NCBI RefSeq assembly: GCF_017255295.1
Contig: NZ_JAFKDE010000005.1
Span: forward strand, 1-64,000
Length of the DNA stretch: 64,000 nt
Source: Nitratireductor aquimarinus
GTDB lineage: Bacteria; Pseudomonadota; Alphaproteobacteria; Rhizobiales; Rhizobiaceae
Reading direction: 5' to 3'
Shown: piece after piece, positions 1-64,000 of the stretch
How the letters are laid out: every line of letters begins with the position of its first letter
Numbering within the stretch: the stretch's first letter is position 1
The notes under the pieces: model-generated
Database searches by the model: none
Told to the model about the DNA's origin: nothing
Seen by the model: only the letters and a program-made list of their open reading frames with translations
Translations under genes and position numbers: made by a program

Positions 1-119
1 GCCGACGCTGCAAGCGGGAAACTCTGGTCGGGCTACGCCCTCCCGACGTTCCCCGCTTGCAGCGCAAAGTGGACTACTTTTGCGCCGCCCAATGGCCGAC
101 TTTTACTCCGCCGTTGACA
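1..119 (-). mobile_element. IS21-like element, one terminus (rest outside window)
   Basis: Read on the minus strand from 119, the sequence starts TGTCAACGGCGG and then has two related blocks, AGTAAAAGTCGGCCA and CGCAAAAGTAGTCCA. A 5'-TG end followed by repeats of an (A/C)GYAAAAGTMGKCCA type is how IS21-family ends look. It begins exactly where the upstream phage reading frame stops resembling a tail fibre. No transposase is visible because the element runs left out of the window, so the family call is an inference. Confidence 0.6.
7..63. repeat. Long nested inverted repeat (12-bp outer arms)
   Basis: GCTGCAAGCGGG at 7-18 is perfectly complementary to CCCGCTTGCAGC at 52-63. Inside lies a second pair, GTCGGG at 27-32 and CCCGAC at 42-47. 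It would form a strong two-part hairpin just inside the putative IS end. It may block read-through transcription into the element or be part of its leader. Confidence 0.7.
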
Positions 120-320
120 CGCGGCGGCAAGTCCGGTGATGTCGGAAACCACATGCCCATGGCCATTCTCGGATTTGAGCGCGAGCGACACGAGAATGTT
201 TGCAATGTCCAGGTCGATGCCGGTGATTGCTCCGATCAGGCGCGCAACATCATCCTGCAACTCGTTCTCCTTGAACGGCAGCGGATAGTTCCTGTTCGGC
301 GTGGTGTTTTCTACAGGCAT
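120..320 (-). pseudogene. Tail fibre protein, 5' fragment cut by an IS
   Basis: ATG at 320 opens a frame beginning MPVENTTPNRNYPLPFKENE and containing GHGHVVSDITGLAAA, an N-terminal pattern common in phage tail-fibre proteins, whose N-terminus anchors the fibre to the baseplate. After residue 67 the frame enters the IS-like end at 119 and stops at a TAG at 33-35, after 28 unrelated codons. The gene follows the DUF4815 protein gene by 10 bases, the place where P2-like phages put their fibre genes. The rest of the fibre may lie beyond the element or be lost. A virion made from this prophage would probably lack a working receptor-binding fibre. Confidence 0.7.
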
Positions 321-330
321 GATACCCTCA

Positions 331-3300
331 TCATGGTGCGCTGATGGCGCGGAAATCGTAGGCCATGGGCCGGGCGGAAGGCGTTCCTGTCAGCGTGATG
401 CGAAGCCGGCCGACCGGGTTGGCGTCATGCCCGTCCATCTGGTAGCGCCGTTCGATCCAGCGGGGATCCGTCATCGGGCTTTGAAGCACCTGCGGCACGG
501 CGGTCCAATTGTCGTCTGCCGCGTCCGCCTCAAGCGTGATCGCCGCCCCGCTGGGAATGTTGGTTTTCAGGTAGGAGATCAGCTTGATCGCCGTTCCCAT
601 GTCGAAAGCACGGGTGATGTAGGTGCCGGCATTTCGCACCTTGCCAGACACCGCCAGCACCACCGGGAACAGAATCGGCGACACCCTTTCAGACCCCATC
701 AAGACGGCGCGCACCTGCACCGGCCCGCTATAGTAGTCCTGCCGTTCCCATGCCTGGCCGGGCTGCAGGATAGTGATGGAGCCATCACTGAGCTCAACCT
801 CGAAATGCATCGATGCGGCGGCGGTCGGCAGTTCAACGTCCGCCCGGATGACAAGGTCGCTCATGTCGGCAGCGGTGAACGTGCCCACATCAACCGTCTT
901 GGTCACGGGCGCGAAACGCGCTTCAATGAGCTGGAACGTTACGTCTTCGCCCTGATGCGGTGTCCAGGTCCGTGCGTTGGCAGAGGTGAGCATGGTGCCG
1001 ACCGCATAGGGCTGCGAGGCCACAGGCATTTGCGCCACAGTGTCGAAGTCGCCCAGCGCGGCCGTATGGATCGAATGATCCGCATCGTCCGTCTTGATGA
1101 CGAATGCATACTCCACGCCACCAGAAAGCCAGACGGGATAAGGCAGACGGATTTTCGTCCACTCGCCAATCACAACCGAATGCATGGGATGCAGCGCCTG
1201 CGAGATCACCTTGCGCGTCGGAATGCCGTTCTCCACCTCGACGATCTCAAGAACAATCGAATTGTCAGGATTGCCGATCTGGCAAACCTTCACATTCACA
1301 CCGGCGATATGCCGACCGCCGACGAGCATGAAGGTCTGGGCGATGGGATCGGCGCTGCCGCTACTGTCGCTCCACTGGAACTCCACGCGCGGCGGGGGAT
1401 TGCGCTGCACGGTTACGTCGCGGCTGACCGTGGTGGTGATGACACGGCGCAGCGTCGTGATTTCAACGGAGCCCTGCCCGATGAAAACGGCTTCCGCCTC
1501 CGAGCCGCCTGCCCCCTTCGCATAGACCAGCTTTGAACCGGCTGTGACGTTTTGGGGAATTGTGAAGGTGCCCGAAATCCTGCCTTCAGGATCGGCCGTT
1601 ACCGGCCCGGCCGGTGTGATGTCCAGATCATCGAAAGACAGTTCTTCCAGAATCTCCCCGGCGAAGAACCCCTCGATCGAATAGCTGATTTCGATCTGGC
1701 GCAGGAACTGCAGCAGTTCTTCACGCTGGTCCACGGTGCTGGTTTCGGCAGTCTGACGGCGCGTCGTCGTGGTGGTCTCGGAACCCCATGCCGTGCGGTT
1801 TACCTCGGTCTGCACGTCGACAGGGACGGCCACGGCCTGCGTGCTGTCGGACGTCCATTCCGTTGCCGTCTGCGTCCAGTAATCCACCGGCGGGTTAATC
1901 CGCATCTGCGCCGGCATGGGCTCGAAGTTCATATAGGGATTGATCTTGGTGCAGCGCGTCGCAAGCGGCTGTTCAATGGCAACCTGCTCGGTCCAGTCGA
2001 GCAGCGCCACGTCAGTCAGATTGATTGAATGAAACGTCGGGTCGATGGCAAGGCGCACCAGCCCGTCAAACACGGCGGCTGTCTGCGCCTCGCCCTGATC
2101 GCGATAACGATCAGAGGTGAACGGGTCGACAAACACACCATGCTTTGAAATCGGCTCGCGGCTGTCGATATCGCGCTGCAGGCGCTCAAGCGCGGTCAGG
2201 TCGTAGAGATCGATCAGGCTGTTATACATCCGGTCGATCTTCGCCATGGTGTAGGCGCGCACACCGATATTGCGCACTGCCGGCCTCTCACCCCAGCGGT
2301 TTTCGATCATCGCCAGAGCAAGAACGTCCGCCGGCACCTGCGGCGGCAGCGGATTGGAGCGGCTGGAAATGCCCTTGATGTAGACGGGCGCGCCTTCTTC
2401 ATCGAGCCCGAGAACGTCGATGCGTGGAAGCTGGAAATCATAGTCGACGTGGACCTGACCGCCGTTGACGCCGCCGGCAACCTTAATCGTGGTCGCCGTG
2501 ATTTCCGTTGGAAGGACCGCGCCAAGGAAACGATATTTCACGGTGTAGGAGCTGCCGGCAGCCGGCTCGGAACCACCGGGACCCCATGAAACCCGGTCTC
2601 CGCTACGGGCGTAATCAGTGCCGGCCGCATAGGTCGTGCCGCCCTGCTTCACTTCCATGATGGCCGTGACGCCGGTGTTTGCCAGAGTGTCGAGCCCGCC
2701 GGCGGTCCCGCCCCGCGTCACGGTCTCGGTGACTTCCTTTTCAACCAGCACCTCGTTGATCGTGGCAATCGGTGCATGATTAAGCGTCAGCGTGGTCGGG
2801 TTCGCCCCGAACGTGTGCACCTCGGTCGGGATCCGCGAAAGATCGGACTGTTCTTCCTCGCGGTGGCGCATGGCCGCTTCACGCGTCCGCTTGAACCCAT
2901 TGATGTTGGCGACACCTGCCTCAATCGAAAACACCTGGTCGCCGGCATCCTTGCCAAGCGCCGTCACCCGGCAGCCAGTGACGATGTAATTGCCATTGGC
3001 GTCATAGTCGTAGACCGCAAGCTGCGCATTGATGCCGGTCAGGTTCGGGGGCGGCGTCTGGTCAATGGCAACGCCGTCTTTCAGGAGATAGACCTGATAG
3101 AGATCGCCCTCACCGCCATCGCCGGCAAAACCCCACTGCAGCGAGACGATGCCGCGCGCGGCACCCGGCTCACCCTCGGACATGGATCCGGGATGGAGCC
3201 CATGGAGCGCCGGCTCGTCAATCTCGGTCAGCCATTCCTGTACCAGCCGCACGCCGACGCTCACGGCGCCGGCCATGGGAACACCGACAAGCATTGCCGC

Positions 3301-3582
3301 CGGCACATCCAGCACACGGCCCGCAACATAAATGCGGCCGGGGACAAGCGATACGGTTCCGGCGTCCGGATCGATGATGATGTCTGCACCCTCGACGCGG
3401 TCGCCATCCCGCGCGACCAGATCACCAACGGCCCTCAGTTTGCGGTGCGCGATGGTCTGAGCTTCAACCATCTCGGCGGCCTGGCCGATATGCCCCTCGC
3501 GCGTGACAACGCTGTCCCAGGTCGGGAAGGCCGACGCCCGGTCATATGCACCGGGCAGGCCGCTTTTGTGTTCATATGCCAT
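331..3582 (-). CDS. DUF4815-type large phage baseplate/tail protein
   Basis: About 1,083 residues from the ATG at 3582, preceded by AGGA seven bases upstream; a TTG two codons earlier is a weaker alternative. The N-terminal part (MAYEHKSGLPGAYDRAS, then a long beta-rich region with IYVAGRVLDVPA) resembles the DUF4815 proteins encoded after gpI in phages with P2-like baseplates. The rest is beta-rich with Thr/Ser-rich stretches, as expected for an extended structural protein. It probably joins baseplate wedge to fibre. It starts just after the stop of the gpI-like gene and precedes the interrupted fibre gene. The family assignment is from recall of such phage neighbourhoods; no catalytic motif is visible. 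Confidence 0.75.
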   Translation of the reverse strand: MAYEHKSGLPGAYDRASAFPTWDSVVTREGHIGQAAEMVEAQTIAHRKLRAVGDLVARDGDRVEGADIIIDPDAGTVSLVPGRIYVAGRVLDVPAAMLVGVPMAGAVSVGVRLVQEWLTEIDEPALHGLHPGSMSEGEPGAARGIVSLQWGFAGDGGEGDLYQVYLLKDGVAIDQTPPPNLTGINAQLAVYDYDANGNYIVTGCRVTALGKDAGDQVFSIEAGVANINGFKRTREAAMRHREEEQSDLSRIPTEVHTFGANPTTLTLNHAPIATINEVLVEKEVTETVTRGGTAGGLDTLANTGVTAIMEVKQGGTTYAAGTDYARSGDRVSWGPGGSEPAAGSSYTVKYRFLGAVLPTEITATTIKVAGGVNGGQVHVDYDFQLPRIDVLGLDEEGAPVYIKGISSRSNPLPPQVPADVLALAMIENRWGERPAVRNIGVRAYTMAKIDRMYNSLIDLYDLTALERLQRDIDSREPISKHGVFVDPFTSDRYRDQGEAQTAAVFDGLVRLAIDPTFHSINLTDVALLDWTEQVAIEQPLATRCTKINPYMNFEPMPAQMRINPPVDYWTQTATEWTSDSTQAVAVPVDVQTEVNRTAWGSETTTTTRRQTAETSTVDQREELLQFLRQIEISYSIEGFFAGEILEELSFDDLDITPAGPVTADPEGRISGTFTIPQNVTAGSKLVYAKGAGGSEAEAVFIGQGSVEITTLRRVITTTVSRDVTVQRNPPPRVEFQWSDSSGSADPIAQTFMLVGGRHIAGVNVKVCQIGNPDNSIVLEIVEVENGIPTRKVISQALHPMHSVVIGEWTKIRLPYPVWLSGGVEYAFVIKTDDADHSIHTAALGDFDTVAQMPVASQPYAVGTMLTSANARTWTPHQGEDVTFQLIEARFAPVTKTVDVGTFTAADMSDLVIRADVELPTAAASMHFEVELSDGSITILQPGQAWERQDYYSGPVQVRAVLMGSERVSPILFPVVLAVSGKVRNAGTYITRAFDMGTAIKLISYLKTNIPSGAAITLEADAADDNWTAVPQVLQSPMTDPRWIERRYQMDGHDANPVGRLRITLTGTPSARPMAYDFRAISAP

Positions 3583-3584
3583 GG

Positions 3585-4715
3585 TCAAATCCTGAATATG
3601 CCGCGCATGCGCTGCCGGTCTGTCTTGCCGATCTGGTCTGCACTGGTGGGAAAGTCTCCGACGATCACGCCGCCCGAAAGCGTGTCACCGCCCAGCCACT
3701 GAACTCCGGGTTTCGTCTCCGCCGGCGGCGCACCGCCAATCACCAGAGACCAGGAAGCGAACGCATCGCCCTCGCCTTCGGCGAATGCGGAAAGCGCCTC
3801 CACAAAGATGCGTGACGTGAACTCGTCCGCAGGCTCATAGGTGGACCCGCCCGCCTCAAACCGGCCGGCGAATGCAGGGATGACGCAATGGACCGAGCGC
3901 GCCTTTCGATAGCCGATGACGCTGCCGTCACTCCGACGAAGCACCGCCCAGAACGATTTGCCGAGAAGGCCGGCGGCAATCGCCTGCGCACGCGCTTCCT
4001 CGCCATCTGATGACCATTGGATGCCTGCCGTCGACCATGGGAACGCACCCCAGGCAAGACCGCTCCCCACCACCGGCTCGATCCACACGCCAAGTGCGGT
4101 CAGTTCCGTTTCCGTGAACCTGTGTTCGCCGCCGGCAGGCTCGTGTGTCCGTCCGAATGACCATTTGACGCCGCCCTCATGAAGCCGAACGCCTGACACA
4201 TCGCCCCAGATGCTATTACCCCAGCGCGACCAGCCCCATTCAAATTCCCGGACATTGTATCCGTCATAGCCGCGCCAGAACTCGGAGCGCGCAGGCTGCG
4301 AGAGCCGCACCACCGCCTCGATCGTGTCGAGGTGCGCCTCATCATCGCGGACCCTGTCCAGATCGAGCTCGAACAGGTTCCAGCGCATGCGTCGCGACGG
4401 CGCTTCATGGATCAGGTCATAGGCATAGCCGATCCACGAGAGCGCACGGCGCACCCCCTCCGGGGTTCCCCTGACACGGCTCCACGGCACACCATAGAAA
4501 ATCACGGTCGCGAGGTCGGGCAGGTAAGGCGTGATCGGCCCCAGCCCATACTCCATCACGAGTGCAGGAAGGATGCTCTCGTTCGGCACCCGATATTTGA
4601 AGGCATGGAGCGCCTCGATTGCCGGCGCAAGCTCGGGCCGACGATCAAGGGCTGCGGAGACGGCCTGCTCGGCCGCACTCGAGCTTGATGGCAGGAAGTG
4701 CTGGCGCTCACTCAC
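3585..4715 (-). CDS. Phage tail protein I (gpI-like) baseplate wedge
   Basis: 376 residues, starting with GTG that overlaps the stop of the gpJ-like gene (GTGA). The N-terminal 170 residues carry the gpI pattern: a predicted helical start, LATVIFYGVPWSRVRGT, and ALSWIGYAYDLIHE. In P2-type phages gpI follows gpJ and completes the baseplate wedge. The C-terminal half is Gly/Trp-rich, with WGWSRWGNSIWGDVSG and similar stretches. It is longer than P2 gpI, so it probably carries an added domain. Confidence 0.8.
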   Translation of the reverse strand: MSERQHFLPSSSSAAEQAVSAALDRRPELAPAIEALHAFKYRVPNESILPALVMEYGLGPITPYLPDLATVIFYGVPWSRVRGTPEGVRRALSWIGYAYDLIHEAPSRRMRWNLFELDLDRVRDDEAHLDTIEAVVRLSQPARSEFWRGYDGYNVREFEWGWSRWGNSIWGDVSGVRLHEGGVKWSFGRTHEPAGGEHRFTETELTALGVWIEPVVGSGLAWGAFPWSTAGIQWSSDGEEARAQAIAAGLLGKSFWAVLRRSDGSVIGYRKARSVHCVIPAFAGRFEAGGSTYEPADEFTSRIFVEALSAFAEGEGDAFASWSLVIGGAPPAETKPGVQWLGGDTLSGGVIVGDFPTSADQIGKTDRQRMRGIFRI

Positions 4716-5566
4716 CGTGCCCGCCCCTTATAGGTGAGATCGATGACACCGAACTTCGCCGCCTGATAATCGGCCATTTCCAGATTATCCGTCGGCGTCG
4801 CCAGTTCGACGCGCTGGACACCGGGCTGGTGCAGCGTCGCGATAAGCCAGGACCGGGTGACATCGAAGCCCAGTCCGCCCTCACCCGCCAGGGTCTTGCG
4901 CAGGCTCGCTTCGAGATTGTCGAACACGGTCTGTGGCGCGTCCGGATGGAGCCAGATGTCGGCAGCAACATCGATGATCGCAGCCGTTGCCGGAACCACT
5001 TCAAGGCAATCCGAGATCACACGGACATCATCCGCCGTGACAACGGACCGAACGGCATCGAGCAGAGCCTGATCAGCCTCCCCGTAATTGTCCGCCGCCA
5101 GCACCGAAACATACACGTCCGGCCTGTTATGCCCGCGATAGACGGCCGCGTCCCTGACGCGCGGGCTCGCCCGCAGCGCCGCCGCCCGATACCAGTCGGC
5201 AGGCCCCGCCGTTGAACGCCCGATAATGGAGGCAATCACGCGACTGCGCAGCGCATCGTCCGTTTCCCCGTCAAGGCGAACGACATCATAAAAGCCCGCG
5301 AGATGCTCAAGGTCTGCGCCCTGCGCATAAAGGAGCAGGTTTGAGCGGGCGGCATCATTGATCCGCGCCCGGAGGAGCATTTCGCGAAACGCACAGGCCT
5401 CGGCGACGATCTTGACCGGATCGGTCTCGAGCATGCCCACGTCGTAATCGATGCCGGCAGCGAGAAGGCGTGCCCGCACATCCGAAAGCAGATCCGCAAG
5501 GATGACCTCATAGTCGACAGCCTCGAACACCTCCGGCCGGGGAAGGTTCTGCAACACCTGCGCCAT
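4712..5566 (-). CDS. Baseplate assembly protein J (gpJ-like)
   Basis: 284 residues, typical gpJ length. Family-like stretches include RARINDAARSNLLLYAQG, LEHLAGFYDVVRL and a C-terminal region with LHQPGVQRVELATP. gpJ is the large wedge protein of the P2 baseplate, and the same fold is used in type VI secretion and other contractile systems. Its start lies 38 bases after the stop of the gp25-like gene and its end overlaps the gpI gene by 4 bases, consistent with translational coupling of the two wedge proteins. Confidence 0.9.
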   Translation of the reverse strand: MAQVLQNLPRPEVFEAVDYEVILADLLSDVRARLLAAGIDYDVGMLETDPVKIVAEACAFREMLLRARINDAARSNLLLYAQGADLEHLAGFYDVVRLDGETDDALRSRVIASIIGRSTAGPADWYRAAALRASPRVRDAAVYRGHNRPDVYVSVLAADNYGEADQALLDAVRSVVTADDVRVISDCLEVVPATAAIIDVAADIWLHPDAPQTVFDNLEASLRKTLAGEGGLGFDVTRSWLIATLHQPGVQRVELATPTDNLEMADYQAAKFGVIDLTYKGRAR

Positions 5567-5603
5567 TATCGGCTCCTCTGGGCATCAACGGGTTTTCTGG
5601 CCA

Positions 5604-5987
5604 TCAACGGTTTTTCTGGAATGTGAACGACGCCGACTGGTCGCTTGCGACGGTAAAGTCGCCAAGATGCCCCTTCGGGTAGTAGAGCCCTGAAAGGTCG
5701 AGCCGAACGCGGCCGGTTTCATCCGCTTCGGTGACCTGACAGCCGGTCACTGCAAAACGCGGCTCCCAGCGCGCGATGGCCAGGACGACGGCGGTATAGA
5801 GCGCCAGAATGACCTGATCGCTGAATGGTCGATCAATCAGGTCCATCAGCTCGGATCCGAACTCCCGCCGCATGACGCGTGCGCCGATACGCGTTCTCAA
5901 AATGACATCGACGCTCTGCCTGACATGCGCGAAGCCCGAGAGGGACTGCCATGCAGTCTGGTCTATGCCGGCGCTCACTCCATTCAC
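5604..5987 (-). CDS. Baseplate wedge protein gpW / gp25-like
   Basis: 127 residues with a GTG start overlapping the upstream stop (GTGA). The sequence SVDVILRTRIGARVMRREFG followed by GSELMDLID and ALYTAVVLAIARWEPRF is the T4 gp25 / P2 gpW pattern: a conserved R..FGS..LIDRP core and a helix ending in WEPR. This protein initiates sheath attachment at the baseplate. Its position before gpJ matches P2 order (V-W-J-I). Confidence 0.9.
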   Translation of the reverse strand: MNGVSAGIDQTAWQSLSGFAHVRQSVDVILRTRIGARVMRREFGSELMDLIDRPFSDQVILALYTAVVLAIARWEPRFAVTGCQVTEADETGRVRLDLSGLYYPKGHLGDFTVASDQSASFTFQKNR

Positions 5988-6178
5988 TCCGACTTGACGG
6001 TGTCGGGTTTGACGGCGGCCTTCCCGCCAGCCTTCTTCGAAGAGGATGGCAGGCCCAGCTGATGCCCACGCGGCGGCAGGAAGGCCCGGGCTACACCGTC
6101 GGGCATCGAAACCTCCTTGTCAGAGGCTTCAAACCACGTGCCGCCATAGAACCCGCTGGTGTTCACGATCACTTTCAT
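5984..6178 (-). CDS. Small phage protein, unknown function
   Basis: 64 residues from an ATG at 6178, lying between the PAAR and gp25-like genes and overlapping the latter by 4 bases. The sequence starts MKVIVNTSGFYGGTWFE and ends in a Lys/Ser-rich tail. I recognise no domain. The position suggests a minor baseplate or assembly factor. The frame is supported by tight packing with its downstream neighbour. Confidence 0.6.
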   Translation of the reverse strand: MKVIVNTSGFYGGTWFEASDKEVSMPDGVARAFLPPRGHQLGLPSSSKKAGGKAAVKPDTVKSE

Positions 6179-6190
6179 AATCAGCTCCTG

Positions 6191-6448
6191 TCAGTCACAA
6201 GACCATTTTTGAGCGCCGGAGATCAGCGATGCGCCGCATGCCGTCCTGTCTCCGTGTCGCGCGATTTCGCTGCCTTCGCAGAGCCAGCGGGATGAGCCAT
6301 CAACGATCGGATTGACGCCATGGATCGGGCAGGCGTAGAGATCACCGCGGCGCGCGATCAACTTTCCCTCGCACCACCAGCCGGACGCCGAAGAGACGAC
6401 CTGGCCCCCATGCGAACCCGCATCTCCAAGCCTGACGATTTTGGGCAT
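6191..6448 (-). CDS. PAAR-domain protein (tail spike tip)
   Basis: 85 residues, with its ATG sharing a base with the stop of the gpV-like gene (TGATG). The pattern MPKIVRLGDAGSHGG, a middle CPIHGVNPIVDGS and a closing RHGDRTACGASLISG is typical of PAAR proteins, which fold as a sharp beta cone with a metal held by His/Cys side chains. These cap the gpV spike and help pierce the envelope. Being next to gpV fits this role. Confidence 0.9.
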   Translation of the reverse strand: MPKIVRLGDAGSHGGQVVSSASGWWCEGKLIARRGDLYACPIHGVNPIVDGSSRWLCEGSEIARHGDRTACGASLISGAQKWSCD

Positions 6449-6882
6449 CAGCGCAGGTGGCCGCTCTGTCCGACGAGTTCGATTTTGGGCGCAACCACCC
6501 TTGCCTCGCCTGCACCGATGAGAATGGTCACGTCTCCATGGACGACCATTGCCTCCGGACCATCATGAGGCCGCGGATTGCTGTTGCTCGGCGTCGACAT
6601 ATCGATGACCGCATCTGTGAGATCCCCGCTTTCAGAAACGAGATCGACCTGCTCCCCCACCGTTGGCGGGATATGGGACTTGATCCCGCCGGCCGCGATC
6701 TCCTTCCACGGCACCCATGGCGAGAGGAACGGCCTGTCGCCATCAGAAATCCGCACCCGGGCAAGACCCTTTTTGAGATCCAGTTCCGCTACAACGCCGG
6801 TTCGCTTGCGGTTGCGGCCCCGCCGTTCCAGCTCGGCGATTCTGCGCTCCGCCTCCACGATCCGGTCGATAAAACCAGCCAT
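6448..6882 (-). CDS. Baseplate assembly protein V (spike)
   Basis: 144 residues. After a short N-terminal coiled-coil-like helix (VEAERRIAELERRGRN) comes the OB-fold pattern of gpV: GVVAELDLKKGLARVRI, SPWVPWKE, PPTVGEQVDLVSESGDL, then a beta-helical end. It forms the trimeric membrane-piercing spike of P2-like contractile tails. It leads directly into the PAAR gene by an overlapping stop/start. Confidence 0.9.
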   Translation of the reverse strand: MAGFIDRIVEAERRIAELERRGRNRKRTGVVAELDLKKGLARVRISDGDRPFLSPWVPWKEIAAGGIKSHIPPTVGEQVDLVSESGDLTDAVIDMSTPSNSNPRPHDGPEAMVVHGDVTILIGAGEARVVAPKIELVGQSGHLR

Positions 6883-6885
6883 CTC

Positions 6886-7644
6886 TCACGCTCCCGAAGT
6901 GGTGACGGACTGGATCGTCGCACCGGGAGACACCTCGCCCGCAAGCATGGCGGTGAGTTCTTCCAGCGTGAGACCATAGCGCCGCCGGGTTCCCTGATCC
7001 GCGCCTTCAGCGCCTGAACCAAGCAGCGCATTGATCGAGGCAAGATAGGGGTGGTTCTCTTCCTGCATGGCACTCAGGAGACGGGCCCAGATGCTGGTGT
7101 CCGCAATCTCTTCGCCAAAGACAGGGTCTGCAAGCAGATCAAGGGTCAGGACGATCTGTTGCGCGGCAATCCGCACCCCCTCGGCATCCGAGGCACGGCG
7201 ACGGTCCACCCTGACCACCCGGTTCGAAAGCCCGCGCCATATCTCTGCCCAGGCGTTCTCCGGATCGGAAAGCGTATTGGCGATCTGCCGCCCCACACTG
7301 TCCAGATAAAACTCCATCGCCGCATCGGTAGCCGGAATGCCGATACCACCAAGAACGGTTTCGCCGGTCTCCTGATCGAGTTCCGCCATGGTTGTGGTGA
7401 TGCCGTATTCAATCACCAGCTCCGTCAGCCCTGCCCGGTGCAGCGACCGACCGCCAGCCTGATCTGACGCTTCGCTGCTGTCCACATAGACCGCGATGAA
7501 CGGCTTCTTTGCCTCCGTGCGCAATGCGCCGGCACCGTCGACGTCCAGAACACCGATCTGGCTGTCCAGCACATTGTCACCGACCAGCGTTCGCCCCTTG
7601 ATGGCCCCGATCGTCGCCAGTCGAACAGCAATCCGGCTCAACAT
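6886..7644 (-). CDS. Phage protein, probably tail completion/terminator
   Basis: 252 residues beginning MLSRIAVRLATIGAIKGRTL and containing KKPFIAVYVDSS and RIAAQQIVLTLDLLADPVFG. I cannot assign a named family. The position between the head-tail connector gene and gpV, and the size, suit a neck or tail-terminator protein. Its start overlaps the upstream stop (TGATG) and its end is 3 bases before the gpV gene, so it belongs to the same morphogenesis operon. Confidence 0.6.
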   Translation of the reverse strand: MLSRIAVRLATIGAIKGRTLVGDNVLDSQIGVLDVDGAGALRTEAKKPFIAVYVDSSEASDQAGGRSLHRAGLTELVIEYGITTTMAELDQETGETVLGGIGIPATDAAMEFYLDSVGRQIANTLSDPENAWAEIWRGLSNRVVRVDRRRASDAEGVRIAAQQIVLTLDLLADPVFGEEIADTSIWARLLSAMQEENHPYLASINALLGSGAEGADQGTRRRYGLTLEELTAMLAGEVSPGATIQSVTTSGA

Positions 7645-8021
7645 CAGACTTCCCCCAGCTGCACGACCAGACGCGTCATATGGCGGTCGTCGACACCTAG
7701 AACCTCAAACCACGGCTCTCCGGAGCGTTCCGTGGCCTGCACGCGGTCACCGACATTCACGACAAGGTCCGGATACGCGATCCGGTCGACATGCAGTTCG
7801 CCCCGTTGCGCCGATATCCGCGTTCTCCAGGACCTGGTCAGACTGCCCGCGGCACTCGTTTCCTTGCCCCCGCCAATGCGCAGAACCGCCTCGATGGCGC
7901 GCTGTTCGCGACCGGGATCCAGCATGCCATCCTTCATGAATGAGAACCGCACGGGCTCGGCCATGACCGGGTCGACCTCGCCCATGAGTTCTTCCGCAAG
8001 CCCGCGAAACTCGGAGCGCAT
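7644..8021 (-). CDS. Head-tail connector protein (lambda FII-like)
   Basis: 125 residues. The C-terminal half has GDRVQATERSGEPWFEVLGV followed by RLVVQLGE, the short beta-barrel pattern of head-tail joining proteins of the lambda FII type. It would sit on the portal/gpW ring and link the DNA-filled head to the tail. It lies after a small capsid-region gene and overlaps the next gene by one base. Confidence 0.6.
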   Translation of the reverse strand: MRSEFRGLAEELMGEVDPVMAEPVRFSFMKDGMLDPGREQRAIEAVLRIGGGKETSAAGSLTRSWRTRISAQRGELHVDRIAYPDLVVNVGDRVQATERSGEPWFEVLGVDDRHMTRLVVQLGEV

Positions 8022-8026
8022 GACAG

Positions 8027-8398
8027 CTACTCCGTGGAAGCTGCGCCGGAAGCCCCGCTCTTGCGGGCATCGGCCAGTGCCCGTTCAGCCTCTTCAAGCG
8101 CTGCCTGCGCCTTCCCCTGGCTCTCCAGATCCTGGGCAGCCTCAAGCGCGGCGCGGGCATCTTCGACGGACTTTTCCAGATCCGCGAATTCAACGGGCTG
8201 AGGCTCAACCTTCTTCTGCGCAGCCGGCTTCATCTTTTCGGCGTCATAGGCAAAGCGGTCATCCGTCAGCTGACGTCCATATGCGACCGGCACGCTGACC
8301 GGCTCATGAGGCGGCACCGTCTTTTCCTTGCCGCCCGTGATCTCTGCGGGGAGGATCCCGCCGAACGGAAAAGCAATGCGCATTGTCTTCTTGGCCAT
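8027..8398 (-). CDS. Small head-region phage protein
   Basis: 123 residues from the ATG at 8398, chosen because AGGAGA lies six bases upstream; a longer in-frame extension lacks a good ribosome site. The C-terminal half (DLEKSVEDARAALEAAQDL onward) is predicted coiled coil rich in Ala/Glu, and the N-terminal half is proline-rich. It lies between the major capsid gene and the connector gene. Function unknown; such proteins often help head completion. Confidence 0.65.
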   Translation of the reverse strand: MAKKTMRIAFPFGGILPAEITGGKEKTVPPHEPVSVPVAYGRQLTDDRFAYDAEKMKPAAQKKVEPQPVEFADLEKSVEDARAALEAAQDLESQGKAQAALEEAERALADARKSGASGAASTE

Positions 8399-8485
8399 GG
8401 GTTTTCTCCTGGTTTCCGCATGAGAAAGAACTGGTCCGGGCTCCGGGTGGCTTGCCCTGCCCGCAGATCTTTCCAATGGGGAACG

Positions 8486-8508
8486 GCCCCGCGCATCCCG
8501 CGCGGGGC
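8486..8508 (-). terminator. Strong hairpin after the major capsid gene
   Basis: GCCCCGCGC at 8486-8494 and GCGCGGGGC at 8500-8508 form a perfect 9-bp GC stem with a 5-base loop, 27 bases after the capsid stop codon on the minus strand. There is no U-tract, so it is more likely a partial attenuator or an mRNA-stabilising structure, letting capsid transcript outnumber downstream genes. Confidence 0.5.
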
Positions 8509-8534
8509 TCGCCACCTGCCTTTACGGCTTCACA

Positions 8535-9545
8535 TCAGGTGAGCGTGAGTTTGCGAAGCGTGCGGGGATTGGTGCAGATCGAGATCGCGTTCATCTGCAC
8601 TTCGAGGTTCCGGCCCTTCCCGTTCAGCGTCGGGAACTGCTTCATGTAGAAGGGAACGCCGACGGTGTTCACCGTTTCCTCATAGTCTGCCGGTGCGAAC
8701 CGGGTCAGGAACAGGTCCGGCACACCCTTGACGATGACACGCGCCTCGTCGGGCGCGATGTAGGGAGAACCGAGATCTGCCGTTGCCTTCGCGCCCGTGC
8801 GATAGCGCTCCCAGGTCGCGCCGCCGAACTCGTAGACATCGGGAACATCCTGACGAAGCACCGCCGCACCATTGTGGTAGAGGAAGGTTTCCTGAACCGT
8901 CTTGTGCGTCCACAGGGCGCGATGGAAATCACGGCCGGTGAAAACATGCAGGCCCTCATAGGGCTCATCCAGATCGTCTTCCAGGCTGTAAACCACATCC
9001 TGCCAGAGCGAACCGACCTTCGTGGTTTCGACGTCGAGTTCGAGCGAGACGGCTGCCGGGACGGCAATGCCGAAGCGCGCATAGAGATCATGCATCACCC
9101 TGCCGCTCTTCGAGGTGACAATGCCCTTGATGGCGCCGACGCGCTGATGCTCCAGCGTCATGGTCAGGTCACGCGCATGGCGCATTCCCTTGCGCAGCAC
9201 CCGCTCCTCAAGAACCTCGAGCTGATCCTCCGTTCCGAAGGCGCGCACATTCTGCACCTCGTCGGCCTTCACGGCATCATCCCGCTCATAATGGTCGATG
9301 TCGAAGGGCACGCGATTGCGGCTCGTGTCACCGCTGGTTTCACCGGGACCACCACGCTCTGACGGCTCGACCAGAGACAGCTTGCCATTCTGCTCTTCGA
9401 TCGAGATCCGTGTGGTCGTCACACCGTCTTCGTCAAAGATGCCAAGCGCGCTGATCTGGCCCGGCCGATAAGGCTCATGGTTGATCGCGGCGGTCATCGT
9501 TTCGATGGTGAAGCCCTCACCATCCCAAATATCTACTGCAGGCAT
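8535..9545 (-). CDS. Major capsid protein (gpE-like)
   Basis: 336 residues, matching lambda gpE length. Family-like stretches are MTAAINHEPYRPGQISALGIF at the start, RNRVPFDIDHYERDDAV, LEHQRVGAIKGIVTSKSG and a C-terminal DLFLTRFAPADYEETVNTVG. It builds the icosahedral shell with the HK97 fold. It directly follows the decoration-protein gene, as in lambda (C-Nu3-D-E). A strong hairpin follows the stop. Confidence 0.93.
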   Translation of the reverse strand: MPAVDIWDGEGFTIETMTAAINHEPYRPGQISALGIFDEDGVTTTRISIEEQNGKLSLVEPSERGGPGETSGDTSRNRVPFDIDHYERDDAVKADEVQNVRAFGTEDQLEVLEERVLRKGMRHARDLTMTLEHQRVGAIKGIVTSKSGRVMHDLYARFGIAVPAAVSLELDVETTKVGSLWQDVVYSLEDDLDEPYEGLHVFTGRDFHRALWTHKTVQETFLYHNGAAVLRQDVPDVYEFGGATWERYRTGAKATADLGSPYIAPDEARVIVKGVPDLFLTRFAPADYEETVNTVGVPFYMKQFPTLNGKGRNLEVQMNAISICTNPRTLRKLTLT

Positions 9546-9554
9546 CGGCCCCTC

Positions 9555-9938
9555 CTATCGTGCGATGATGGTGGCGGCGGAGAGCTGTTCCAGCTTCGCC
9601 GCGATCTTGCTCGCATTGTCGACGGTCGCATCGAAAACGAGCATCGGTTCCTTCACCTCGGCGTGCCGGGCGATCACAACTGCCTCGACATCTTCGCTGG
9701 TGGCGTCCACGCGATAGGCAAGAACCGCCATCGCAGTCTCAGCACCCTCCTTGCCAACGACCTCGGCTTCCGGTGATGCGATGCACTTTTCGGATGCCGT
9801 GATCCTGCCGAGGACGGTGCCGGCCTCGAGCTTTCCGGCGCCCGACGCGATGGTGATGACGTCGCGCGAGATCTTCCCGTTGCCCTCCGACAGCACGAAA
9901 GCGAGGTTGCGTGCGCCTTCCGTTTTGGTTTCCAGCAT
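9555..9938 (-). CDS. Head decoration protein (gpD-like)
   Basis: 127 residues. The pattern of a Gly/Ala-rich beta protein with GKLEAGTVLGRITASEK and AVLAYRVDATSEDVEAVVIARHAEV is typical of lambda gpD, which trimerises on the expanded capsid and stabilises it against internal DNA pressure. It sits between the protease/scaffold gene and the major capsid gene, the lambda order. Confidence 0.9.
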   Translation of the reverse strand: MLETKTEGARNLAFVLSEGNGKISRDVITIASGAGKLEAGTVLGRITASEKCIASPEAEVVGKEGAETAMAVLAYRVDATSEDVEAVVIARHAEVKEPMLVFDATVDNASKIAAKLEQLSAATIIAR

Positions 9939-9941
9939 GGA

Positions 9942-10331
9942 TCAGCCCTCCCTGGACTGCTTGCGGCGCATCGCATAGATCTCGCCGCGGTTGATCGAAG
10001 CGCGCACGCGCTGTTTCTGCCCTTCGGGCTGCGCCTGTCCGGATGCCGCAACGCGGCTCTGCTCGTAGCCTGCCGGGTTCGGCTTATCCGCATCGTCTGC
10101 CGCCTGCGGCGCGGATTTGGGGGCAGCGGCGAGCGCTGCGACCGCTTCATCCACCGACATCTCGGTTTCGTAAGCGAAGTGCTCGGCAAGGCCTCCCCGA
10201 TCCTTTGCCTCATCGCTGGTCATGATGGCCTTGATGCGCGCCTTGGCGGCCTTCGCTCCTTCGGCCTGGGCAGTGGCGACGGCTTCACTGTTACCGGCGG
10301 CCGTCGTGTCCGCCGTCTTCTCCTTGGACAT
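9942..10331 (-). CDS. Nested capsid scaffold protein (Nu3-like)
   Basis: Inside the protease gene an in-frame ATG at 10331 is preceded by AAGGAG six bases upstream, an excellent ribosome site. Translation from it gives 129 residues starting MSKEKTADTTAAGNSEA, equal to the C-terminal domain of the larger protein. In lambda, scaffold Nu3 is made the same way from inside gene C. The product would be the internal scaffold around which gpE assembles. Seen: start and ribosome site. Inferred: that it is used. Confidence 0.75.
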   Translation of the reverse strand: MSKEKTADTTAAGNSEAVATAQAEGAKAAKARIKAIMTSDEAKDRGGLAEHFAYETEMSVDEAVAALAAAPKSAPQAADDADKPNPAGYEQSRVAASGQAQPEGQKQRVRASINRGEIYAMRRKQSREG

Positions 10332-11009
10332 GGAGTTCTCCTTCTTGTGTCCGGTTGCAGCGGCGGACGAGCCCGCCTTTTTCCCTTTCCCGCGGAGGGT
10401 CCAGGCGTTTTTTGCAGCGAGCGTGCGAAGCTCTTTCGGGGCATGTGCGAAGACGCGGTAATCGAAGGCGGCAAACGCCTCTGCCTCATCGCTTTCCGCC
10501 GATGTGGCAAACCCCAAATCAACGGCTTCCTCGCCGTTCATCCAGAGCTCCTTCTTCATGTCCTCGCGAATATCGGACGCGGCGAGGCCCGTGCGACCGG
10601 CATAGATGCCGGCCATCTCGTCCGCCCACTTGTCCAGCACGCTTCGCTGTTTGTCGTGATCGTCGGCCGTGCCAAAGGTCACCGTCGCGGGGTCATGGAT
10701 CATCATGAGCGAACCGGTGCGCATGATCCGCCTGTCACCCGCCATCGCGATGATCGAGGCAGACGAGGCGGCAATCGCATCGACATGCACCGTCACCTCG
10801 CCCTTGTGGGCCGTCAGGGCATTGTAGATCGCAAGCCCCTCATGGACGTAGCCGCCGGCGGAGTTGATGCGCACCACGACATCCGTCTCGCGCCCCAGTT
10901 CCATCAGCGCGTTGATCACGTCTGTCGACGTGAACCCCTCATCGAAATAATCGTCGCCGACGAAACCGTACAAAACGATTTCGCCGTCCTTCAGGATTGA
11001 TCCTGACAT
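9942..11009 (-). CDS. Prohead protease (ClpP/S49-type) with C-terminal scaffold
   Basis: 355 residues. The first 190 are a ClpP-like serine protease: VVVRINSAGGYVHEGLAIYN, then AIAASSASIIAMAG with the likely nucleophile Ser82, and MMIHDPATV with His105. The last 130 are Ala/Lys/Glu-rich and predicted helical, as in lambda gpC whose C-terminus overlaps scaffold Nu3. The protease digests scaffold inside the prohead before packaging. An internal start for the scaffold alone is present (see 9942-10331). Confidence 0.92.
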   Translation of the reverse strand: MSGSILKDGEIVLYGFVGDDYFDEGFTSTDVINALMELGRETDVVVRINSAGGYVHEGLAIYNALTAHKGEVTVHVDAIAASSASIIAMAGDRRIMRTGSLMMIHDPATVTFGTADDHDKQRSVLDKWADEMAGIYAGRTGLAASDIREDMKKELWMNGEEAVDLGFATSAESDEAEAFAAFDYRVFAHAPKELRTLAAKNAWTLRGKGKKAGSSAAATGHKKENSMSKEKTADTTAAGNSEAVATAQAEGAKAAKARIKAIMTSDEAKDRGGLAEHFAYETEMSVDEAVAALAAAPKSAPQAADDADKPNPAGYEQSRVAASGQAQPEGQKQRVRASINRGEIYAMRRKQSREG

Positions 11010-11033
11010 GACAGTCTCCAGAAGTTTCAGGCT

Positions 11034-11297
11034 TCAGATGAAGCGAATGCGCTTTGCGAACCGCCGGCGGCGACCGTTCCCCCGGGAAGCCGCGCAGGCT
11101 CCCTCATACCGCTCGATCTCGCGCTCGAGCGCTTCAAGGTTGGCGCGCGAATAGCGCACCTCATCATCGCCGAAGCGAATGACTTCCGCCTGTCCGCCGG
11201 CAACAATCTGAAGCCGCACAAGCTTCAGGTTTTCCGCAACGGTACAGGGGTCGGACACATCGAATGTGCGTTTGCGGATCGTGATGCTCGTGGTCAT
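11034..11297 (-). CDS. Head-tail joining protein gpW-like
   Basis: 87 residues; the region AGGQAEVIRFGDDEVRYSRANLEALEREIERYE is the gpW pattern of a beta hairpin followed by a helix. gpW binds the portal after packaging and prepares tail docking. In lambda the gene lies before the portal gene, while here it follows it, overlapping its stop by 4 bases. The C-terminus is Arg-rich. Confidence 0.8.
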   Translation of the reverse strand: MTTSITIRKRTFDVSDPCTVAENLKLVRLQIVAGGQAEVIRFGDDEVRYSRANLEALEREIERYEGACAASRGNGRRRRFAKRIRFI

Positions 11298-12892
11298 TCT
11301 GCACCAGGCTTTCGCTCGAATTCCTCACCCGGATCGACAGACGGTCCACCGGCCCGGCGTTCAAACGGCGAGGCCATCCCCGCTTCACGATAAAGCGCGT
11401 GTTCACGAACGCGCTGCTCAAAGACTTCGTCCGGGTCGTAGCCAAGTTCCGCGCACTCGGCCGCAAGCGTCGACGTTCCATTGCCGAGCCGTTCGCTGGC
11501 AGCCTTCGCGCTTTTTCCGTCGTCGGCCGACGGCTTGGCCGGCCCCTGCCACAGCGCCCAGCAGACCGCGTCACGGTTTGCGGCAAACGCCCGATAGCCG
11601 CCCTTGAAGGGAATCCGCCCCTCCCCGATCGCCTCATCCAGCGCGTTTTCATAAATCGCCTGCGCGATGGGACCGGCTAGACGCTCACGACGCCGCATCA
11701 CCACCGGCCAGATCGAGGAGTTCTCCATCCGGACCGACGAATAGGTCGAATTGCTGTGATCCATCGTCAGCCCGCCATAGGTAATGCCGATGGCGCGGGC
11801 CATGTCACGCGACAGTGCCGACCAGAGCGGCTGGAACTGCGGTCCCGGCGTGCCGGTGGACAGGAGCTTCAATTCTTCACCCGGCGCGAGATGCGACACC
11901 TGCGGATCCCCGCTGATGTTGATCGCGCTGTCGGCGGCGCGATCGAACGATGCCGCAAAATAGTCTTCCATCTCGCCGCGCAGATCATCGTCTTCAATGG
12001 CGGCGAGCGCCTCAAAGGCATCCTTTGACGGTGCCTGACTGGTCAGCGCCGCAGCAAAGACCGTCTGCAGGATGGCCGTCTGAACCGTCGCATCGACAAG
12101 AATCTCATGCTGGATATGCTGCCGGAAGCCGGGAGCGATCCTGCTGATCCCGCGCACATCCGTCGCATCCATCGGGTCAAAAACATGGATAACCTGCTGG
12201 CGCCAATCGGCGTCATGGGCACGGTAATCGCGCTTTACCCGGATGCCGGTTTCCTTGTCTTCAAGACGGTAGGCGACGGGCCGTCCATTCGGGTCATGGA
12301 TCACCCCCTGAAACAGCCCCTCCATCTCGTTGGTGTCCTGAACGAGCCTTGTGGGCGGCGACATGCAGACCTTCGTCCCGCTCGTCAGACCGTAGCGCTT
12401 CCGTTCAGCCATGGTCATGTAGGACATGACGCCAAGCGCCTCGCCATAGACCATGTCCCAGCGAAGGGCGATGTCGATCATCTGCGGCACGGTGAACTTG
12501 CCGCGCAGGTCGCATTCCCGCGGGTTCCACGCCCAGCGTTTCCACCAGCGCTTCACCATCCGCGAAAACTCGACGGTTTCCTTCTGGTCATAGCCAAGCC
12601 GCGAAAGATCCGGCTGCGGGTTCAGCACAAGCTCGATCCCCACCGTGTCCGCGATGACCTGATCGACAGCCCCGCGCAGGCGTCCTGAGTTCTGCACAAG
12701 GTCATTGGCAATCGCAGCGGCACGCCGCCAGGCAACACGGATATCGTCACGGCTCGCGCGCAGGGTCGACGGGCGCGTGCTGATCACGGCGGAACGCGTG
12801 TCGCGCAGGTAGGACGCCTTCGGCATCGCCTGCCGCACGCTCCCCGCCTTCACCCGTATCCGCTGCTTCGCTGTCATTTGCGCTTTGCCCAT
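11294..12892 (-). CDS. Portal protein (lambda gpB-like)
   Basis: 532 residues, normal for the lambda portal family. Characteristic stretches are AAAIANDLVQNSGRLRGAVD, RDYRAHDADWRQQVIHVFDP and YGGLTMDHSNSTYSSVRME. Twelve copies form the ring through which DNA enters. The ATG at 12892 has GGAAG upstream and overlaps the terminase stop by 19 bases; a second ATG at 12877 gives a 4-base overlap and is possible. A Pro/Glu-rich C-terminal tail ends at the gpW gene. Confidence 0.93.
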   Translation of the reverse strand: MGKAQMTAKQRIRVKAGSVRQAMPKASYLRDTRSAVISTRPSTLRASRDDIRVAWRRAAAIANDLVQNSGRLRGAVDQVIADTVGIELVLNPQPDLSRLGYDQKETVEFSRMVKRWWKRWAWNPRECDLRGKFTVPQMIDIALRWDMVYGEALGVMSYMTMAERKRYGLTSGTKVCMSPPTRLVQDTNEMEGLFQGVIHDPNGRPVAYRLEDKETGIRVKRDYRAHDADWRQQVIHVFDPMDATDVRGISRIAPGFRQHIQHEILVDATVQTAILQTVFAAALTSQAPSKDAFEALAAIEDDDLRGEMEDYFAASFDRAADSAINISGDPQVSHLAPGEELKLLSTGTPGPQFQPLWSALSRDMARAIGITYGGLTMDHSNSTYSSVRMENSSIWPVVMRRRERLAGPIAQAIYENALDEAIGEGRIPFKGGYRAFAANRDAVCWALWQGPAKPSADDGKSAKAASERLGNGTSTLAAECAELGYDPDEVFEQRVREHALYREAGMASPFERRAGGPSVDPGEEFERKPGAE

Positions 12893-14988
12893 TTCTTCCG
12901 GTTTTGAGAACGTCGCTCGGCGCGGTCCGACCTGCCCTTGCGCGACTGTTTCGTGAACGGTCCTTCGTCGGCAGCCTCAAACAGATCGGGCTCCGGTTTC
13001 CTGCCATGAACCTCAAGAAGAAGATCCGCCCAGCGATCAGCCGTCAGACGACGTTTGTGCTCGAGATGCCATGCCAGTGCGAATGCGTAGACCGTCGCGT
13101 CAAACCAGTCGTTCTTGCGACCGACAATCCGCTTCCACTCCCGTGGCGCTTTCGGACTGATCAGCCGCCGCGCACGCCGGCTCACGCTCGCCCTTGCCTC
13201 TTCATCCGGGTCGACCAGACGTTCGGCGGTCATTTCCTGGGCGAACTCTTCGTCACACAGGTCCGGCGGCATATGCAGCGTGTTGCGCGGCCAGATGCCC
13301 TTTTGATCCGGCCCCTGAACGAGATTGGCGAGGCCGGCCATGATCTCGGTTTTGATGTCGTAGTTTCCGACCGGGTAGAGGAGAACCTTCGCGACCACCC
13401 GCCTTCTCTGGTCCCGGATGTCCTTCTTTACCGGTGTACCAAGCCACGGCAGCCCCTGGCTGTGCCGGCCATCGACGGCAAAAACGTTCGGGCGGCCGGC
13501 GCAAAACCGGTAGACGCGATCCGTGGCAAAGCCCGAATCCACGCCCGACAGATCAATGCCCTTCTCCATGTCGCCGTCAGTCGGATAGGTCCGGCCCAGC
13601 GCATCCGCCAGTTCGATCCATGCATCATCAACCTGATCGGGCGCGCCTTCGAAGATCTCCCGGTCGATCAGCCAGCGCTGGCCACGCGGGCCGATGGCCC
13701 AGACCAACCATTTGATGCCATATCCCTGAACGTCCGCAGCCGAGACCACGAGTGCAGCGTCGCGCGGAATGCGCCGGGCCGGTGTGCGATACCCGCGCAC
13801 CGCCTCGACGATCTTTTCCCATTCAACAGCGACGCCGCCGGGATCATAGGGCTCTGCCAGATCCTGCTGACAGAACACACGCATCTTCGTGGTGTCGCCC
13901 TGCGCCTCCTGGAACCGCGCCCATATGTCGGCAAAACGCTCGCGCGGCGCATAGGCTGCCCAGAGATGATAGCTCGGCTGCCAGTCCCGGCACCGCCCCT
14001 CAAGCGGCGGGCAGGCCCATTCCTCGATCTCGGATGCTGGAATGGCGTGTGGAACGGGATCCTCGCCCTCGCGGACCCGTCGTGCAATCCAGCGACCGCG
14101 CGCATTCATGTCGAGCTTGTGCCCGTCCAGCATCACGCCGTCGCAAACCACGCATCGCAGATGCACCGGCAGATCCTGCTCGGGCTCCGCTTCACGCATC
14201 TGATCGAAGGCAAGCGCCTGAAACGTGTCGCAATGCGGGCACGGCACATAGAAGAACCGCTGATCCCCGCTCTCGAAATCCGCAGAGATCTCGCACTCAC
14301 CCGTGACGCCCGGCGTGGAGCCCTGCCACTCCTTGGCAAGATCGCCATACATTTTCTGACGGGCACGCGCCTGATCTCGGGGGCTGCCGCGGCCATCCAC
14401 ATCCTTCGGATACCCCGTGACCTCATCCATCGCCAGATACTTGATCGAGACCATCTGCAGGCCCTTGGAAGAACCGGCGTTCACGATCTGGCAGAAGCCG
14501 CCCGCATAGCGCTTGAACGATGTCGTCGAGCCCTGCTCATCCCGGCTGTTGACCGGCAGCACCTTGTGCGCGATGCGCGGGCTCGCCTCAATCGTGGGCT
14601 GAAGCTTCACCCGGTTGAACTTCGTCGCCTCTTCAAGCGTGGGCAGCACGATCATCATCGAGCCCGGCGCCTGGTCCACCACGAAGCCGAACCAGTTCTC
14701 GATCGCCGTCGACTTGCCGAGCTGCGCAGCCCACCGCGCGGTCACCCGGCGCGCGGGATGATCCGGATGGAGGCAATCCTGCGGCTCCCGCAGATATGGA
14801 ACCCGGTCGGTCCGGAATTTACCCGGCCATGGCGAACCCGATTCAGCCGAGACGACCCTGTAGCGATCCGCCCATTCGCTGATCGACAGATCCTCGACCG
14901 GGCGACTGGCTGCCTCAAGAGCCTTGAACAAAACCGCCGCACCATCAGACAGCTCCGGAAACCTGAGCCGCGTTTCATGAAACGTCAT
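12874..14988 (-). CDS. Terminase large subunit (gpA family)
   Basis: 704 residues. The ATPase part holds AAQLGKST at residues 88-95 (the deviant Walker A of the gpA family), MIVLPTLEEATKFNRVKLQP and YLAMDEVTGYP as the Walker B region. A Cys cluster (CPHCD and CVVCDG) follows, and the C-terminal nuclease part includes VDSGFATDRVYRF. It drives DNA into proheads and cuts it. It overlaps the small-subunit gene by 4 bases (ATGA). Confidence 0.95.
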   Translation of the reverse strand: MTFHETRLRFPELSDGAAVLFKALEAASRPVEDLSISEWADRYRVVSAESGSPWPGKFRTDRVPYLREPQDCLHPDHPARRVTARWAAQLGKSTAIENWFGFVVDQAPGSMMIVLPTLEEATKFNRVKLQPTIEASPRIAHKVLPVNSRDEQGSTTSFKRYAGGFCQIVNAGSSKGLQMVSIKYLAMDEVTGYPKDVDGRGSPRDQARARQKMYGDLAKEWQGSTPGVTGECEISADFESGDQRFFYVPCPHCDTFQALAFDQMREAEPEQDLPVHLRCVVCDGVMLDGHKLDMNARGRWIARRVREGEDPVPHAIPASEIEEWACPPLEGRCRDWQPSYHLWAAYAPRERFADIWARFQEAQGDTTKMRVFCQQDLAEPYDPGGVAVEWEKIVEAVRGYRTPARRIPRDAALVVSAADVQGYGIKWLVWAIGPRGQRWLIDREIFEGAPDQVDDAWIELADALGRTYPTDGDMEKGIDLSGVDSGFATDRVYRFCAGRPNVFAVDGRHSQGLPWLGTPVKKDIRDQRRRVVAKVLLYPVGNYDIKTEIMAGLANLVQGPDQKGIWPRNTLHMPPDLCDEEFAQEMTAERLVDPDEEARASVSRRARRLISPKAPREWKRIVGRKNDWFDATVYAFALAWHLEHKRRLTADRWADLLLEVHGRKPEPDLFEAADEGPFTKQSRKGRSDRAERRSQNRKKWAKRK

Positions 14989-15602
14989 GAATGGAGCGCG
15001 TCCATGCCCGTCTCGCCCTCACCGCTCGGTGCTCCGGCTCGGCTGAGCGCATCGAGGCGACCGAGGATTTCGCGATGAAACACATCCAGTCCGGTGCGCG
15101 CAAAACCCTTCAACGCAATGCGGACGGTTCGTTCATCCCAGCCATATTTGAGCGACACCGTTGCCGCCTCGGTCTCTATCGCACGCTCAAAGGCGCTCTG
15201 CATCAGCGCAACGGCATCACGCCCCGCCTGATCCACTTCGGAGGTGGGCGTAAGCTCCTTGCGGCGCTCCGCCACGTCCATCTCGCGCAACTCGGCATCG
15301 GCCTGCGCCTTGCGCGCTGCGCCATCGGACTGGCTGCCGGCAAACCGCGTGGCCGGTCGCTTCGCAACACGTTCGCCTGCCACCGGTTCGACAGGGACAG
15401 TGCGGATGCGGATATTCTCGCCGCGATGCGCAACCAGCGCGTCATAATCAACCAGGTTCGACTTCCCCGATCGCCTGAGCGGCAACGCCTCGGAGTGCTG
15501 CTTCAGATACCGCGACAATGTCGAACGGTCCACGGCGTCGCCGGCAGCAGTCAGGCGCGTGGCGGCTTCCGTGATCGAGATCCAGTCACCGTGTTCCATC
15601 AT
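14985..15602 (-). CDS. Terminase small subunit-like protein
   Basis: 205 residues. The N-terminus (GDWISITEAATRLTAAGDAV followed by DRSTLSRYLKQH) is a helix-turn-helix of the Nu1 type, a central basic linker follows, and the C-terminal half is helical. Position directly before the large subunit, with a 4-base overlap, supports the call. It should bind the packaging site; repeated sites lie just upstream of its start. Two adjacent ATGs (15602 and 15599) are possible starts. Confidence 0.8.
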   Translation of the reverse strand: MMEHGDWISITEAATRLTAAGDAVDRSTLSRYLKQHSEALPLRRSGKSNLVDYDALVAHRGENIRIRTVPVEPVAGERVAKRPATRFAGSQSDGAARKAQADAELREMDVAERRKELTPTSEVDQAGRDAVALMQSAFERAIETEAATVSLKYGWDERTVRIALKGFARTGLDVFHREILGRLDALSRAGAPSGEGETGMDALHS

Positions 15603-15606
15603 TCGC

Positions 15607-15644
15607 TATCCGTGCATCTCACGTGTGCAGCACGTGTATCCGTG
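15607..15644. repeat. Clustered repeats before terS (possible cos/pac or promoter site)
   Basis: TATCCGTG occurs at 15607-15614 and 15637-15644, and the palindrome CACGTG at 15620-15625 and 15631-15636. The cluster lies right before the terminase small-subunit start in a 137-base gap. Ordered repeats beside terS are where packaging sites often lie; function is inferred. Confidence 0.4.
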
Positions 15645-15739
15645 TACCGGTTTCAAACCCGCCTACTGGCGAAAACCCGGGCGCTTTCCGCACCGTGGGG
15701 CTGGCAGGCAAAAATACGGTCCCTAAACCCTGTCGGGGG

Positions 15740-16315
15740 TCATTTGAGGAGGCGGCCCAGCTCATGCTCGACGCGACGCGGGAGATTTGCCCGAACCGAG
15801 GCCTGAAACGCCTCGGCCGTCTGGCCCTTGACCATTTCGGCAGGGATGACGACGCCGCTCTTCTGCTTTTCGAACTTTCGTCCCCATTTGGGGTTTGACG
15901 TCTCTGGGAGGAACACGTGCCCCCCCATGCCCAATCGGACGCGACCAGGAAACTTGCCGCCCCGGATAAAGGTATGGGGAAAAACCTTTCGCTTTCCGAA
16001 TGGAGATGCACTGACGCCCTTGCGGGTTTCGCGCGCCGAAAAATACTTGAGGGCGATGTCGCCGCCCCGCGTCCGCATCACGTAGTTCAGGCTTTCGAAG
16101 CTGGGCCGGGTGACCTTCACCGCACGCACAATCATCTCGCGCTCGAGGCCTGTCTGCTTGGTCAGCGCGCGAATGACCTGCGTGCGCGCCATGTCACCAG
16201 TACGGGCCACCGCCCTTCGCAACGCATGGGGAGCTTTCTCACCCAATGCGCCGATCTGATTCTCGAACCGCTTCAGACCAGCGACTGCGTGCCACCGGAT
16301 TGCCAGTCCCGACAT
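15740..16315 (-). CDS. Phage minor tail protein Z-like
   Basis: 191 residues with the GPZ-type pattern: MARTQVIRALTKQTGLEREM, YVMRTRGGDIALKYFSARET, RKGVSASPFGKRKVFP, and MGGHVFLPE. Proteins of this family act in tail completion or tail-DNA contact in lambda-like phages. It is separated from the rest of the tail genes and lies ahead of the terminase, an odd but coherent location. It is the first gene after the NusG-like gene, so it opens the late operon. Confidence 0.8.
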   Translation of the reverse strand: MSGLAIRWHAVAGLKRFENQIGALGEKAPHALRRAVARTGDMARTQVIRALTKQTGLEREMIVRAVKVTRPSFESLNYVMRTRGGDIALKYFSARETRKGVSASPFGKRKVFPHTFIRGGKFPGRVRLGMGGHVFLPETSNPKWGRKFEKQKSGVVIPAEMVKGQTAEAFQASVRANLPRRVEHELGRLLK

Positions 16316-16513
16316 GAAGGCTCCATTCGATGTGAAACGTCATGAGCACTTCTGTTGGAAGCGCCGAAGCATGGGTCAGAATATTTGATAAAGCTTCGCC
16401 ATGAGGCCCGATGTTCACCGGCTGATCGCCGTCTCATCAAGCTGGGTTGCCGCGGCGTCGAACGCTTGAAGAAGCGCCTGCGTCCTGCGGCAGTGGCCTA
16501 TGGGCAGAAACCG
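16316..16513 (-). promoter_or_regulatory. Gap between NusG-like gene and late genes, possible late promoter
   Basis: A 198-base stretch without a gene between the early operon's last gene and the first late gene. I see short inverted repeats (for example CGCTTCTTCAAGCG around 16466-16479) but no convincing -35/-10 pair or U-rich terminator. As it separates early from late genes, a late promoter or antitermination site could lie here. Confidence 0.35.
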
Positions 16514-17137
16514 CTAAGCCAGTTTCGTCAAATGGTCAATCCCAATCCGGCAAGGCGTCATACGCCCGAATATGTCGATCTCGATATCGACCTCATGACC
16601 GCTGCCCTCATCCTTCGAGACGATCCCTTCCAAAGAAGCGAACGGGCCGAGCGTCACAACAGCCCGATCGCCAGCCAGAAAAAGCTTCGACTTATCAACT
16701 AGCTCACCGGAGCAACCTGATTGAATTTTCGCGATAAATCGCTCCGGTATTGGCTGCGGCGTTTCACCATTTCCAAGCAGGCAATCGACGCCGTCGAACG
16801 TCATCAGGCCAAGCCAGGCCGCCTCAAACTTCACCAGACGAACGAAGAAGTAACGGGAGTAGAGCGGGCTCTCGACAGCAACCTTGATGCGCTTGCGAGG
16901 AAGCCTTTTCACAACTTTCTCGGTCGGGCAGTAGACGGTGATACCCTGCTCCCTGACCACATCGGCGACCGAATCAGCATTCGGCTTTTTGGTGCGGACC
17001 ACATACCAGAACATCTCATCGTCCTGTGCCGCAGCCTGATCGCGAAGCCAACAGACCATTTCACGAACCTTGCGGGATTTCTGCCAGGCGCGCTCTTCTC
17101 GCTCGCTCAGTTCGTGCACCAGACCCTCACGCATCAT
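16514..17137 (-). CDS. Phage-borne NusG-like (NGN-domain) antitermination factor
   Basis: 207 residues. After an N-terminal helix comes the NGN pattern from about residue 43: FWYVVRTKKPNADSVADVV, ITVYCPTEKVVKRLPRK, SRYFFVRL. The end has a KOW-like segment, AGDRAVVTLGPFASLEGIV, near residues 153-172. NusG-family proteins bind the RNA polymerase clamp and change pausing and termination. It is the last gene of the early operon, right before the late structural genes, which is where lambda has Q. I infer it acts as late antiterminator. ATG at 17137 overlaps the upstream stop (ATGA). Confidence 0.8.
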   Translation of the reverse strand: MMREGLVHELSEREERAWQKSRKVREMVCWLRDQAAAQDDEMFWYVVRTKKPNADSVADVVREQGITVYCPTEKVVKRLPRKRIKVAVESPLYSRYFFVRLVKFEAAWLGLMTFDGVDCLLGNGETPQPIPERFIAKIQSGCSGELVDKSKLFLAGDRAVVTLGPFASLEGIVSKDEGSGHEVDIEIDIFGRMTPCRIGIDHLTKLA

Positions 17138-18384
17138 TCCGCCGCCTCGCTGGTCTCTGCATCATTGGCACTGATTGCCGCTTCGAATTTCCTCAGCCCA
17201 CCCGGCCCACCTGCCGGGAAATAGACCACACGCTGCTCCCCCGTATTCGGGAGCCATGGCCACCCTTTCCGCTCATGAAACAGCTTCCATTCCTCCCAGC
17301 GCTCTGATCCGACGAGCACCGGCTCCATCAGCCCTGCAAACGCCTGCAGCGCAGGCGCCACAGAAACGCCCTGACGATTTGCCGCCCGTTCATGCATCGC
17401 GTTCACCACAGGCCAGCCATATCGGGCCTGCCGCTCGCGAAGGACTTCGCCAGCGTCAATGACACCCTGATCAATCATTCTGCGCTGCGCAGCCGTCATC
17501 GGGGGTGCATCCTTCGGAGCAACAGTCAAAAACTGCTTCACGCGCACCAGCCCCCACAACGCACCCCATGGCTTCGCCAAGAGGTTTTCCGGAGCACGCT
17601 GTTCCGGCAGAACCACACCCTTCCAGAGCTTTTCGGAGAAGTACGTCGAGGGAGCCGGCACATGCCGTTTGCCCTGAGACTTCAGCAGCGCAAACCAGCG
17701 ATCACGCTTGCGTTCAGCGTCGGCGCGCTCATCCGCCGTAAGCGCAAACCATGGACGCATTGCCGGTTTCTTCGGCATCCCGGCAAACCCCGGCCAATCT
17801 TTCACCACCCGCCAGAACGCCCGTTCCACCGATTTGGGATCCTCGCTCTGCGATCCATCTTCCGGATTTTCCAGATCATCCCTCTCTCGCGCGCCTTCGC
17901 GCGCCCTCTGAGAGGTTCTACTGGTAGGTTCTATGGGAGGTTCTTCCTTATAGGCCCGGAACTGATTGCCGGTAGGCGTGTCGTCAACTGCCGGTAGGTC
18001 GGCGTCTGGTTGCCGGTTGGTCCTACCGGCAGATTCTGCCGGTAGGCCATCAGTGACGGCTGCGTCTGAACCTTTGCCACTCCGGCAACGCTCCACCCCA
18101 TCAAGAACGCTCACATCCAGCTTGAGCACGATCATGTCGGCAGCGCGCGCGCCGTTGCGCCGGGTGCGTCGCGTGCGGGCGATCAGCCCCCAGTCCTCCA
18201 GCCGCTGCAGCCATTCGCGTGTGGTGCGCTCGCTCACTTCCGCATCCTGCGAAAGCTGCTCCTGGCTCGGCCAGCAGGCCGCCTTCTCGGCGTCGGCATA
18301 GTCAGCAAGGCAAAGCAGGATCGCCTTTGCAGCCGGCGAGCCGAGGCGCTGCTCTTTCGCCCATGCAGATGCTTTCCAGCTCAT
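17134..18384 (-). CDS. HTH-domain phage replication protein
   Basis: 416 residues. Residues 1-95 form a winged-helix domain of the replication-initiator type: SWKASAWAKEQRLGSPAAKA, CWPSQEQLSQDAEVSERTTR, REWLQRLEDWGLIARTRR. A long charged, disordered middle is followed by a C-terminal domain with LWGLVRVKQFL and WEEWKLFHERKGWPWLPN. Such proteins serve as lambda-O-like origin binders in many prophages. The stop overlaps the NusG-like start, and the start overlaps the cytosine methylase stop. No origin iterons were recognised inside it. Confidence 0.7.
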   Translation of the reverse strand: MSWKASAWAKEQRLGSPAAKAILLCLADYADAEKAACWPSQEQLSQDAEVSERTTREWLQRLEDWGLIARTRRTRRNGARAADMIVLKLDVSVLDGVERCRSGKGSDAAVTDGLPAESAGRTNRQPDADLPAVDDTPTGNQFRAYKEEPPIEPTSRTSQRAREGARERDDLENPEDGSQSEDPKSVERAFWRVVKDWPGFAGMPKKPAMRPWFALTADERADAERKRDRWFALLKSQGKRHVPAPSTYFSEKLWKGVVLPEQRAPENLLAKPWGALWGLVRVKQFLTVAPKDAPPMTAAQRRMIDQGVIDAGEVLRERQARYGWPVVNAMHERAANRQGVSVAPALQAFAGLMEPVLVGSERWEEWKLFHERKGWPWLPNTGEQRVVYFPAGGPGGLRKFEAAISANDAETSEAAE

Positions 18385-19076
18385 TCCGCGGCCTCCAGCG
18401 CAAAATCATCGAGGGCAGCACCGCCCCATTGGTCGGCCATGGCCTCCGCCATGCCGGGGAAGAAGCGGCTGCGCTCCTTGCCGCGATCCGCACCCGGCGA
18501 CATCCGCCACACGCGGTTCCAGCGCTTCCATTCATCACTGCCCTTTTCGGGCTCCGGCAGCCGGTCCGTCTCTGCAAGGGCAGGAAGCCCGCGCAGATAC
18601 CAGCCCGTCGCCTTGTATTCCGGATTCCCAAACCAGAACGGCTGCACGATCTGCGGGCGCGGCAGGTCAGCCGGCATCCGGGCCTTGGCAAGGTCGTGCA
18701 TTTCCGGGTTTTCAATCGCCACGCGGGGAATGGGCGCGCGCCAGCAGGCAACGAACAGGTCAATGCCCTGCTCGAACTCCGTCTTCATGCTCTCCCACGT
18801 GCGGCCCTTGGGCAGCTTCTTGGGCGGCGTCATATTGCCCGCGCCCGATAGCCAGCGACGGCCAGACCGGCACAGCCGAGTGCATGGCGGATGCGCGACA
18901 ATGAGCAGATCCCAGCCATCATGCAGGATCTCGCGCACATCGCCGACGATATGCCGGTTGCTGCGGTCATCCGCAGGCAGCAGGTCGCAGGACCACGCAT
19001 CATGCCCGCGCGCGGCAAAGGCCCGCCGCACGATGCCCGAATACTCGCAACCCACAAGAACGCGGAGACCATTCAT
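18381..19076 (-). CDS. C5-cytosine methyltransferase-like protein
   Basis: 231 residues. The start LRVLVGCEYSGIVRRAFAAR resembles motif I of cytosine methylases, WSCDLLP motif II, and AHPPCTRL at residues 61-68 holds the PPC motif with candidate catalytic Cys65. It is shorter than classic C5 methylases and lacks an obvious long target-recognition domain, like other small phage versions. No restriction partner is near, so it may protect phage DNA or alter expression. Overlaps both neighbours by 4 bases. Confidence 0.7.
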   Translation of the reverse strand: MNGLRVLVGCEYSGIVRRAFAARGHDAWSCDLLPADDRSNRHIVGDVREILHDGWDLLIVAHPPCTRLCRSGRRWLSGAGNMTPPKKLPKGRTWESMKTEFEQGIDLFVACWRAPIPRVAIENPEMHDLAKARMPADLPRPQIVQPFWFGNPEYKATGWYLRGLPALAETDRLPEPEKGSDEWKRWNRVWRMSPGADRGKERSRFFPGMAEAMADQWGGAALDDFALEAAE

Positions 19077-19621
19077 CCCACAGCCCTCCAGGCCTTGAAT
19101 GCAGCTCTCAGCGCCTTCCAGCGCTCGGCCGCCTGTCCATTTCCGTTGAGTTCGCGCCGCGAGGTGATCGCGAGGATCGAGCGCAGCTTCACCACCGCGC
19201 GGTCCTTCGTCAGCGGCGGTTCCAGCCCGTGCTGCTCCGCCAGAAAGCGGCGGAAGGCGGGCTCATCGCATTTCATGGTTGCCTCGGCGGCAAAGTCGCG
19301 CGGCGCGTCCTGCCGGACCGGTTCGGCCTGCTGGCGCGTGGCCGCTCCCCTGCGCGCCTTCTCAATGGCGCGATCCACCAGCCCGAGCAGGAAACCGGCC
19401 ATCTCCGGTGCGTCGGCGATGAAGGCGATCTCGTCAAACGTGGCGCGCGGCGTGAACCGCGCCAGCTCAACGAACTCGCCGTGCTCATCGCGCGCTTCCA
19501 GAAACTCGCCATGATCATCCATGGAGCGGTGCCAGCGCGCAGGCTGGATCCGCGCCAGCCTGTCGCGGGCTGCCTGAAGACGCTGCAATTCGGTTCGGGG
19601 TTCTCTGGCGGCCATGTTCAT
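19073..19621 (-). CDS. Hypothetical phage protein
   Basis: 182 residues from the ATG at 19621, which overlaps the stop of the HNH gene (ATGA). Rich in Arg/Ala with a helix-rich start (ELQRLQAARDRLARIQPARW) and a DDHGEFLEARDEHGEFVELA repeat-like segment. No domain recognised. It is embedded in the early operon between a nuclease and a methylase and keeps the same tight overlaps, so it is certainly translated with them. Confidence 0.65.
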   Translation of the reverse strand: MNMAAREPRTELQRLQAARDRLARIQPARWHRSMDDHGEFLEARDEHGEFVELARFTPRATFDEIAFIADAPEMAGFLLGLVDRAIEKARRGAATRQQAEPVRQDAPRDFAAEATMKCDEPAFRRFLAEQHGLEPPLTKDRAVVKLRSILAITSRRELNGNGQAAERWKALRAAFKAWRAVG

Positions 19622-19953
19622 TCGGCTGCCTCCAGCGCCGCAGCGGCAGCCGCCGCCCGGCGCTTCTGGTTCTGGCGGTGCGTCACAAGCTCCAGATGGC
19701 TTTCCCGCACGCAGAGGCGCTGCCGGCACTTGTGGTCGAGCTGCTTCTTGCCGGGAATGAACCCGTTCTCGTTGGTCCACGAAACCTTGTGCACGGCCAC
19801 GGTCTGCCCATCGAGCGACATGCGGGCATACTGCCCGCCGCGCCCGTCGCCGCTGGTCGGCCCGGTCCAGATATGGCAGGGCGTCTCATGGCCAGTGTCG
19901 ACCACCTCAACGCGCGCCATGATCTTTTCGCGAATGCGCTCACGCCGGCTCAC
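19618..19953 (-). CDS. HNH endonuclease-like protein
   Basis: 111 residues. The core is PCHIWTGPTSGDGRGGQYAR, AVHKVSWTNENGFIPGKKQL, DHKCRQRLCVRESHLELVTH: an H-N-H arrangement with Cys pairs typical of small phage HNH nucleases (CxIW...G...L.H.C....C..P.HL). It could nick DNA in packaging or be a selfish homing enzyme. It ends Leu-Glu-Ala-Ala-Glu and overlaps both neighbours by 4 bases. Confidence 0.8.
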   Translation of the reverse strand: MSRRERIREKIMARVEVVDTGHETPCHIWTGPTSGDGRGGQYARMSLDGQTVAVHKVSWTNENGFIPGKKQLDHKCRQRLCVRESHLELVTHRQNQKRRAAAAAAALEAAE

Positions 19954-20237
19954 GGGAACCTCCCGTGCTTGGTCATCACGGTTTTCAGCCGCCGCGCCGC
20001 CGCTTCGAGGTTCCTGCGCGCGCGAACTTCCGGCCCGCCGGCAAACTTCGCCTGCTGCAGTCGGTCAAATGCTTCGCCAACCTGACGACAGGCGTTCATG
20101 ACCTCCTCATCCGCCTTGCGCACGACAACGCGCGGCGCGGGCACGCGCAGCTTCTCCACCTCTTCCATGAGCACCTGACCAACCACACCGGCCAGCCGCT
20201 TCTTGATGCCGTCGATTTTGTCGATGGGCGCCGTCAT
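19950..20237 (-). CDS. Hypothetical phage early protein
   Basis: 95 residues, helix-rich, with KIDGIKKRLAGVVGQVLMEE and FDRLQQAKFAGG. No family recognised. It overlaps the genes before and after by 4 bases, which supports expression as part of the early operon. Confidence 0.6.
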   Translation of the reverse strand: MTAPIDKIDGIKKRLAGVVGQVLMEEVEKLRVPAPRVVVRKADEEVMNACRQVGEAFDRLQQAKFAGGPEVRARRNLEAAARRLKTVMTKHGRFP

Positions 20238-20527
20238 GTCCGGCCCCCATCAGCAAATGCGCCCAGCTGCGCGCCGAACTCGGCAAGCGCGTCGGCAACA
20301 GCGGGCTTCAAGCGCCCCTGCCCGTCCCGCACCGAGCGCATGGCGTTGAGCCGCAGCTCGAGATAGGCCTCGCCCGGCTCAAACTGCCGCTTGCGGCAGA
20401 TCTTGCGGATGACGCCCTGATACTTGCTCATGATCATGTCCGGAGCAGCCAGCAGCAGCCGCGCGAGCGCACGGCTATCCTTGGCGTCGTGCATCTGGCG
20501 CAGAATGGGGAGCATGGTGTCGGTCAT
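20234..20527 (-). CDS. Hypothetical phage early protein
   Basis: 97 residues: MTDTMLPILRQMHDAKDSRA, then MIMSKYQGVIRKICRKRQFE. Predicted helical, no known domain seen. It follows the adenine methylase gene through an ATGA overlap with the ribosome site embedded in the methylase C-terminal codons. Confidence 0.6.
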   Translation of the reverse strand: MTDTMLPILRQMHDAKDSRALARLLLAAPDMIMSKYQGVIRKICRKRQFEPGEAYLELRLNAMRSVRDGQGRLKPAVADALAEFGAQLGAFADGGRT

Positions 20528-21210
20528 TCCGCCGCCTCCACGCCAAAGAGCTCGGACTGCGCCAGGTTGACACGATCCATCATGCGAAGGACGGTTTCAC
20601 CGGTATGGGCGCGGTCCCAGACAAACCAGCCATTCAGCATCGGCGGCGCGCCCTGCCCCGTGAAATCGATCTTCCAGCGCATCAGATAGACCCGTGCCGG
20701 TGGGCACCTGGCCCAGAGCGAGCCCAGTCCAGCAGCAGCCGGCCAAGACCAGCTCAGCAGGAGCGCCATGTATTCGACGTCCAGATCTTCAAGCGCATGA
20801 CGGATCCAGCGGCCGCGCCCATCACGCCAGTTGCACTCGTTGAATGGAGGATTGGTCACTATCGCGCGGGAGGGTCGCGACGCCGCGGAAAACCCATAGA
20901 AGCTCTGGATCAGCGCACCACAGCCACGATCCACCAGATCGGACATGAACACGTCATGTCCCTCCGCCTCCATTTCACGCCCCATCGCCCCGTCACCGCA
21001 GGCCGGCTCCCACAGCGTTGCGAAATCGCCAAGGCGTTTCCGCTCAGCGTGGAGCAGCGCGCGAGTGGGTTCAGGCGGCGTCGGGTAAAAGTCTTCTGCC
21101 GCGCGCTCCAACTCATCGACGACAATGACCTCGCCATCGGCTCCAACCACGGAAACCGGCTTGCTCTTTTTCCCGGTCGCCCGAAACAGACCGCGCGCGG
21201 ATTGCGTCAT
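20524..21210 (-). CDS. DNA N6-adenine methyltransferase-like protein
   Basis: 228 residues from the ATG at 21210, which shares a base with the GapR stop. FYPTP at residues 41-45, WEPACGDGAM at 67-76 (AdoMet motif I), MSDLVDRG (motif II) and TNPPF at 119-123 (catalytic motif IV) define an amino-methyltransferase of the phage Dam-like type. There is no separate specificity gene or nuclease. The target is unknown; since GcrA-type regulators act at methylated GANTC sites, neighbouring genes make that target worth testing. Confidence 0.8.
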   Translation of the reverse strand: MTQSARGLFRATGKKSKPVSVVGADGEVIVVDELERAAEDFYPTPPEPTRALLHAERKRLGDFATLWEPACGDGAMGREMEAEGHDVFMSDLVDRGCGALIQSFYGFSAASRPSRAIVTNPPFNECNWRDGRGRWIRHALEDLDVEYMALLLSWSWPAAAGLGSLWARCPPARVYLMRWKIDFTGQGAPPMLNGWFVWDRAHTGETVLRMMDRVNLAQSELFGVEAAE

Positions 21211-21596
21211 CACGCCATCCCCAGCGCGGCTTTGTAGAGGTCGATCATCGCCTCTTCTTCCTGTCGCTCCGCCTGATCCTTCTTCCGTAGGCGGATGATC
21301 GCGCGCACGGCCTTGGTGTCGAAGCCATTGGCCTTCATCTCGGCGTAGACGAGCTTGATGTCGTCACCGACCGACTTCTTATCTTCCTCCAGGCGCTCGA
21401 CCCGCTCCACGAACGCGCGCAGCTGACCGGCGGCAACCGTGTTCACACAGGCCTCACCAGTCTCTTCCTCGGAGAACATCGCTTCATCGGTTGAAGCCTC
21501 GGGCTCAGGCTCTGTCGCCTTGCGCGCCGCAGCCTTTTTCGCCTTTGCGCCAGCCGAGTGTTTGGGCTCACGCGCGCTCCACGGATCATGCTCCAT
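21210..21596 (-). CDS. GapR-family (DUF2312) nucleoid protein, phage copy
   Basis: 128 residues. Residues 58-126 match the GapR domain: [64 protein letters not shown]. GapR is an alphaproteobacterial protein that clamps overtwisted DNA ahead of replication forks and transcription. The first 57 residues are an acidic/basic extension that is not part of the family core. Located between the clamp and adenine-methylase genes, sharing bases with both. Probably assists phage replication or manipulates the host nucleoid. Confidence 0.9.
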
Positions 21597-22756
21597 CACG
21601 CCACCTGCTTTTCGGTGGCCGAGGCGGGCTGCGACCATTCCCGCAGCGCCTCATTGGCCAGATCCAGCCCCCGCGAGCCTGCCCGCTGCGGCATGAGCAG
21701 GGTAAACGGACCATCCTGCGAGCAGCGGAAAAGGCTGACCGACCCGGCATCACGTACGAACATGGAAACGCGGACTTCCGCTGGAAACGCTTCGAGAACA
21801 CTGGCCAGATAGGTGCTGTTGAACTCGATATGCGCATCCGCAGCGACACCGCTGATCGCCACATCGGAAAGATATTCACGCGCCATCAGGCCATGGTCCG
21901 ACGCACCGCCGAGAGCTATGCTCTGCTGGTTGTAGGCAAGGGCCACGCCCCGCAGGCCACCCGTGGCGTTCAGTGCAGCCGACACCCGGCGCACAACCTT
22001 GAGCAGCGCACGGCGGTCCAGTGTGAGGCAATGGCAATCTGCCGAAATCTCAGGCACGACACGACGCCAATCAGGATAAGTCCCGTCGATCAGCTTCGAC
22101 GTGATCCTGACACCTGGCATGTCGAAACGCATGACTGGCTGCTCATCTCTCCCGGTGAAAATGCGAGAGGGATCCGGAAGCTTGGAAAGCAGCGCCAGAC
22201 TGGTCCTGCTGATTATTGGTGCACAGGTCTCACCGGCGAGTTCCGCCACGGGATAGACCGCCATGCGGTGCCCGTTGGTCGAAACCATATGCCCGTCGGC
22301 AAGGCAGATGCCGTTCAGGTAGTAGCGGGTTTCTTCATCGCAGACGAACGGAAGGCAAAATCGCATCCCCTTCTTGAACGCCGCACCATCCAGCGCCATC
22401 GGCTTGAAAAACGCGCCAGACATCCGCAGGTCATCACCCTCGACGGTCGGCAGGTCATATCGCCCACCGGAAAACCGCAGCGTTACCCCCTGCGCACCCG
22501 CCTCCAGAGTGATCGTGTCATCCCGATCGATATGCCTCACCAGCGCAGCAAGCGGTCGATGCAGGATCGACGCCTTGCCTTCCGCTCTGGTTACCGCGAG
22601 ATCCACCTCAACATAATTGTTCAGGTCCGTGGCCCGAGCCGTCGCGCCATCAAACTGCACACTCTGCATAAGCGGCACTGCAGATGCCTTTGGCACCACG
22701 CGCCCCAACACATCGAGCGCACTCCTGAGCGCGCCTGCGGTCGTCTCAAGTCTCAT
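21596..22756 (-). CDS. dnaN-like: Phage-encoded DNA polymerase III beta sliding clamp
   Basis: 386 residues, close to the usual 370-380. Clamp patterns are clear: N-terminal [20 protein letters not shown] and [13 protein letters not shown], central [37 protein letters not shown], and the C-terminal domain up to [10 protein letters not shown]. The dimeric ring tethers polymerase to DNA. Start at 22756 chosen for GGAG eight bases upstream; it overlaps the preceding small gene by 11 bases. No phage polymerase is seen here, so it would have to recruit the host polymerase. Confidence 0.9.
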
Positions 22757-22934
22757 GGCTTTCTCCATCGGTTGAGGCCCGATACGTGTCACGTAGACGC
22801 CGCTGAATGCGCAGCAGCGCATCACGCACAGGCAGGTTGCGCTCCACGTCCATGCGCGCGGCATCATCCGGCGCACGCTTCGCAAGCGCGGATCCGGGCA
22901 GGGTCAGGTTTGGGCTTTTATCCTGGCTGCGCAT
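22746..22934 (-). CDS. Small phage early protein
   Basis: 62 residues from the ATG at 22934: MRSQDKSPNLTLPGSALAKR, then a basic helix LPVRDALLRIQRRLRDTYRA. No recognised family. It shares a base with the upstream membrane-peptide stop and overlaps the clamp gene by 11 bases, so its translation could be coupled to the clamp. Confidence 0.6.
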   Translation of the reverse strand: MRSQDKSPNLTLPGSALAKRAPDDAARMDVERNLPVRDALLRIQRRLRDTYRASTDGESHET

Positions 22935-23032
22935 CAGCCGGCCCTCGGTGTGATGGCGGCGAGCCAGAGTAGCAGGAGACAGAACAGCAGAACGGCAAAA
23001 GCCGCCGCCCGCCATGCGCGCGCCGCCGTCAT
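22934..23032 (-). CDS. 32-residue single-pass membrane peptide
   Basis: MTAARAWRAAAFAVLLFCLL and on to WLAAITPRAG: a basic start followed by one hydrophobic helix. It begins in the stop of the GcrA-like gene (ATGA) and ends in the start of the next gene (TGATG). The exact fit between neighbours supports it despite its small size. Function unknown. Confidence 0.6.
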   Translation of the reverse strand: MTAARAWRAAAFAVLLFCLLLLWLAAITPRAG

Positions 23033-23292
23033 GCCGCCTTCTCCTCAGCCACGCTTTCGCAGCGGGCCAGATAGTCGCGGTGAAATGCGCAATAGCGGCT
23101 GTGCTGCCCGCCGCCGGCCCAGTTCTCTGGCTCCACAGCGGCGGCACAGAAAAACGTGGTGCCCGGCTCACGCCGCACGGGAAAGAGGCAGAAAGCCCCT
23201 TCGATCTCCAAAAGGCTGCGCCCGCCGGCCACGCCAGCAGGCGCTTCCGGCGCATTGCGCTCCTGCACCATGTCTTCGACGGAGCGGATCAT
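23029..23292 (-). CDS. GcrA-type mini protein (C-terminal domain only)
   Basis: 87 residues. Residues 24-72 resemble the C-terminal domain of the cell-cycle regulator GcrA: GRSLLEIEGAFCLFPV, then FFC and RYCAFHRDYL, with Cys35, Cys49, Cys68 and His71 as a putative metal or structural set. The N-terminal DNA-binding helix-turn-helix of GcrA is absent. In GcrA this C-terminal part binds sigma-70. A phage copy without DNA-binding part might occupy sigma-70 or compete with host GcrA; that is inference. Overlaps both neighbours by 4 bases. Confidence 0.65.
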   Translation of the reverse strand: MIRSVEDMVQERNAPEAPAGVAGGRSLLEIEGAFCLFPVRREPGTTFFCAAAVEPENWAGGGQHSRYCAFHRDYLARCESVAEEKAA

Positions 23293-23771
23293 CGCGCGTC
23301 CCCGAGCTTCGCTGAAAGCCTGTAGAGGACTGCTTTTGCCTCTGTGACTTCACGGAGCAGATCGCTCCGATCAGTAGCGTCGAGACGCTTCCCACTGGTC
23401 AGCAGGCCAAGCAGCAAATTGACAACGTCGCCGGTTTCCTTGGCAATCGCCTGCGCATCACCGAGATGAAGATCGTCTTCTTCTTCCGCGCCAATGGGGC
23501 GTAGTTCGAACCCCTGCATTCTCGCCAACACCCCGGTTATCATCGGGGCGCCGTTGTGCCGGTCGAGCTCAAGTATAATGTCGAGCGGTACGAAGTGATC
23601 AGGCTCGGCCCTGCCGCCGTATTTTGAAAGGGCGGCCTTTTTCACTCGCGTATGAGGCTCGAATTCGGCCCCACCCGCCATTTTCACCGCCCGTGCGGTG
23701 ATGGATTTGAGGCGGCGTCGCTCGTCATCTGTAGACTCGCGAGGAATGATGCGAAGTTCATCGCCAGACAT
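23289..23771 (-). CDS. Phage regulatory protein, CII/CP76-like
   Basis: 160 residues from an ATG with GGAG eight bases upstream. The segment SKYGGRAEPDHFVPLDIILE followed by LDRHNGAPMITGVLARMQGF resembles phage regulators that carry a short DNA-binding part and a D-x2-x-LE..GxP..T..LA.MxG motif. The C-terminal half (GDVVNLLLGLLTSGKRLDA) is helical. A perfect 10+10 inverted repeat lies 34 bases upstream of the start, so it may regulate itself or be regulated there. First gene of the replication operon. Confidence 0.55.
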   Translation of the reverse strand: MSGDELRIIPRESTDDERRRLKSITARAVKMAGGAEFEPHTRVKKAALSKYGGRAEPDHFVPLDIILELDRHNGAPMITGVLARMQGFELRPIGAEEEDDLHLGDAQAIAKETGDVVNLLLGLLTSGKRLDATDRSDLLREVTEAKAVLYRLSAKLGDAR

Positions 23772-23804
23772 TCAGGAAACTCCAGGCAAAGCTCGACCGG
23801 TCAA

Positions 23805-23829
23805 GGAAACAATTGCGAAAATTGTTTCC
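23805..23829 (-). promoter_or_regulatory. Perfect inverted repeat, likely operator of the replication operon
   Basis: GGAAACAATT at 23805-23814 and AATTGTTTCC at 23820-23829 are perfect arms around GCGAA. On the minus strand a TTGACC box (23799-23804) follows directly, 28 bases before the start codon of the CII-like gene. AT-rich arms and the position mark it as a regulator-binding site. Confidence 0.6.
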
Positions 23830-23901
23830 GTGATCGAAAGCGCGTGAATTGGTTAGCGTGCGGGCATGGAGCAGAAGCCAGACACCCGCGAAATCATCGG
23901 C

Positions 23902-24447
23902 CTATGGCGGCGACCGGAGAGCGCCCCGAGGCACGCCCTCCGGCCCCTTCTCGCTCTCAGGGTTATGGGTTTGCGCCACGCAAGGCTGCGACCGCAGCCC
24001 GCCCGTTTTTTCGGGCGCGTTGTCCGCAGGCCAGCGGGGCGAAGCCTCGCGCTCGGCCGGGAGGGCGCAACTGGTTGCAGGGGGCAGATTCGAACTGCCG
24101 ACCTCTTGGGTATGAACCAAGTGGGATACCGCTTCCCCACCCTGCTGAAACTGATTTGCTGCGCCGGCCTCAAGGTCGCACACGGCGCGCAGAAGGCGCG
24201 GAATGCCTGCAGCCCTGGCGCGCTCGGCGGCCATGTCGGCAATCAGCGCGTCGACACTGGCGAACCTCTCATAGGCGGCAATCGCCTTGAGCAGGATCAT
24301 CATGGCCGGCGAAACGCGAATGGAAGAGGAGGCCGCGCCTGCCGGGAAACGAGCCCCGTAACCCGCAGGCGCGGCCAGCGCCACATTTCCGGGGAGGAGG
24401 TCGGAAACGCGGTCTTGGGAGGAACAGCGTTGACGAAGCGCGCTCAT
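23902..24447 (-). CDS. Hypothetical phage protein; 3' part overlaps the tRNA
   Basis: ATG at 24447 overlaps the stop of the Cro-like gene (ATGA). The first 100 residues look genuine, especially SPAMMILLKAIAAYERFASV followed by DALIADMAAERARAAGIPRL. From about residue 101 the frame runs through the tRNA gene and beyond, giving the well-known tRNA read-through string HTQEVGSSNLPPATS. The true C-terminus is therefore doubtful, and the stop at 23902 is only where the frame ends. Function unknown. Confidence 0.45.
   Translation of the reverse strand: MSALRQRCSSQDRVSDLLPGNVALAAPAGYGARFPAGAASSSIRVSPAMMILLKAIAAYERFASVDALIADMAAERARAAGIPRLLRAVCDLEAGAANQFQQGGEAVSHLVHTQEVGSSNLPPATSCALPAEREASPRWPADNAPEKTGGLRSQPCVAQTHNPESEKGPEGVPRGALRSPP
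23984..24017. terminator. Two adjacent hairpins downstream of the phage tRNA
   Basis: GGCTGC (23984-23989) pairs with GCAGCC (23994-23999) and CGCCCG (24000-24005) with CGGGCG (24012-24017) around a T6 loop. They lie 55 bases past the tRNA 3' end and could end or process the tRNA transcript. The 300-base stretch 23772-24071 otherwise holds the inverted repeat above and no convincing gene. Confidence 0.4.
24072..24146 (-). tRNA. Phage tRNA with anticodon CAU (Met or Ile2)
   Basis: A full cloverleaf of 75 bases with encoded CCA. The D stem GGGA/TCCC, anticodon stem CTTGG/CCAAG, loop TTCATAC, T stem GGCAG/CTGCC with TTCGAAT all pair. The anticodon is CAU. The acceptor stem pairs except for an A1-A72 mismatch, a position also unpaired in bacterial initiator tRNA. 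The anticodon stem lacks the three consecutive G-C pairs of an initiator, so elongator Met or lysidine-modified Ile2 is likelier. Confidence 0.88.
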
Positions 24448-24683
24448 TCGGCGGCCTCCCGAATAGGTCGGAATGACGTTGCGGTCGTGAACAATTCTTC
24501 AACGCCGTTGCTGTCTGCAGCATCAGCCAACATCGAGAGGAGCCGCAGAATGGCACCACTTGGCTTTCGCCCATTCTCCAAATGGGAAACGGTTGAGCGG
24601 TCGACGCCGAGAAACTCGGCCATCCGCTCTTGCTTCCAATTGATGCGCAGGCGAAGCGCTTTGACGTCGCAGATATCACTCAT
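24444..24683 (-). CDS. Cro-like XRE helix-turn-helix protein
   Basis: 79 residues from the ATG at 24683; a longer frame upstream would run through the operators, so the short start is chosen. Residues 8-50 are an XRE HTH: LRLRINWKQERMAEFLGVDR, STVSHLENGRKPSG. It is divergent from the repressor across two operator copies, the Cro position. It ends REAAE with the ribosome site for the next gene in those codons. Likely the lytic counterpart of the repressor. Confidence 0.85.
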   Translation of the reverse strand: MSDICDVKALRLRINWKQERMAEFLGVDRSTVSHLENGRKPSGAILRLLSMLADAADSNGVEELFTTATSFRPIREAAE

Positions 24684-24692
24684 GGCGGAAAC

Positions 24693-24752
24693 GTGCATAA
24701 CGCACGGTTCATTGTCAAGTCGAAACGCACGGCTCAACTGTGCATTTTGCAC
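24693..24752. promoter_or_regulatory. Divergent operator/promoter region (O1, O2)
   Basis: O1 at 24693-24705 reads GTGCATAACGCAC (GTGCGTTATGCAC on the minus strand) and O2 at 24740-24752 reads GTGCATTTTGCAC. On the minus strand TTGACA (revcomp of 24713-24718) lies 7 bp before O1, so O1 overlaps the core promoter of the Cro-like gene. O2 abuts the repressor start codon at 24753, suitable for self-repression. A half-site CGCACGG lies at 24726-24732. Confidence 0.75.
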
Positions 24753-25445
24753 ATGATGGAACACGATGACAGGCCAGACAGCGCCAAAAGGCTTGAAAAG
24801 GCGCGCATCAGCAGAGGCTTCACGAGCGCAGCGGACGCCGCCCGCTACTTCGGATGGTCCTATGACACATACATCCAACATGAGAACGGCACACGCGGGA
24901 TTGTCCGCGCCGCACAGAGATATGCGAAAGCGTTTCGTGTAACGCCTGGCTGGCTACTTACAGGCGAAGGCGCTGGGCCAGGCGAACTGCCTGTGAACGG
25001 TGTAACGAGCGCAAGGATGGTGCGAGTGAAGGGCTTTGTCCAAGCTGGCCACTGGGCCGAAACGTGGGAGTGGCCGGATGACGACCAGTATACGGTTCCA
25101 GTACCTTTTGACGAGGGACTTTCGCCTTTCTCGCTCTACGGCGCAGAAACACGCGGCCCATCGATGGACAAACGCTACCCGCAAGGCACCGTTTTGATCT
25201 TCACAGACGCCATCGAGACGCACGAAGACGTCGAGATTGGCGCACGCTATATCGTCGAGAGAGAACGGCCGGACGGAATGCGCGAAGCCACGGTAAAAAC
25301 CCTCTGGCGAGATGACGCAGGTGAAATGTGGCTCCTCCCCGAGTCAAACGATCCGCGCTTCCAAGAGCCTATACCGGTAAACGGCGACGACGACGATACC
25401 ATCCGCATTGTCGGTCGCGTGCGTTACGCCGTCTCCCGAGAATAG
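24753..25445 (+). CDS. CI/LexA-type self-cleaving phage repressor
   Basis: 230 residues from the ATG at 24753 (a second ATG follows at 24756). Residues 11-70 are an HTH domain (SAKRLEKARISRGFTSAADA, YDTYIQHENGTRG). Residues 95-225 are an S24 peptidase domain with cleavage pair Ala98-Gly99 in FVQAGHW, nucleophile Ser137 in GPSMDK, and general base Lys182 in TVKTLW. RecA-stimulated cleavage would induce the prophage. Four matching operators flank the gene. Upstream in-frame starts would lie across O1/O2 and are rejected. Confidence 0.92.
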   Translation: MMEHDDRPDSAKRLEKARISRGFTSAADAARYFGWSYDTYIQHENGTRGIVRAAQRYAKAFRVTPGWLLTGEGAGPGELPVNGVTSARMVRVKGFVQAGHWAETWEWPDDDQYTVPVPFDEGLSPFSLYGAETRGPSMDKRYPQGTVLIFTDAIETHEDVEIGARYIVERERPDGMREATVKTLWRDDAGEMWLLPESNDPRFQEPIPVNGDDDDTIRIVGRVRYAVSRE

Positions 25446-25460
25446 CGAAAACGAGATAGC

Positions 25461-25507
25461 GTGCATTATGCACGTTTTTTCTTGACATAAATCTGTGCGT
25501 TATGCAC
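25461..25507 (+). promoter_or_regulatory. Operators O3 and O4 with promoter of the int operon
   Basis: O3 at 25461-25473 is the perfect palindrome GTGCATTATGCAC, 15 bases after the repressor stop. O4 at 25495-25507 is GTGCGTTATGCAC, 7 bp after TTGACA at 25482-25487. This matches exactly the TTGACA-N7-operator layout at O1 on the other strand. It should drive the rightward operon that ends in the integrase and be shut by the repressor. Confidence 0.78.
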
Positions 25508-25553
25508 TCTTCTCTCATTCCCCACCCGGGGACCACTCGAACGGAGAGATGCA

Positions 25554-25778
25554 ATGATCCAGTTTCAGAAGGCCGGAAATCCGGCCACGGAAGCCGCCCA
25601 CATCGAAACCGACCCCGTGAAGCTCATGGCCGACGCCATGCTGGTCATTCAGGGCGGCGGGCGCACGGTTGACCGCGATGCCCTTTCCCTTGAGGGCTTT
25701 TCCGCAGCTGAGATCGACAAACACGGCGTCGAGGCCCGCGACCTTGCCAATGCCCTGTCGCAGAGGCGGGCGGCATGA
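25554..25778 (+). CDS. Phage early protein, unknown function
   Basis: 74 residues with GGAGAG about seven bases before the ATG. First gene of the rightward operon after O4. Sequence MIQFQKAGNPATEAAHIETD, then a helix-rich end. No domain recognised. Stop overlaps the next start (ATGA). Confidence 0.7.
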   Translation: MIQFQKAGNPATEAAHIETDPVKLMADAMLVIQGGGRTVDRDALSLEGFSAAEIDKHGVEARDLANALSQRRAA

Positions 25779-25885
25779 AAGCCGCCCTCGCCTTTCTGGC
25801 ACGCCGCCGCATCGAGCGCGCGGCCATGATGGCGCTGGCCCTCGCCTACGGCGTCGGCCTGCCGCTCATCTACGCGACCACGTGA
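25775..25885 (+). CDS. 36-residue membrane peptide
   Basis: MKAALAFLARRRIERAAMMA followed by LALAYGVGLPLIYATT: basic start and one hydrophobic helix. It overlaps the previous stop by 4 bases, which supports it. Function unknown. Confidence 0.5.
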   Translation: MKAALAFLARRRIERAAMMALALAYGVGLPLIYATT

Positions 25886-25898
25886 TGAGGGCGGCGTC

Positions 25899-26039
25899 AT
25901 GTCTCCCGTCCTCGCCACCCTCGCCGGCGCAGCGTTCGGCCTTTGCCTTGTCGCGGCGCTGATCATCGCCCTGAAACGCCGCGAGCGCCGCACCGGCGCC
26001 GACGATTTCCTTTCAGACAAGAACGATTGGGGAATGTGA
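25899..26039 (+). CDS. 46-residue single-pass membrane protein
   Basis: MSPVLATLAGAAFGLCLVAA then LIIALKRRERRTGADD: an N-terminal membrane helix followed by a basic and then acidic tail. Its stop shares a base with the start of the next gene (TGATG). Function unknown. Confidence 0.6.
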   Translation: MSPVLATLAGAAFGLCLVAALIIALKRRERRTGADDFLSDKNDWGM

Positions 26040-26284
26040 TGGCTGCGCAGCCGCCGCCGCTGACCAAGCGTCAGCGCCACGTCCTTTTTCTGCAGGGCGC
26101 GCTGAACCGCGTGGCGCACTGCTACACCCCGCCTGCCCGACCAGATGCACTGGCCGAGTTCCTGCTCGGCGGCGAAATGGTCGACCGCGGCTACATCGCG
26201 ATCACCGATCTGGCCGGCGCGAAATCCTTCATCGACGACATCAGAACAGGCCGCAGGCCGGTTCGGGAGGAAGCCCATGGCTGA
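26039..26284 (+). CDS. Phage early protein, unknown function
   Basis: 81 residues from the ATG at 26039. Helical pattern KRQRHVLFLQGALNRVAHCY, LAEFLLGGEMVDRGYIAITD. No known domain seen. It shares its start with the previous stop and overlaps the next gene by 8 bases. Confidence 0.65.
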   Translation: MAAQPPPLTKRQRHVLFLQGALNRVAHCYTPPARPDALAEFLLGGEMVDRGYIAITDLAGAKSFIDDIRTGRRPVREEAHG

Positions 26285-26564
26285 CCGCACGAACACCAAA
26301 TGCCGCAACTGCGGCAACGCCATGCCGCCATCCAACTTCCGCGCTTGCGAGGCCTGCCGAGCCGAATGGCGGCAATACGCCAGAAAGCCCGGAGGCCCGG
26401 CCGAACAGCGCGAGCTGCTTGAAGAGCTCATCGCCGTCACGAAAGACGTGACACGCATGCTTGAGGCCGTCCGCTACACCTCCGGCCTGGGCCAAGGCCA
26501 ACTCGACCGCCTGCAGAAAGCGAAATCCGCGATCATCAGGGCGGAAGGAGCATTCAAGCAATGA
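26277..26564 (+). CDS. Zinc-ribbon phage protein
   Basis: 95 residues starting MADRTNTKCRNCGNAMPPSN, with CRNC and CEAC forming a four-Cys zinc ribbon in the first 30 residues, then a helical region QRELLEELIAVTKDVTRMLE. Probably a small DNA- or protein-binding factor. Operon overlap of 4 bases downstream. Confidence 0.7.
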   Translation: MADRTNTKCRNCGNAMPPSNFRACEACRAEWRQYARKPGGPAEQRELLEELIAVTKDVTRMLEAVRYTSGLGQGQLDRLQKAKSAIIRAEGAFKQ

Positions 26565-26845
26565 CCATCGAAACCCATGACGGCCGCACGCAGGTCACCT
26601 GCGACCACTGCCCGGCCTGCTACCCGAACACCTACGCCCGCGAAGATTTCGACGTGATGATCGCCGACGCAAGAACGGCCGGCTGGCGCATCGTGAAGGC
26701 GAAGGTCGACTCGGCAAGCGGCGAAGGCACGGTCGAGCTTTTTGGCCAGACTCCACGGATAGCCGGGGCGAAATTAAGGAGACAGCCCTATCTCCACGTC
26801 TGCCCGAACTGCCAGTCGCTGCCTGAAGAGCATCGGAGGATCTAG
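26561..26845 (+). CDS. Zinc-binding phage protein
   Basis: 94 residues with CDHCPACYPN near the N-terminus and CPNC near the C-terminus, so a metal site made from both ends is likely. Central part VMIADARTAGWRIVKAK is alpha/beta. Function unknown. It follows the other zinc-ribbon gene by a 4-base overlap. Confidence 0.65.
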   Translation: MTIETHDGRTQVTCDHCPACYPNTYAREDFDVMIADARTAGWRIVKAKVDSASGEGTVELFGQTPRIAGAKLRRQPYLHVCPNCQSLPEEHRRI

Positions 26846-26847
26846 GT

Positions 26848-27030
26848 ATGAGCCGCGCACTCGCGCTTACACAAAGACAGGTCCGCGCCCTTTGTGAGGG
26901 GGCGAAGAAGGCGGGTTTTGCCCCCATTGTTCAGATTGGCAACGTCCTGGTACGGCTTGTTCCGGAGGAGCACGCCATCCCCGAACGCCCGGACGGCAAG
27001 CTTGACAAAGAAGAACAGGGCTATTTCTGA
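26848..27030 (+). CDS. Small protein upstream of integrase, possible excisionase-type
   Basis: 60 residues: MSRALALTQRQVRALCEGAK, then KAGFAPIVQIGNVLVRLVPE. Basic helix followed by a strand pair, as in small DNA-bending factors. Its stop shares a base with the integrase start, so both are made together. Excisionase is inferred from position only. Confidence 0.5.
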   Translation: MSRALALTQRQVRALCEGAKKAGFAPIVQIGNVLVRLVPEEHAIPERPDGKLDKEEQGYF

Positions 27031-28070
27031 TGTCGGATATGCCGCGTCGTCGCAAACCATATGTCCAGAAGGAAATCACACGCCACAACACGACAGTGTG
27101 GTATTTTCGGCGCGGAAAAGGCCCAAGGATCAGACTCCCTGGCCCCTATGACAGCGATGAGTTCAATGCAGCTTACGAGGCTGCACTTTCCGGCGAAACA
27201 CAACACCGCCGCTCCTCGCTGCTGGAACACAGGCAGGGGTCGGTAGCCTGGCTCATCCGACAGTACCGGCTCTCTGCTGCATACCGGAATCTTGCCGACA
27301 TCACGCGAAAGAATCGTGACGCGATCCTGAAACAGGTCGAGCAGACCGCGGGCAACCTCACTGCGGCAAAAATCACGCCGGACCACATTCGGGCTGGATT
27401 GAAACGGCGAGAAGGAAAGCCAGGATCTCAGCGCAACTTCCTTCGCGCCATGCGACACCTTTTTCAGTGGGCGGTGCCAGAGCACGTGCCATCCGATCCA
27501 ACGGCGGGGGAAAAGGTAAGGATGCCGAAAACTCAGGGGCACGCACCATGGTCCGTCGACATGATCGACAGATACCACGCCAAGCACAAGCTGGGGACAA
27601 AGGCGCGGCTTGCGATGGACCTAATGCTCTATACGGGCCTTCGCCGATCAGACGTGGTCAGACTGGGCCCTCAGCATATACGTGACGGTGTGTTGACGAT
27701 CAGGCTCAAGAAGTCGCAGGAACTCACCGAAGTGATCCTGCCCGTGCTTCCTCCGCTGAAGGAGAGCATCGACGCCACGGAAGTGGGTGACCTGGCGTTT
27801 CTGGTAACGCAATACGGGAAACCATTCACTGCCGCCGGTTTTGGCAACTGGTTCGCGGATCAATGCATTGATGCCGGCGTCGAAGGGCGGGCGCATGGCC
27901 TGCGCAAGGCAGCAGCAACCTTCGCGGCAGACAATGGGGCCACGCCTCACGAACTGATGGCGATCTTTGGATGGCAGAATCTCAAGGAGGCGGAGACCTA
28001 CACTAAGGCCGCCGATAGGAAGCGCGCAGCTCTAAAGCGTGCGCATCTCATTCTCAGGACCAAAGCATGA
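27030..28070 (+). CDS. int: Tyrosine recombinase (phage integrase)
   Basis: 346 residues. N-terminal DNA-binding part with SVAWLIRQYRLSAAYRNLAD, core-binding helices, then the catalytic domain: Arg in LMLYTGLRRSDVVRL, HGLRKAAATFAA giving H-x-x-R, GW in IFGWQNLKEAETYTKAA where Trp replaces the second His and Tyr is the nucleophile. It integrates the phage, evidently at the adjacent tRNA-Glu, whose 3' end is 80 bases away. Last gene of the O4 operon. Confidence 0.93.
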   Translation: MSDMPRRRKPYVQKEITRHNTTVWYFRRGKGPRIRLPGPYDSDEFNAAYEAALSGETQHRRSSLLEHRQGSVAWLIRQYRLSAAYRNLADITRKNRDAILKQVEQTAGNLTAAKITPDHIRAGLKRREGKPGSQRNFLRAMRHLFQWAVPEHVPSDPTAGEKVRMPKTQGHAPWSVDMIDRYHAKHKLGTKARLAMDLMLYTGLRRSDVVRLGPQHIRDGVLTIRLKKSQELTEVILPVLPPLKESIDATEVGDLAFLVTQYGKPFTAAGFGNWFADQCIDAGVEGRAHGLRKAAATFAADNGATPHELMAIFGWQNLKEAETYTKAADRKRAALKRAHLILRTKA

Positions 28071-28079
28071 ACTTCTATT

Positions 28080-28104
28080 CCCGCACCTTGTTCTCCGGTG
28101 CGGG
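28080..28104 (+). terminator. Hairpin after int
   Basis: CCCGCACC (28080-28087) pairs with GGTGCGGG (28097-28104), loop of 9. A second inverted repeat ATTTGGC/GCCAAAT (28106-28112, 28119-28125) follows. No long U-tract. They could end the int transcript or be arm sites near attachment. Confidence 0.45.
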
Positions 28105-28149
28105 GATTTGGCCGGAAAGCCAAATGAAATCAATGCCACTGGAACGGAA

Positions 28150-28225
28150 TGGCACTCCCAAGGGGACTCGAACCCCTGTTTCCGCCGTGAGAGGGCGGCG
28201 TCCTAGACCGCTAGACGATGGGAGC
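28150..28225 (-). tRNA. tRNA-Glu (anticodon CUC), prophage attachment site
   Basis: 76 bases with encoded CCA. Acceptor GCTCCCA pairs with TGGGAGT (one G-U), anticodon stem CCGCC/GGCGG, loop CTCTCAC with anticodon CUC, T arm CAGGGGTTCGAGTCCCCTT. The 3' end faces the phage integrase, so the integrated phage has probably restored the gene's 3' part and attR lies within about 28150-28190. Confidence 0.95.
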
Positions 28226-28294
28226 GCAGCGATTGCGGCGATATAGGCGCGTTCGCGGCCGAATGCAACAGCCGTTTTGCGATCTTTGTGAATT

Positions 28295-28314
28295 CGGCCA
28301 AGTTTTTTTGGCCG
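28295..28314. terminator. Inverted repeat downstream of the small membrane-protein gene
   Basis: CGGCCAA at 28295-28301 and TTGGCCG at 28308-28314 form a 7-bp stem, 11 bases past the stop of the minus-strand gene at 28325. It lacks a following U-run, so terminator function is only possible. Confidence 0.35.
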
Positions 28315-28324
28315 ACCCCGATCA

Positions 28325-28699
28325 TCAGGGCTGCAACGTAAACCGTGCAGCCATGTTACCGTTCGAAAGATCGTAAAGACGAAGCTCTTCATCGCCATCG
28401 GCCAGACGCACATGCAGGGAGATCCGCGCGCCGTCGAGCGACTGCGAAAGAACCCGTGCGCCCTCAGGCAGATCGATCACGCCTTCCATGGCGTCACCCG
28501 GCAGGGCAATCGCGTCCGCCGGCTCCTCCGGCTTCTCGCTCAGCGTCTTGTAGACAAAGGCGAGCACGACCGCCATAACCGCGGTGAACAGAATGGCCAG
28601 ATTGATGCCCATGAAGCGGACCATCTTGCGGCGCACTCGCTCGGCTGCCGGATCGAGCGTCTCCTGCTCCGGGGTTTCCTGTTCTTCTGGCGTGGCCAT
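28325..28699 (-). CDS. Conserved small membrane protein
   Basis: 124 residues: an acidic N-terminus, one membrane helix (MGINLAILFTAVMAVVLAFV), then a periplasmic beta-rich domain of about 70 residues ending DLSNGNMAARFTLQP. Similar proteins lie beside rluD-type genes in Rhizobiales (recalled, sometimes called DUF6476). Divergent from the pseudouridine synthase gene with only 26 bases between start codons. Function unknown. Confidence 0.7.
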   Translation of the reverse strand: MATPEEQETPEQETLDPAAERVRRKMVRFMGINLAILFTAVMAVVLAFVYKTLSEKPEEPADAIALPGDAMEGVIDLPEGARVLSQSLDGARISLHVRLADGDEELRLYDLSNGNMAARFTLQP

Positions 28700-28725
28700 G
28701 TCTCACCGTTTTGAAAGCAATCTCA

Positions 28726-29775
28726 ATGCGCGATCCTGATACCGAAGACCACAACGAATGGGAAGACGCAGACGCAAGCAAAGCGTTCACCGTTGACCCC
28801 GAAGACGCCGGAGAGCGGCTGGATCGCTGGCTTTCGGGCCGGCTGGGCGCGGCGGTTTCACGCAGCCGCCTGCAGTCGCTCATTCGCGCAGGCGCCGTTC
28901 GCTGCGACGAAATCCCGGTCACCGAGACCAAGCACAAGGTTGCGGAAGGCGAGGTTTACGCCCTCATCGTGCCCGAGGCGGAGCCGGCGGAACCGGAGCC
29001 CGAACCCATCCCGCTCGATGTTCTCTATGAAGACGCCTCGCTGATCGTCATCAACAAACCGGCTGGCCTCGTGGTGCACCCCGCCCCCGGCAACTGGTCG
29101 GGCACACTGGTCAACGCGCTGCTTCACCATTGCGGCGACAGCCTCGCCGGCATTGGCGGCGTGCGCCGACCCGGCATTGTTCATCGCCTCGACCGCGACA
29201 CCACGGGCGTAATGGTCGTGGCCAAGACCGACAATGCCCACCGCATCCTGTCGGAAGCCTTTGCCGATCACGGTCGCAGCGGCGACCTGGAACGCGCCTA
29301 CACCGCCCTTGTCTGGGGCGCGCCGGAGCGCATGGCAGGCACGATCGACGCGCCGCTTGGCCGCCATGCGCAGAGCCGCACGCTGCGCGCCGTGGTGCCC
29401 GCCGGCCGCAGCGACGCCCGCCACGCCGTCACCCGCTACAAGGTCGAGAAGCGCTATGGAACCGATGGCGCGGGCAATGCATTTGCTTCACGGGTGGAAT
29501 GCCGGCTGGAGACCGGACGCACGCACCAGATCCGCGTGCACATGGCGCATATCGGCCATCCGCTCATCGGCGACCGGGATTACGCCCGCGCCTTCCGCAC
29601 CAAGGCCAACAGGTTACCCGAGGAGATACGCCCCACAGTCGCCGCTTTTCCGCGTCAGGCTCTGCATGCTCACCTTCTCGCCTTCCGGCATCCGGAAACC
29701 GAAGAACTGATGCGTTTCGAGGCCGATCTGCCCGCCGATCTGCTGGCATTGACAAAGGCACTTGATATTTTGTAA
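28726..29775 (+). CDS. rluD: RluA/RluD-family 23S rRNA pseudouridine synthase
   Basis: 349 residues from the ATG at 28726; a TTG at 28711 is a less likely start. S4 RNA-binding domain at residues 20-75 (ERLDRWLSGRLGAAVSRSRL), then the synthase domain with NKPAGLVVHPAPGNWSGT and the catalytic HRLDRDTTG where Asp attacks uridine. C-terminal ETGRTHQIRVHMAHIGHPLI is typical. RluD modifies helix 69 of 23S rRNA. The gene precedes rpoH, a common alphaproteobacterial order. Confidence 0.93.
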   Translation: MRDPDTEDHNEWEDADASKAFTVDPEDAGERLDRWLSGRLGAAVSRSRLQSLIRAGAVRCDEIPVTETKHKVAEGEVYALIVPEAEPAEPEPEPIPLDVLYEDASLIVINKPAGLVVHPAPGNWSGTLVNALLHHCGDSLAGIGGVRRPGIVHRLDRDTTGVMVVAKTDNAHRILSEAFADHGRSGDLERAYTALVWGAPERMAGTIDAPLGRHAQSRTLRAVVPAGRSDARHAVTRYKVEKRYGTDGAGNAFASRVECRLETGRTHQIRVHMAHIGHPLIGDRDYARAFRTKANRLPEEIRPTVAAFPRQALHAHLLAFRHPETEELMRFEADLPADLLALTKALDIL

Positions 29776-29971
29776 TAGTCGGTACAATAATAGTGTCCAC
29801 CATCTGGTGACACAATGTTGACAGCAGAGTGAGACTTTAACTGTCGGGAATCGTTCCTATATGGGATATGGTGCGGTGCATCAAAGATGATCGCGCTGTT
29901 TCCCATCCCAGCAAACGCCAAGACATAAGGCGTCCCCGCATGAGGGCGGATCCGGCAAAGGAGGGTGCTTA
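29776..29971 (+). promoter_or_regulatory. rpoH leader/promoter region
   Basis: A 196-base gap before rpoH. TTGACA at 29818-29823 could be a -35 box; I see no strong -10 at standard spacing. AAGGAGGG at 29958-29965 is a strong ribosome site seven bases before the ATG. Confidence 0.45.
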
Positions 29972-30895
29972 ATGGCCCAGACATTACCCAGCGTCGCCAC
30001 GGGCGAAGGCGGTCTGACCCGCTACCTGGAGGAAATTCGCCGTTTCCCCATGCTGCAGCCCGAAGAAGAGTACATGCTTGCGAAGCGCTATTCGGAGCAT
30101 GACGACACGGCGGCTGCGCACAGGCTCGTGACAAGCCACCTGCGCCTCGTGGCCAAGATCGCCATGGGGTATCGCGGTTATGGCCTGCCGATCGGCGAAG
30201 TCATTTCCGAAGGCAATGTCGGCCTCATGCAGGCCGTCAAGAAATTCGAACCGGAGCGCGGCTTCCGCCTCGCCACCTATGCGATGTGGTGGATCAAGGC
30301 CTCGATCCAGGAATATATCCTGCGCTCGTGGAGCCTCGTGAAGATGGGCACCACGGCCAACCAGAAACGGCTGTTCTTCAACCTGCGCAAGGTGAAGAGC
30401 AAGATTCAGGCGCTCGATGACGGCGACCTGAACCCCGAGCAGGTTTCCGAAATCGCCACCCGTCTCAAAGTGAGCGAGGAAGAAGTCGTGTCGATGAACC
30501 GTCGCCTGTCGGGCGATGCGTCCCTCAACGCGCCGATCCGCGCCACGGAAGGCGAGTCCGGCGAGTGGCAGGACTGGCTGGTGGATGACGGCGAGAGCCA
30601 GGAAGACATGCTGGCCGAACAGGATGAGCTGGAGACACGCCGCCAGATGCTTGGCGACGCCATGTCCGTGCTCAACGACCGCGAGAAGCGCATCTTCCAG
30701 GCACGGCGTCTTTCCGAAGACCCGCTGACGCTGGAAGAACTGTCGGGCGAGTTTGACATCAGCCGCGAGCGCGTTCGCCAGATCGAGGTCCGCGCCTTCG
30801 AGAAGGTGCAGGAAGCGGTGCAGAATTCGGCCCGCCAGCAGGCGCTGGCTGCGAAGACACTGGCCGCCGAGGCCCATCGGCAGGCAGGCGCCTGA
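29972..30895 (+). CDS. rpoH: RNA polymerase sigma-32 (heat shock) factor
   Basis: 307 residues. Region 2 has RYSEHDDTAAAHRLVTSHLR and GYGLPIGEVISEGNVGLMQA, with the core-binding and -10 recognition helices (FRLATYAMWWIKASIQEYIL). The RpoH-specific box NQKRLFFNLRK is present. Region 4 has the -35 HTH ELSGEFDISRERVRQIEVRA. It directs heat-shock transcription. Strong ribosome site; a perfect terminator follows. Confidence 0.97.
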   Translation: MAQTLPSVATGEGGLTRYLEEIRRFPMLQPEEEYMLAKRYSEHDDTAAAHRLVTSHLRLVAKIAMGYRGYGLPIGEVISEGNVGLMQAVKKFEPERGFRLATYAMWWIKASIQEYILRSWSLVKMGTTANQKRLFFNLRKVKSKIQALDDGDLNPEQVSEIATRLKVSEEEVVSMNRRLSGDASLNAPIRATEGESGEWQDWLVDDGESQEDMLAEQDELETRRQMLGDAMSVLNDREKRIFQARRLSEDPLTLEELSGEFDISRERVRQIEVRAFEKVQEAVQNSARQQALAAKTLAAEAHRQAGA

Positions 30896-30920
30896 ACGCG
30901 CCTTCCGCAATTGAGAATGA

Positions 30921-30953
30921 AAAAAGCCGGCGGTGATCCCGCCGGCTTTTTTG
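30921..30953 (+). terminator. Rho-independent terminator of rpoH
   Basis: GCCGGCGG (30926-30933) pairs with CCGCCGGC (30939-30946) around a 5-base loop, flanked by A5 and T6. As A- and T-runs flank both sides it can work in both directions, ending rpoH and the convergent gene at 31008. Confidence 0.92.
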
Positions 30954-31007
30954 TTTCATCCAATTTCACGCCTGCCGTCAGACAGGGCGCCTGACCTGCA
31001 AGAGGCT

Positions 31008-32474
31008 CTAGCCGCTCGTCGCGTTCTGCCAGGCTGCCAGAACATCGTTGAAGACCTTCTCGCCTGGAATGCCCTTCTCAAGGGTGATGAGCGCACGCCG
31101 TCCGGACTTGTAGACGATGGGAATGTCGATCCAGCGCTGGCGACGCAGCAGCAGAAGATTGGTCTCGATATCGGCCGCGCTGTCGCTGAGCGCCACGAGG
31201 AAGAAGCCATCTGCAATCTTGGCCGGAATGCCAAGCAGCGGATTGCCCGTATCCTGCTCGGAGCGCTTCAGGGAAACGCGCAGGACATTGTCGATGCTGC
31301 CGCCCTCGAACTCGTCGGGCGTCAGGAAAATCACTTCCATGATGTGGCTTGCCGGCAGTGATTCATCCGCATTGCGGCGGATCGTCATTTTCAGCTGCAG
31401 GTTCTTCTGGGGAATGGTCGCCTCGGCGCGAATGGCCGGCTCCGGCGGAAGATCATTGCCCGGCGATTCCTGCACCACGGACCAGACCACGGCGCCGACA
31501 TCGGCAGAGCCCTGCGAAACGCTGGTGCGCTCTTCATAGAAGATCGCCTTCTGGCCAACCGGAAGCGCCTGATCGGCACCCGCATCGCCATTCTGGGCAG
31601 GTGCGCCCTGCGAAGCCCCGTCACCAGTCTGGGTCGCCTGCGCGACCGAAGTCCCCTCGCCCACTCCCGACTGCCCGCCAGCCGGCCCGTCATCCACCTC
31701 GCGGCCATCGGGCAGGAGGCGCTGCGTAAACTTGCGCGCCGGTTCGGGCGCTGCCGGCTCGGCAGTGGCGTCTTCGCCGCCTGCGGCCGCAGTGTTTGCG
31801 CCGTCGTCTCCGGAACTCTCACCGGCGGCAGGCGTGGCCGCCTCACCGCTGTCGGTCGCGACCTGCTCCCCGCCGCCACCGACGAGACCTGCAAGATCGT
31901 CCTTGTAGAACCATGCACCCGCGGCAATCGCCACGAGCAGCAGAAGCGCCGCGATCAGACCGCCGGAAACGCCCTTGCGCCCCTTGGCGCGCGGCGGCGG
32001 GGGCGGCGTTTCCAGCCCCGCTTCCGGTCCATCGACGCCACGATCCCTGTCGGACGCCTGCTCTTCCACACCGGCAACGACAGGGTCTTTCGCACCGTCA
32101 TCCGCCTTTGCGGCATCGCCGGTTTCAACAGGGGCGGGAGCCTTCTCGTCAGGCCGTGCGGCGAAATTGCCGTAGAGCGGGTCGGCCGGTTTTACCGGGT
32201 CGACATCAAGCTCGGCAAAAATTTGGTCCAGCTCGTCCTGATCAGGCTCTTCGGGCGGTGGCGGTGGTGCGTATTCAGCCTCAACCTTGGCGATGGCGTC
32301 TTCGAGCAGCTTGCGCTGACGTTCCACCACCGCCGCAGAGGGCGCCGGCTTCACGCTGGCAAGCTTGTTCTCGATTGTCATTCGGGCTTTCTGATAAACG
32401 CGCTCACGCGCTTCCGGAGAATTCTCCGAAAGCGCATCGATCGTTTTCTTCAGAACCGCAGAAAAATCCGCCAT
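31008..32474 (-). CDS. Conserved Pro/Ala-rich single-pass membrane protein
   Basis: 488 residues. Helical N-terminus (MADFSAVLKKTIDALSENSP), a proline/acid-rich cytoplasmic linker, one membrane helix (GLIAALLLLVAIAAGAWFY) near residue 180, a low-complexity Ala/Gly/Glu linker, then a C-terminal folded domain from about residue 320 with DVGAVVWSVVQESPGNDLPP and RRQRWIDIPIVYKSGRRALI. The layout is that of a tethered envelope protein. I recall similar genes between rpoH and purA in Rhizobiales. Function unknown. Confidence 0.75.
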   Translation of the reverse strand: MADFSAVLKKTIDALSENSPEARERVYQKARMTIENKLASVKPAPSAAVVERQRKLLEDAIAKVEAEYAPPPPPEEPDQDELDQIFAELDVDPVKPADPLYGNFAARPDEKAPAPVETGDAAKADDGAKDPVVAGVEEQASDRDRGVDGPEAGLETPPPPPRAKGRKGVSGGLIAALLLLVAIAAGAWFYKDDLAGLVGGGGEQVATDSGEAATPAAGESSGDDGANTAAAGGEDATAEPAAPEPARKFTQRLLPDGREVDDGPAGGQSGVGEGTSVAQATQTGDGASQGAPAQNGDAGADQALPVGQKAIFYEERTSVSQGSADVGAVVWSVVQESPGNDLPPEPAIRAEATIPQKNLQLKMTIRRNADESLPASHIMEVIFLTPDEFEGGSIDNVLRVSLKRSEQDTGNPLLGIPAKIADGFFLVALSDSAADIETNLLLLRRQRWIDIPIVYKSGRRALITLEKGIPGEKVFNDVLAAWQNATSG

Positions 32475-32549
32475 GCCTTATCAAACCTGTTTTACTTTTT
32501 TGATCGCGCAGCCGCCCCACGGACACGCAAAGCAGTTCTGCCCGCGAAA

Positions 32550-33848
32550 CTAGTCCTGAAAAGGATCGGTCACAAGTATGGCGTCTTCGCGTTCGGGGCT
32601 GGTGGAAAGAATAGCCACCGGCGCGCCGATCAGCTCCTCGACGTGACGCACATATTTGACAGCCTGCGCCGGCAGGTCCGTCCACTTGCGCGCGCCCTTG
32701 GTCGTGCCCTTCCAGCCTTCCAGCGTTTCATAGACCGGCTCGAGGCGCGCCTGTGCGCCCTGGCCCGCCGGCAGATAATCGATCAGTTCGCCATCGAGCT
32801 TGTAGCCCGTGCAGATCTTGATCTCGTCCATGCCGTCCAGAACGTCGAGCTTGGTCAGCGCGATGCCGTTCATGCCGTTTGCGACAACGGCCTGACGCAC
32901 GAGAACCGCATCGAACCAGCCGCAGCGACGCTTGCGGCCCGTGACGGTGCCGAATTCATGACCGCGCGTTCCGAGGAACTCGCCAACCTCGTTGTCCTGC
33001 TCGGTCGGGAACGGACCTTCGCCAACACGGGTCGTGTAGGCCTTGGTGATGCCGAGCACATAATCGATGGAGCCCGGCCCGAGACCGGAGCCCGTAGCTG
33101 CCTGACCGGCAATCGTGTTGGAGGAGGTCACGAAGGGATAGGTGCCATGATCGATGTCGAGCATGGTGCCCTGCGCGCCCTCGAACAGGATGCGCTGGCC
33201 GGCGCGGCGCGCGTCCTCGAGGATCTTCCAGACGCGATCCACATAGGGAAGGATCTTGTCGGCCACGGATGTCAGCTCTTCCATGATCGCCTCATGCGTC
33301 ACTTCTTCATGGCCGAGGCCACGGCGCAGCGCATTGTGGTGCGTGAGCAGACGGTCGATCTTCATCGGCAGCGTGTCGGTGTTGGCCAGATCCATGACGC
33401 GGATCGCACGACGGCCGACCTTGTCTTCATAAGCCGGGCCGATGCCGCGGCGGGTGGTGCCGATCTTCGTGCCGGAATTGGATGCGGCGTCCTCACGGAA
33501 ACCGTCGAGTTCACGATGCAGCGAGAGAATGAGCGCCGTGTTCTCGGCGATCTTCAGGCGGTCGGGGGTGACATTCACGCCCTGCTCGGCCAGACGGCCC
33601 ATCTCGGCGACAAATGCATGCGGGTCGAAGACCACGCCATTGCCGATGACCGAAAGCTTGCCGGGACGCACGACGCCGGAGGGCAGCAGCGAAAGCTTGT
33701 AGCTCACACCATCGATGACCAGCGTGTGGCCGGCATTGTGGCCGCCCTGAAAACGCGCAACCACATCGGCGCGTTCCGACAGCCAGTCAACGATCTTGCC
33801 CTTGCCTTCGTCGCCCCACTGCGAGCCGACAACCACCACATTTGCCAT
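32550..33848 (-). CDS. purA: Adenylosuccinate synthase
   Basis: 432 residues, the normal length. The N-terminal [18 protein letters not shown] is the GTP/IMP-binding loop with catalytic Asp; GHNAGHTLV holds the catalytic His; [20 protein letters not shown] and [11 protein letters not shown] are family motifs; the end binds aspartate and GTP base (KLDVLDG). It joins IMP and aspartate in AMP synthesis. Confidence 0.98.
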
Positions 33849-34088
33849 GAAAAAGTCCTTCCCGGCGCAACGTCCGGCGGGTCCCCCGCCTGGATGATTA
33901 AGAAAACGAATGGCCTCTATAGAGCCTCAAGGCTCCCATGGAAACCATGCTGGCATTGTCGCTGCATGTTTTAACGCCGCATCGGGCGATCATGCCGCAC
34001 TTGACTGGAAAAACGGATCGGCGTAACTCCGTCCGTGGGCCACCTCTCCCCACCGAGAGGCGTGCTATCTGTAAGGATAGGATATATC
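33849..34088. promoter_or_regulatory. Divergent purA-serC intergenic region
   Basis: 240 bases without a gene between divergent purA and serC. It has a 10-bp palindrome CTCTATAGAG at 33915-33924 and AAGGA at 34072-34076 as the serC ribosome site. Promoters for both genes must lie here, but no clear -35/-10 pairs stand out. Confidence 0.5.
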
Positions 34089-35264
34089 ATGAGCGCACTC
34101 CCCACGCCGGACAACCGTCCGGCCAATACCCATTTTTCTTCAGGTCCCTGCACCAAACGTCCCGGCTGGTCGCTTGACGCGCTTGCCGACGCTCCCCTTG
34201 GCCGGTCGCACCGTTCGTCCGTCGGCAAGGCGAAACTGGCAGAGGCCATCGACCTTACCCGTGAAATTCTGCAGGTGCCCGCGGATTACCGCATCGGCAT
34301 CGTGCCCGCATCCGACACCGGCGCCGTCGAAATGGCGCTCTGGTCGCTTCTCGGCGAACGCGGCGTCGACATGGTTGCATGGGAATCCTTCGGCGCCGGC
34401 TGGGTGACGGATGTCGTCAAGCAGCTCAGGCTCGAAGACGTGCGCCGCATCGAAGCCGACTACGGCGACCTGCCCGATCTCGGCACAATCGATTTCGACC
34501 GCGATGTCGTCTTCACCTGGAACGGCACCACTTCGGGTGTCCGTGTTCCCGATGGCAATTTCATTCCCGCCGACCGTGCGGGCCTGACGATCTGCGACGC
34601 CACCTCGGCTGCATTCGCCCAGCGCCTGCCCTTCGACAAGCTCGATGTCGTCACCTTCTCCTGGCAGAAGGTTCTGGGCGGAGAAGGCGCGCATGGCGTC
34701 ATCATCCTGTCCCCGCGCGCCGTCGAGCGTCTGGAAAACTACGCACCGGCATGGCCGCTGCCGAAGATCTTCCGCCTCACCAAGGGCGGCAAGCTGATTG
34801 AAGGCATCTTCCGCGGCGAGACCATCAACACGCCGTCCATGCTTTGCGTGGAAGACTATATCGACGCGCTGAACTGGGCGAAGTCCGTCGGCGGCCTCGA
34901 CGGTCTTGTCGACCGCGCCAATGCGAACTTCGCCGTGATCGACGAGTTCGTGCGCAAGAGCGACTGGCTCGATCATCTGGCCAAAGTGCCTGCCACGCGC
35001 TCCAACACTTCGGTCTGCCTGTCGATCGTCGATCCCGAGATCGCCGCACTCGATGCGGCCGATCAGGCGGCCTTCGCCAAGGGCATGGTTTCGGCTCTCG
35101 CCAAGCAGGGTGTCGCCTACGATATCGGCCATTACCGCGATGCGCCTTCGGGTCTGCGGATCTGGGCCGGCGCGACTGTCGAGGCATCCGATCTGGAAGC
35201 CCTGATGCCGTGGCTCGACTGGGCATTCCAGTCGCAGAAGGCCGGCCTCAAGGCCGCAGCCTGA
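34089..35264 (+). CDS. serC: Phosphoserine aminotransferase
   Basis: 391 residues from the ATG at 34089 with AAGGA about 12 bases upstream. The start ([20 protein letters not shown]) and [13 protein letters not shown] are typical of the alphaproteobacterial SerC group. [20 protein letters not shown] contains the PLP-binding Lys. It turns 3-phosphohydroxypyruvate and glutamate into phosphoserine. Followed by serA, the preceding step of the same pathway. Confidence 0.95.
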
Positions 35265-35282
35265 CAGGCTCACGCTGAATTT

Positions 35283-35304
35283 GCGGCTCCGCGCGCGGAG
35301 CCGC
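35283..35304. repeat. 22-base perfect palindrome between serC and serA
   Basis: GCGGCTCCGCG (35283-35293) followed directly by its complement CGCGGAGCCGC (35294-35304). No U-run follows, so it is more likely an mRNA structure that tunes serA expression or stabilises the serC mRNA. Confidence 0.6.
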
Positions 35305-35341
35305 CACCCCTGATTTCATTGCAAAGCAACAGGAGGCCCTG

Positions 35342-36940
35342 ATGGCGCCCCGCGTACTCGTATCCGATAAACTTTCGCCCACCGCCGTTGAAATCTTCAA
35401 GGATCGCGGCATCGAGGTGGATTACCTGCCCGACCTCGGCAAGGACAAGGAAAAGCTCCTCTCCGTCATCGACCAGTATGATGGCCTCGCCATCCGCTCG
35501 GCGACCAAGGTCACCGAAAAGCTGATCAACAACGCCACCAATCTCAAGGTTGTCGGCCGCGCCGGCATCGGCGTCGACAATGTCGACATTCCGGCTGCCT
35601 CGCGCCGTGGTATCATCGTGATGAATACGCCTTTCGGCAACTCCATCACCACCGCCGAGCATGCCGTCGCCATGATCTTCGCCGTTGCGCGCCAGATCCC
35701 GGAGGCCAACACCTCGACCCACGAAGGCAAGTGGGAAAAGAACCGCTTCATGGGTGTCGAGATCACCGGCAAGACGCTGGGCGTGATCGGCTGCGGCAAT
35801 ATCGGTTCCGTGGTCGCCATGCGCGCCATCGGGCTCCGGATGCACGTCGTTGCCTTCGATCCGTTCCTTTCGGCAGAGCGCGCGGCAGAGCTGGGCGTCG
35901 AGAAGGTCGAGCTTGAAGATCTCTTCAAGCGCGCCGATTTCATCACGCTGCACACGCCGCTCACCGACAAGACGCGCGGCATCATCGACAAGGACGCCAT
36001 CGCCAAGATGAAGAAGGGCGTGCGCATCATCAACTGCGCGCGCGGCGGTCTGGTCAACGAAGCCGATCTGGTGGAAGCACTCAAATCGGGCAAGGTCGCA
36101 GGCGCCGGCATCGACGTGTTTGAGACGGAGCCGGCAACGGAAAACCCGCTCTTCAACATGCCCAACGTGGTCTGCACCCCGCATCTGGGCGCATCGACCA
36201 GCGAGGCTCAGGAGAACGTGGCCATCCAGGTGGCCGAACAGATGTCGGATTACCTGACGAAGGGCGCGGTCACCAACGCGATCAACATGCCCTCGATCAG
36301 CGCCGAAGAGGCGCCGCGCCTGAAACCCTTCATCAAGCTCGCTGAAGTGCTCGGTGCGTTTGTCGGCCAGGTGACCGACGAAGCCATCGAAGAAGTCGAG
36401 ATCCTGTTCGACGGCTCCACCACGGAGATGAACCGCCGCGCGCTGATCAGCGCCGCCCTTGCCGGTCTGATCCGTCCGCAGGTGGCCGACGTCAACATGG
36501 TGTCCGCACCGGTGATGGCCAAGGAACGCGGCATCATCCTGTCGGAAGTCAAGCGCGACAAGTCGGGCGTGTTCGACGGCTACATCAAGCTGACCGTCAA
36601 GTCCTCGAAGAAGACGCGCACCATTGCCGGCACGGTGTTCTCCGACGGCAAGCCGCGCTTCATCCAGATCAAGGGCATCAACCTCGACGCCGAGGTCGGC
36701 CAGCACATGCTCTACACGACCAATTACGACGTGCCGGGCATCATTGGTCTGCTGGGCTCGATCTGCGCCAAGCATCAGGTCAACATCGCCAACTTCCAGC
36801 TGGGCCGCAACCGGCCGGGCGGCGATGCGATCGCTCTCCTCTATCTCGACGCGCCGTTCCCTGCGGATGTCCTGAAAGAGCTCCGCGCAACCGATGTCAT
36901 CCTGTCCGCCAAGCCACTCTCGTTCGACGTGGCCGGATAA
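35342..36940 (+). CDS. serA: D-3-phosphoglycerate dehydrogenase
   Basis: 532 residues with AGGAGG eight bases before the ATG. NAD-binding GVIGCGNIGSVVAMRAIGLR, catalytic region NCARGGLVNEADLVEALKSG and TPHLGASTSEAQENVA (Arg/Glu/His set). An allosteric substrate-binding domain follows, and a C-terminal ACT domain (VPGIIGLLGSICAKHQVNIA) probably senses serine. First step of serine synthesis; same operon as serC. Confidence 0.97.
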   Translation: MAPRVLVSDKLSPTAVEIFKDRGIEVDYLPDLGKDKEKLLSVIDQYDGLAIRSATKVTEKLINNATNLKVVGRAGIGVDNVDIPAASRRGIIVMNTPFGNSITTAEHAVAMIFAVARQIPEANTSTHEGKWEKNRFMGVEITGKTLGVIGCGNIGSVVAMRAIGLRMHVVAFDPFLSAERAAELGVEKVELEDLFKRADFITLHTPLTDKTRGIIDKDAIAKMKKGVRIINCARGGLVNEADLVEALKSGKVAGAGIDVFETEPATENPLFNMPNVVCTPHLGASTSEAQENVAIQVAEQMSDYLTKGAVTNAINMPSISAEEAPRLKPFIKLAEVLGAFVGQVTDEAIEEVEILFDGSTTEMNRRALISAALAGLIRPQVADVNMVSAPVMAKERGIILSEVKRDKSGVFDGYIKLTVKSSKKTRTIAGTVFSDGKPRFIQIKGINLDAEVGQHMLYTTNYDVPGIIGLLGSICAKHQVNIANFQLGRNRPGGDAIALLYLDAPFPADVLKELRATDVILSAKPLSFDVAG

Positions 36941-36969
36941 GCGACCGGTTTCAGAATCGGGAAGACAGA

Positions 36970-36997
36970 ATGCCGGCGCTATGCGCCGGCATTTTTG
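36970..36997 (+). terminator. Rho-independent terminator of serA
   Basis: ATGCCGGCGC (36970-36979) pairs with GCGCCGGCAT (36983-36992) around TAT, followed by T5. The stop codon of the convergent EamA gene falls in the loop, so the hairpin also covers that gene's end. Confidence 0.9.
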
Positions 36998-37872
36998 CGT
37001 CCGCTGTGTTCTGCCAGCCAGATGCCGCCGAGCACCAGCGTCAGCGCAACGGCGTGATAGGCAAAGAAGTCCTCGCCAAGAATGACGATGGAAAGAAGCG
37101 TCCCGAAGATCGGCACGAGATTGATGAACAGCCCGGCACGGTTGCCGCCGATCAGTTCATTGCCGCGAATATAGAGGCTCTGGGCGAGGAGCGACGGGAA
37201 CACGACCACATAGCCAACGACCATCCAGCCCTGTGCATCCGGCACGATCAACCGGTCCGTCGCCGCCTCCCAGGCGACCAGCGGGAACGAGGCGAGAAGG
37301 GCAAACAGCGACAGCACGAACATCAGGCTCAGCCAGTGGATATCTGGCTTGAGACGCAGGCCGACCGTATAGGCTGCATAAAGCAGGACCGCGACAAGCA
37401 TCAGCGCATCGCCGAAATTCACATCCAGATCGAGCAGACGCGCGAACTCGCCGTGGCTCGCGACAATCGCCACCCCCACGAGGGACAGCATGAACCCGGC
37501 AACCTGCAGAGCGGTCACGCGGAGCCGGAAAAGAAGGAAATTCACGACGAAAATCACCATCGGGATCGCCCCCTGCTCGATGGCGATGTTGATTGCCGAG
37601 GTGAATTGGGCGGAGCTGTAGAACAGCGCGTTGAACCCGGTGAAGCCCATCATGCCAAGAAACGCCAGAAGCGGAAGCTTTGCGCGAATGGCCGGCCAGT
37701 CACGCTTGAGATGCGGCCACGCGAAAAAAACCAGCAGTGAGGAGCTGAGGATCCAGCGCAGCGTTGTCAGCATCATGGGCGAAACATGGCCGACAGCAAG
37801 GCGACTGGCCACGGCATTGCCGCCCCAGAACAGGGTTGTCAGACACAGAAAAATATAGGCTTGGCGATACAT
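36979..37872 (-). CDS. EamA/DMT-family transporter
   Basis: 297 residues from the ATG at 37872 (MYRQAYIFLCLTTLFWGGNA); the frame extends further upstream but without hydrophobic logic. Ten membrane helices in two EamA repeats are apparent, for example GFTGFNALFYSSAQFTSAIN and LVPIFGTLLSIVILGEDFFA. Members export metabolites such as amino acids; the substrate is unknown. Adjacent to serA but convergent. Confidence 0.88.
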   Translation of the reverse strand: MYRQAYIFLCLTTLFWGGNAVASRLAVGHVSPMMLTTLRWILSSSLLVFFAWPHLKRDWPAIRAKLPLLAFLGMMGFTGFNALFYSSAQFTSAINIAIEQGAIPMVIFVVNFLLFRLRVTALQVAGFMLSLVGVAIVASHGEFARLLDLDVNFGDALMLVAVLLYAAYTVGLRLKPDIHWLSLMFVLSLFALLASFPLVAWEAATDRLIVPDAQGWMVVGYVVVFPSLLAQSLYIRGNELIGGNRAGLFINLVPIFGTLLSIVILGEDFFAYHAVALTLVLGGIWLAEHSGRKNAGA

Positions 37873-38113
37873 GAGACGAAACAACCTGCTGAAACGCGGG
37901 CTTGATAGGACCTCAGTGGCCAAACGTAAATGCCAGTGTCACAATTTGACAGCCGCACCATTGCATAAGGGGCGTTGCTGAGTTCAGAAACCGGGGCAAA
38001 GCGAATCGGCGTTTTTCATGAATTACTTGCTTCCAACTGGTTGTAAATAAAACATAACCAACTGAAGATTGCGAAGGTGATCAACATATGGCAAAGCGCA
38101 ATGATGGTAGCTT
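37873..38113. promoter_or_regulatory. Divergent gap before the sugar transferase
   Basis: 241 bases without a gene. It includes a TTGACA at 37945-37950 and an AT-rich part with CCAACTGGTTG and AACCAACTGAAG around 38034-38065, an imperfect inverted repeat that could be regulatory. No gene is seen. Confidence 0.35.
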
Positions 38114-39502
38114 GTGCATGCTGGACAGGAACAAGATTTGAACGACGCCTCCAAACCAACGGGAAAAAAGTCCGCTCCCGTTGAGGACAAGGCCAGACGC
38201 GCTGCGAAGCGCAGCCCGTCTTTGGAGGCAACGCCCGATCTTGAAGATGTTCTCGATCGCGGTGCATCCCTGCGCAAGCGCCGCCTGCTGCGCAATCTGC
38301 GCCCCATGCTGCCGGAAATCCTCGCTGCGGGCGTTCTTCAATGCCTTGTCTATACGGCTTTCATCCTGAATGCATCGCGCAGCGACTGGGGCAATCTCGC
38401 CATCGTCTGCGCGATCCTGTTGGCGCTGCCTTTCGTCATAGCGCTCGCCTTGCTTGGTTTTCGCCGGCAACGAAACACGTTCACGATCGCCATCTTCATC
38501 ACATTCGTGGTCTTCACAACGGCCGTTGCCTTTCTCTCGGGCCTGCGCATTCGGATCAGTTATTCTGCTTTGCTGGTCGCCTATCTGGTCGCGAACGTGT
38601 TGATGTCGATAGCCAATCTGCGTCTTCACCGCTCGCTGGAAGATCACATCGCGCTTCTGGATTTTCCAGGCGCAAGGCAGGTGGCCTCCCGCCTTTCAGG
38701 CAAGGTCGCCGTCATCACCGACAAGAATGCCGATATCGGCGCTTACGACCGCATCCTGATCGACAGCAAGACCCATCACAATCCCGAATGGTCAGGCTTT
38801 CTGACCAAGGCCTACATGGTCGGCGTCGATGTCACGCCCTGGTTCAATTTCCTCGAACTGCGCGATGGCCGTGTCGATGTCGATGCATTCGACGTCTCGC
38901 ATCTCGCATACACGCCCAGCCAGATCTATTATTCCAAGGCCAAGCGCGCGCTGGATCTGTTTGCCGTCATCATCACAGTGCCGCTCACCGTGCCGCTGGG
39001 CTTTGTGATCTGGCTTTACATCCGCATGCTGGATGGCGGCACTGCCATCTTCGTGCAGCAACGCCGGGGCTATGGCGGCCGCTCCTTCAACATGCTGAAG
39101 TTTCGCACCATGTATCATGGCCGCCAGGGCGGCTCGACGCAGGTCAACGACGACCGCATCATCAGGGGGTGCCGTTTTCTGCGCCGGCTGCGGCTCGATG
39201 AACTCCCCCAGCTCCTCAACATCTGGCGCGGCGAGATGAGCCTTGTGGGCCCACGCCCCGTGGCCGAATACGTGGCGCAGGCGAGCGAGGCGGAAGAGCC
39301 CAAATTCATTCACCGCACCATGGTTCTTCCGGGCATCACTGGCTGGGCACAGGTGAATTCCGGCTATGCAAGCACGACCCGGGAAGAGATCACCAAGCTC
39401 TCCTACGACCTCTACTACATCAAACACCTGTCGTTTGATCTGGACATGCTGATCATTCTCTCGACGATCAGAACGGTCCTGTTCGGGCGCGGCGCACGCT
39501 GA
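38114..39502 (+). CDS. Polyprenyl glycosylphosphotransferase (bacterial sugar transferase)
   Basis: Up to 462 residues from a GTG at 38114; a TTG at 38138 with AGGA upstream is an equally good start. Several membrane helices in residues 70-170, a CoA-binding-like middle, one more helix (LFAVIITVPLTVPLGFVIWL), then the sugar transferase domain: QQRRGYGGRSFNMLKFRTMY, LRRLRLDELPQLLNIWRGEM, SLVGPRPVAEYV. It starts exopolysaccharide or O-antigen synthesis by loading a sugar phosphate on undecaprenyl phosphate. No other polysaccharide genes are adjacent. Confidence 0.9.
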   Translation: MHAGQEQDLNDASKPTGKKSAPVEDKARRAAKRSPSLEATPDLEDVLDRGASLRKRRLLRNLRPMLPEILAAGVLQCLVYTAFILNASRSDWGNLAIVCAILLALPFVIALALLGFRRQRNTFTIAIFITFVVFTTAVAFLSGLRIRISYSALLVAYLVANVLMSIANLRLHRSLEDHIALLDFPGARQVASRLSGKVAVITDKNADIGAYDRILIDSKTHHNPEWSGFLTKAYMVGVDVTPWFNFLELRDGRVDVDAFDVSHLAYTPSQIYYSKAKRALDLFAVIITVPLTVPLGFVIWLYIRMLDGGTAIFVQQRRGYGGRSFNMLKFRTMYHGRQGGSTQVNDDRIIRGCRFLRRLRLDELPQLLNIWRGEMSLVGPRPVAEYVAQASEAEEPKFIHRTMVLPGITGWAQVNSGYASTTREEITKLSYDLYYIKHLSFDLDMLIILSTIRTVLFGRGAR

Positions 39503-39596
39503 AGCGCCCCCGTACACGGCACAACATTCCACCCGCAATAAAAATGCTCTAAAGAGAAGCCCGCGCACGCTGCGACAACAGGAGGAGACTGCCGAT

Positions 39597-40520
39597 ATGA
39601 GCCATCCGAAGATCATCTGCATGGGCGAACCGCTGATCGAGTTCAACCAGGTGGACGACACGGGCCGTTACCTCTTCGGCCATGGCGGCGACACCTCCAA
39701 CTGCGCCATCGCAGCCGCGCGCGCCGGCGCATCGGTCGGGTTCTTCACCGCGCTCGGCGCAGACGAGTTCGGTGACAGCCTGATGCAGCTCTGGGCAGAC
39801 AATGGCGTGGACGCCCGCCATGTCCTGCGCAATCCGGATGCCCATACGGGTGTCTACTTCGTCAGCCATGGCGAGAACGGCCACGTCTTCTCCTATCTGC
39901 GCAAGGGTTCGGCGGCGAGCCGCGTCGCCCCGCGCGACCTGCCCCGCAGCGCCATCGAGAATGCCGACATCCTGCATGTCTCGGGCATCTCCATGGCCAT
40001 CAGCGCCGATGCGAGCGATGCGGTTCTCGAAGCGATCGACATTGCCCGTGCCGCCGGCGCCAAAGTCTCGTTCGACACCAATCTGCGCCTGAAACTGTGG
40101 CCGCTCGAGCGCGCCCGTGCGCTGACCGAAGCCGCCATGCGCAAGGCCGACATCGCGCTTCCCGGTCTGGAAGACGCCGAACAGCTCGTCGGCATCAGCG
40201 ACCCGGACGCCATCGCAGATCATTATCTGGGTCTTGGCGCAGGCATCGTCGCGCTGACGCTCGGCAAGGATGGCTGCCTCGTCGCCACGCCCGACGAGCG
40301 CCGCCGCGTGCCCGGCATCAGGGTCAGCGCCGTAGACGCCACGGGTGCGGGCGACACGTTCGATGGCAATTTCCTCGCCGAGCTCAATCGCCATGGCGAC
40401 CCGTTCGAGGCAGCGCGCTACGCCAATGCGGCCGCTGCCCTTTCCACTCAGGGCTTTGGCGCAGTCGCTCCCATGCCCATGCGCGAAACGGTTTTGAAGG
40501 CGCTCGCGGAAGCCGCCTGA
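39597..40520 (+). CDS. kdgK: PfkB-family sugar kinase, probably 2-keto-3-deoxygluconate kinase
   Basis: 307 residues, with AGGAGG about 12 bases before the ATG. N-terminal GEPLIEFNQV and GGDTSNCAIAAARAG, C-terminal VSAVDATGAGDTFDGNFLAE with the catalytic Asp and anion hole. The beginning GEP(L/M)(I/V)E(F/L)N and GRYLFGHGGDTSN are characteristic of KDG kinases. It would phosphorylate KDG for the Entner-Doudoroff path; other PfkB substrates cannot be excluded. Confidence 0.85.
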   Translation: MSHPKIICMGEPLIEFNQVDDTGRYLFGHGGDTSNCAIAAARAGASVGFFTALGADEFGDSLMQLWADNGVDARHVLRNPDAHTGVYFVSHGENGHVFSYLRKGSAASRVAPRDLPRSAIENADILHVSGISMAISADASDAVLEAIDIARAAGAKVSFDTNLRLKLWPLERARALTEAAMRKADIALPGLEDAEQLVGISDPDAIADHYLGLGAGIVALTLGKDGCLVATPDERRRVPGIRVSAVDATGAGDTFDGNFLAELNRHGDPFEAARYANAAAALSTQGFGAVAPMPMRETVLKALAEAA

Positions 40521-40521
40521 T

Positions 40522-42609
40522 CTATTCCAGAAAAACATCGACGCTGGCGGAACGTCCGGCCGCGTCGATCACCGTCAGGGTCGATGCGCCGCCGCCATCG
40601 GGCACCCAGCTTGCCCTGCGCCGCCGATAGGCGTCCGGCAGCGGCTCGCCATTGGCCAGCCAGCGGAACGGCGCGCGCCCGCCATTGATCTTGAGCGCCA
40701 GCGGCATGACCCGCGCCCCACGCGCAAGCCCCACATCGATGCGCGCACCCTGCGGCGGGAACACGATTTCCGGCGCGGGCTCCACCGGTGCACCGGCGCG
40801 AAACCCGCCGCCCGAGACGGAGAAACGCCGCATGGGAAACGGAAGATCGGACGCGGCAAGCCGGATCGCGCCTGCCGGTGCAGGCGGGAACGGAACGATG
40901 CCCACGCCCGAGCGTGAAAACGCCTCGAACAGGATGGGAGCGGCAGCCAGATAGCCGGTCAGCCCCGGCACCGCGCCGCCATCGGGCCGCCCGGCCCACA
41001 CGCCCAGCACATGCCGCCCGTCATAGCCGACCGACCACGCATCGCGGTAGCCATAGGACGTGCCCGTCTTGTATGCGATGCCGAGACGCGGCGCGTCGCT
41101 GGGCGGCGCGACACCGGACAGGATGTCCGCGACCTGCCATGTGGCCTGTGGCGTCAGCACGGAAGGGGGATGCGCGGCAATCTCTGTATCGTCCAGATAA
41201 TGCAGCGGGCGCACCCGCCCCCGATTGGCGAGCCCGCCATAAAGCTGCACCAGCCCTTCAAGCGTCAGCCCCGCACCGCCAAGCCCGATGGCAAGGCCCG
41301 GCGTCTCGCCGGGCGGAAGCGCGGGCGGCACGCCAGCACGTCGCATGCGCGCCACCAGCCGCACCGGCCCCACTGCATCGAGCAGCCGGATCGTCGGCAC
41401 GTTGAGCGACATCTGCAAGGCCGTGCGCACCGAGACGTCGCCCTGATAGGCCATGTCGAAATTGCGCGGGCGATATCCCGAGAAATTGCCGGGCCGGTCT
41501 TCGATCATGGTTTCCTGCATCACCAGCCCCTCCTCGAAGGCAAGGCCATAGATGAAGGGTTTGAGCGTGGAGCCCGGCGAGCGCTCTGCCACGCTCATGT
41601 CGATCCAGCCCGCGCGCGCGGCGTTGAAATACCCTGCCGACCCGACCCGCGCGAGCACTGCGCCGGTCTGCGCATCCGCCAGCACCATCGCCACGGAAAC
41701 GCGCGGCCCCAGCCCGCGCGCGGCTCTGGCGGCAACTTCCTCAAGGCCCGCCTGCGCGCGCCGGCTGATGGTCAGGTGATGCACACGCTCATCCGGCTCC
41801 GCCTGCACCACCGCATCGGCCAGATGCGCGGCATAGGCGGGCATGGGCAGACGACGCCCGGCAAGCTTCGCCTCAGACGCGCGCGCGACCTCGCTTTCGA
41901 TGATGACGCCAGCCCCCGCCATGCGCGCAAGCACCCGGTCGCGCGCGGCTTTTGCCGTCTGCGGATGCCGGTCAGGCCGGCGCGCTTCCGGCGATTGCGG
42001 CAGGGCGACCAGAAGAGCAGCCTCCTCCAGCCCCAGCTTGTGCGGCTCCTTGCCGAACCAGGCGAGGCTCGCCGCGCGCACCCCTTCAAGATTGCCGCCA
42101 TAGGGCGCGAGCGTCAGGTAGCGCTCCAGGATCTCCCGCTTGGAAAGCCTGCGTTCGATCTGAAGCGCGCGCGCGATCTGCCGAAACTTGGCGCTGAAGC
42201 TGCGCGCCGCGCGTGGCTCGGTGAGGCGGGCAAGCTGCATCGACAGTGTTGACCCGCCCGAGACGATGCGCCCGTTCCGCAAGAGCTGCAATGCGGCGCG
42301 GCCAAGCGCGCGCATGTCGACACCCGGATGCGACCAGAAGCGCTTGTCCTCATAGGCGACCAGCATCTTGAGAAACTGCGGGTCGAGCGTGTCGATATCC
42401 GCCGGCAGACGCCAGCGCCCGTCAGACGCCGCATAGGCCCGCAGCAGCGCCCCGTCTCGGTCGAGCACCTCCAGCGAAAGCGGGGCGGGATCAAGCGGCG
42501 GCGGATAGGCGGCGTCCAGCCGGTCGAGCGTCACCGCCCCGCCAATGGCGAGCAGGGCCGCAAGGCCAGCGGCCATGGCAACCCGGCGCATATGTCGACG
42601 CGTTTTCAT
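40522..42609 (-). CDS. pbpC: Penicillin-binding protein 1C
   Basis: 695 residues. N-terminal membrane anchor, glycosyltransferase domain with AYEDKRFWSHPGVD (catalytic Glu) and SGGSTLSMQLARL, then transpeptidase domain with SPGSTLKPFIYGLAF (Ser nucleophile in STLK), SLN and YKTGTSYGYRDAW. A C-terminal BiPBP_C-like beta domain ends the protein. It makes peptidoglycan, perhaps in repair. It lies 9 bases after the macroglobulin gene, the typical pairing. Confidence 0.95.
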   Translation of the reverse strand: MKTRRHMRRVAMAAGLAALLAIGGAVTLDRLDAAYPPPLDPAPLSLEVLDRDGALLRAYAASDGRWRLPADIDTLDPQFLKMLVAYEDKRFWSHPGVDMRALGRAALQLLRNGRIVSGGSTLSMQLARLTEPRAARSFSAKFRQIARALQIERRLSKREILERYLTLAPYGGNLEGVRAASLAWFGKEPHKLGLEEAALLVALPQSPEARRPDRHPQTAKAARDRVLARMAGAGVIIESEVARASEAKLAGRRLPMPAYAAHLADAVVQAEPDERVHHLTISRRAQAGLEEVAARAARGLGPRVSVAMVLADAQTGAVLARVGSAGYFNAARAGWIDMSVAERSPGSTLKPFIYGLAFEEGLVMQETMIEDRPGNFSGYRPRNFDMAYQGDVSVRTALQMSLNVPTIRLLDAVGPVRLVARMRRAGVPPALPPGETPGLAIGLGGAGLTLEGLVQLYGGLANRGRVRPLHYLDDTEIAAHPPSVLTPQATWQVADILSGVAPPSDAPRLGIAYKTGTSYGYRDAWSVGYDGRHVLGVWAGRPDGGAVPGLTGYLAAAPILFEAFSRSGVGIVPFPPAPAGAIRLAASDLPFPMRRFSVSGGGFRAGAPVEPAPEIVFPPQGARIDVGLARGARVMPLALKINGGRAPFRWLANGEPLPDAYRRRRASWVPDGGGASTLTVIDAAGRSASVDVFLE

Positions 42610-42618
42610 CGCCGCCGC

Positions 42619-45600
42619 CTACTGCCCCACGATCTCCATGAAGCCCGTGGCCGTGCGGGCGGAGAGCTGCGGACGGTACATGTCTTCCACGCTCGCCGCC
42701 GGATGCGTGTAGACGCCCGGCGTCACCGCACGCACCACATAGGCGAGCCGGAACTTGCCGCCGCCATTGCGGTCGAAGGCGGCGATGAAGCGGTCGTCAC
42801 GGAACTCGGTGTGAACCGCATCCGTCTCGCCAAGCCACTCGAAATTCGCCAGTTCGGCGCTGCCCACCAGGCGCGGATTGTCGATCTCGAAGCCCGCCGG
42901 CAACAGGTCGGAGACCAGAACGCGTGAAGGCCAGGCGTTCTGTTCCATCATCTCCAGAACCACCACATAGCGCTCGTTCTGGCGCGCGTCGGAGACATTC
43001 GCCTCTTCACCGTCCAGCGTGTAGTAGCGCCGCTCGATGGTGAAGCCCTCGCCGCCCGCCGGCAGCGGCTGCTGCGGCGCGGCCACGGTGGTGATCACTG
43101 CATCGACCGGCTCGTTGCCCTGATTGGCCACCGTCAGCGGCGCGGCCTCGATCTCCAGTCCCGAAAGCCGCCGCGAGAACGCGCCCGCATGGGCGTTGCC
43201 GTCCACGGTCAGGCGCAAATCGTCGCTCGACTGGCTCAGCGCACGGGCGGCCAAAAGCATCCACGCCTCGTCCTGCGTGCTCATGTAACGCGTGTCACCG
43301 CGCACATCGGCCACCAGATCGATCATCTGCGGCACCAGCGCCGGTTCGGGCCGGCTTTCCGCCGCCAGCGCCAGCATCGCCGCACCGTCGCGCAGACGCG
43401 ATCCGTAATCGGAGCGCGCCGTGTAACGCCCGCTCATGCCCTGAGCGAGACGGAAGGCGGAGGCAAAGCCCCGTTCCGCACGTTGCGCATCGCCGTAGAG
43501 CGCGAGACCCGCGGCAAGCTGCGCACGGGCCAGCGGCGTGGAGAACTCATCGAGCCGCGTGTCGAGATAGTAGCGCAGGTCACCGGCCGAAGCCTTGCGG
43601 TTGCGCGCCAGCACATAAAGCGCATAGGCGATCTCGCTGCCGCGCGAGGAGACATCCGTGTCATAGGCGAGCGTGTTCGAGAGGTTCTGCAGCGCTTGGC
43701 CCATCGCCGCCTCGGGCACGGCAAAGCCCTGCTCGCCGGCGCGGGTCAGGAAGTCCGTCACATAGGCGTCGAGCCACAGGTCGCCCGATCCCGGTCCCCA
43801 GAGACCGAAGCCGCCAGACGAAGACTGCGCGGCAAGCACGCTTGTGATGGCGTCCTCAATGCGCCCCTTCAGCGCCGGATCCTCTTCCAGCCCCGCAGCC
43901 TTTGAAAGCTCGCTCACATAGAGCAGCGGCAGCGCGCGGCTCGTGGTCTGCTCCGTGCATCCATAAGGATAGCGGTCGAGCGACATCAAAAGTGCCGGAA
44001 TGTCGAACCCGTCGGCCCGCGAGATGTTGAGGCTCACCGACGCGTTCTCGGCAAAGCTGTCTTCCAGAAGCGCGCCGTCCAGCGTGACACTGCCGCCATT
44101 GGCTGCAAGCGTCACCACGCTGCGGCTGGCAACCGGCATCACGCCAGGCCGCACCGGCAGGGGCACGCTTTTCTCCACGGCAAGCCCGCTCTCATGCGCA
44201 AGCGCCACCGTCAGCGCGCCCTCGCCCGTCTGGTTCGTCGCCGAAACAGGCACAGAGAGCGTGGCCCTGCCACCCGCCTCAAGCGTCACCGTATCGGAGA
44301 GCGACCGCAGATCGGCGTCCACCGGCCCTTCGGCCATCACCGTGAGGCGATAGTCACCGGCCGGGCCATCCGTGTTGGCGATTTCAAGCAGAAGCCGCGC
44401 CTCGTCGCCCGGCGCCAGGAAGCGCGGGAGGCTGGTGGTCAGCACAACGGGATCGCGGATGATCACATCCTGCTGCGCGCTGCCCACGCCCTTCTTCGAC
44501 CAGGCGACCGCCATGATGCGGGCCGTGCCGTTGAACTGCGGTATCTCGAAGGAGACCTCCGCTTTCCCGTCATCGTCCACCTTAACGATGCCGGAGAAAA
44601 AGGCGACCAGCTTCTGCGTCGGCGCGCTGCCGGTGGGCGCCATGCCCCCGCCATCGCCGCCGGTGCGCAGCCGGCCCATCGCGCCGAGCGAACCATCGAT
44701 CAACCGCCCGTAAATGTCGCGCATCTCGATGCCCAGCATGCGCTGGCCGAAATACCAGGCGTCCGGCTGTGGCGGCTCGTAGCGCGTCAGATTGAGAATG
44801 CCCACATCGACCGCCGCAACGGTCACATAGGCTTCTTCACCCGGTTCCAGCCCGCCAACGCTGACGGGAATTGAAAGGGCAGCATCGGGGCGCGCCTGTT
44901 CCTCCACGCCGAGTTCAACCGAAAGGTCACGCGCACCCGGATCAACCTTGAGCCAGCGCACGCCGATGGCGCGCATGGGCAGGCGGTTTTCGGCATCGTC
45001 GCCGGGGCGGAACAGCGTTGCGGTCACATAGGCCCCGGCCCCCAGCGTGTCGGTCACCGGAATGTCCACGGTCGCGCCGGCTTCCGGCACGTTTGCGGTA
45101 AAGGTTTCAAGCAGGCTCTCGGACCCCACCGTCACCAGAACCTCGCCGGCAAAGCGGGGCGAAATCTTCAGCTTCGCCGTCTCACCCACCGCATAGGCGT
45201 CTCGGTCGAGCGCCACTTCCAGCCCGTCCGGCGTCTCGGTGGAACCGGCCTCCACATACCAGCCGGAATCGAACGCCGCGCTGGTGATCGGCCCGCCCGC
45301 ATCCGGGCTTTCCACCTCAAGGCGATAGCGCCCCCAGTCCACGGAAACGCCGATCTGCGGCTCGCTGTCGGCCTTAGCATCCACCGTTCCCTCGCGCACG
45401 AGGCTCGTCGTGGTGATCGGCTCATAGTTCCAGGAACCGCCATCGCGATACCACTGATAGTGCCGCTCCACCTTCAGCAGTTTCCATTCGAGGCCGTCCA
45501 TGGCGATGCGCTCACCCTTCGGATCGACTGCGATCACGCGGAAATTCGCCGTCGCTCCCTCGGCAACGCGACCGCCGGTGAATTCCGGCTTCAGGCCGAT

Positions 45601-48081
45601 CATCGCGCTTTCCGGCTCGACACCGATCTCCAGCGCACGCTCCACGGCGCGGCCGCCGGCCTCGCGCATGCGCACGCTGACATCCGCCTTCAGGAGACGC
45701 GTGGTGGATGGCGCGCCATCCAGCGCCACCGGGAACCGCGCCTGCCCTTCCGCATCGGTCTCGGGCAGACCGGGCAGCGAAACGCGCAGCGCCTCCACAT
45801 CCTCCTCGTCATCAAGGCCGAAGACATAGCCGGGGAAGGCTTTCCATTCGCGCGTCGGCGCGACCGTCAGTTCGCCTTCAAGCGCAAGCCCCGCCGCCGG
45901 TGCACCATAGAGATAGCGGCCATCGACGGTCACATCCGTCACACCACCGACCGGCACGGTCTCATCGGCGCTCGCAAGCTCGAACTCGGTGCGGTCGGGC
46001 ACGAAATCCTCGACCAGAAAATTCTTTTCGGCCAGCGCCGGCTTTTTCGGATCGGCATAAATGCCGAGCACCCAGGTGCCGCGCATCGCGCTTCCGGGCA
46101 GATCGAGCGCCACCGCATGACCGCCAAGCGCCGCGCCATCCGAAACGACGCGCCGGTCCTCCACGCCGTCGGGGCGGCGGAAGATGAAGGTCAGCGGCAG
46201 ATCCTCGACCGCATCCGAAGCGGGATTGCGCGTGAGCGCGCTCGCATGCACCGTCTCGCCGGCGCGATAGATGCCACGCTCCGTCCAAGCGAACACGTCG
46301 AGCGGTCCGGGCGAAGGACGCCCCGTCACGCCACGATCCGAAAGATCGAAGCCCGCGCGCGTCATGTCGAGGAAGACGAAATCCTCAGTCCCGTTTTCAG
46401 CAATGATCGCCGCCGGCGCGAGACCGGAAGAACCGCGCGCCAGACCGGGATCGAAGCGCGCATGGCCATCGCCATCGGTCTCCACCTCGCCAAGCACCTC
46501 ATTGTTGCGCGCCACGAGCTTGAGCTTCAGTCCATCGAGCGGCTTCGCGCTCGCAAGCGAACGCGCGAAGACCGAAAGCCCGTCCTCACCGGCAAAGGTG
46601 GAAAGCCCGATATCGGAGACAAGGAACCACTGCGTGGCGCGGTTGTCCCAGTTCTGGCTCCGGTCGCCCTCCGGCACCGCCGTCATCATGTAGACGCCGG
46701 GTTTGCGCTCCGGCACCGCCTCATCGATGGGAATGCTGGTGACAACATCCTTGTTCAGTTCGGCGTCCACCTCGATCATGCCTTCGAAGACGGGCGCGCC
46801 CATCTGGTCGGCCACCTCGTCCACCGCATATTCGTTGAGCTGGCGCAGGAACTGCCCCTCGCTCAGAAGACGCGCCAGCGCGCGGTCACCGACGCGATAC
46901 ACGGACAGCGTCGCGCTGTCGGCATTCACGGAAACGAACGGGATGCCCCGGCGCGCCGAGGACGGCAGCACGAAATTGTCGCCGGTAAAGCGCAGCGAAG
47001 GCGCGCGGTCCCGCACGTAGATTTCGAGCGGCACCGGCTCGGCAATCACCTCGCCAATGGCCGCCGGCAGGCCCTGCCGGATGACGATGCGGTACTGTTC
47101 GCCATGCTTCAGACCGCTGACGCAAAGCTCCTTGTCGCTGCGGTCAACGGCGAAGGAGCGCAGATTGTCGACGGTCACGAACTGGGCGTAGTCGACGCCG
47201 CTCTTCACCAGCTCCTCGGAAAACTGAACGCAGGCGCGCGGCGTGGCGCTGTCGGAATCGACCGAATGATCGATCACGCGGAACCCCTTGCGGCGCTTGA
47301 GATCGGCATAAGCCTCCTGCACATCGCGCGCGGTCCTGAGCGCCAGGCTCGCCTCATAGGCGCTGAGCGCGGGGCGGAACAGGTTGCGCCGCTCAAGAGC
47401 CGGCGCAAGAACGGCCAGCGCTTCGGCGCGATCATCGGTGCTGCGCGACAGATTGTAGGCGTTCACGGCTGCACCCGTGCCGGCGCGCTGCAGACGATAG
47501 AGGTTCATCTCGCCGGCTGGCTGCGCCACCGTCGCGGCGCGCGCAAGCCGAGACCACAGGCCCGCATTGTCAGGCTCCACCACAAGGGCTGCGGTATAGG
47601 CCCGGATCGCATTGAGCGGATCATTGTTCGCAAGCGCCTGCCCGCCTGCGGCGGTCAGGGCAGCGAAACCGGCATTGACGGCATTCTGCGTGCGCAGCAC
47701 CTCGTCACGATATTGATCCGCCTCGCGCAGCACATGTTCGGGCACGAAGCGCAGCGCCGGCGGCGCGCCAAGATCGGCAGCAGCGCCGCTCACCACCACC
47801 TTGCCGGCCACCGCTCCCTCGAACGGATCGAGGCGGTTGAAATCCGACTTCAGGAAGCACCATTGCGCGCTGGTGTTGTAGGTGAAGGCCCGGCACTGCG
47901 GATCGGCAAGGCACACCGCCTTGCACTGGTCGAGCGTCACATCCTTTTCGGTGCGCAGGTCGAAACCGAAATAATCGGCATTCTCGCTGGTCACGATCCG
48001 GCGCGCATCCTGCGCGGCAGCCATTGCTGCAAACCCGAAAACAAAAATAAAAAACAGGGAGAGTCCGCGTGCCGCACGCAT
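42619..48081 (-). CDS. yfhM-like: Bacterial alpha-2-macroglobulin with N-terminal PAN/Apple domain
   Basis: 1,820 residues. A signal peptide ends near AAAQDARR with no lipobox Cys, so it is probably periplasmic and soluble rather than a lipoprotein like E. coli YfhM. Residues 30-90 form a Cys-rich PAN/Apple domain (VTLDQCKAVCLADPQCRAF, SAQWCFLKSDF). Many macroglobulin beta domains follow. The thioester motif GCTEQ with Cys1375 is intact, inside an alpha-toroid domain (DRYPYGCTEQTTSRALPLLY). It should trap invading proteases and protect peptidoglycan, working with PBP1C encoded next. Confidence 0.95.
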   Translation of the reverse strand: MRAARGLSLFFIFVFGFAAMAAAQDARRIVTSENADYFGFDLRTEKDVTLDQCKAVCLADPQCRAFTYNTSAQWCFLKSDFNRLDPFEGAVAGKVVVSGAAADLGAPPALRFVPEHVLREADQYRDEVLRTQNAVNAGFAALTAAGGQALANNDPLNAIRAYTAALVVEPDNAGLWSRLARAATVAQPAGEMNLYRLQRAGTGAAVNAYNLSRSTDDRAEALAVLAPALERRNLFRPALSAYEASLALRTARDVQEAYADLKRRKGFRVIDHSVDSDSATPRACVQFSEELVKSGVDYAQFVTVDNLRSFAVDRSDKELCVSGLKHGEQYRIVIRQGLPAAIGEVIAEPVPLEIYVRDRAPSLRFTGDNFVLPSSARRGIPFVSVNADSATLSVYRVGDRALARLLSEGQFLRQLNEYAVDEVADQMGAPVFEGMIEVDAELNKDVVTSIPIDEAVPERKPGVYMMTAVPEGDRSQNWDNRATQWFLVSDIGLSTFAGEDGLSVFARSLASAKPLDGLKLKLVARNNEVLGEVETDGDGHARFDPGLARGSSGLAPAAIIAENGTEDFVFLDMTRAGFDLSDRGVTGRPSPGPLDVFAWTERGIYRAGETVHASALTRNPASDAVEDLPLTFIFRRPDGVEDRRVVSDGAALGGHAVALDLPGSAMRGTWVLGIYADPKKPALAEKNFLVEDFVPDRTEFELASADETVPVGGVTDVTVDGRYLYGAPAAGLALEGELTVAPTREWKAFPGYVFGLDDEEDVEALRVSLPGLPETDAEGQARFPVALDGAPSTTRLLKADVSVRMREAGGRAVERALEIGVEPESAMIGLKPEFTGGRVAEGATANFRVIAVDPKGERIAMDGLEWKLLKVERHYQWYRDGGSWNYEPITTTSLVREGTVDAKADSEPQIGVSVDWGRYRLEVESPDAGGPITSAAFDSGWYVEAGSTETPDGLEVALDRDAYAVGETAKLKISPRFAGEVLVTVGSESLLETFTANVPEAGATVDIPVTDTLGAGAYVTATLFRPGDDAENRLPMRAIGVRWLKVDPGARDLSVELGVEEQARPDAALSIPVSVGGLEPGEEAYVTVAAVDVGILNLTRYEPPQPDAWYFGQRMLGIEMRDIYGRLIDGSLGAMGRLRTGGDGGGMAPTGSAPTQKLVAFFSGIVKVDDDGKAEVSFEIPQFNGTARIMAVAWSKKGVGSAQQDVIIRDPVVLTTSLPRFLAPGDEARLLLEIANTDGPAGDYRLTVMAEGPVDADLRSLSDTVTLEAGGRATLSVPVSATNQTGEGALTVALAHESGLAVEKSVPLPVRPGVMPVASRSVVTLAANGGSVTLDGALLEDSFAENASVSLNISRADGFDIPALLMSLDRYPYGCTEQTTSRALPLLYVSELSKAAGLEEDPALKGRIEDAITSVLAAQSSSGGFGLWGPGSGDLWLDAYVTDFLTRAGEQGFAVPEAAMGQALQNLSNTLAYDTDVSSRGSEIAYALYVLARNRKASAGDLRYYLDTRLDEFSTPLARAQLAAGLALYGDAQRAERGFASAFRLAQGMSGRYTARSDYGSRLRDGAAMLALAAESRPEPALVPQMIDLVADVRGDTRYMSTQDEAWMLLAARALSQSSDDLRLTVDGNAHAGAFSRRLSGLEIEAAPLTVANQGNEPVDAVITTVAAPQQPLPAGGEGFTIERRYYTLDGEEANVSDARQNERYVVVLEMMEQNAWPSRVLVSDLLPAGFEIDNPRLVGSAELANFEWLGETDAVHTEFRDDRFIAAFDRNGGGKFRLAYVVRAVTPGVYTHPAASVEDMYRPQLSARTATGFMEIVGQ

Positions 48082-48214
48082 AGCAATCCTCCAGGCGCTG
48101 CCGATATCGTCCCCTTGATATTGGGACAGCTTAGCAAAAGCCAGTCAACAGGCCCGGAGAATTATTGCCCAAAGGCGCGAAGACGCCCTCTTATGCTTAC
48201 AGACCCTTTTATGG

Positions 48215-48988
48215 TTACAGACCCCTGGGATGGGTCATGAACTCTTCGATGATCTCTTCCGGCGGTTTGACGAAATCCGAGGTGCGGCTGACGCCAAGGC
48301 CGGTCAGCCCCTTCAGCTTCACGGCCATTTCCGCCAGCTTCACGACAATCGGAATGCCGTTGATCACCGGCGCGCCATCCACCCGGTGCGCCTGCAATTG
48401 CGAGAACAGAAGCATGGGAATGCCGCCGCCGGGTATGAGCACGTCCACGCCCTCATCCACCAGCGGCCGGGCCTGCTCCTCAAACAGGGCGCGCACGGTT
48501 TCAAGCCGCTCATCGGAACCGAAGGCGGCAAGGATCTGCCCCGGCTCGAAATCCATGGCGTGCACACCGGTCACGCGTTCGCCGAGACCGTATTTGCCGA
48601 TCTGGTGGTGAAACCAGGGAATGTAACGCCGGTTGATGGTGACGATGCCCGAGCGCTGGCCAAGCTGGCAGGCATGCAGCATGGACGCCTCCCCCATGCC
48701 CAGCACCGGAATGTCGACCACCGACCGCGCTTCATAGAGGCCGGCATCCTGAAAATGCCCGATGATGAAGGCGTCATAGCCCTCGCGCTCGGCCCGCACC
48801 GCATTGCAGATCACCTCGCGCGCGCAGCGAAACTCCACGATGGCGTGGGCGTAGCTGTCATGCGGGGTAATGCCCTTGATGTCGATCTCAGTGCCGGGGT
48901 CCACAATGGCGTCGAGATGCTTCCTCAGTTCATCCCAGTAGCCCGCGCCATTCTCGTAATCGACATAGCTTTGATACCAGATCTTCAT
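48215..48988 (-). CDS. Asp/Glu/hydantoin racemase-family enzyme
   Basis: 257 residues from the ATG at 48988. Racemase pattern: MKIWYQSYVDYENGAGYWDE, then ARSVVDIPVLGMGEASMLHA, a VDVLIPGGGIPMLLF stretch, and VINGIPIVVKLAEMAVKL. The usual second catalytic Cys is replaced around the PGGG segment, so the reaction may not be classic two-Cys racemisation; related enzymes are maleate isomerases and decarboxylases. Last gene of the leftward catabolic operon, just after a TRAP transporter, so it may act on the imported substrate. Confidence 0.75.
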   Translation of the reverse strand: MKIWYQSYVDYENGAGYWDELRKHLDAIVDPGTEIDIKGITPHDSYAHAIVEFRCAREVICNAVRAEREGYDAFIIGHFQDAGLYEARSVVDIPVLGMGEASMLHACQLGQRSGIVTINRRYIPWFHHQIGKYGLGERVTGVHAMDFEPGQILAAFGSDERLETVRALFEEQARPLVDEGVDVLIPGGGIPMLLFSQLQAHRVDGAPVINGIPIVVKLAEMAVKLKGLTGLGVSRTSDFVKPPEEIIEEFMTHPRGL

Positions 48989-48992
48989 GACG

Positions 48993-50309
48993 TCAGCTCC
49001 TGATGAGGCCCGGCAGCCAGAGGGCCAGCTGCGGGAAAAGCGCAAGCAGCACGACCAAAAGCAGCGTGCAGGCGATGTAGGGCAGCGCGGCCCGCGCCAC
49101 CTGCCCGATGGTCGTCCCCCTCGGGCTCACGCCAACCATGACGAAGAGCAGGAGACCGAAGGGCGGCGTCGCAAGACTGAGTTCCAGCGCCAGAAGCATC
49201 ACCACGCCGAACCAGATCTGGTCGAACCCATAGAGCCCCACCAGCGGCATGAAAATCGGCAGGGTCAGCATCATGATCGAGAGCTGATCCATGAACATGC
49301 CGAGAAGCAGAAGCACGAGGAACATGACCGCAAGCACCACATAGGCGTTGAGCTCGAAACTGGTGGCAAACGAGATCAGGCCCGAAGACGCGCCGGAGAA
49401 GGCGAGGATCTGCGAGAAGGTGGTCGAGCCGACGATGATCATCAGCATCATGGCCGACACTTTGAGCGTGCCGGTCAGCGAGCGCACCACGGCCTGCCAA
49501 CTCAGCGTGCGATAGCACGCCGCCAGCACGACGACGGACAGCGCACCGAAGGCTGCGGATTCGGTCGGCGTCGCCCAGCCGAGCAGGATCAGCCCGACCA
49601 CCGCGAACACGACGATGCCCATGGGCATGACGTCCACCAGAACCGCCCGCATGATCTCGGAAAGGCTTGCCCGTTCCGCCGCATAGCCGGGGGCGGCATC
49701 CGGATCGAGCGCGATCTGTATGCGGATCGTGGCGATGAACAGCGCCGCCAGAAGCAGCCCCGGCACCAGCCCCGCGATCAGCAGCGCACCCACATCGATG
49801 CGCGCCAGCGAACCAAGCAGCACGGCCAGCGAGGATGGCGGAATGATCATGGCCAGACCGCCGGTCGCCAGGATCGGCCCCATGATCATGTGCGGCTTGT
49901 ATCCGCGCTTGATCATGTCGGGCATCAGCGTCGTGCCGAGCATCGCCGTGTTGGCCATGGACGATCCCGACAGTGTGGCGAAGATCGTGCCGCCGCCCAC
50001 GGTCAGATAGGAAAGCCGCCCCTTGATGCCGCCAAAACACTTGTCGAGCGCATCGAACACGCGAATGGCAAGCCCCGTGTGGAACAGAAGCTCGCCCATG
50101 ATGAGAAACAGCGGCACCGGCACCAGTGCGAAACTGGTGACGGATGTGGAGGCATTGGCGACAAGCTGGTCGATGCCGATCATGCCGCCCATGAAGATGT
50201 AGACGCCGACAATGTTGATCGCCAGAAACGCGATGGCCACCGGCATACCGAAGAACATCAGGAACAGGAGCCCCCCGATCATCAGGAGGGCGGATTCGTA
50301 CCAGACCAT
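48993..50309 (-). CDS. dctM: TRAP transporter large membrane subunit (DctM), system 2
   Basis: 438 residues from the ATG at 50309, which shares a base with the DctQ stop. About 12 helices; characteristic SGSSMANTAMLGTTLMPDMI and GPILATGGLAMIIPPSSLAV stretches and the C-terminal PLVGLYGFDQIWFGVVMLLA. It carries out Na+-coupled uptake with DctQ and a periplasmic binding protein. Transport role clear, substrate unknown. Confidence 0.95.
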   Translation of the reverse strand: MVWYESALLMIGGLLFLMFFGMPVAIAFLAINIVGVYIFMGGMIGIDQLVANASTSVTSFALVPVPLFLIMGELLFHTGLAIRVFDALDKCFGGIKGRLSYLTVGGGTIFATLSGSSMANTAMLGTTLMPDMIKRGYKPHMIMGPILATGGLAMIIPPSSLAVLLGSLARIDVGALLIAGLVPGLLLAALFIATIRIQIALDPDAAPGYAAERASLSEIMRAVLVDVMPMGIVVFAVVGLILLGWATPTESAAFGALSVVVLAACYRTLSWQAVVRSLTGTLKVSAMMLMIIVGSTTFSQILAFSGASSGLISFATSFELNAYVVLAVMFLVLLLLGMFMDQLSIMMLTLPIFMPLVGLYGFDQIWFGVVMLLALELSLATPPFGLLLFVMVGVSPRGTTIGQVARAALPYIACTLLLVVLLALFPQLALWLPGLIRS

Positions 50310-50806
50310 CAGTGTGCTCCCCCGCTGCCGGTATAGGTTTCGCCGCGAAGCAGCATGCGCAGGAACTCCAGCGCCATCAGGCCGAAGCCCGTGGACAGCA
50401 TGGCGTAAAGAACCCAGGAGGGAATGTTGATGGAGCGCATGTCGACCGCGCGCGACTGCACCATTTCCAGCCCCACCGCCGCCGAGCGCCAGCACAGGAG
50501 GCCAAGCGTCAGGATGGCGAGAACCAGCACGACCCGCCCCGCCAGAAGGCGCGCGCCGTCAGGCATCGCCCCCACGAAGGAGGAGATCGCCACATGCCCG
50601 TTGTTGCGCACCAGCCAGGGCGCGGCCGCCATGGTGGAGAACAGCATCACATATTCGACGATGGCGCTGGTCGACTGGAACGGCCGGAAACCGGTGTTGC
50701 GCAGCACGACATCGACAATGATGGCGGCAGAAATGAAAACGAGACTGGCTGCGCCCAGCACAGCCAGTCCGTTGATGATCCAGTTGTAGATGCGTAGCAG
50801 AAACAT
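50309..50806 (-). CDS. dctQ: TRAP transporter small membrane subunit (DctQ), system 2
   Basis: 165 residues with four helices. VLGAASLVFISAAIIVDVVL, VVLRNTGF and a last helix near PSWVLYAMLSTGFGLMALEF fit the DctQ pattern. It pairs with the large subunit next to it, sharing a base with its start. It lies 119 bases after the binding-protein gene. Confidence 0.92.
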   Translation of the reverse strand: MFLLRIYNWIINGLAVLGAASLVFISAAIIVDVVLRNTGFRPFQSTSAIVEYVMLFSTMAAAPWLVRNNGHVAISSFVGAMPDGARLLAGRVVLVLAILTLGLLCWRSAAVGLEMVQSRAVDMRSINIPSWVLYAMLSTGFGLMALEFLRMLLRGETYTGSGGAH

Positions 50807-50925
50807 GGCGCGCGGCTTTTCAAAAGTGGTGCGGGGGAATGCCCTGCGGGCAACCCCGGAGCGATGTGAAACGCCTCTCCGGGATCGCCCGTCAAGGGAA
50901 GCTCAAGGCTTCCGCCGGCACGGGA

Positions 50926-51939
50926 TCAGCGGTCGTAATACGCTTCGCGCAGTGCGTCGTAATACTCCGACCCGGAATCCTTCATGCGCTTCCAGGCGCT
51001 GTCATAGGCAAGGTCCAGGAACGTCGCCTGCGCATCGCCCTCCAGCTCGATGATCTCCATGCCGTTCTCGCGAACCGCCTTGTCGGTCTCCTCGATCACC
51101 TTCTGGAAATTGTCGTAGGACGTCTGCTCATATTCGGCAGCGGCGTCGTTCAGGATCTTCTTTGCTTCATCGCTCAGGCCATCCCATTTGGCCGGGTTCA
51201 CCACCACGGCGAGATCCGTCTGGAAGAAACCCGGATCGATGCGATAGCGCAGGAACTTGTCCCAGGAGAGATCCTGAATGCCGACAATGGGCCAGCCCGA
51301 ACCATCGAACGTGCTGCGCTCAAGGCCGGTATAGACATCCGGCACCGGCACGGAGACGGGAATGGCCCCCAGCGCCTCGAAGAAGGCGTTGTAGATCGGC
51401 TGCGAGCGGATGCGCTGGCCATCGAGATCGATGCCGCCATCCTCGGTCCGCTTGGGCTCGTTGATCGTGTAGATGTAGAATTTGACGCCGGTGTCGAGAT
51501 GGGCCAGCAGGTTCACGCCCAGCTTCTTGGTGAACGCCTCCTGCATGATGCCGAAGCCGCCATTCTCGCGCGCCTCGGCGGCCGTGACGGTGGACGCCAC
51601 CCAGGCATCTGCCTCGGGCATGGTGCCCAGATAATAGGAGGCCGGGCCATACTGCATGTCGACCACGCCACGGCGCACCGCGTCTACCTGCTGGTTCGGC
51701 GGAAACATCTCCGGCCCGCCCGCATAGTTGATCTGGATGACGCCCTTGCCGCGCTCGTTCACCAGATCGACAAAGCCCTTGAAGCTCTGCGAGAAGGCAA
51801 GCGATTGCGGGAAGGCGGAAATCGCCTTCAGCGTTTCTTCCGCACTGGCCTGCCCGGCAAAGGCAACGCTGGTCAGCGCCGCTGCAAGAAGGCCGCGTCT
51901 GATGGTCCTGGCGATCGATCTGGTCGTTGCTTGGTTCAT
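50926..51939 (-). CDS. dctP: TRAP transporter periplasmic binding protein (DctP), system 2
   Basis: 337 residues from the ATG at 51939, chosen as it begins a classic signal peptide (RRGLLAAALTSVAFAGQASA). The mature part has VNERGKGVIQINYAGGPEMF and VDMQYGPASYYLG, then the DctP hinge region FYIYTINEPKRTEDGGIDLD followed by GQRIRS. It captures the substrate in the periplasm for DctQM. Family specificity unknown. Confidence 0.93.
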   Translation of the reverse strand: MNQATTRSIARTIRRGLLAAALTSVAFAGQASAEETLKAISAFPQSLAFSQSFKGFVDLVNERGKGVIQINYAGGPEMFPPNQQVDAVRRGVVDMQYGPASYYLGTMPEADAWVASTVTAAEARENGGFGIMQEAFTKKLGVNLLAHLDTGVKFYIYTINEPKRTEDGGIDLDGQRIRSQPIYNAFFEALGAIPVSVPVPDVYTGLERSTFDGSGWPIVGIQDLSWDKFLRYRIDPGFFQTDLAVVVNPAKWDGLSDEAKKILNDAAAEYEQTSYDNFQKVIEETDKAVRENGMEIIELEGDAQATFLDLAYDSAWKRMKDSGSEYYDALREAYYDR

Positions 51940-52011
51940 GTCATCGTCCTCTCTGGTTTTCCGGACTTGTTCCGTCCGGTCTGGTTTCACACCCTGTTTC
52001 AGGCACCGGGC

Positions 52012-52995
52012 CTAAAGCACGGGTGGCCGCACGAGCCCCGCATTGTCGAGCGCCTTCAGGAAAGCCGCCATGCGGCGCTGGCGGTAAGCGTCGACGTCCA
52101 CATCGGCGTAATCGAAGAAGCCGGAACCCGTCTTCAGGCCGATACGCCCTTCCTCCATGTTGCGACTGATGATGCCGGGAGCCGCATAGCGCTCATCATC
52201 GAAAGCCCCGGCGAGATAGCGGCTCGCATAGTAGAGAATGTCGCCGCCGCCCCAGTCGATGAATTCCAGAAGGCCCAGCACGCCGAAGCGCAGGCCGAAC
52301 CCATAGGTAACCGCCTTGTCGACATCCTCGGCGCTCGCAACGCCTTCCTCGACGATCCGCGCCGCTTCATTCATGGCGAGCGCCTGAATGCGCGGCACGA
52401 TGTAGCCGGGCGAAGCCTTGCAGACGATCGGCACCTTGCCGATGCCTTCAAGATAGGCGCGCACGAAAGCGGTGGTTTCCGCATCCGTCTCATCGGCCGG
52501 GCTGAGTTCCACCAGCGGCATCAGAAAGGCCGGGTTCAGCCAGTGCGCATTGAGAAAGCGCTCGGGCGCAGAGGTGAAGCCCGCCAGCTCCGTCGACAGC
52601 ATGGTCGAGGTGGTCGAGGCCAGAATGGCGTCGCCATCGGCATGGGCGTCGAACAGCGCAAACGCATCGCGCTTGGCGTCCGTCACCTCGGGCACACCCT
52701 CGAACACGATGCGCGCGCCGGCAAGACCCGCCGCCGCCTCGCCGCGCGGCACGATGCTCACCCGGTCCATGATCTGTGGAACGGCGTCCACCCTGAATGC
52801 GCCAAGCGCGGCGATGGAGGCCAGCGCCGTGCGGATCTCGTCCAGCGCCTCATCGCGCAGTTTTGCAAAGGCGTCGGCGTCACGCTCTTTCGCATCGATC
52901 AGCCGCACCGCGTGGCCGGCATAGGCGACGCATTGCGCAATGCCCCGCCCCATGCGACCGGCGCCGATGCAGGCGATGGTCACCTCGCCCGTCAT
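52012..52995 (-). CDS. 3-hydroxyacyl-CoA dehydrogenase family protein
   Basis: 327 residues from the ATG at 52995 sharing a base with the upstream stop. Rossmann motif IGAGRMGRGIAQCVAYAGHA, then RFLNAHWLNPAFLMPLVELS with the catalytic His, and the helical C-terminal domain with GFGLRFGVLGLLEFIDWGGG. Could oxidise 3-hydroxyacyl-CoA, but related enzymes act on carnitine or other hydroxy acids. In an operon with an opine-type dehydrogenase. Confidence 0.9.
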   Translation of the reverse strand: MTGEVTIACIGAGRMGRGIAQCVAYAGHAVRLIDAKERDADAFAKLRDEALDEIRTALASIAALGAFRVDAVPQIMDRVSIVPRGEAAAGLAGARIVFEGVPEVTDAKRDAFALFDAHADGDAILASTTSTMLSTELAGFTSAPERFLNAHWLNPAFLMPLVELSPADETDAETTAFVRAYLEGIGKVPIVCKASPGYIVPRIQALAMNEAARIVEEGVASAEDVDKAVTYGFGLRFGVLGLLEFIDWGGGDILYYASRYLAGAFDDERYAAPGIISRNMEEGRIGLKTGSGFFDYADVDVDAYRQRRMAAFLKALDNAGLVRPPVL

Positions 52996-54071
52996 CACAG
53001 GCCCTCACGCAGCATGGTCTGCACCGCCTCGCGGCTTTCACCGGCAAGACCGATCTGCTCCATTGTGCGGCCCTCGGCGCGGAAATCACGCTCGGCCACC
53101 GCGCCGGCAATCGCCAGGAGGCCGGTCGCCACCGGACAGGGCACGCCGGCCCAGTCGCCCACCGACACCATGAAGGCGAGGCCCATGCCCACATCCTCCA
53201 GCATGTAGCGGTGCGACTTCAGGTCCAGCTTCTCATGCCAGTCGCCGGAATCCACCAGCTTGTCATGCGCGAGATTGCCGTACATCCAGTCGCTGGTCTC
53301 GTAGTGATCGGCCAGCGGAAAGTGTGGCGCGCCATAGCCCAGCGCCTCGCGGATCGCCATGCGCTCATTGTCGAGCGCGGTGTGGGTGCGGCGGATGGAA
53401 GCCTGCGTGCCCTCATTGTGAATGTCCCAGCGGTCGAAATGCTCGATGGGACCGGCATTCATGAGGATCAGCGGCGGGTGAATGATCGGGCCGGCGTTCA
53501 TCAGCGCGCCCGACAGCGCATCCTCCACCGGCTCGATGGAGGCCGGGAACACCGCCGCAATGGCCTTGATCGCATGATCCGTGTGCCGCGCCGGCAGCAC
53601 GCCGGTCGGCAGGCGCGAGGCCCGCGTCGTCACGCGCACTTCGAGCGGCCCCTGCTTGCGCGTCAGCCATGGCAGCGTGCCCGTCTCGGCAATCGCGATG
53701 TCGGCCTTCGAGCCCGCTTCACGAATGCGCTTCATCATCAGATAGGAACCGAACGTGCCCGGCGGCAGGTAGATCACCTGCCCGTCTTCCAGATGCGGCG
53801 CGAGGCGGGTGGCGATGTCCTCCTGCGCGAAGGCCGGCGTCGGCGCGACGATCAGCTCCGCGCCTTTCAGCGCCGCAGCGAGATCGTCGGTCGGCACGAC
53901 CGCGATCTTCCGACTGCCCTCGTGGTCGGTGAGGGTGATGCCGCCTGCCTCCTCGACATCGGCGAAACTTGCCCGGTCGCGCCGCCACCAGCGAACCTCA
54001 TGGCCCGCCTCGGCGAAATCCGCCGCAGCCGCGTATGACCCGTTGCCTCCACCCAGAACAGCTACTTTCAT
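52995..54071 (-). CDS. NAD/NADP octopine/nopaline dehydrogenase-family protein
   Basis: 358 residues. N-terminal Rossmann MKVAVLGGGNGSYAAAADFA, AELIVAPTPAFAQEDIATRL, and the C-terminal opine-dehydrogenase domain: NAGPIIHPPLILMNAGPIEH, with His and Asp in the catalytic pocket. Family members join or split an amino acid and a keto acid through a secondary amine. Here it probably helps degrade the imported compound. It shares a base with the hydroxyacyl-CoA dehydrogenase gene. Confidence 0.9.
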   Translation of the reverse strand: MKVAVLGGGNGSYAAAADFAEAGHEVRWWRRDRASFADVEEAGGITLTDHEGSRKIAVVPTDDLAAALKGAELIVAPTPAFAQEDIATRLAPHLEDGQVIYLPPGTFGSYLMMKRIREAGSKADIAIAETGTLPWLTRKQGPLEVRVTTRASRLPTGVLPARHTDHAIKAIAAVFPASIEPVEDALSGALMNAGPIIHPPLILMNAGPIEHFDRWDIHNEGTQASIRRTHTALDNERMAIREALGYGAPHFPLADHYETSDWMYGNLAHDKLVDSGDWHEKLDLKSHRYMLEDVGMGLAFMVSVGDWAGVPCPVATGLLAIAGAVAERDFRAEGRTMEQIGLAGESREAVQTMLREGL

Positions 54072-54130
54072 GTCTGCACTCTCCTCCTTGCCCGCACACA
54101 GTCACGGGCATTTATGTCACTCACATTGGT

Positions 54131-54571
54131 TCAACCCCGGGGCAAAACCGCCGTCGCCTCGATTTCCACGACCGCCTCCGGCTCCACCAGACGCGTCACC
54201 TCCACCGTGGCCATGGCCGGGAAACAGCGGCCGAACACATCGCGATAGGCTCTCCCCAGCCCTTTCGGATCGGCCAGATAGTCCTCGACACTCGTCACGT
54301 ACCAGGTGAGGCGCGTCAGATGTTCCGGCCCTGCGCCCGCCGCTTCGAGCACGTCGCGGATGTTGCGAAACGTCTGGTGCGCCTGGGCGACGAACCCTTC
54401 CGGGAAGCGGCCCTCGCGATCCCAGCCGACCAGCCCGCCCGTGTAGATGATGCCGCCATCGGTCATCACGGCATTGGCGTAGCCCTTCGGCTGCGGCCAG
54501 CCTTCCGGGCACACCGCTTCATGCAGGAGCCGCGGCTCGTCGGGTTTCGGGGTTTTCTCCAGATCGCTCAT
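54131..54571 (-). CDS. RidA-family enamine/imine deaminase
   Basis: 146 residues. Rid pattern: PKGYANAVMTDGGIIYTGGL, HQTFRNIRDVLEAAGAGPEH, YRDVFGRCFPAMATVEVTRL, VEIEATAVL. The conserved Arg of the active Rid group is not at the usual place, so it may be another subfamily. RidA proteins hydrolyse reactive imines, fitting an opine-type or amine-oxidising neighbour. Overlaps the MarR stop by 4 bases. Confidence 0.88.
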   Translation of the reverse strand: MSDLEKTPKPDEPRLLHEAVCPEGWPQPKGYANAVMTDGGIIYTGGLVGWDREGRFPEGFVAQAHQTFRNIRDVLEAAGAGPEHLTRLTWYVTSVEDYLADPKGLGRAYRDVFGRCFPAMATVEVTRLVEPEAVVEIEATAVLPRG

Positions 54572-55095
54572 GTCGGTCTCGTCTCCAGTTTCACGGGCTC
54601 GCGAACCGGCGCAGGCGTGATGCCGCTGCCGGCGCGATAAAGCGCGTGAACATGCTTGAGGGCGTTCTTCAGAAGCGCTGCTTCGCCGGGGCGCAGCCGC
54701 GCGATGATCTCTTCTTCATGCGCCTGCGCTTCATCAACGAGGCGTGCGCCAAGCGCGCGGCCTGCAGCAGTAAGGAACACGCGCACACGACGCCGGTCGC
54801 GCTCGTCACTCCGGCGTTTCACCAGTCCTTTCGACGCCATGTGATCGATGATCTTGGTCAGATGCGACTGTTCCATCAGCGCAAGCTGGGCGAGCTGCGT
54901 CACCATCTGACCGTCCTCATCGCTCAGGCAGGCGAGGATGCGCCATTCCGGCACGCGCAGCCCCTGCTCGCGCACATGGGCATGAAAGTCCGTGCTGGCC
55001 GCATCGCTGGCGGCAGCGAGCAGATAGAGCAGGTAGTCGCCGACAAACCCGGCATTGCGGTCGATCTCGATTCTGTCTTCGTCTTTCGCCATCAT
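54568..55095 (-). CDS. MarR-family transcriptional regulator
   Basis: 175 residues, with two adjacent ATGs at 55095 and 55092. Winged helix with LACLSDEDGQMVTQLAQLAL, MEQSHLTKIIDHMASKGLVK, RRSDERDRRRVRVFLTAAGR. Embedded in the leftward catabolic operon between a TRAP system and RidA. It probably senses the substrate and represses the divergent promoter region at 57926-58132, which has fitting inverted repeats. Confidence 0.92.
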   Translation of the reverse strand: MMAKDEDRIEIDRNAGFVGDYLLYLLAAASDAASTDFHAHVREQGLRVPEWRILACLSDEDGQMVTQLAQLALMEQSHLTKIIDHMASKGLVKRRSDERDRRRVRVFLTAAGRALGARLVDEAQAHEEEIIARLRPGEAALLKNALKHVHALYRAGSGITPAPVREPVKLETRPT

Positions 55096-55104
55096 CTCTT
55101 CCGG

Positions 55105-56391
55105 TCACATGGAATTGGGTATCAGAAGCGCCATCGCCGGCAGCGCGATCAGAAGCGCGAGCCGCAACACATCCATGGCCACGAAAGGCAGGATGCCGGC
55201 GAAGATGCGCTCCAGCGGAATGTCGGGGGCCACCGTGCGCATGACGAAAACATTCATGCCGATGGGCGGCGTGATGAAGCTCAGCTCGGTCGCGATCACC
55301 ACGAAGATGCCGAACCAGATCGGATCGAAGCCAAGGCCCGTCACGATCGGGAACAGGATCGGCACGGTCAGCGTGATCATCGAGATGCTCTCGAGCAGGC
55401 AGCCCAGCACCAGATAGATCAGCACGATCATGAAGATGACCTGGTACGGGCCGGCACCAAGCGCATTGATCCATGTGCGCAGGTCGCCCGTCAGGCCGGA
55501 GAAATTCACATAGTTCAGGAAATAGAGCGCCCCGAACAGAATGAAGAACATCACCGCCGTCGTCTTCGCCGTGTCGAACAGCGTGGACAGCGTGGCGCGC
55601 AGGGTCAGCCGACCGCGCATGAAGGTCAGAAGGAACGCACCGCCCGCGCCCATGCCAGCCGCCTCGGTGGCGGTGAAGACACCCATATAAATGCCGCCCA
55701 GAACGAACACGAACAGCGCCAGCGCCCAGACCACGCCACGCAGCGCCCGCACACGGTCGATCAGCGGCAGTTTGGGCTGCGTCTCCAGATGTTCGCGATA
55801 GACGACGAGCGACAGGCGCACGGCGATGATGTAGCCGATAACGCCGATCAGCCCCGGCAGAAGGCCGGCCAGAAACAGCTTGCCGATGTTCTGCTGTGTC
55901 AGGATGCCATAGATGACGAGAATGACCGATGGTGGAATGAGAATGCCGAGCGTTCCGCCCGCCGCAATGGACGAAGCGGCCAGCCGGTCGGAATAGCCAT
56001 ATTTGCGCATGGCCGGCAGCGAGATGCGCGCCATGGTCGCCGTGGTGGCGAGCGACGAGCCGCATACCGACGAAAACCCGCCGCAGGCGACGATGGTGGC
56101 CATGGCGAGCCCGCCCTTGCGGTGACGCAGCCAGGCATTCGCCGCCGCATAAAGATCGCCGGCCACGCCGGATTGCACCACGAGATTGCCCATCAGCAGG
56201 AACAGCGGCACGACCGAAAGCGTATAGCTGCGGCCGCTGTCGAAGAAGACCTGCCCGAGCATGGCCAGCGCCGGGTGCCAGCCAACGATGGACACGACAC
56301 CGACAAGCCCCACGGCCGTCATGGCGAAGGCGATGGGCACGCCGGCAAAGATCAGCGCCAGAAGCAGCGCCATTCCGATTGGCCAGGCCAT
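55105..56391 (-). CDS. dctM: TRAP transporter large membrane subunit (DctM), system 1
   Basis: 428 residues; start and DctQ stop overlap (TAATG). DctM pattern VCGSSLATTATMARISLPAM, GGTLGILIPPSVILVIYGIL and a C-terminal GFDPIWFGIFVVIATELSFI. Sodium-driven uptake with its partners. One of two complete TRAP systems in the same operon. Confidence 0.95.
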   Translation of the reverse strand: MAWPIGMALLLALIFAGVPIAFAMTAVGLVGVVSIVGWHPALAMLGQVFFDSGRSYTLSVVPLFLLMGNLVVQSGVAGDLYAAANAWLRHRKGGLAMATIVACGGFSSVCGSSLATTATMARISLPAMRKYGYSDRLAASSIAAGGTLGILIPPSVILVIYGILTQQNIGKLFLAGLLPGLIGVIGYIIAVRLSLVVYREHLETQPKLPLIDRVRALRGVVWALALFVFVLGGIYMGVFTATEAAGMGAGGAFLLTFMRGRLTLRATLSTLFDTAKTTAVMFFILFGALYFLNYVNFSGLTGDLRTWINALGAGPYQVIFMIVLIYLVLGCLLESISMITLTVPILFPIVTGLGFDPIWFGIFVVIATELSFITPPIGMNVFVMRTVAPDIPLERIFAGILPFVAMDVLRLALLIALPAMALLIPNSM

Positions 56392-56900
56392 TACACGCCC
56401 CCGCCATCGCTTTTGGGCAGTCTGAGCACCGCCATGACAAAGGTGATGATGGCGCTGATGCCGGCAATCACCGCCGTCGCCTTGGCGAACGGCCCGAGCG
56501 GCGTACGCAGGTAGACCGTCACCTCGTTATAGCTTTCAAGCTGGGCTCCGTGCTTCCACAGCTGCCAGGAAACGAGCCCCAGAACCACGGAAACCAGAAG
56601 CCGACCAAGGTTGAGCTGCACCTTCGCAGCCATGCCCTTGAGGCTCGCCGTAAGCAGATCGACGCTGATATGCCCGTCATCCAGACACACGGCCGGCAAT
56701 CCCATGAACACAATCGCCATAAGCAGGATTTCGGTGTATTCGGCTGCGCCCGGAAGCGGCGACGAGAGGAGATAGCGGCCAATCACATCGGCCACCGTCA
56801 CCAGTGTCAGCGCAACCAGAAACGCTCCGCAGAGCACGGCGGTCGCAAGTCGTAACCACCGCCGAGCCCGCATTGCGATCCGCTCGGAGGGGGCGGCCAT
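56391..56900 (-). CDS. dctQ: TRAP transporter small membrane subunit (DctQ), system 1
   Basis: 169 residues, four helices: LVALTLVTVADVIGRYLLSS, YTEILLMAIVFMGLPAVCLD, DGHISVDLLT. DctQ fold. Start overlaps the binding-protein stop (TAATG), stop overlaps the DctM start. Confidence 0.93.
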   Translation of the reverse strand: MAAPSERIAMRARRWLRLATAVLCGAFLVALTLVTVADVIGRYLLSSPLPGAAEYTEILLMAIVFMGLPAVCLDDGHISVDLLTASLKGMAAKVQLNLGRLLVSVVLGLVSWQLWKHGAQLESYNEVTVYLRTPLGPFAKATAVIAGISAIITFVMAVLRLPKSDGGGV

Positions 56901-57925
56901 TATTCAGCCGCCACCGCTTTGATTTCGTCCTTGAGCTTGCCCAGCACCACGTCGAAGTCGAGCGCCTTGGCCTCATAGGCCTTGGCGAGTTCGTCGAACA
57001 TCGGCCCGGTCTTCTCACGCAGTTCGGTGAGTTCGTCCTCGGTGGCGTCATGGAACTCGACGGTCGACTGGATGACCTCCATGCCCGCCGCGTCGGCCGC
57101 GTCCCAGGCCTGACCGGCCATGCGCGAGAACGCCTCGCCGGAAACCTTCTCGATGGCCGCCTTGTCTTCATCCGACAGGCTGTCGAACTTCGCCTTGTTC
57201 ATCACGAAGAAGAACGAGACATTGTAAAGCCCACCGGGAACCCTCAGCGCCTTGTCGACCAGAGATTCCAGCTTGAAGAAGGGCACGGATTCAACGGGGA
57301 AGAAGATGCCGTCGGCGATGCCGCCCGACAGGATTTCATAAGACTGTGGCGACGGGGCCTGGATCGACACCATGTCCATCGCTTCGGCAAGCTTGTTGGT
57401 GATATTGCCCGCAACGCGGATCTTCGCGCCCGACAGGTCCGACAGCGGCGAAACCGGCTTGCCCTTGGTGAACAGAAGCCCCGGCCCGTGCCCGAACACG
57501 CCCAGCACCTTGGTGCCGCGATGCTCATCGGCCTGCGCCAGATCGCTTTCGTACACCCGCCAGAAGGCAACCGAGAGGCTCTCGGACGTATCGGCCAGGA
57601 ACGGCATTTCGGCGATTTCCGTCAGGGTGAAGCGGCCCGGCGTATAACCATGCACGCCGAATGTCAGGTCCACCGCGCCATTGGCAGCCAGATCGAAATG
57701 CGCCGGCGGCGGCCCGAGCGGCGCGTCGAGGATCTGCACTTCGATCCGTCCGTCACTCGCCTCTTTCAGCTGTTCCGCCCAGGGAACCATCATGTCCTTG
57801 ACGATGGGGTGAGACGGCGGCAGCCAGTTGGACATGCGCAGAACCGTCTCCTGCGCCATGGCGCTCAGGCTCATGGCAGCCGAGAAAATAGATGCAGATA
57901 CAAGCGTTTTAAAAATGCGCGTCAT
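56900..57925 (-). CDS. dctP: TRAP transporter periplasmic binding protein (DctP), system 1
   Basis: 341 residues from the ATG at 57925, which begins a signal peptide (FKTLVSASIFSAAMSLSAMA). Mature part with LPPSHPIVKDMMVPWAEQLK, PGRFTLTEIAEMPFLADTSE, and SGAKIRVAGNITNKLAEAMD. First gene of the leftward operon, so its promoter is in the repeat-rich gap before 58133. Confidence 0.94.
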   Translation of the reverse strand: MTRIFKTLVSASIFSAAMSLSAMAQETVLRMSNWLPPSHPIVKDMMVPWAEQLKEASDGRIEVQILDAPLGPPPAHFDLAANGAVDLTFGVHGYTPGRFTLTEIAEMPFLADTSESLSVAFWRVYESDLAQADEHRGTKVLGVFGHGPGLLFTKGKPVSPLSDLSGAKIRVAGNITNKLAEAMDMVSIQAPSPQSYEILSGGIADGIFFPVESVPFFKLESLVDKALRVPGGLYNVSFFFVMNKAKFDSLSDEDKAAIEKVSGEAFSRMAGQAWDAADAAGMEVIQSTVEFHDATEDELTELREKTGPMFDELAKAYEAKALDFDVVLGKLKDEIKAVAAE

Positions 57926-57982
57926 CGTTTTCCTCCCGTGACGGCCTCCTCCAACTACGAAGGCTTCCACAAGTTTCAACGC

Positions 57983-58060
57983 GCTTCAAGCTTAAAAAGA
58001 TGAAATTTCACTTTTTGAGGCTTGAAGCTTGACAGGCAAAAATATGCGAATTCATATTAT
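57983..58060. promoter_or_regulatory. Divergent operator/promoter region of the catabolic cluster
   Basis: GCTTCAAGC (57983-57991) and GCTTGAAGC (58020-58028) are perfect inverted arms around the palindrome TGAAATTTCA (58001-58010), with near-symmetric A5G and CT5 between. A second inverted repeat, AATATG (58041-58046) and CATATT (58053-58058), overlaps a possible promoter (TTGACA 58029-58034, CATATT 58053-58058, spacer 18) for the oxygenase operon. These fit a MarR-type operator. Confidence 0.65.
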
Positions 58061-58132
58061 TCAGACACTGCGGATGACAGCTCGCCTGCCGATGAGCTGA
58101 TGGAGGCGCCGCAGAGGGAGGAGATATCGGCG

Positions 58133-59098
58133 ATGAGCGAACTGAAGCTCAGGGTGCGCGCCAGCGAGGCGCTGACCCCGAACATCCGCACACTCGAACT
58201 GGAGGCCGCGGACGGCTCGGCCCTGCCCGGCTTTTCCGCCGGTGCGCATATCCGCGTCGTCCTGCCCGATGGCAGCGACCGGCACTATTCGCTCGTTAAC
58301 GCCGACACCGATCCCGGCGCCACCGACGCGCCCGATCATTACCGTCTCGGCGTGCGCCTCGAAGAGGACAGCAAGGGCGGCTCCCGCTTCATGCATGGGC
58401 TGAAAGCAGGCGACATCATCGAAACGTCAGCCCCGCGCAACGACTTCGCGCTGGTCGACGCGGAAGCCCCGGTGCTTCTCATCGCCGGCGGCATCGGCGT
58501 CACGCCGCTCATCTCCATGGCCGCCGAACGCAAGGCGAAAGACCGCCCCTTCTCGTTTCACTATGCCGGCCGGTCGCGCACGCTTCTGGCCTTCGTCGAC
58601 GCGCTTGAGGCCATCGAGACCACCGCACTCACCATTCATTGTGACGACGAGCCCGAGACCTGCATCGACCTGAAGGCGTTGATCGGCAAGGCCCCGGCCG
58701 AAGGCCACATCTATGTGTGCGGCCCGCGCGGCATGATCGAGGCAGTGCGCGAAATCGCCCATGCCCGCGGCATCGCGAAAGACCATGTGCACTTCGAACT
58801 CTTCGAGGCCCATGAAGCCGAAGCGGGCGACAAATCCTTCGAGGTCGAGATCAGCTCCACGGGACAGGTCTTCACCATCCCGCCGGGCAAGTCCATCATC
58901 GAGGTGCTCGAGGAAGAAGGCGTCGACCTGATCTATGATTGCCAGCGCGGCGATTGCGGCATCTGCCAGACCAGCGTTCTGTCCGGCATTCCCGACCACC
59001 GCGACGTCATCCTCACCGATGACGAACGCGCAGCAAACGACGTCATGCAGATCTGCGTGTCACGCGCAAAATCCGACCGGCTCGTCCTCGACCTGTAG
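58133..59098 (+). CDS. Oxygenase reductase: flavin/NAD domain with C-terminal [2Fe-2S] ferredoxin
   Basis: 321 residues from the ATG at 58133 with GGAGGAG upstream; a frame extension to 58022 covers the regulatory repeats and is rejected. Flavin-binding DRHYSLVNADTD, NAD-binding LLIAGGIGVTPLISMAAERK and YVCGPRGMIEAV, and a C-terminal ferredoxin with CQRGDCGIC (C-x4-C-x2-C) plus a fourth Cys in DVMQICVSRA. It passes electrons from NAD(P)H to the terminal oxygenase encoded next. Domain order is that of phthalate/vanillate-type reductases. Confidence 0.93.
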   Translation: MSELKLRVRASEALTPNIRTLELEAADGSALPGFSAGAHIRVVLPDGSDRHYSLVNADTDPGATDAPDHYRLGVRLEEDSKGGSRFMHGLKAGDIIETSAPRNDFALVDAEAPVLLIAGGIGVTPLISMAAERKAKDRPFSFHYAGRSRTLLAFVDALEAIETTALTIHCDDEPETCIDLKALIGKAPAEGHIYVCGPRGMIEAVREIAHARGIAKDHVHFELFEAHEAEAGDKSFEVEISSTGQVFTIPPGKSIIEVLEEEGVDLIYDCQRGDCGICQTSVLSGIPDHRDVILTDDERAANDVMQICVSRAKSDRLVLDL

Positions 59099-59134
59099 GA
59101 GGCAGGGCGGCGGCCAGCAAGGGAGTAGCAAGCC

Positions 59135-60466
59135 ATGAGCCGTTACGCGAACAACCCGCAAGCCATCAGCAACCTGATCCGGCCAACGGAAGTCCACCGC
59201 GACGTTTACATCGATCAGGAAGTGTTCGAGCTGGAGATGAAACATCTCTTCGCCAACACCTGGGTCTTTGTCGGCCACGAAAGCCAGACGCCCAACAAGG
59301 GCGACTACTTCACCACCGAGATCGGCACGAAGCCGGTCATCATGGTGCGCCACTCCGACAACGAGATCTACGTCCTGCACAATCGCTGCCCGCACAAGGG
59401 CACGAAGATCGCCATCGACCGTTCGGGCAACACCGGCAAGTTCTTCCGCTGCCCCTATCACGCCTGGTCGTTCAAGACGAATGGCTGCCTGCTCGCGATC
59501 CCGCTGCGCAAAGGCTACAAGGATACCGGCCTCGAAGAGAGCGAATCCGTGCACGGCCTCGCCTCTGTCGGCGCGGTGAAAAACTATCGCGGCTTCATCT
59601 TCGCCCGCCTCAATGCGGAAGGGCCGGACTTCGAGAGCTTCTTCGGCGAGGCGCTGAGTTCCTTCGACAACATGGTCGACCGCTCGCCCGAGGGCCGTCT
59701 GGAAGTGGCCGGTCCGCCGCTGCGCTACATGCATCGCTGCAACTGGAAAATGCTGGTCGAGAACCAGACCGACACCTGCCATCCCATGGTCGCGCATGAA
59801 AGCTCCGCCGGCACGGCCATCGATCTGTGGGAGAAGATGGACAAGCCCGAGGGCACGCAAAAGCCCATGGCCATGGAAGTGATCGCCCCCTTCATGAGCC
59901 CCTATGAGTTCTTCGAGAACATGGGCATCCGCACCTGGCCGAACGGCCACGGCCACACCGGCGTGCATCACTCGATCCACTCCGACTATTCGGCCATCCC
60001 CGGTTATTACGAGCAGATGGTCGAGGCCTATGGCGAGGAGCGCGCAAAGGCCATCCTCGGCGAGAACCGGCACAACACGGTCTATTTCCCCAACATCATG
60101 ATCAAGGGGCCGATCCAGCAATTGCGGCTGTTCACCCCGATCGCCGCCGACAAAACCCTGGTCGAAAGCTACATTTACCGGCTGGTGGGCGCGCCCGACA
60201 TGCTTCTGGAGCGCACCGCCATGTACAACCGCATGATCAACGCACCCACGTCCATGGTCGGCCATGACGATCTGGAAATGTATGAGCGCGCGCAGGAAGG
60301 CCTGCACTCCGATGGCCTCGAATGGGTCAACGTCCAGCGCCTTTATCAGGAAGGCGAGAATTTCGACGAGATCGCCGTCGAGAACGGCACCACGGAACGG
60401 CAGATGCGCAACCAGTTCCACGCGTGGGAAAAATACATGACGATGACGATGGAAGGAGACGCGTGA
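59135..60466 (+). CDS. Ring-hydroxylating oxygenase alpha subunit (Rieske)
   Basis: 443 residues. Rieske centre: Cys85 and His87 in CPHKG and Cys106, His109 in CPYHAW. Mononuclear iron site: ENQTDTCHPMVAH with Asn210, Asp213, His216, His221. It inserts oxygen into an aromatic ring or a related substrate. Followed by the beta subunit with a TGATG overlap and preceded by the reductase. The substrate is not readable. Confidence 0.95.
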   Translation: MSRYANNPQAISNLIRPTEVHRDVYIDQEVFELEMKHLFANTWVFVGHESQTPNKGDYFTTEIGTKPVIMVRHSDNEIYVLHNRCPHKGTKIAIDRSGNTGKFFRCPYHAWSFKTNGCLLAIPLRKGYKDTGLEESESVHGLASVGAVKNYRGFIFARLNAEGPDFESFFGEALSSFDNMVDRSPEGRLEVAGPPLRYMHRCNWKMLVENQTDTCHPMVAHESSAGTAIDLWEKMDKPEGTQKPMAMEVIAPFMSPYEFFENMGIRTWPNGHGHTGVHHSIHSDYSAIPGYYEQMVEAYGEERAKAILGENRHNTVYFPNIMIKGPIQQLRLFTPIAADKTLVESYIYRLVGAPDMLLERTAMYNRMINAPTSMVGHDDLEMYERAQEGLHSDGLEWVNVQRLYQEGENFDEIAVENGTTERQMRNQFHAWEKYMTMTMEGDA

Positions 60467-60948
60467 TGAAGGCCCCCACCCGCGATGACCTGATCGATTT
60501 CGTCTATGAAGAAGCCCGCATGCTGGACGATGGCCGGTTCGACGAGTGGCTCGATCTGTGGACCCATGACAGCTTCTACTGGATGCCGCTCGACTACAAT
60601 CAGCAGGACGAGAAACACGTTACCTCGCTGCTGCATGAAGACGCCTTCATGCGCAAGCTGCGCGTCGAGCGCTTCAAGGGCGAGCGCACCTTTTCGCAGA
60701 AGCCGAAGACCCGCTGCCACCACGTTCTGAACCGCCCCTTCATCGACCTCATGGACGAGGAGAAAGGCGAATACGCGACCCACACCGCGTTTCACTATGT
60801 GGAGACGCGGCTCGACGACCAGATCCTGCTCGCCGCCACCGCGCGCCACGAGCTGAAGCTCATCGACGGCAGGCTGAAGATCACCCACAAGCGCGTCGAT
60901 CTGCTCAATTCCGACGCCGCCTTCGGCAATATCCAGATGTTCCTTTAA
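60466..60948 (+). CDS. Ring-hydroxylating oxygenase beta subunit
   Basis: 160 residues from the ATG at 60466. NTF2-like fold with YEEARMLDDGRFDEWLDLWT, DSFYWMPLDYNQQDE and RVDLLNSDAAFGNIQMFL, typical for small subunits of alpha3beta3 oxygenases. It stabilises the oxygenase trimer. It sits between the alpha gene and the CoA ligase gene. Confidence 0.93.
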   Translation: MKAPTRDDLIDFVYEEARMLDDGRFDEWLDLWTHDSFYWMPLDYNQQDEKHVTSLLHEDAFMRKLRVERFKGERTFSQKPKTRCHHVLNRPFIDLMDEEKGEYATHTAFHYVETRLDDQILLAATARHELKLIDGRLKITHKRVDLLNSDAAFGNIQMFL

Positions 60949-60959
60949 AGGCGCAGCAG

Positions 60960-62600
60960 ATGAAATCGCAGATCCCGCCGTTCGACACCGTGTTCGCGGC
61001 CTTTGCCGACACCGCCGGGCGCTGGCCGGACCGCCCGTTCCTGCACGTGCTGGAGGAAACGGCCACGGTCTACGACATTCCCGCCGGCGAACTCTCCTAT
61101 GGCGCAGCCCTCGCCGGGATCGAGCGGTTGAGGAACGCCTATGCTGCCGGGGGCTATCGCGCCGGCATGCGCGTCATGCTCCTGATGGAAAACCGGCCGG
61201 GCTTCTTCCTGCACTGGTTCGCCCTCAATGCGCTCGGGCTCTCGGTCGTGCCGGTCAATCCCGACCTGCAATCGGCTGAACTGGAATACATGGCCGGGCA
61301 CGCGCGCCCGGTTCTGGCCGTGGCCATCGCGAGCCGCGTGGCGGATCTCGAACAGGCGGCTGCCGCCTCCGGCGTCGGCTTTCCGGTCGTCACGCCCGAG
61401 GCGGACACCCCGCCGCTCGATCCACGCTTTGCCGGCATGGAGACGCCGCAGGGCGCATCGCTCACCCGCGAAGCGGCGATGCTCTACACCTCCGGCACCA
61501 CGGGCAAGCCCAAGGGCTGCGTCCTGTCGAACCTCTATTTCCTGCATTCGGGCCGCTGGTACGCGAAGTCGGGCGGGCTCTGCGCCATGAACGAAGATTG
61601 CGAGCGCATGATCACGCCGCTGCCGATCTTCCACATGAACGCCATGGCCTATTCGCTGATGGCGATGGTCACGGTCGGCGGCTGCCTCATCGCGCTCGAC
61701 CGTTTTCACCCGCGCAGCTGGTGGCAGAGCGTGCGTGACAGCCGCGCCACCTGCCTGCATTATCTGGGCGTCATGCCGTCCATTCTGATGAAGGCCGAAC
61801 CCACGGAACAGGACAGGGCGCACAATGTGCGCTTCGGTTTCGGCGCGGGCATCGATCCCAAGCTGCACGGCCCGTTCGAGGAGCGCTTCGGCATTCCCCT
61901 GATCGAGGGCTGGGCGATGACGGAGACGGGGGCCGGCGCGGTCATCGTCGCCAATCACGAGCCCCGCAAGCGCGGCACAAACTGCCTCGGCCAGCCCGGC
62001 CCGGACATCGAGGCCCGCGTGGTCGCAGACGATGGCAGCGAGGCAGCCCCCGGCGCGCCCGGCGAACTTCTGGTGCGCCATGCGGGCGAGGATTCGCGTT
62101 TCGGCTTCTTCTCCGAATATTACGCCAACCCAGAGGCCACCGCCGAAGCGTGGGAAGGCGGCTGGTTCCACACCGGCGACATCGTCATGCGCGATGCCGA
62201 TGGCGATTTCTTCTTCGTCGACCGCAAGAAGAACGTGATCCGCCGTTCCGGCGAGAACATCGCCGCCGTGGAAGTGGAATCCTTCCTCATGCAGCATCCC
62301 GACATCAAGGCGGCAGCGGTTGCCGCAGCACCTGACGAACTGCGCGGCGACGAGGTCTTCGCCTGTCTCGTGGTCGAGAGCGGCGCGCGCGATGAGGCCC
62401 GCGCCCGCGAGATCGCCGAATGGTGTCTGGATCGCGTGGCCTATTACAAGGTTCCCGGCTACATCGCCTTTGTCGACGCCCTGCCCCTGACCTCGACGCA
62501 GAAGATCCAGCGCGGCGAACTGAAAACACTGGTCGCCCGGCTTCTCACCGATCCTGGAACGGTCGACACACGCTCCATGAAGAAAAGGCGCGCGGCCTGA
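60960..62600 (+). CDS. AMP-forming acyl-CoA ligase
   Basis: 546 residues. AMP-binding P-loop-like LYTSGTTGKPKGCVLS, ATP motif GWAMTETGAGAV, GGWFHTGDIVMRDADGDFFF and the hinge FFVDRKKNVIRRSGENIAAV, with the C-terminal catalytic Lys in LTSTQKIQRGELK. It activates a carboxylic acid to its CoA thioester for the pathway. Starts 11 bases after the beta-subunit stop and shares a base with the thiolase-like gene. Confidence 0.93.
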   Translation: MKSQIPPFDTVFAAFADTAGRWPDRPFLHVLEETATVYDIPAGELSYGAALAGIERLRNAYAAGGYRAGMRVMLLMENRPGFFLHWFALNALGLSVVPVNPDLQSAELEYMAGHARPVLAVAIASRVADLEQAAAASGVGFPVVTPEADTPPLDPRFAGMETPQGASLTREAAMLYTSGTTGKPKGCVLSNLYFLHSGRWYAKSGGLCAMNEDCERMITPLPIFHMNAMAYSLMAMVTVGGCLIALDRFHPRSWWQSVRDSRATCLHYLGVMPSILMKAEPTEQDRAHNVRFGFGAGIDPKLHGPFEERFGIPLIEGWAMTETGAGAVIVANHEPRKRGTNCLGQPGPDIEARVVADDGSEAAPGAPGELLVRHAGEDSRFGFFSEYYANPEATAEAWEGGWFHTGDIVMRDADGDFFFVDRKKNVIRRSGENIAAVEVESFLMQHPDIKAAAVAAAPDELRGDEVFACLVVESGARDEARAREIAEWCLDRVAYYKVPGYIAFVDALPLTSTQKIQRGELKTLVARLLTDPGTVDTRSMKKRRAA

Positions 62601-63784
62601 TGGCGGGCCGCACCTCAAGGCGGATGGGCTATGAGGGCGTGGTGCTCGCCGCGCCCGCCACCGCGCCCTATCAGCGTTTCTCCAAGGAAACGGCGCATTG
62701 GTGGATCGCCCGCGCGCTGCGCCAGTCGCTTCAAAGCGCCGGCCTCAGCCCCCGCGATGTCGACGGCTTCTCGGTGGCAAGCTTCACGCTCTTTCCCGAT
62801 ACGGCGGTGGGCCTGACCCAGCATCTCGGCCTCACCCCGCGCTGGCTCGACCACATCCCCATGGGCGGGGCAAGCGGCGTCGTGGCGCTCAGGCGTGCAG
62901 CCCGCGCGGTGCAGGCGGGCGACGCCGACATCGTCGCCTGCGTTGCCGGCGACACCAACCATGTGGACAGTTTCCGGCGCATGCTCTCAAGCTTCAGCCG
63001 CTTCGCGCAGGACGCCTCATACCCTTACGGAGCAGGCGGACCGAATGCCTGTTTCGCGCTCCTGACCGACCACTATATGAGCGCGTATGGCGCGATCCGC
63101 GAGGATTTCGGCCGCATCTGCGTCGCCCAGCGCGACAATGCGCTCCGGAACCCGCATGCGGTGATGAAGAAGCCGCTCACCATGGATCAGTATCTCGGCG
63201 CGCGCATGATCTCCGATCCCATCGCGCTGTTCGATTGCGTCATGCCCGTCAGCGGCGCAGAAGCGTTTCTCGTGATGCGTGAGGAGGACGCCCGCGCCGC
63301 CGGCCTTCCTTACGCACATATTCGCGGCAGCATCGAACGCCACAACGCCTTCCCCGAAAACCCGATCCAGATGCGCGGCGGCTGGGCCATGGATATCGAC
63401 GAGCTTTACGCCATGGCAGACGCCAGGCCCGACGACATGGACCTGTTGCAGACCTATGACGACTACCCGGTCATCTCCATGATGCAGTTCGAGGATCTGG
63501 GGTTCTGCGGGAAAGGCGAGGGCCCGGCCTTCGTGCGCGAGCGCGATCTCACCATTGCCGGCGACTTTCCGCACAACACGTCGGGCGGTCAGCTTTCAGC
63601 CGGACAGGCAGGAGCCGCCGGCGGCTTCATCGGCATGGTCGAGGCCATCCGCCAGGTCACCGGCACCGCCGGCCCCACACAGGTGAAAGGGGCGGCGACT
63701 GCCATGGTCTCGGGCTTCGGCATGATCAATTACGACCGTGGCGTCTGCTCCAGCGCCGCCATCATTTCGGGAGCGGGCACATGA
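62600..63784 (+). CDS. Thiolase-family protein (SCP2-thiolase-like)
   Basis: 394 residues from the ATG at 62600. Thiolase layout with SAGLSPRDVDGFSVASFTLF and GGASGVVALRRAARAVQAGD, and a C-terminal NTSGGQLSAGQAGAAGGFIG with the catalytic His region. The N-terminal nucleophile Cys found in true thiolases is not seen (the equivalent place reads GGASGV), so it may need its DUF35 partner or have altered chemistry. Overlaps the DUF35 gene by 4 bases. Confidence 0.88.
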   Translation: MAGRTSRRMGYEGVVLAAPATAPYQRFSKETAHWWIARALRQSLQSAGLSPRDVDGFSVASFTLFPDTAVGLTQHLGLTPRWLDHIPMGGASGVVALRRAARAVQAGDADIVACVAGDTNHVDSFRRMLSSFSRFAQDASYPYGAGGPNACFALLTDHYMSAYGAIREDFGRICVAQRDNALRNPHAVMKKPLTMDQYLGARMISDPIALFDCVMPVSGAEAFLVMREEDARAAGLPYAHIRGSIERHNAFPENPIQMRGGWAMDIDELYAMADARPDDMDLLQTYDDYPVISMMQFEDLGFCGKGEGPAFVRERDLTIAGDFPHNTSGGQLSAGQAGAAGGFIGMVEAIRQVTGTAGPTQVKGAATAMVSGFGMINYDRGVCSSAAIISGAGT

Positions 63785-64000
63785 CCGACGCCATCCTGCC
63801 ACCGCCGAAGAAAGACCCGCAGAAGCGCACCCGCACACAGACACTGCCTTCGGGCCTCAGGAGCCGCGCGGCGCTGGGGCTCACGGCGGCTGCCGCCGAG
63901 GGGCGCTTCATGCTGCAGGTCTGCGGCGAATGCGGCGCGCTGCAATACCCGCCGCGCGACGCCTGCTCCACCTGCCTGTCGACCGACCTGCCATGGCGCG
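63781..64000 (+). CDS. DUF35/OB-fold zinc-ribbon partner of thiolase (partial)
   Basis: The first 73 codons of a gene cut by the window edge. After a basic start it has a zinc ribbon, CGECGALQYPPRDACSTCLS, with four Cys, typical of DUF35 acyl-CoA-binding proteins that pair with thiolase-like subunits. ATGA overlap with the thiolase-like gene supports a complex. Confidence 0.85.
   Translation, partial: MTDAILPPPKKDPQKRTRTQTLPSGLRSRAALGLTAAAAEGRFMLQVCGECGALQYPPRDACSTCLSTDLPWR

Follow-up and report, generated by a model that had tools for sequence, protein, structure and literature searches.

A prophage early operon in Nitratireductor aquimarinus joins a CII-like activator, a GcrA-like protein, DnaN, GapR and a predicted GANTC methylase

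Introduction

Phage-borne forms of GcrA, GapR and GANTC methylases are each known already, as separate items in the literature that we found. The phage members of the GcrA family include gp222 of phiCbK and gp5 of Atu_ph08; in the available text of one report, the phiCbK proteins are members of Pfam GcrA and are proposed to change the state of the host (PMC3556154). In Atu_ph08, the GcrA homolog directly follows GapR. A 2025 paper, in its available part, terms its phage GapR the first (PMC12185513), and DsbA of phage T4, which is tied to late promoters, is called a GapR homolog in a passage of another (PMC7824862). Finally, sections of two papers attribute to a group of phage methylases, typified by phiLM21_p027, the GANTC specificity of CcrM (PMC5537653, PMC6536676), and one of them describes the group as unrelated to CcrM (PMC5537653).

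Here, we analyse a 64,000-nt stretch of the Nitratireductor aquimarinus genome (positions 1 to 64,000 of contig NZ_JAFKDE010000005.1, hereafter the window), in which relatives of these proteins are encoded side by side in a prophage. Loci compared with it carry L numbers.

Results

Gene content and order of the operon

The early operon of the prophage lies on the minus strand (23771-20524) and comprises seven genes, in the 5' to 3' order CII-like activator, GcrA-like protein, two tiny ORFs, DnaN, GapR and methylase. All genes that a first-pass annotation had named in a tightly overlapping operon are present there, with ends that overlap or abut. One strand carries CII, then the replication-type protein, the NusG-like antiterminator and the terminase. 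The features are as follows:

27030-28070, plus strand: integrase (phrog_1, 2.4e-34), adjoining a tRNA-Glu (28150-28225), at the right end of the prophage
24756-25445, plus strand: S24-type CI-like repressor, divergent to the operon (PF00717, 5.5e-10; phrog_4, 3.1e-25)
24740-24752, no strand: candidate repressor operator of the GTGCNNNATGCAC type (pattern search)
24693-24705, no strand: second candidate operator of the same type (pattern search)
24444-24683, minus strand: Cro-like HTH protein, start picked by eye (HTH_3 matches the longer frame 24881-24447 at 2e-10)
24072-24146, minus strand: tRNA-Met(CAU), initiator-like, with encoded CCA and an A1xA72 mismatch (ARAGORN; Rfam RF00005, 58.6 bits)
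23289-23771, minus strand: CII-like transcription activator, 160 aa (phrog_101, 1.8e-9; fold model)
23029-23292, minus strand: GcrA-like protein, 87 aa, reduced to the putative sigma-interacting part (SID-only), with C35, C49, C68 and H71 kept and the DNA-binding domain absent
22937-23032, minus strand: 32-aa peptide with a single hydrophobic stretch, its ORF overlapping the GcrA-like gene at the latter's stop codon
22746-22934, minus strand: 62-aa ORF, forming the SID-tm-orf62 cassette with the GcrA-like gene and the 32-aa peptide
21596-22756, minus strand: phage-encoded DnaN, the beta clamp of DNA polymerase III, with 32% identity to its host counterpart (Pfam; phrog_947)
21210-21596, minus strand: GapR, 128 aa, extended at the N-terminus, its domain 90% identical to host GapR (PF10073)
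20524-21210, minus strand: NPPF amino-methyltransferase of the phrog_799 family (2e-49), predicted to make m6A at GANTC
19950-20527, minus strand: two small ORFs of 97 and 95 aa, kept in relatives (the first phrog_16358, 2.7e-26)
18381-19076, minus strand: second methylase-like protein, so called from a PC motif that we take as a methylase sign (no Pfam match)
17134-18384, minus strand: HTH_36 replication-type protein (PF13730, 2.2e-12)
16514-17137, minus strand: NusG-like transcription antiterminator (phrog_6386, 2.2e-31)

The 32-aa peptide and the 62-aa ORF, which separate dnaN from the GcrA-like gene, and the tRNA-Met upstream of CII had been left out of the first-pass annotation. The peptide is identical in L005, L008 and L009, and about 65% identical in L015 and L016. 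The tRNA-Met is found upstream of CII in relatives as well.

The identities given earlier to GapR, DnaN, the CII-like protein and the methylase are backed by Pfam and/or PHROG matches. GapR matches PF10073 at E 5e-32 (109.8 bits against a cut-off of 22.6). DnaN matches PF02767 (1.5e-7) and PF02768 (1.7e-6), its central and C-terminal domains, above the Pfam cut-off; its N-terminal domain has no Pfam report, and phrog_947 matches near full length (1.1e-48). That the last gene encodes an adenine methylase is predicted from its NPPF motif and its homology to GANTC-specific phage enzymes. Homology and the NPP[YFW] motif place it in the group of phiLM21_p027, with whose members it shares the NPPY/F/W motif, small size and a place before replication genes. 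It is 27% identical to phiLM21_p027 (E 9e-11) and about 60% to AmM-1, and its predicted target is GANTC, a specificity that for the window protein, AmM-1 and Pben1_p29 alike is taken from relatives. CcrM is defined by PF01555 plus the RAMA domain, which marks it; a Pfam search with the window methylase gave no match, leaving it outside CcrM, and the only RAMA match in the genome lies at C2:636876.

The GcrA-like protein

The 87-aa protein has no match of its own in Pfam or PHROG, and its kinship with the sigma-binding part of GcrA, as first proposed, is argued through intermediate sequences. A profile iterated on phage sequences alone, host excluded, found the C-terminus of host GcrA at 4.2e-8; two other iterated profiles found it at 3e-7, but host sequences possibly entered them. 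With a profile of 12 SID-only proteins, host GcrA was reached only at 0.012. Against the PDB, a 16-row profile, eight rows of which are full-length phage GcrAs, matched GcrA (5YIX) at 4.9e-11, and a 10-row SID-only profile had 5YIX as its best match at E 0.18, among antibodies. Three GcrA chains were the top three of six Foldseek matches, at E 0.45 to 1.2, none significant singly.

The protein shares with GcrA of Caulobacter crescentus (5YIX, 7YE1, 7YE2) the sigma-interacting motif C-x-[WF]-P ... FC ... YC-x-x-H, in which C-K-W-P of GcrA is C-L-F-P. It differs in its length of 87 aa, a longer FC-YC loop, the place of its gene after CII and the lack of a DNA-binding domain. The N-terminal m6A-reading domain is absent from the 106-codon open frame, which has an M start and no HTH before the SID, whereas the N-terminal half of Atu_ph08 GcrA has the look of an HTH. 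The gene is under purifying selection (dN/dS about 0.14-0.47 in five comparisons), which together with its presence at twelve loci rules out a decayed GcrA. This remnant of GcrA probably binds sigma-70.

CII is the nearest profiled upstream gene, on the same strand, at 12 of 12 non-identical SID-only loci, several of which belong to one lineage; at 10 the two genes overlap or lie within about 20 nt, and the two gaps measure about 250 and 305 nt. For full-length GcrA genes, host included, CII was nearest upstream in 1 of 13 (3 of 16 with three weaker matches added), L063, cut by a contig end, being left out and five loci having less than 2 kb of flank. A search of 397 genomes of the order, with no more than 13 candidates per genome scored, gave matches in at least four, SID-only in the own genome and full length in the other three; this count is a lower bound because a search of 100 relatives turned up one further SID-only copy, in G005.

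CII and the upstream regulatory region

The CII-like protein matches phrog_101 and its model (pLDDT 88.5) has a CII-type fold, the six best fold matches all being CII of phage 186 (6VLI, 6VPE), at 12-15% identity, E 0.017 to 0.059 and TM 0.36-0.45. In tblastn at 1e-3, the window protein had no match in L005, L008 or L009, while the SID-tm-orf62 DNA is 94-95% identical across all four, with the break at the CII/SID overlap. By eye, the CII proteins fall into three groups, with L005 and L009 in one. Within one lineage, the CII gene has been replaced next to nearly unchanged DNA of the GcrA-like cassette.

Four palindromes of one type lie in the region upstream, two between repressor and Cro (24693-24752) and two more at 25461-25507. 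Their pattern was chosen by eye after the sites had been seen, and with up to one mismatch it has 14 matches in the whole window against 7.2 expected, a number reached in 4 of 100 shuffles. The palindromes between repressor and Cro look like operators of a phage repressor, and from this arrangement the operon looks to be under phage repressor control. An operon promoter run by the host cell cycle was ruled out, the repressor-Cro interval containing no GANTC. The absence from the window of TTAA-N7-TTAA, which we take to be a host cell-cycle control motif, is uninformative because only 0.03 occurrences are expected by chance.

Co-occurrence and exchange of parts in relatives

Among 50,697 phage records, GapR matches were found in 154, while PMC12185513, in its available part, terms its own phage GapR the first; DnaN was matched in 83 (26 over most of the length) and the methylase in 71 (8 over most of the length). 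The full set of CII, GcrA-SID, DnaN, GapR and a predicted adenine methylase occurs in four further phages (L008, L016/L101, L217 and L219/L220), all with a methylase of another family and two with DnaN in a different position. The set seemed unique as long as phrog_799 alone was counted; this fell once MT-A70 and PF01555 methylases were included. A scan of genome contigs gave one locus, in Nitratireductor indicus, whose operon proteins are those of L016, and a DnaN-anchored scan gave four. Mesorhizobium phage vB_MseS-P1 resembles the window in its repressor, tRNA-Met, CII, GcrA-SID, GapR, MT-A70 methylase, replication protein and NusG-like protein; it differs in having no DnaN match in the 16 kb taken, a methylase of another family and a SID 39% identical. 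Microcystis phage vB_MweS-yong2 has a comparable order, CII-DnaN-GapR-HD hydrolase-methylase, with no GcrA-like match.

Across 51 de-duplicated GapR loci, we found no pairwise association of GcrA-like, DnaN and phrog_799 genes (Fisher p 1.0, 1.0 and 0.40), in a weak test, as these genes occur at only 9, 6 and 4 loci, with L015 standing for the cluster of the window. GcrA-SID of either class is near only 10 of 79 GapR loci. Of 28 CII-linked GapR loci, 27 have a methylase predicted to be of the adenine type, belonging to one of three families, in the 3 kb downstream (18 of 19 with profile seeds and copies of these removed, 14 of 15 de-duplicated); the 3 kb upstream contain one at 1 of 84 loci, of which 78 extend that far. 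CII is followed by a methylase at loci without GapR as well, in 20 of 20 after de-duplication, and GapR itself may therefore not be the partner. Of these 20, however, 15 stem from scans anchored on the methylase and L019 was retrieved through its methylase, so that four are free of this bias. The idea that GapR needs the methylase was likewise set aside, GapR being optional as seen from methylase loci: a same-strand GapR is found no more than 6 kb away at 16 of 80 phrog_799 loci (no minimum flank demanded), and one occurs in the 2 kb upstream at 18 of 31 MT-A70 loci (copies of GapR-set phages included), these 31 being left from 53 returned after removal of 17 without an MT-A70 domain and five with less than 2 kb upstream.

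Discussion

In our judgement, the operon probably serves early regulation and replication in a lambda-like temperate phage whose host is alphaproteobacterial and, to judge from the relatives of the phage, probably belongs to Hyphomicrobiales. The sequences themselves show its gene content and order, the phage-type regulatory region, the exchange of parts in relatives and the purifying selection on the GcrA-like gene; the rest of this picture is predicted. Upon loss of the S24 repressor, the operon would be transcribed as a single message and the CII-like protein would act on phage promoters. The 87-aa protein would bind region 2 of host sigma-70 and aid DNA-bound CII or, less likely, displace host GcrA. 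DnaN as a clamp and GapR as a coat on overtwisted DNA would both serve replication of phage DNA, and the methylase would mark the new DNA, probably at GANTC. The parts would be of alphaproteobacterial type because the phage must fit the RNA polymerase, replisome and methylation of such a host, and not because a circuit was lifted whole.

It is also conceivable, if rather unlikely, that the operon is a loose assembly of early genes that have no functional link to one another, its cell-cycle flavour reflecting how common each gene is in alphaproteobacterial phages. The numbers of phage records with GapR, DnaN or methylase agree with this, as do the missing pairwise association in our weak test and the methylases that follow CII without GapR (four loci free of search bias). 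However, the succession of GapR and unrelated methylases at nearly all CII-linked loci exceeds the regularity of free shuffling, and the order CII then SID is likewise too regular.

The first-pass annotation had seen here a kit with which the phage seizes the host circuit linking methylation, replication and cell-cycle transcription as a unit. The GcrA-like protein would take sigma-70 from host GcrA, GapR and DnaN would seize the forks, and the methylase would hold GANTC methylated through S phase. The host does have a GcrA of full length, a GapR and a single protein with a RAMA domain, the predicted specificity of the phage enzyme is that of CcrM, and the proposal for phiCbK GcrA, in the available text, goes in the same direction (PMC3556154). 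GANTC is scarce in both prophage (20 against 96.6 expected) and host (21 against 118.1); the one control pattern out of seven to come close is CTNAG (29 and 35). The parts are real and, as their return in four other phages indicates, recur together. Their action as a unit found no support, given the lack of pairwise association in a weak test of 51 loci, the three methylase families that fill one slot, the moving DnaN and the few GapR loci with a GcrA-SID. Nor did the link from methylation to transcription, in the face of a GcrA-like protein without the methyl-DNA-reading domain, a repressor-Cro interval without GANTC and an operon seemingly governed by a phage repressor. Seizure of the host cell cycle by the operon is possible; that it works on this cycle as a unit seems to us improbable. 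The host circuit is not reproduced, because the GcrA-like protein lacks the domain that reads methylation, and since relatives swap parts in and out, a replication and transcription kit of the phage's own is likelier than a copied host circuit.

Equally doubtful is a CII-independent, dominant-negative protein that competes for region 2 of sigma-70 and silences host promoters under GcrA control: the putative sigma-binding part is retained without its DNA-binding part and is not bound to a single CII group, but a free competitor would not need its constant place after CII, and the window protein diverges where GcrA is conserved.

Returning to the phage's own early operon, the GcrA remnant may borrow CII as its DNA-binding partner. 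We tentatively put forward, as a long shot, that GcrA has been split here, its sigma-70-binding half having parted from the DNA-binding half and being lent to any CII-type protein encoded just upstream, so that a swap of CII would change promoter choice and keep the polymerase contact. The exchange of CII beside an unchanged SID could equally mean that the two proteins act apart. By analogy with late transcription in T4, a split GcrA together with the clamp and a GapR/DsbA-like coat may provide replication-linked activation; T4 differs from the window phage in being lytic and in encoding a sigma factor and co-activator of its own.

What had been described piece by piece is here joined in a single early operon that recurs, its parts exchangeable and their order recognisable. 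Should the isolated sigma-binding domain indeed work with CII, this would be a modular way of redirecting the RNA polymerase of alphaproteobacteria.

Prophage setting and operon layout

The operon belongs to a prophage that spans from the left window edge, which is also the end of the contig (contig C5 begins at the window start; the whole genome is 4.57 Mb), up to an integrase gene and a tRNA-Glu. Farther left, the operon's strand also carries terminase, portal and head genes. The landmarks around the operon are:

24146-24072, minus strand (operon strand): tRNA-Met(CAU) with encoded CCA (Rfam)
24756-25445, plus strand: S24 repressor gene, divergent from the operon
27030-28070: integrase gene, right boundary of the prophage
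28150-28225: tRNA-Glu gene, beside the integrase

From the repressor onwards, the minus strand encodes a Cro-like protein, an ORF overlapping the tRNA-Met, the CII-like protein, the GcrA-like protein, a 32-aa peptide, a 62-aa ORF, DnaN, GapR, the methylase and two small ORFs, with a replication-type protein and a NusG-like antiterminator further downstream. From CII through the methylase, gene ends overlap or abut; the hydrophobic 32-aa peptide (23032-22937) overlaps the stop codon of the GcrA-like gene. Palindromes of one type flank the repressor gene, two per side, and a perfect dyad directly ahead of the CII-like gene (23829-23805, two 10-base arms, 5-base spacer) is a possible regulator site.

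In many related loci, too, a tRNA-Met(CAU) with encoded CCA precedes CII on the operon strand: L005/L012 on another contig of the same genome, and L007, L008, L009, L036-L038, L047, L051, L052, L057, L066, L085, L087 and L093. No tRNA-Met was found in L015, L016, L017, L049 and L070. Of 73 CII ORFs, copies counted, 29 are preceded by a tRNA at most 1.5 kb away, in every case but one Met. Bases 1 and 72 of the window tRNA-Met are unpaired, a hallmark of initiator tRNAs. Both tRNA-Met and tRNA-fMet have been reported in phiLM21-like prophages (PMC12429752).

GANTC sites are scarce in the prophage (20 seen, 96.6 expected from base composition), in the host part (21 seen, 118.1 expected) and across the window (42, shuffled mean 315). 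The host possesses a full-length GcrA (C9), GapR (C5:183500) and one RAMA-domain protein.

Identity of the encoded proteins

DnaN and GapR are clearly identified by Pfam, and the phage DnaN is 32% identical to the host clamp. The window GapR is host-like in sequence and was probably exchanged recently, because its domain is 90% identical to that of the host and 97% to L005 and L009, against 65-71% for L007, L008, L015, L016 and L217 (85% for L023). In the fold search, the six best matches to the model of the CII-like protein (pLDDT 88.5) are all phage 186 CII.

The methylase, a phrog_799 member, shares 60% identity with that of Aurantimonas phage AmM-1, 64% with that of Ochrobactrum phage POI1126 and 27% with phiLM21_p027 (E 9e-11). 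Restriction protection indicated GANTC specificity for Phi2LM21_p21 (partial) and Phi3LM21_p21; the same source cites this specificity for phiLM21_p027 and terms the group unrelated to CcrM (PMC5537653). Pben1_p29 has been grouped beside AmM-1 in this group by similarity (PMC6536676).

The GcrA-like protein by itself has no Pfam or PHROG match, and BLASTP against host GcrA aligned ten residues. Its sole match among 50,697 phage records is a protein of Mesorhizobium phage vB_MseS-P1 (39%), annotated GcrA. The link to host and Caulobacter GcrA runs through full-length phage GcrA profiles and, weakly, through profiles of proteins consisting of the sigma-interacting domain (SID) only. Relatives fall into two classes, full-length with an HTH-like half ahead and SID-only, the window protein being among the latter (SID model mean pLDDT 70.6). 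C35, C49, C68 and H71, invariant across 16 aligned rows, could bind a zinc ion.

By eye, one or two HTH units precede the SID in phage GcrA relatives of the viral contigs L033, L053 and L074, the last two of which also show a CII match upstream on the same strand. A 290-aa frame on another contig of the same genome (C12, around 4500; L002) resembles the N-terminal part of Pfam GcrA below the cut-off (E 2.5e-5); the second methylase-like protein also has a copy nearby, and the two possibly mark a third phage region.

Phage-encoded GcrA has been described in phiCbK (PMC3556154) and Atu_ph08 (PMC6630229), and entries for a GcrA regulator (5) and UPF0335 (1) appear in a table of phiLM21-like prophages (PMC12429752). 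Phage CcrM analogs (PMC5537653), phage GapR (PMC12185513), DsbA as a GapR homolog (PMC7824862), and GcrA with CcrM analogs in alphaproteobacterial phages (PMC9437464) are also on record. Among the open-licence papers listed for GcrA (with prophage and sigma, methylase or clamp) and for phage GapR/DUF2312, none was on the operon or on a SID-only GcrA, and no paper came up for GcrA with phage and GapR together.

Exchange at gene borders

The SID gene, the 32-aa peptide and the 62-aa ORF share 94-95% DNA identity among the window, L005, L008 and L009, while the window CII has no tblastn match in these three loci at 1e-3. The break sits at the CII stop/SID start. At the other end, the cassette leads to dnaN in the window and L008, and directly to GapR in L005 and L009. 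Exchange thus occurs at gene borders, with these three genes as the retained piece. L005, L008 and L009 carry the peptide unchanged, L015 and L016 at about 65% identity; L023 has a copy at 48% but no detected SID.

The genome has a second, related prophage region (C2, around 286900-290000; L005, L012), which carries the three-gene piece, GapR and methylase at 89-100% protein identity, with no dnaN between and a CII of another group.

Co-occurrence and the reading of the operon

The first-pass annotation saw in the GcrA-like, GapR, DnaN and methylase genes a resemblance to a kit for hijacking the host cell cycle, and suggested that the phage seizes this circuit as a unit. The parts do co-occur elsewhere: all five kinds are found jointly in the window, L008, L016 (with L101), L217 and L219 (with L220), DnaN following the methylase in L217 and L219 instead of preceding GapR. 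The viral contigs supplied the best 80 of 505 GapR loci, a set hence biased to window-like ones, the best 80 of 202 phrog_799 methylase loci, 53 ParB-MT-A70 matches, 17 antiterminator loci and 4 DnaN loci. Among the 79 GapR loci counted (best 80 of 505), CII lies within 6 kb on the same strand in 24, a GcrA SID of either class in 10, and the phrog_799 methylase and DnaN in 9 each. The idea of a unit fared less well: SID, DnaN and phrog_799 methylase showed no pairwise association in 51 de-duplicated GapR clusters (small numbers, from the best 80 of 505; the window's cluster represented by L015).

Counting three methylase families (phrog_799, MT-A70, PF01555), a methylase lies downstream in 43 of the 73 GapR loci that have a 3-kb flank available: 27/28 CII-linked versus 16/45 non-CII-linked loci, 18/19 versus 16/45 without seeds and copies, and 14/15 versus 11/36 after de-duplication (all from the best 80 of 505). 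PF01555 enzymes modify either N6-adenine or N4-cytosine, so calling these methylases adenine-specific is a prediction. In PBC5, GapR (orf55) is followed by orf51, annotated as methyltransferase-similar; in Ruegeria phage 45A6, one gene intervenes between GapR and the methylase that follows it. Some Microcystis-named phages carry GapR, and OM681334 has the same type of early operon; such phages may really infect an alphaproteobacterium associated with Microcystis.

GcrA binds sigma region 2 through its SID and methylated DNA through its N-terminal domain (PMC7403470). The SID-only protein cannot itself read methylation; the host circuit is therefore not copied. If an activator, such a protein would require a DNA-bound partner. 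We infer that this could be CII, encoded beside the SID-only gene in 12 of 12 cases. The exchange of CII next to an unchanged SID weighs both ways, for such a partnership if the SID acts as a general adaptor, and against it if there is no specific contact.

CII followed by SID and, in CII-linked operons, GapR followed by methylase are the regular features; SID, DnaN and GapR itself are optional. This makes it an early operon of a phage, assembled from slots, and it may have effects on the host cell cycle.
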